9,273 nt of DNA from a bacterium (GTDB taxonomy: Bacteria; T1Sed10-126): NCBI GenBank assembly GCA_003557545.1, contig PWOD01000099.1, positions 1 through 9,273 on the forward strand. The letters run 5' to 3'. The notes beneath the pieces were generated by a model, which made no database searches, was not told the origin of the DNA, and saw only the letters and a list, made by a program, of their open reading frames with translations. A program made the position numbers and the translations under genes. Positions 1-9,273 of the stretch are shown here, piece by piece. Each line of letters starts with the position of its first letter. Position 1 is the first letter of the stretch.

Positions 1-441
1 CTCGCCCGCCAGTTTGGGCAGATGAAGGACGCCTTTGGTCTGACCCTGGAATTATTAGGATTAAATCCGGCTGATAACCAGGGAGTGCGGGGTAAGGCAA
101 TTCATTTTGCCATTGCACTTGGTGAGCCGGAACATGCTTTGCAAATCGCGGAGGACTACCCGGATGATATGCTGGTGGAGACCACGTATGGACGGGCGTT
201 GGCGCTGGTTAGTCTGGGGAATAAAAATCGGGCGAAAAAAGCCCTGAAAACTGCGAAGAAATCTAATTCCCATGTTGTAAACTATTTACTGCACCCCGAG
301 TTGGAGCCGCCCGAGGTCGAGCAGGGTCCGGGGATTATCCACGGAAGTCCAGAAGAGGCCTGTCTTTACGTATTGGACTGGGGTGATTTATGGAATAATA
401 TCCCGGGTGCGATTGGCTTGTTGAAACAGGGTTCTGTTTAA
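1..441 (+). CDS. TPR/ST7-like protein, C-terminal part (5' end outside window)
   Basis: The frame is open from base 1 (reads L-A-R-Q-F-G-Q before the first internal Met at 22), so the true start most likely lies upstream and this is the last ~146 residues. The visible part is alpha-helical and TPR-like. It has the signature LGLNPADNQGVR, then a helix pair around YPDD and Y-x-RALAL-x-x-LG-x-x-x-x-AKKALKTAKKSN, then a terminal GSPEEACLYV...LW segment. From memory, this order (NP-x-DNQG-x-R, then NxHV-x-x-x-LL, then GSPEEA) is typical of bacterial TPR proteins related to the ST7 domain, often fused or adjacent to pRiA4b ORF-3-like or SEC-C proteins. Likely role is protein-protein interaction in the cytoplasm; no catalytic motif is visible. 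The HEAT-repeat gene follows after 62 bp with no terminator between, so they may be co-transcribed. Confidence 0.75.
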   Translation, partial: LARQFGQMKDAFGLTLELLGLNPADNQGVRGKAIHFAIALGEPEHALQIAEDYPDDMLVETTYGRALALVSLGNKNRAKKALKTAKKSNSHVVNYLLHPELEPPEVEQGPGIIHGSPEEACLYVLDWGDLWNNIPGAIGLLKQGSV

Positions 442-503
442 TTGAATTTTTTTGAAAACATGAGATTCAGAAACAATCCCCACAATGAGAGGAGACGTGT
501 GTC

Positions 504-1358
504 ATGAGCCAAAGAAAACATACCGTGGAGGAAATTTGTGAGCGTCTTGAGCTGCTTAAAACTGCTGCGCCGGGGTCGGGGATTAACGGAACCGATTTTG
601 TTCGGGAACAGCTGGAACATGAAAATGCCGAAGTGCGAACCCGCGCGGCGGAATGCGCATGGAATTGGCCGGATGGTGAAACTGCTGAGAAGTTGGTGGA
701 GCTTGCCAGAAAAGATCCTGAAAAAAACGTTCGGGTGGCGGCGATAAAATCGTTGGGTTGGTACATGAGTTTTGGGGAAGAAAATATGTATGAAGATTAT
801 GAGGAGGGGGATTTACCCACGGGGGAATGGATTGAAGAAGAAGTAACTGTTAAGCAATACCAGGAGATTCGTGATTGTTTGCTCGAAACTTACCAGGACA
901 CCAAAAATCGCTCGTTGGATGAAAGACGTTATGCGCTGGAGGCGATTTCTTTTGTCTACCGGGAAGACGTAATGGAATATACAAAAGAGGCCTATGATTC
1001 CGGACAGGAAAAGCTGGTTATCAGTGCTTTGTTTGGGATGGGACGAAGTGGACTATTCCAGTGGAAAAATCAGATTCTCGAAGCACTTACAAATGAAAAC
1101 GATGAAATCCGTTTCGAGGCGATTCGCGCCGCCGGGAAATGCGGGGTGGATGAAGCTCGTTCTATCTTGCGGGAAATTGCTGCGACGACGGTCGAGCGGG
1201 GTGAAGGTGAGGAAGCTGTCATGGCCCTGGCCCAGTTTGGACACACCGAATCGTTTTTGTTCTTCGATCAATTGGAAAGTAGCACTTCGTTTGAAGTGAC
1301 AGCGGATTTTGCCAACTATGCGATGAATGAATGGATGCTTTATAACAAAATCCGTTAA
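504..1358 (+). CDS. HEAT-repeat protein
   Basis: A 284-aa protein with no signal peptide or membrane segment, so probably cytoplasmic. It contains several HEAT-like helical pairs: about residues 33-55 (EVRTRAAECAW), 64-87 (NVRVAAIKSLGWY), 139-151 (RRYALEAISFV), 158-183 (LVISALFGMGRSG), 191-214 (EIRFEAIRAAGKCG) and 220-246 (EEAVMALAQFG). The recurring D/E-x-x-V/I-R-x-x-A-x-x-A-L/AG pattern is what identifies HEAT repeats. The middle, about residues 88-130, is a very acidic insertion (EEN...EDYEEGD...EWIEEE). The ATG at 504 is preceded by GAGAGGAGA at 487-495, a strong ribosome binding site, which fixes the start. HEAT proteins are scaffolds or adaptors; the partner is unknown. The preceding TPR/ST7-like gene is a plausible functional neighbour. 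Confidence 0.85.
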   Translation: MSQRKHTVEEICERLELLKTAAPGSGINGTDFVREQLEHENAEVRTRAAECAWNWPDGETAEKLVELARKDPEKNVRVAAIKSLGWYMSFGEENMYEDYEEGDLPTGEWIEEEVTVKQYQEIRDCLLETYQDTKNRSLDERRYALEAISFVYREDVMEYTKEAYDSGQEKLVISALFGMGRSGLFQWKNQILEALTNENDEIRFEAIRAAGKCGVDEARSILREIAATTVERGEGEEAVMALAQFGHTESFLFFDQLESSTSFEVTADFANYAMNEWMLYNKIR

Positions 1359-1426
1359 GATTCGTATTGAGTATTTTTTGAACAAAGGACTACTTTCCAG
1401 GTTGGCTTATTGCTTTTTCTATCGAT

Positions 1427-1489
1427 ATAATTGTTTTTGAGGTTGCATAACTGTTTTGGAGGTTTTTGTCTATAATTAGTTTAGAGGTT
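1427..1489 (+). repeat. three imperfect 18-nt direct repeats
   Basis: Copies are ATAATTGTTTTTGAGGTT (1427-1444), ATAACTGTTTTGGAGGTT (1447-1464) and ATAATTAGTTTAGAGGTT (1472-1489). Copies 1 and 2 match at 16 of 18 positions; copies 1 and 3 at 15 of 18. The starts are 20 and 25 bp apart, close to two and two-and-a-half helical turns. The third copy overlaps the TATAAT at 1471-1476. They could be operator sites for a regulator or a decayed tandem repeat; the low-complexity T/G composition is a caution. Confidence 0.5.
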
Positions 1490-1534
1490 TTATGAATAGA
1501 TTTAAATGTATATTCCAGTGCGAGTGATTTTGAC

Positions 1535-1666
1535 ATGAACAAACAAAATCAGTCTATTCAACCGAGACAATTAACATCATTCAAGGGAGATCGTCTGCCT
1601 GTTGAAGCTACTCTAGCAGGATACTCCCCATATTCTCGGAATTTCGAGAATGTGGAGGGTGCTTAA
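1535..1666 (+). pseudogene. possible N-terminal remnant of a Fic-family protein
   Basis: A 43-codon frame starts at ATG 1535 and stops at 1664-1666. Its first ~31 residues include SFKGDRLPVEATLAGYS, which resembles the N-terminus I recall for a group of Fic-domain (AMPylase/toxin-like) proteins, where GDRLPVEA-x-LAGY is followed by an aromatic-rich domain and then the Fic core. Here the similarity ends after GYS and the frame runs into the hairpin at 1624-1659 before stopping. No HPFxxGNG Fic motif exists anywhere downstream. There is no good ribosome binding site in front of the ATG. The reading is a truncated, non-functional fragment; the family match is from memory and was not searched. 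Confidence 0.4.
1624..1659. repeat. inverted repeat / hairpin at the break of the Fic-like frame
   Basis: Arms ATTCTCG (1632-1638) and CGAGAAT (1645-1651) flank a six-base centre, and pairing continues outward from 1631/1652 to 1624/1659 with G-T wobbles and a single C/A mismatch, giving about a 15-bp stem. There is no T-run after it, so it is not a typical intrinsic terminator. It sits where the resemblance to Fic proteins ends, so it may be an inserted palindromic element or a recombination scar. Confidence 0.5.
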
Positions 1667-1752
1667 TTTAGGAGTGGGAACACACCGGAGAGCTGAATGG
1701 TTGTAGGAGTGATAAAAGTTATAAACTCAAGATGAAATCGATGGCAGAACTA

Positions 1753-1782
1753 CTGGATACCGGATCAGATCCGGTATGACAG
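1753..1782. repeat. palindromic dispersed-type repeat
   Basis: Arms ATACCGGATC (1757-1766) and GATCCGGTAT (1768-1777) are perfect reverse complements around a single A. Flanks CTGG and GACAG give the overall form CTGGATNCC...GGNATGACAG. From memory, this resembles the small intergenic palindromes of the type CTGGATTCCCG...CGGGAATGACA that are scattered in many bacterial genomes. Only one copy is in this window, so its dispersal here is inferred. Confidence 0.65.
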
Positions 1783-1822
1783 TGGAATGTTAACTTTAGA
1801 TTTAACTTAAAAACATATTTTT

Positions 1823-1916
1823 ATGACAGAGGAGCACGGAGGAGAGTAAAAAGCGGGAAATGAGATTGAGATTAGGAAATTAGGAGATTAGGAAAACCAA
1901 GAACAAGCGACAAGAA
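1823..1916. repeat. purine-rich block with short tandem repeats
   Basis: The + strand is almost all A/G here. It includes a GAGGAGCACGGAGGAGAG segment (about 1829-1846) and ATTAGGA at 1871, 1879 and 1887, an exact 8-bp period three times over. It ends in degenerate CAAGAA units (about 1897-1916). Similar micro-repeats (CACGGAGGA, GATTAGGAAATTAGGA, CCAAGAAC) are familiar from intergenic DNA of various bacteria. No coding frame supports it. Confidence 0.5.
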
Positions 1917-1996
1917 ACCTGGTTTTTAACCTCTTGAATCTGGCTTGGGGGATGGAGTGCCGTTGTTTATGGGCGGGATATAGGTGGTTTTTTAAT

Positions 1997-2899
1997 TTAG
2001 TCGGGCAGGTTTAATCGGATAAAGTTGTTGAAAAGGGGTGTTTTTTTGTAAAAATTTTCGTAATCCTTGTCTCTTATTTTTCCACTTGTTTTATTATTAA
2101 GCAGACCAAAACGATTCAGAGGGGTTAAAACCCGGCTACTGATGATAAACTGAAATATTTCGCTGCCGTTTTCGTCTTTGATACGTTTTTTAACTATTGG
2201 TGCTGTGATCTTCTGTGAGATTTCATCTCTTGTATACCAGTTATTTTTTAATCTGGAAATACGGTAGAGCATATAAGCAACAGTGTCCTGTATTTCTGGG
2301 AATTCTCTACCAACAGTAAAAAATTCTATATTAAACTGGCGAAAATACTGTTTGAACAGGTAGAAGTAAAATTCGCCGCCACGGCCCGGGTTTATCAATT
2401 GTTTGCCTGTGGAAGAAACGTGCCATTTGTTTTTGCGGCGGCGGATAAGTTCAGCAACTTCAAGAAAAACACGGAGAACATGGAGTTTTTTTACATCCTG
2501 TTCATTAATGACTTTGTTATACTGGTGGATGTTATTTATGTAATCATTTTGCCAGCGCATTTCATCCAAGAAGCGTTTTACAATGACCCGTTTAAAGTTT
2601 CCTTTTGGGGTGCAGGGTAGTCCTTTTTCATCTCGCCCGGCAGCCAATAGAATTCGTGCGTTATGAGCAAACTCGCTTGAATACACCTGTTTGTCAGAAA
2701 GGTTTTGATTAAAGTTAATAGGAAAATTTGGATCGTCCCAACTGATGTGAATTAGATTGTACATCTGTACAGGGGATAGTCCTCCGAGCTCTTGCTGAGG
2801 GGTTGAGTTGTATTTTTGGGTTATTTCCTGAAGAGTTTTCTGCAGCAGATTTAAATTTGGTTTGGTCTCATCATCTGGTGGCTCATAGCGGTCAATCAT
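1997..2899 (-). CDS. conserved uncharacterised 300-aa protein
   Basis: The longer frame begins at a TTG at 2962 without a ribosome binding site. I prefer the ATG at 2897-2899, preceded on its strand by GGAGGCGAG with ~10-nt spacing, giving 300 aa starting MIDRYEPPDD. Recognisable segments are GGLSPVQMYNLIH (39-51), an NARILLAAG helix followed by LPCTPKGNFKRVIVKRF (94-110), a winged-helix-looking stretch with LHVLRVFLEVAELIRRRKNK and VSSTGKQLI (139-169), then FYFYLFKQYFRQFNIEFF (177-194) and an EIQDTVAYMLYRI segment (202-214). From memory this order marks a family of bacterial hypothetical proteins (SPxQM-x-x-L, L-x-x-TxKGN-x-x-R-x-x-V, then LYxxLFxxYFxxFN). That family often occurs in genomes with pRiA4b ORF-3, SEC-C and TPR/ST7-like proteins such as the one at the window's left edge. 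No enzyme motif or membrane segment is visible. Function unknown. Confidence 0.8.
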   Translation of the reverse strand: MIDRYEPPDDETKPNLNLLQKTLQEITQKYNSTPQQELGGLSPVQMYNLIHISWDDPNFPINFNQNLSDKQVYSSEFAHNARILLAAGRDEKGLPCTPKGNFKRVIVKRFLDEMRWQNDYINNIHQYNKVINEQDVKKLHVLRVFLEVAELIRRRKNKWHVSSTGKQLINPGRGGEFYFYLFKQYFRQFNIEFFTVGREFPEIQDTVAYMLYRISRLKNNWYTRDEISQKITAPIVKKRIKDENGSEIFQFIISSRVLTPLNRFGLLNNKTSGKIRDKDYENFYKKTPLFNNFIRLNLPD

Positions 2900-3041
2900 A
2901 GCAATCTCGCCTCCAATAAAACTACACTTCTTCGTGTGGCGTATGTGCGAAACCGTGTTCAACTGTTATGTGTGCTGGTCAAGCTGATATTAGGCAGGTT
3001 AATTGTAGCATACGGATTTGTTTTAATTGAGCGTGTGAAAT

Positions 3042-3959
3042 TCAGGAGAGTAGGTTGAGGTTGAGTTTTTGGGCGTGGGTGATTGCGGTTTGGTAGTGGG
3101 AATTTGAAGTGGGCCGGTTGATCTCGGGGAACCGGGTGGCGATGTGGGCCGGGTGATACTGGTTCATTATATTTAGACTGGTATTTTCCGAGAGTTCTGC
3201 CGCGATCCAATCGAGTATTTTCCTGGTTTCCTCTATTAGGCCGGGCATTACCAGGTGGCGGACTAGTAGACCGGAGCGGGCGATGTTTTCTTTGTTCAGG
3301 CTGAGCTGGCCGACCTGCCGGTCCATCTCCTTGAGTGCCCGGCAGGTGACTTCTCTGTAATCCGGGCTGTCCAGATATTTTTTAGCATTGGTAGACGACC
3401 AGAATTTAAAATCCGGCATGTAGATATCGACGATTCCCTCGAGAATTTTTAAAGTTTCGACGCTGTCGTAGCCACCGCTGTTGTAAACGAGGGGGATTTT
3501 CAGACCGTTCTCAACAGCCTGTTTAAGGGCCGCAAGTATCTGGTGGACCAGGTGAGAAGGGGTTACCAGGTTTATATTATGGCAGCCTTTCTTTTGCAGT
3601 GAAAGCATCAGCCTGGCCAGCTTTTCCGGGTTGGAGCGCCGGCCGCGCAGATGATGTGAAATATCATAGTTCTGGCAGAATACACATTTGAGATTGCAGC
3701 CGCTGAAAAAGATGGTTCCACTTCCTTGGCGGCCGCTGAGTGGGGGTTCCTCACCAAAATGGGGCATGGCGCTGGCGATGATCAGCTCGCTGCCGGATCC
3801 ACAGTAGCCTGACTGGTTGGCGGCTCGATCAACCCCGCATTGTCGCGGACAGAGCCGGCAGCCGTTGCGGGCAAGCTTCTGGGCCGCTACAATTTTCTTG
3901 AAAAAAATCTTTGGGTTTTCAGTGAATAGCTTCCGGTAAGCTGGATAACTGTTATCCAT
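3042..3959 (-). CDS. pflX: radical SAM protein, PflX-like (COG1313)
   Basis: This 305-aa protein carries the canonical radical SAM cluster motif C88-NLK-C92-VF-C95 in the context FFSGCNLKCVFCQNYDIS. The motif binds a [4Fe-4S] cluster that cleaves S-adenosylmethionine to a 5'-deoxyadenosyl radical. An N-terminal cysteine set, C34-x2-C37-PRQ-C41-G and YC53G, matches the extra metal-binding region of the PflX/COG1313 branch of the pyruvate formate-lyase activase-like family. Later family segments are HNINLVTPSHLV (127-138), PLVYNSGGYDS, IVDIYMPDFKFW and NIMNQYHPAH. Length is normal for the family and both ends look intact. The ATG at 3957-3959 follows AAGGAT with suitable spacing. No glycyl-radical enzyme or obvious partner is in the window, so the substrate is unknown; gene symbol by family resemblance only. 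It is 142 bp upstream of the next minus-strand gene, so co-transcription is possible but not shown. Confidence 0.9.
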   Translation of the reverse strand: MDNSYPAYRKLFTENPKIFFKKIVAAQKLARNGCRLCPRQCGVDRAANQSGYCGSGSELIIASAMPHFGEEPPLSGRQGSGTIFFSGCNLKCVFCQNYDISHHLRGRRSNPEKLARLMLSLQKKGCHNINLVTPSHLVHQILAALKQAVENGLKIPLVYNSGGYDSVETLKILEGIVDIYMPDFKFWSSTNAKKYLDSPDYREVTCRALKEMDRQVGQLSLNKENIARSGLLVRHLVMPGLIEETRKILDWIAAELSENTSLNIMNQYHPAHIATRFPEINRPTSNSHYQTAITHAQKLNLNLLS

Positions 3960-4149
3960 GGGGTCTATCCTTGTGAAGTTTAATTGGTTTTGCTCACTAC
4001 AGGAAGTTTAAATTACAGAGATAGTATTTTACAGTTGGACCTGCTAGGCGGGCCGAATCGATCGGGTATGAGCTGCGGGATAGTAGAGAATGTAGGATTT
4101 GAGCGGGATAGTCAAAATATCATGAAAATTTAGATTGTTAGCAGGGAAA

Positions 4150-4178
4150 TTGACTTTTTAATGCATGAGGATTATAGT
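4150..4178 (+). promoter_or_regulatory. sigma70-type promoter for the secreted protein gene
   Basis: TTGACT at 4150-4155 and TATAGT at 4173-4178 are separated by exactly 17 bp, a near-consensus housekeeping promoter. It predicts a transcript start near 4185 and a leader of ~57 nt before the ATG at 4242. A ribosome binding site AAAGGGG lies at 4228-4234. The region 3960-4149 between the divergent genes shows no other clear element; a minus-strand TTGACT (4110-4115) lacks a well-placed -10 partner. Confidence 0.6.
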
Positions 4179-4241
4179 GTTTATTGTGGGATTAAAACAG
4201 TAAAATTTTTTATTTTAACCATTTGATAAAGGGGCAGAAAA

Positions 4242-5888
4242 ATGAAAAAACAAATATTTACTCCGTCTTGCTTTTTGCTAATTTTCTTGTTGATTCCGAT
4301 GATTGCAGCTGTTTCCGTTGCTCACGCCGGTGGACCGAACATGGTAATCACAGATAATGTTGAAGATAATGTGTATTTTGAGGGGGATCAGTTCAGCATA
4401 GATATTGCTCATCCTGAGTTAGGAGCTGCTTCAGGACTAATCCCTGAAATCACCCAGCAGTTGCTGTTCGACGATCCTACTGATACTGCGAGTATAACTG
4501 AAACTGAGGTTTTCAAGTCATACGATATCAGCCCTATTCAAGGGGAAACATTCACTATTACTGGAACTGTCGACGAGGTAGATACCCCCGGTGTTATGGG
4601 GGCGATGATTATTTTAGATCGACCAGACCCTCCTCAGGGTCCCGGTGATAAAGAATTCTCTCTACCTTTTTATGATAGTGAAACCTTTGACGGCGGGGAT
4701 ACTTCGGTTTATGGGGCTGCGTTAACTGGTGTGAGTATTCCGCCCGGCGATGTAACATCGTCGCCGGAGTTAAGTGAATTTGTAAATTTATATGATACTG
4801 AAGATACAATCAGTTTTGTCCGTGAAGGTCAGGGAACAATAGCATTTGGTCCCGGCCTGAACATTATAGATAATAATCAACAGCTGGCAGCGCTGGAGGA
4901 AGGGATGAATATTGTGGGGGATGCTGCAAGCGAAGATTTTTATGTAGAAATCGATCCCGGGGTAGTTGGGTTTCTCGCCGAGCGTGAGGCTAAAGTTAGT
5001 ATGAGTAATATTTTATTTGATACTCCCACTATACATGTGACCGGTTTTGGTGATCTTGCCGGCCTGCTGAGTGATACTGACCCAAGGGCTAATGAAACAG
5101 CAGAATTGATTGGGGATGTACTGAGCTTTAAGGTGGATAATTTCAGTCGCTACACGGTTCTTGAAAAAACTGAATATAGTGGACCTAACTGGTATGTGTC
5201 GGCTGATACGGGGAGCGATCAATATGATGGGTCGGTTCTATTTCCTTTTCAGACAATTTCTAAGGCCCTGGCTCAAACAAAGTCGTTTCAAGAATCCGGT
5301 GAGTATCACAATATTAATGTTATGGCTGGTCTGTATCAGGAAGAACTGTTTGTTGATACCGGCGGTGTATCAATTCTTGGTTCCTGTTCAGAAACCACAA
5401 TAGTTGATTTTGGTGATAGTACTGAAGTTACAGGAGCAGTAGGTTTAACGGTGCGGTCGGGCAATGATTTGACAGCTATTGCTGTTAGGGATATTCGGTT
5501 TAGAAATTTCTGGCGTGGTTTGGATTTAAAAGATAACAATACGGAGGTTTCTGGTGTGGTTGCAGAAAATATGGGCGAAATAGGGGTCAGAGTGGAGAGT
5601 TTACAGTTTTTTGCAGGTGATAATCTTAGCAAGAATAATCAATATGGCTATTATCTTAAAACGCTTATTGGGGGAGCTTCAAATCAGATAGCGACGAATA
5701 ATGATACCGGATTTTATATTGAGAAAAATGATGGTCAGCCAGCTGAATATTCTATAACAAGGCGATTAATAATAGTTATGCTGGATTTCATCTGGCAAAC
5801 AGTGGGTGGCGTAATGTTCTGGAAAATAATATCAGCCATGGTAACAAGCATGGTTTTGTCGTGGATAACAGTACTCAATCTGTGTTAA
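4242..5888 (+). CDS. secreted beta-helix protein, N-terminal part (frameshifted gene)
   Basis: The protein starts with a classic Sec signal peptide: KK, then a hydrophobic core from about residue 10 to 25, then cleavage after AHA at about 29. Residues ~30-313 form an acidic, beta-rich domain of unknown family ending VDNFSRYTVLE. At ~314 a DUF1565/right-handed beta-helix domain begins, with GPNWYVSADTGSDQYDGS, PFQTISKALA and NVMAGLYQEELFV, followed by rungs rich in N, G and V. Such domains occur in extracellular or surface proteins that bind or cleave polysaccharide. The genuine sequence ends near residue 503 (GQPAEY). After that the frame gives a hydrophobic, unlike-looking tail (RLIIVMLDFIWQ...) while beta-helix rungs continue in another frame, so the last ~45 residues are an artefact of a frameshift. 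The joined gene would run to 7840, about 1199 aa. The start is supported by the AAAGGGG site and the promoter upstream. Confidence 0.85.
   Translation: MKKQIFTPSCFLLIFLLIPMIAAVSVAHAGGPNMVITDNVEDNVYFEGDQFSIDIAHPELGAASGLIPEITQQLLFDDPTDTASITETEVFKSYDISPIQGETFTITGTVDEVDTPGVMGAMIILDRPDPPQGPGDKEFSLPFYDSETFDGGDTSVYGAALTGVSIPPGDVTSSPELSEFVNLYDTEDTISFVREGQGTIAFGPGLNIIDNNQQLAALEEGMNIVGDAASEDFYVEIDPGVVGFLAEREAKVSMSNILFDTPTIHVTGFGDLAGLLSDTDPRANETAELIGDVLSFKVDNFSRYTVLEKTEYSGPNWYVSADTGSDQYDGSVLFPFQTISKALAQTKSFQESGEYHNINVMAGLYQEELFVDTGGVSILGSCSETTIVDFGDSTEVTGAVGLTVRSGNDLTAIAVRDIRFRNFWRGLDLKDNNTEVSGVVAENMGEIGVRVESLQFFAGDNLSKNNQYGYYLKTLIGGASNQIATNNDTGFYIEKNDGQPAEYSITRRLIIVMLDFIWQTVGGVMFWKIISAMVTSMVLSWITVLNLC
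5747..5765 (+). other. apparent -1 frameshift (one-base deletion) splitting the secreted protein gene
   Basis: The upstream frame reads ...GQPAEY up to 5750. The continuing beta-helix, FYNKAINNSYAGFHL, is readable in the frame starting at 5750 and is open from 5747. Restoring a single T in GAATATTCTATAAC, making GAA TAT TTC TAT AAC, gives an uninterrupted beta-helix. Loss of one T from a TTT run is the simplest explanation. No slippery heptamer of the X-XXY-YYZ type is present, so programmed frameshifting is unlikely. It is either a real inactivating mutation or a sequencing/assembly error. Confidence 0.75.
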
Positions 5889-7840
5889 GAGGTAATTCTA
5901 TTGAAAATAACAGCACAGCCGGGATTAAGGTTGGTAACGGGAGTTTTTACAATAAGTTTGTTCAAAATACTCTCGCCTCAAACGCCGGTAAAGATTTTCT
6001 TATTGAATCTGCTGAAGTCACAGATTATTTTAGCAAAAATAACCTCTACAGCGGCGTAAGTAATACAGTTGAGCAAGAACTTGATTTCACTCGCAATTAC
6101 TGGGGAACCAGTAGTCGTTCTGAAATATTGGGGATGCAGTCAGGAGACGAGGCGGACTCGATTATCTGGCTCCCTTTCAGGACCAGTCAGATCGATACAG
6201 CCGTGGGGGCCGATACCATAGCACCATCAGCGCCGGATATTGTAGTTGCGGACACGGACACGCTTGGTGAGATAACCGTTGAGTGGACTGTGCCTGCTAC
6301 CAACGAGGACGGCTTTTCGCCAGCTAATATCGACGGCTACAGGTTGTACCGATTTACTGAAAGTGATACAGATGATTGGGAAAACTATTTTATTTATCAG
6401 GTCGAGGATGCCGCTGAAACCAGCTACATTGATAATCAGATCAGCGCCAATACCAGCTACTTTTATCGTGTTGTCGCTTATACTGAACATACCGGACCTT
6501 ATGCAGATAAATTTTATAATCGTAGCTGGTACTCTGCCAGTTATGAGACCGAACAGACAATAGATGCGGAGATTGAGTTTTTTCAGGAGACTGTACATGA
6601 TACCAGGGTTACAAATATTTCGATTGCCGGAATATCCAGTGGTCCGGAAGAATTGGAATTTTCCTGGCGTTATAATGAAGGGCCCTGGCAGATTGACCAG
6701 CTTGGTGAGTTTGAACTGACAGGCATATCTCTTGAACCGGGCAGTAATTTGATTGAGGCCCGTTTGCGGGATAATTCTGATACGGTTTATCATGAATTGA
6801 TGATAGTGAGATATTATCCAGTAAAATTTAGCTGGCGGCGACCATTTCAATGGGAGCTTGTTCCGGGTGAAGTGAAGATTAACATCGGTTTAAATGCTCT
6901 TGCCGGCGATACAGTAGAATTGAGCTGGGCATTAAATGACATGGAAGATACGTTGATTGCGATTGATGATAGTCTTGCCTATGGTGATAGTGCTGATTCT
7001 ATCCAGCTTACAATGGACTTTCCTGATCCGGAACCGGGTCGGTATCAGCTAACCCTGCAACATTTCAGTCTGGATGGGGAGGAACTTGTTAATTATACGC
7101 GGACAGTTGTACAGGATCCCCGGGCAGAGCTTTTTGAGCCCTCCGCTGGTGAAGCTGAGGTTGAATTTAGTGGACGGAATCTGAAAGGAACATTTTCGGC
7201 TGGAACGCTTGTTTCAATCTCGGATATGTCGATTGATCTGTCTGATACTGTGCAGCTTGCCAATGCTGCCAGTGGTGAGATTTATGATTCGGTGCATAAT
7301 ATAGCTGATGATTCGTTGACGCGGTTCCGCCTTTCTGCCGACACGGAGGGTACTTTTGAGTTGGAACTTCCGTTTAATATAATGGAAGCAACTGTGATGG
7401 GGGTTGATGCGGAGGATCTTGAAATATATCGTCTGAATGAAGCAGAGGCCGTCTGGGAGCGGACCGGTGTGGTGACTCGTGATCGCCGGCAGGTAGATGG
7501 TGATACCTGGGTTGTGGAGGCAGAAGTGACCGGCTTTTCTCTGTTTCAGATTATGGCCAGTACCAGGGCAGAGGGACTGGATGATTTTATTGTTGGTCCC
7601 AATCCGTATCGGGCAAGAAGTGATGATTTTATAAGGTTTTACTTCGATTCAGAAGATGGTCCATTTGATATAGATATCTATACGATCACCGGTCAACAAG
7701 TTTACAGTGTAAGGTATACGGGGCAGGATTATTATGATTGGACCGATGCGCAGGATGTGGCGAGTGGTTATTATATTTACCGGGTGAAGGATCGAGGTAC
7801 TGGTGAAGAAAAAACCGGTAAGCTGGCGATTATTCGGTAA
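5861..7840 (+). CDS. secreted beta-helix/FN3 protein with FlgD/T9SS-like tail, C-terminal part
   Basis: This is the downstream portion of the gene that starts at 4242. The GTG at 5861 is only the first possible start in this frame, has no convincing ribosome binding site, and coding similarity extends back to ~5750. Order of domains: remaining beta-helix rungs (NSIENNSTAGIKV, then NKFVQNTL) ending with FTRNYWG; a fibronectin type III domain from ~6221 (APSAPDIVV...ITVEW...GYRLYR...SYFYRVVAY); one or two Ig-like beta domains; a domain ending VTGFSLFQIMAS; and a C-terminal ~86-residue tail beginning DDFIVGPNPYR, with DIDIYTITGQQVYSV, YDWTDAQDVASGYYIYRV and TGKLAIIR. That tail fits the FlgD Ig-like / type IX secretion (T9SS type A) sorting domain, which in T9SS organisms directs export and surface anchoring. 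Whether this organism has a T9SS cannot be seen here. The product is likely extracellular and adhesive or polysaccharide-binding. No catalytic residues can be assigned. Confidence 0.85.
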   Translation: MDNSTQSVLRGNSIENNSTAGIKVGNGSFYNKFVQNTLASNAGKDFLIESAEVTDYFSKNNLYSGVSNTVEQELDFTRNYWGTSSRSEILGMQSGDEADSIIWLPFRTSQIDTAVGADTIAPSAPDIVVADTDTLGEITVEWTVPATNEDGFSPANIDGYRLYRFTESDTDDWENYFIYQVEDAAETSYIDNQISANTSYFYRVVAYTEHTGPYADKFYNRSWYSASYETEQTIDAEIEFFQETVHDTRVTNISIAGISSGPEELEFSWRYNEGPWQIDQLGEFELTGISLEPGSNLIEARLRDNSDTVYHELMIVRYYPVKFSWRRPFQWELVPGEVKINIGLNALAGDTVELSWALNDMEDTLIAIDDSLAYGDSADSIQLTMDFPDPEPGRYQLTLQHFSLDGEELVNYTRTVVQDPRAELFEPSAGEAEVEFSGRNLKGTFSAGTLVSISDMSIDLSDTVQLANAASGEIYDSVHNIADDSLTRFRLSADTEGTFELELPFNIMEATVMGVDAEDLEIYRLNEAEAVWERTGVVTRDRRQVDGDTWVVEAEVTGFSLFQIMASTRAEGLDDFIVGPNPYRARSDDFIRFYFDSEDGPFDIDIYTITGQQVYSVRYTGQDYYDWTDAQDVASGYYIYRVKDRGTGEEKTGKLAIIR

Positions 7841-8020
7841 AGAGATTGATCAACAGTGGTTATGGCAGGATATTTGTTTAAAAAGCTGGAACTGTTACAA
7901 GCCAGGATATGCTGTCACAGGTAGTTTGAACATCATATTTAGTCTGCTGCTGGCTGCTTAACCGTCTTGTTCGATCCGGTAATAGTTGCTTTTATGCTCT
8001 GCTTGTCCGTGCTTTTTCCC
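7841..8020. other. intergenic segment without recognised features
   Basis: I find no convincing terminator for the secreted protein gene and no gene. Weak -10-like TATGCT boxes at 7908-7913 and 7993-7998 could belong to a promoter for the structured leader that follows. The second, with TTCGAT 17 bp upstream, would start transcription near 8005, but its -35 is poor. Confidence 0.35.
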
Positions 8021-8160
8021 AGAAAAAATTCACCTTTCAAATTTTTAATCAAGCTGGGAGCTATGAAGCAAAGGTGGCTACCGGGAAGCAGGTGACGAAT
8101 TTTTTTGCTAATGGTAAAATAGTTTGATATTTTTTACCGGTGATGGAGCTCACCTTATAA
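8021..8160 (+). ncRNA. candidate riboswitch aptamer and switching region of the antiporter leader
   Basis: A closing stem pairs AAAAAATT (8023-8030) plus CACCT (8031-8035) with AGGTG (8090-8094) plus AATTTTTT (8098-8105), leaving a 3-nt bulge ACG. It encloses a ~54-nt G/A-rich core with small hairpins AGCT-GGG-AGCT and GGT-GGCT-ACC and an unpaired-looking GGGAAGC. Next come hairpin 8113-8119/8132-8138 (GGTAAAA/TTTTACC) and hairpin 8139-8143/8150-8154 (GGTGA/TCACC) with loop TGGAGC. TCACCT occurs at both 8030-8035 and 8150-8155, and AGGTGA at 8090-8095 can pair with either, so the folds exclude each other. Loop GGAGC (8145-8149) is complementary to GCTCC (8178-8182), the foot of the following terminator, and could act as an antiterminator. 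This layout is typical of attenuating riboswitches. Placement before a cation:proton antiporter suggests an ion-sensing class such as the Na+ (DUF1646-type) or Li+ (nhaA-type) riboswitches, but I cannot match it by eye. Confidence 0.55.
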
Positions 8161-8177
8161 TTGCGATAGTGCTGATG

Positions 8178-8227
8178 GCTCCTGTATGTTCTCGCTGGCG
8201 AGGACATACAGGAGCTTTTCTGTTTTT
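8178..8227 (+). terminator. intrinsic terminator (attenuator) in the antiporter leader
   Basis: Arms GCTCCTGTATGT (8178-8189) and ACATACAGGAGC (8204-8215) pair perfectly. The stem extends by five more pairs (one G-T wobble) to a CTGG tetraloop at 8195-8198, giving 17 bp in all. TTTTCTGTTTTT follows at 8216-8227. It ends one base before the GAAAGGA ribosome binding site and 16 bases before the antiporter ATG, and lies ~340 bp beyond the previous gene, so it more likely controls read-through into the antiporter than ends the upstream gene. Confidence 0.85.
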
Positions 8228-8243
8228 GAAAGGATGATTTTTT

Positions 8244-9273
8244 ATGCTGCAGGGTGTTGTTTTAATAATTTTAGCAGGTTTTTTAGCCGGGGAGCTGGCC
8301 GGTAAATTAAAATTACCGAAACTTATTGGAATGCTGCTGGCAGGAATTGTTATCGGTCCCTATATGTTGGATCTGCTGCCGGCTGTGATACTCAATATTT
8401 CTGAAGAAATCCGACTTTTTGTACTGCTGGTTATCCTGTTTAAAGCTGGTCTGGGACTTGACCGGGGGAAACTACTTTTACAGGGGAGCGTGACGCTGCG
8501 GCTTGGCTTTTTACCGGCGGTTATTGAAACTCTTGTTGTGGCTGTTGCAGCGCGCCGGCTTTTAAACTGGGAATGGCTGCTCTGTTTTTTGTTGGGTTGG
8601 ATTATCTGCGCTGCATCACCGGCTGTGATAGTACCGATGATGCTCTGGTTGAAAGCAGAAGGCTGGGGAGCCAAAAAGGGGATTCCGGATCTTGTTCTGG
8701 CTGGTGGAACAATAAGTGATGCTGTGGCGGTTACTATGTTTGGAATTACGGTGAGTATGATCCTCGGTGAGTTGGGCGGTGGGCTGTGGATGCAGTTGGG
8801 ATATATTCCGATAAAAATAGTTCTGGGTATAGTATTTGGCTATCTGGCAGGAAAACTATCTCTGGTTCTAATGGATATATTAAAGGTTAGTGGTAATCAT
8901 GTGAAAAAATTAATTATTAGTTTGGGATTGGGTCTTCTGTTGCTAATTGGCAGCAATTATTTACCTTATTCTGAATTTCTGGCAATAATGGTCCAGGGGT
9001 TTGTGATTCTTGAGTTGAATCCGGTCAGCGCTCGGCGGCTGCGGGTGGGTGTGGATCAGCTCTGGAAAGTTGGTGAAATCTTTCTGTTTGTATTGATTGG
9101 TGCTGCAGTAAATATTAATCTGCTTTACTCGGCTGGAGCTGTAGGACTCGCTATAATCATAATTGGTCTTGTGATTGGCCGGACCGCAGGTGTGTTTTTG
9201 TCGACTCTGGGATCGAATTTAAACAAGCAGGAACGACATTTTATTGTGGTTGGCCAGATGGCTAAAGCCACAG
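8244..9273 (+). CDS. cation:proton antiporter (CPA/NhaP-like), 3' end outside window
   Basis: The frame is open from ATG 8244 to the window edge (343 codons), with GAAAGGA at 8228-8233 as ribosome binding site. The protein is very hydrophobic, with about ten predicted membrane helices, starting MLQGVVLIILAGFLAG. It matches the monovalent cation:proton antiporter (CPA) fold: K-LP-x-LIGMLLAGIVIGP near residues 22-39, ILFKAGLGLD (64-73), ASPAVIVPMMLWLK (124-137), KGIPDLVLAGGTISDAVAV (145-163), and near the end KQERHFIVVGQMAKAT, where relatives have ER-x-F...PKATVQAA. The role is exchange of Na+ (or K+/Li+) for H+ across the cytoplasmic membrane, for pH and salt homeostasis. The ion-binding motif reads S158-D159 rather than the D-D or N-D pair of other family members; only D159 is a sure candidate ligand. 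An estimated 40-60 residues are missing at the end. Expression is probably governed by the attenuator leader upstream. Confidence 0.88.
   Translation, partial: MLQGVVLIILAGFLAGELAGKLKLPKLIGMLLAGIVIGPYMLDLLPAVILNISEEIRLFVLLVILFKAGLGLDRGKLLLQGSVTLRLGFLPAVIETLVVAVAARRLLNWEWLLCFLLGWIICAASPAVIVPMMLWLKAEGWGAKKGIPDLVLAGGTISDAVAVTMFGITVSMILGELGGGLWMQLGYIPIKIVLGIVFGYLAGKLSLVLMDILKVSGNHVKKLIISLGLGLLLLIGSNYLPYSEFLAIMVQGFVILELNPVSARRLRVGVDQLWKVGEIFLFVLIGAAVNINLLYSAGAVGLAIIIIGLVIGRTAGVFLSTLGSNLNKQERHFIVVGQMAKAT

Follow-up and report, generated by a model that had tools for sequence, protein, structure and literature searches.

In the characterised transcriptional fluoride riboswitches, the pseudoknot of the aptamer is formed co-transcriptionally with or without the ligand; if fluoride is lacking, the pseudoknot is invaded by the terminator hairpin, while with fluoride the locked aptamer resists and transcription goes on (PMC11077080). 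For the Bacillus cereus system a U-G wobble pair was described as critical for switching, and for the fluoride riboswitch the pair A40-U48 was described as a linchpin (PMC11077080). Fluoride riboswitches are not confined to exporter genes. Na+/H+ antiporters represent the commonest riboswitch-linked class after the fluoride exporters, with pH homeostasis as the explanation given, and the occurrence of a fluoride riboswitch before a Na+/H+ antiporter gene is thereby already documented (PMC11139923). Cation/H+ antiporter genes are likewise controlled by the Li+-I/II and Na+-I/II riboswitches (PMC9646797), which differ in RNA structure and ligand from the RNA described here.

In this study, we analyzed a window of 9273 bases, which is the whole of one contig (C88) from a genome of the candidate phylum T1Sed10-126. 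Two genomes of 2.15–2.2 Mb have been described for this phylum, which was found in hypersaline soda lake sediment (PMC11382960). In a preliminary description, the leader of an antiporter gene in this window was taken for a cation-responsive riboswitch with an attenuator. According to our analysis, the best explanation, in which we have very high confidence, is that positions 8130–8220 encode a putative transcriptional ON fluoride riboswitch, and that the downstream antiporter would help the cell to withstand fluoride.

Identification of the aptamer family

By searching the whole window with cmscan, a match to the fluoride riboswitch family RF01734 was obtained at positions 8130–8191 of the forward strand, on which all features of the locus described below are located. 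The match (41.6 bits vs. a gathering score of 34; E 5.7e-9) covers model positions 1–64 of 64, and RF01734 is the only Rfam family reaching gathering level across the window. Because the match is complete, above the gathering score and the sole one of this level, the RNA is read as a fluoride riboswitch. Its score is modest for the family, with other loci in our sample reaching up to 67 bits. According to the Rfam alignment, the aptamer has retained its conserved letters TGATG and GATGG. When the region 7841–8243 was searched with permissive thresholds, the fluoride family was found with an E of 2.5e-10, and the runner-up family had an E of 0.72 and stayed far under its own cut-off. PyrR was rejected at 22 bits vs. 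a gathering score of 54, and besides fluoride no other Rfam family gave a credible match in this region.

The preliminary description had named Na+ (DUF1646/Na+-I), Li+ (nhaA-I, nhaA-II) and c-di-AMP switches as candidates to be checked with Rfam models. Such an assignment is suggested by the gene itself, as it encodes a cation:proton antiporter and as Li+ and Na+ riboswitches control genes of this type; however, none of these families was found up to an E of 10 in 7841–8243, where the fluoride model matched instead, and the probability that the leader is a Na+, Li+ or c-di-AMP switch is virtually nil. The attenuating, ion-sensing riboswitch before a cation:proton antiporter gene is thus retained on the basis of RF01734, with fluoride, an anion, as the predicted ion in place of Na+, Li+ or a second messenger. 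Also, the suggested new ion- or second-messenger-sensing RNA has to be given up, since the RNA belongs to the known fluoride class and does not represent a new ion-sensing class.

Structure of the aptamer and the terminator

The aptamer starts with the P1 hairpin at 8139–8154, in which GGTG (8139–8142) pairs with CACC (8151–8154), as derived from pairing and covariation. The P1 loop contains the 5′ strand of the pseudoknot, GGAGCT (8145–8150), which forms six pairs with 8177–8182; U8150-G8177 at pseudoknot position 1 is a wobble pair. The P3 hairpin (8163–8172) consists of only three base pairs, GCG (8163–8165) with TGC (8170–8172), and closes the loop ATAG. It is followed by the conserved stretch TGATGGCTCCT at 8173–8183, identified from the Rfam alignment, within which A8175 and U8183 would by homology correspond in position to the A40-U48 linchpin.

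Folding revealed an intrinsic terminator hairpin at 8177–8216 (8177–8194 paired with 8199–8216, 18 bp, loop CTGG) with −31.6 kcal/mol, then TTTCTGTTTTT; the U-rich terminator tail TTTCTGTTTTTG occupies 8217–8228. The terminator with its T-run, which had been noticed before, is therefore present with 18 instead of the 17 base pairs claimed. The complementarity seen earlier between a loop GGAGC (8145–8149) and the terminator foot was also right, since GCTCC is located at 8178–8182; this loop is part of the pseudoknot 5′ strand. Positions 8177–8182 are consequently used twice, as the 3′ strand of the pseudoknot and as the 5′ foot of the terminator. At the level of sequence, this overlap is established along with the membership in the aptamer family, the covariation and the linkage to the antiporter gene described below. 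The functional unit of aptamer and terminator spans approximately 8130–8220. Further downstream, a probable ribosome-binding site AAAGGA was found at 8229–8234, 9 nt before the ATG; the sister genome, from the same phylum and family, has AAAGGAGG.

A convincing promoter was not found before the aptamer. A possible promoter at 8092–8120 (GTGACG, 17 nt spacing, TG-extended TAAAAT), from which transcription would start at approximately 8127, is a weak consensus match (9/12) within chance expectation and is without counterpart in the sister locus.

The RNA is alike to the Bacillus cereus crcB transcriptional switch (RF01734) in P1, in P3, in the six-pair pseudoknot with its U-G wobble and in the use of the pseudoknot 3′ strand as terminator foot. 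Because this overlap is the same, ON control by fluoride, the logic of the B. cereus switch, is predicted for the window RNA as well. Unlike the B. cereus switch, it precedes not crcB but the gene for an NHA2-like, Usp-bearing antiporter, and its P3 is short. In the proposed mechanism, the nascent RNA would fold P1 and P3, whereupon the P1 loop would pair with 8177–8182 as pseudoknot. Fluoride, predicted to be bound with Mg2+ in the aptamer, would lock the pseudoknot and block the terminator, thereby allowing the polymerase to enter the antiporter gene. In the fluoride-free state, the terminator would displace the pseudoknot and transcription would end at approximately 8220. The induced antiporter would then aid fluoride tolerance, most likely via the cytoplasmic pH and hence the distribution between HF and F−.

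Conservation and covariation

In the sister genome, the same arrangement of aptamer (42.7 bits), terminator and antiporter gene (79% identical) is present. Conservation spans 8137–8243, starting at the aptamer and continuing through the terminator, while a tRNA-Asp gene and unrelated sequence are located upstream of the aptamer in the sister, and none of 8021–8129 is kept. Between the two loci, the P1 pair 8141:8152 is U-A in the window and C-G in the sister, the P3 pair 8165:8170 is G-U and A-U, respectively, and the terminator stem shows compensatory changes.

For a broader comparison, 11 leaders of NHA2-like genes, including one below the gathering score (G022, 24.6 bits), were aligned with MAFFT without use of structure. 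P1 and the six-pair pseudoknot together were paired in 99.1% of cells and the pseudoknot alone in 100%. Changes on both sides were found in four pairs, two in P1 and two in the pseudoknot, and the covariation score was reached by 0 of 500 shuffles; sliding the register by 1–3 columns reduced pairing to 46–62%. At pseudoknot position 1, 10 of the 11 leaders have the U-G wobble. The covariation expected among homologous leaders was hence found for P1 and the pseudoknot, and the part of the earlier model at 8021–8129 is unconserved in the sister.

These data also bear on whether the locus could be a constitutive terminator or attenuator with a decayed aptamer blind to fluoride. Its score is under that of most relatives and P3 has only 3 bp, as would fit decay, but the sister keeps the core with compensatory changes and the conserved letters mentioned above are intact, so that we regard a decayed aptamer as extremely improbable.

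The upstream leader region

The preliminary description had placed the sensing domain in a closed multi-helix structure at 8021–8129, whereas the actual aptamer is the short pseudoknot of 8130–8191. The multi-helix region folds with a z of −1.37, an equally good fold was reached by 20 of 200 shuffles, and the region is absent from the sister; 8021–8160 likewise folds no better than shuffles. By shuffle folding and by the missing conservation in the sister, the upstream helices were ruled out as a part of the aptamer, and for the same reasons 8021–8129 is to be dropped from the unit. The whole leader folds better than 200 of 200 shuffles (z −5.0), which is probably owed mainly to the terminator. 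The duplicated TCACCT (8030 and 8150) and the AGGTGA (8090) are present in the sequence as given earlier, but 232 of 500 shuffles likewise contained a 6-mer twice together with its reverse complement, and the competition proposed for these repeats is at chance level. Apart from this, a 19-nt inverted repeat (84%) was noticed, by which 8023–8041 could pair with the ribosome site at 8225–8243; the match was equalled in 16 of 500 shuffles, the arm is unconserved in the sister, and we regard it as weak.

The same observations allow weighing a larger composite switch, in which 8021–8129 with the TCACCT/AGGTGA repeats and the 8023–8041 arm would add a second layer of control. The z of the whole leader and the rarity among shuffles of an arm able to pair with the ribosome site speak for it; against it stand the fold of 8021–8129 when taken alone, its complete lack of conservation in the sister, the frequency of equal repeats in shuffles, and the fact that the sole nearby promoter-like site would initiate downstream of this region. 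A second layer is thus highly improbable, and the simple fluoride riboswitch at 8130–8220 remains our reading.

The antiporter gene

The gene controlled by the predicted riboswitch (8244–9272) starts 52 nt after the RF01734 match and encodes a PF00999 protein (E 8.3e-28). Its open reading frame is uninterrupted until it runs off the contig. The missing 3′ part with a Usp domain is located at the end of another contig, C90 (L064, 1117–1653, reverse strand), so that C88 and C90 are probably adjacent. An intact orthologue has 522 amino acids with PF00999 and a C-terminal Usp domain. The nearest solved structures are those of human NHA2/SLC9B2 (PDB 7b4l and 7p1i; E 2.6e-41), whose antiporter domain aligns with residues 2–391 of the orthologue. 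Unlike the human protein, the bacterial orthologue has the Usp domain, and the ion-site motif is DD in human NHA2 and SD in the window protein: the invariant ion-site aspartate (D159) is kept and a serine precedes it, replacing the first aspartate. The protein is a predicted NHA2-like cation/H+ exchanger of the CPA family, which may exchange Na+ or Li+ for H+ and has a putative role in fluoride resistance.

Elsewhere in the window, two overlapping open reading frames in different frames (4242–5888 and 5861–7840) can be read as one surface beta-helix/fn3-like protein. It is split by a frameshift near 5740–5790, after which the repeat pattern resumes in the other frame; the frameshift could be real or an assembly error.

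Fluoride riboswitches before NHA2-like antiporter genes

A search of 386 genomes (E at most 1e-20) detected the NHA2-like antiporter in 21, and in 20 of them the domain is largely complete. Directly upstream of the gene, a fluoride riboswitch at or above the gathering score is present in 10 of these 20, plus one weak match, and the genomes belong to distant lineages. The linked genes are scattered on the tree with approximately six changes of state, which implies repeated gain or loss of the linkage. Linked and unlinked antiporters did not form separate clades, nor were they separated by the ion-site motif. In the set of the 30 top-scoring riboswitch loci (L014–L043), PF00999 genes follow 13. 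As side observations, a gene for a dynamin-family GTPase follows the fluoride riboswitch in three other genomes (L017, L029, L033) and a DUF6062 gene in three more (L026, L037, L042). Beyond the routine linkage to Na+/H+ antiporters, the same riboswitch recurs before the NHA2-like subfamily in approximately 10 of 20 genomes, and the fluoride channel Fluc is missing from the 19 examined genomes with this subfamily. No paper joining fluoride riboswitches with NHA2/SLC9B2 was found in a search that mostly covered openly accessible literature, and the linkage may thus be described elsewhere.

Fluoride exporters and the possible role of the antiporter

Fluc (PF02537) was found in 0 of the 19 genomes examined with the NHA2-like antiporter vs. 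154 of 386 overall (Fisher p 5e-5, calculated with genomes treated as independent, while a few pairs share a family). Left out of this count were two of the 21 genomes, G148 with a partial match to the antiporter and G333 with a remote one (28% identical); G333 does have Fluc. A hand count of riboswitch-bearing genomes in a smaller sample gave 0/7 vs. 20/49, a weak contrast. In the two genomes of the phylum, no CRCB match was obtained, with both being approximately 92–93% complete and a missed gene possible.

The only CLC of both phylum genomes bears GREGP, is without GREGT/V or GEVTP, and is clearly not CLC-F. This single homologue has 771–777 amino acids (L012, 1162–3477, and L013); in that of L012, CLC and CBS are fused to an ATPase domain of the histidine-kinase type (HATPase_c), which is an unusual architecture. 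CLC-F was not recognised in the antiporter genomes, where the classifiable CLCs have GREGP or GKEGP without CLC-F signatures; since several CLCs gave no readable motif, this absence is less firm than that of Fluc. As positive control, a riboswitch-linked CLC (L030) showed GREGT, GNNLI and GEVTP.

The co-occurrence suggests that the antiporter may be the main fluoride defence in genomes of this kind without a known exporter. As to how it would serve as the principal defence without Fluc and CLC-F, we can offer only a speculative idea, which we consider rather unlikely: the NHA2-like antiporter would move F− itself, or it would take up H+ in exchange for Na+, whereby HF leaves the cell. Proton import for Na+ would shrink the pH difference by which F− is trapped in the cell, and HF would exit. 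With the tempting misreading as a cation sensor corrected to a predicted fluoride sensor, the antiporters akin to human NHA2 form a subfamily that appears to be repeatedly under predicted fluoride control in genomes without Fluc. This subfamily could reveal how organisms lacking Fluc survive fluoride and, if the proposed role is true, would join the fluoride channel and the CLC-F antiporter as a third route.
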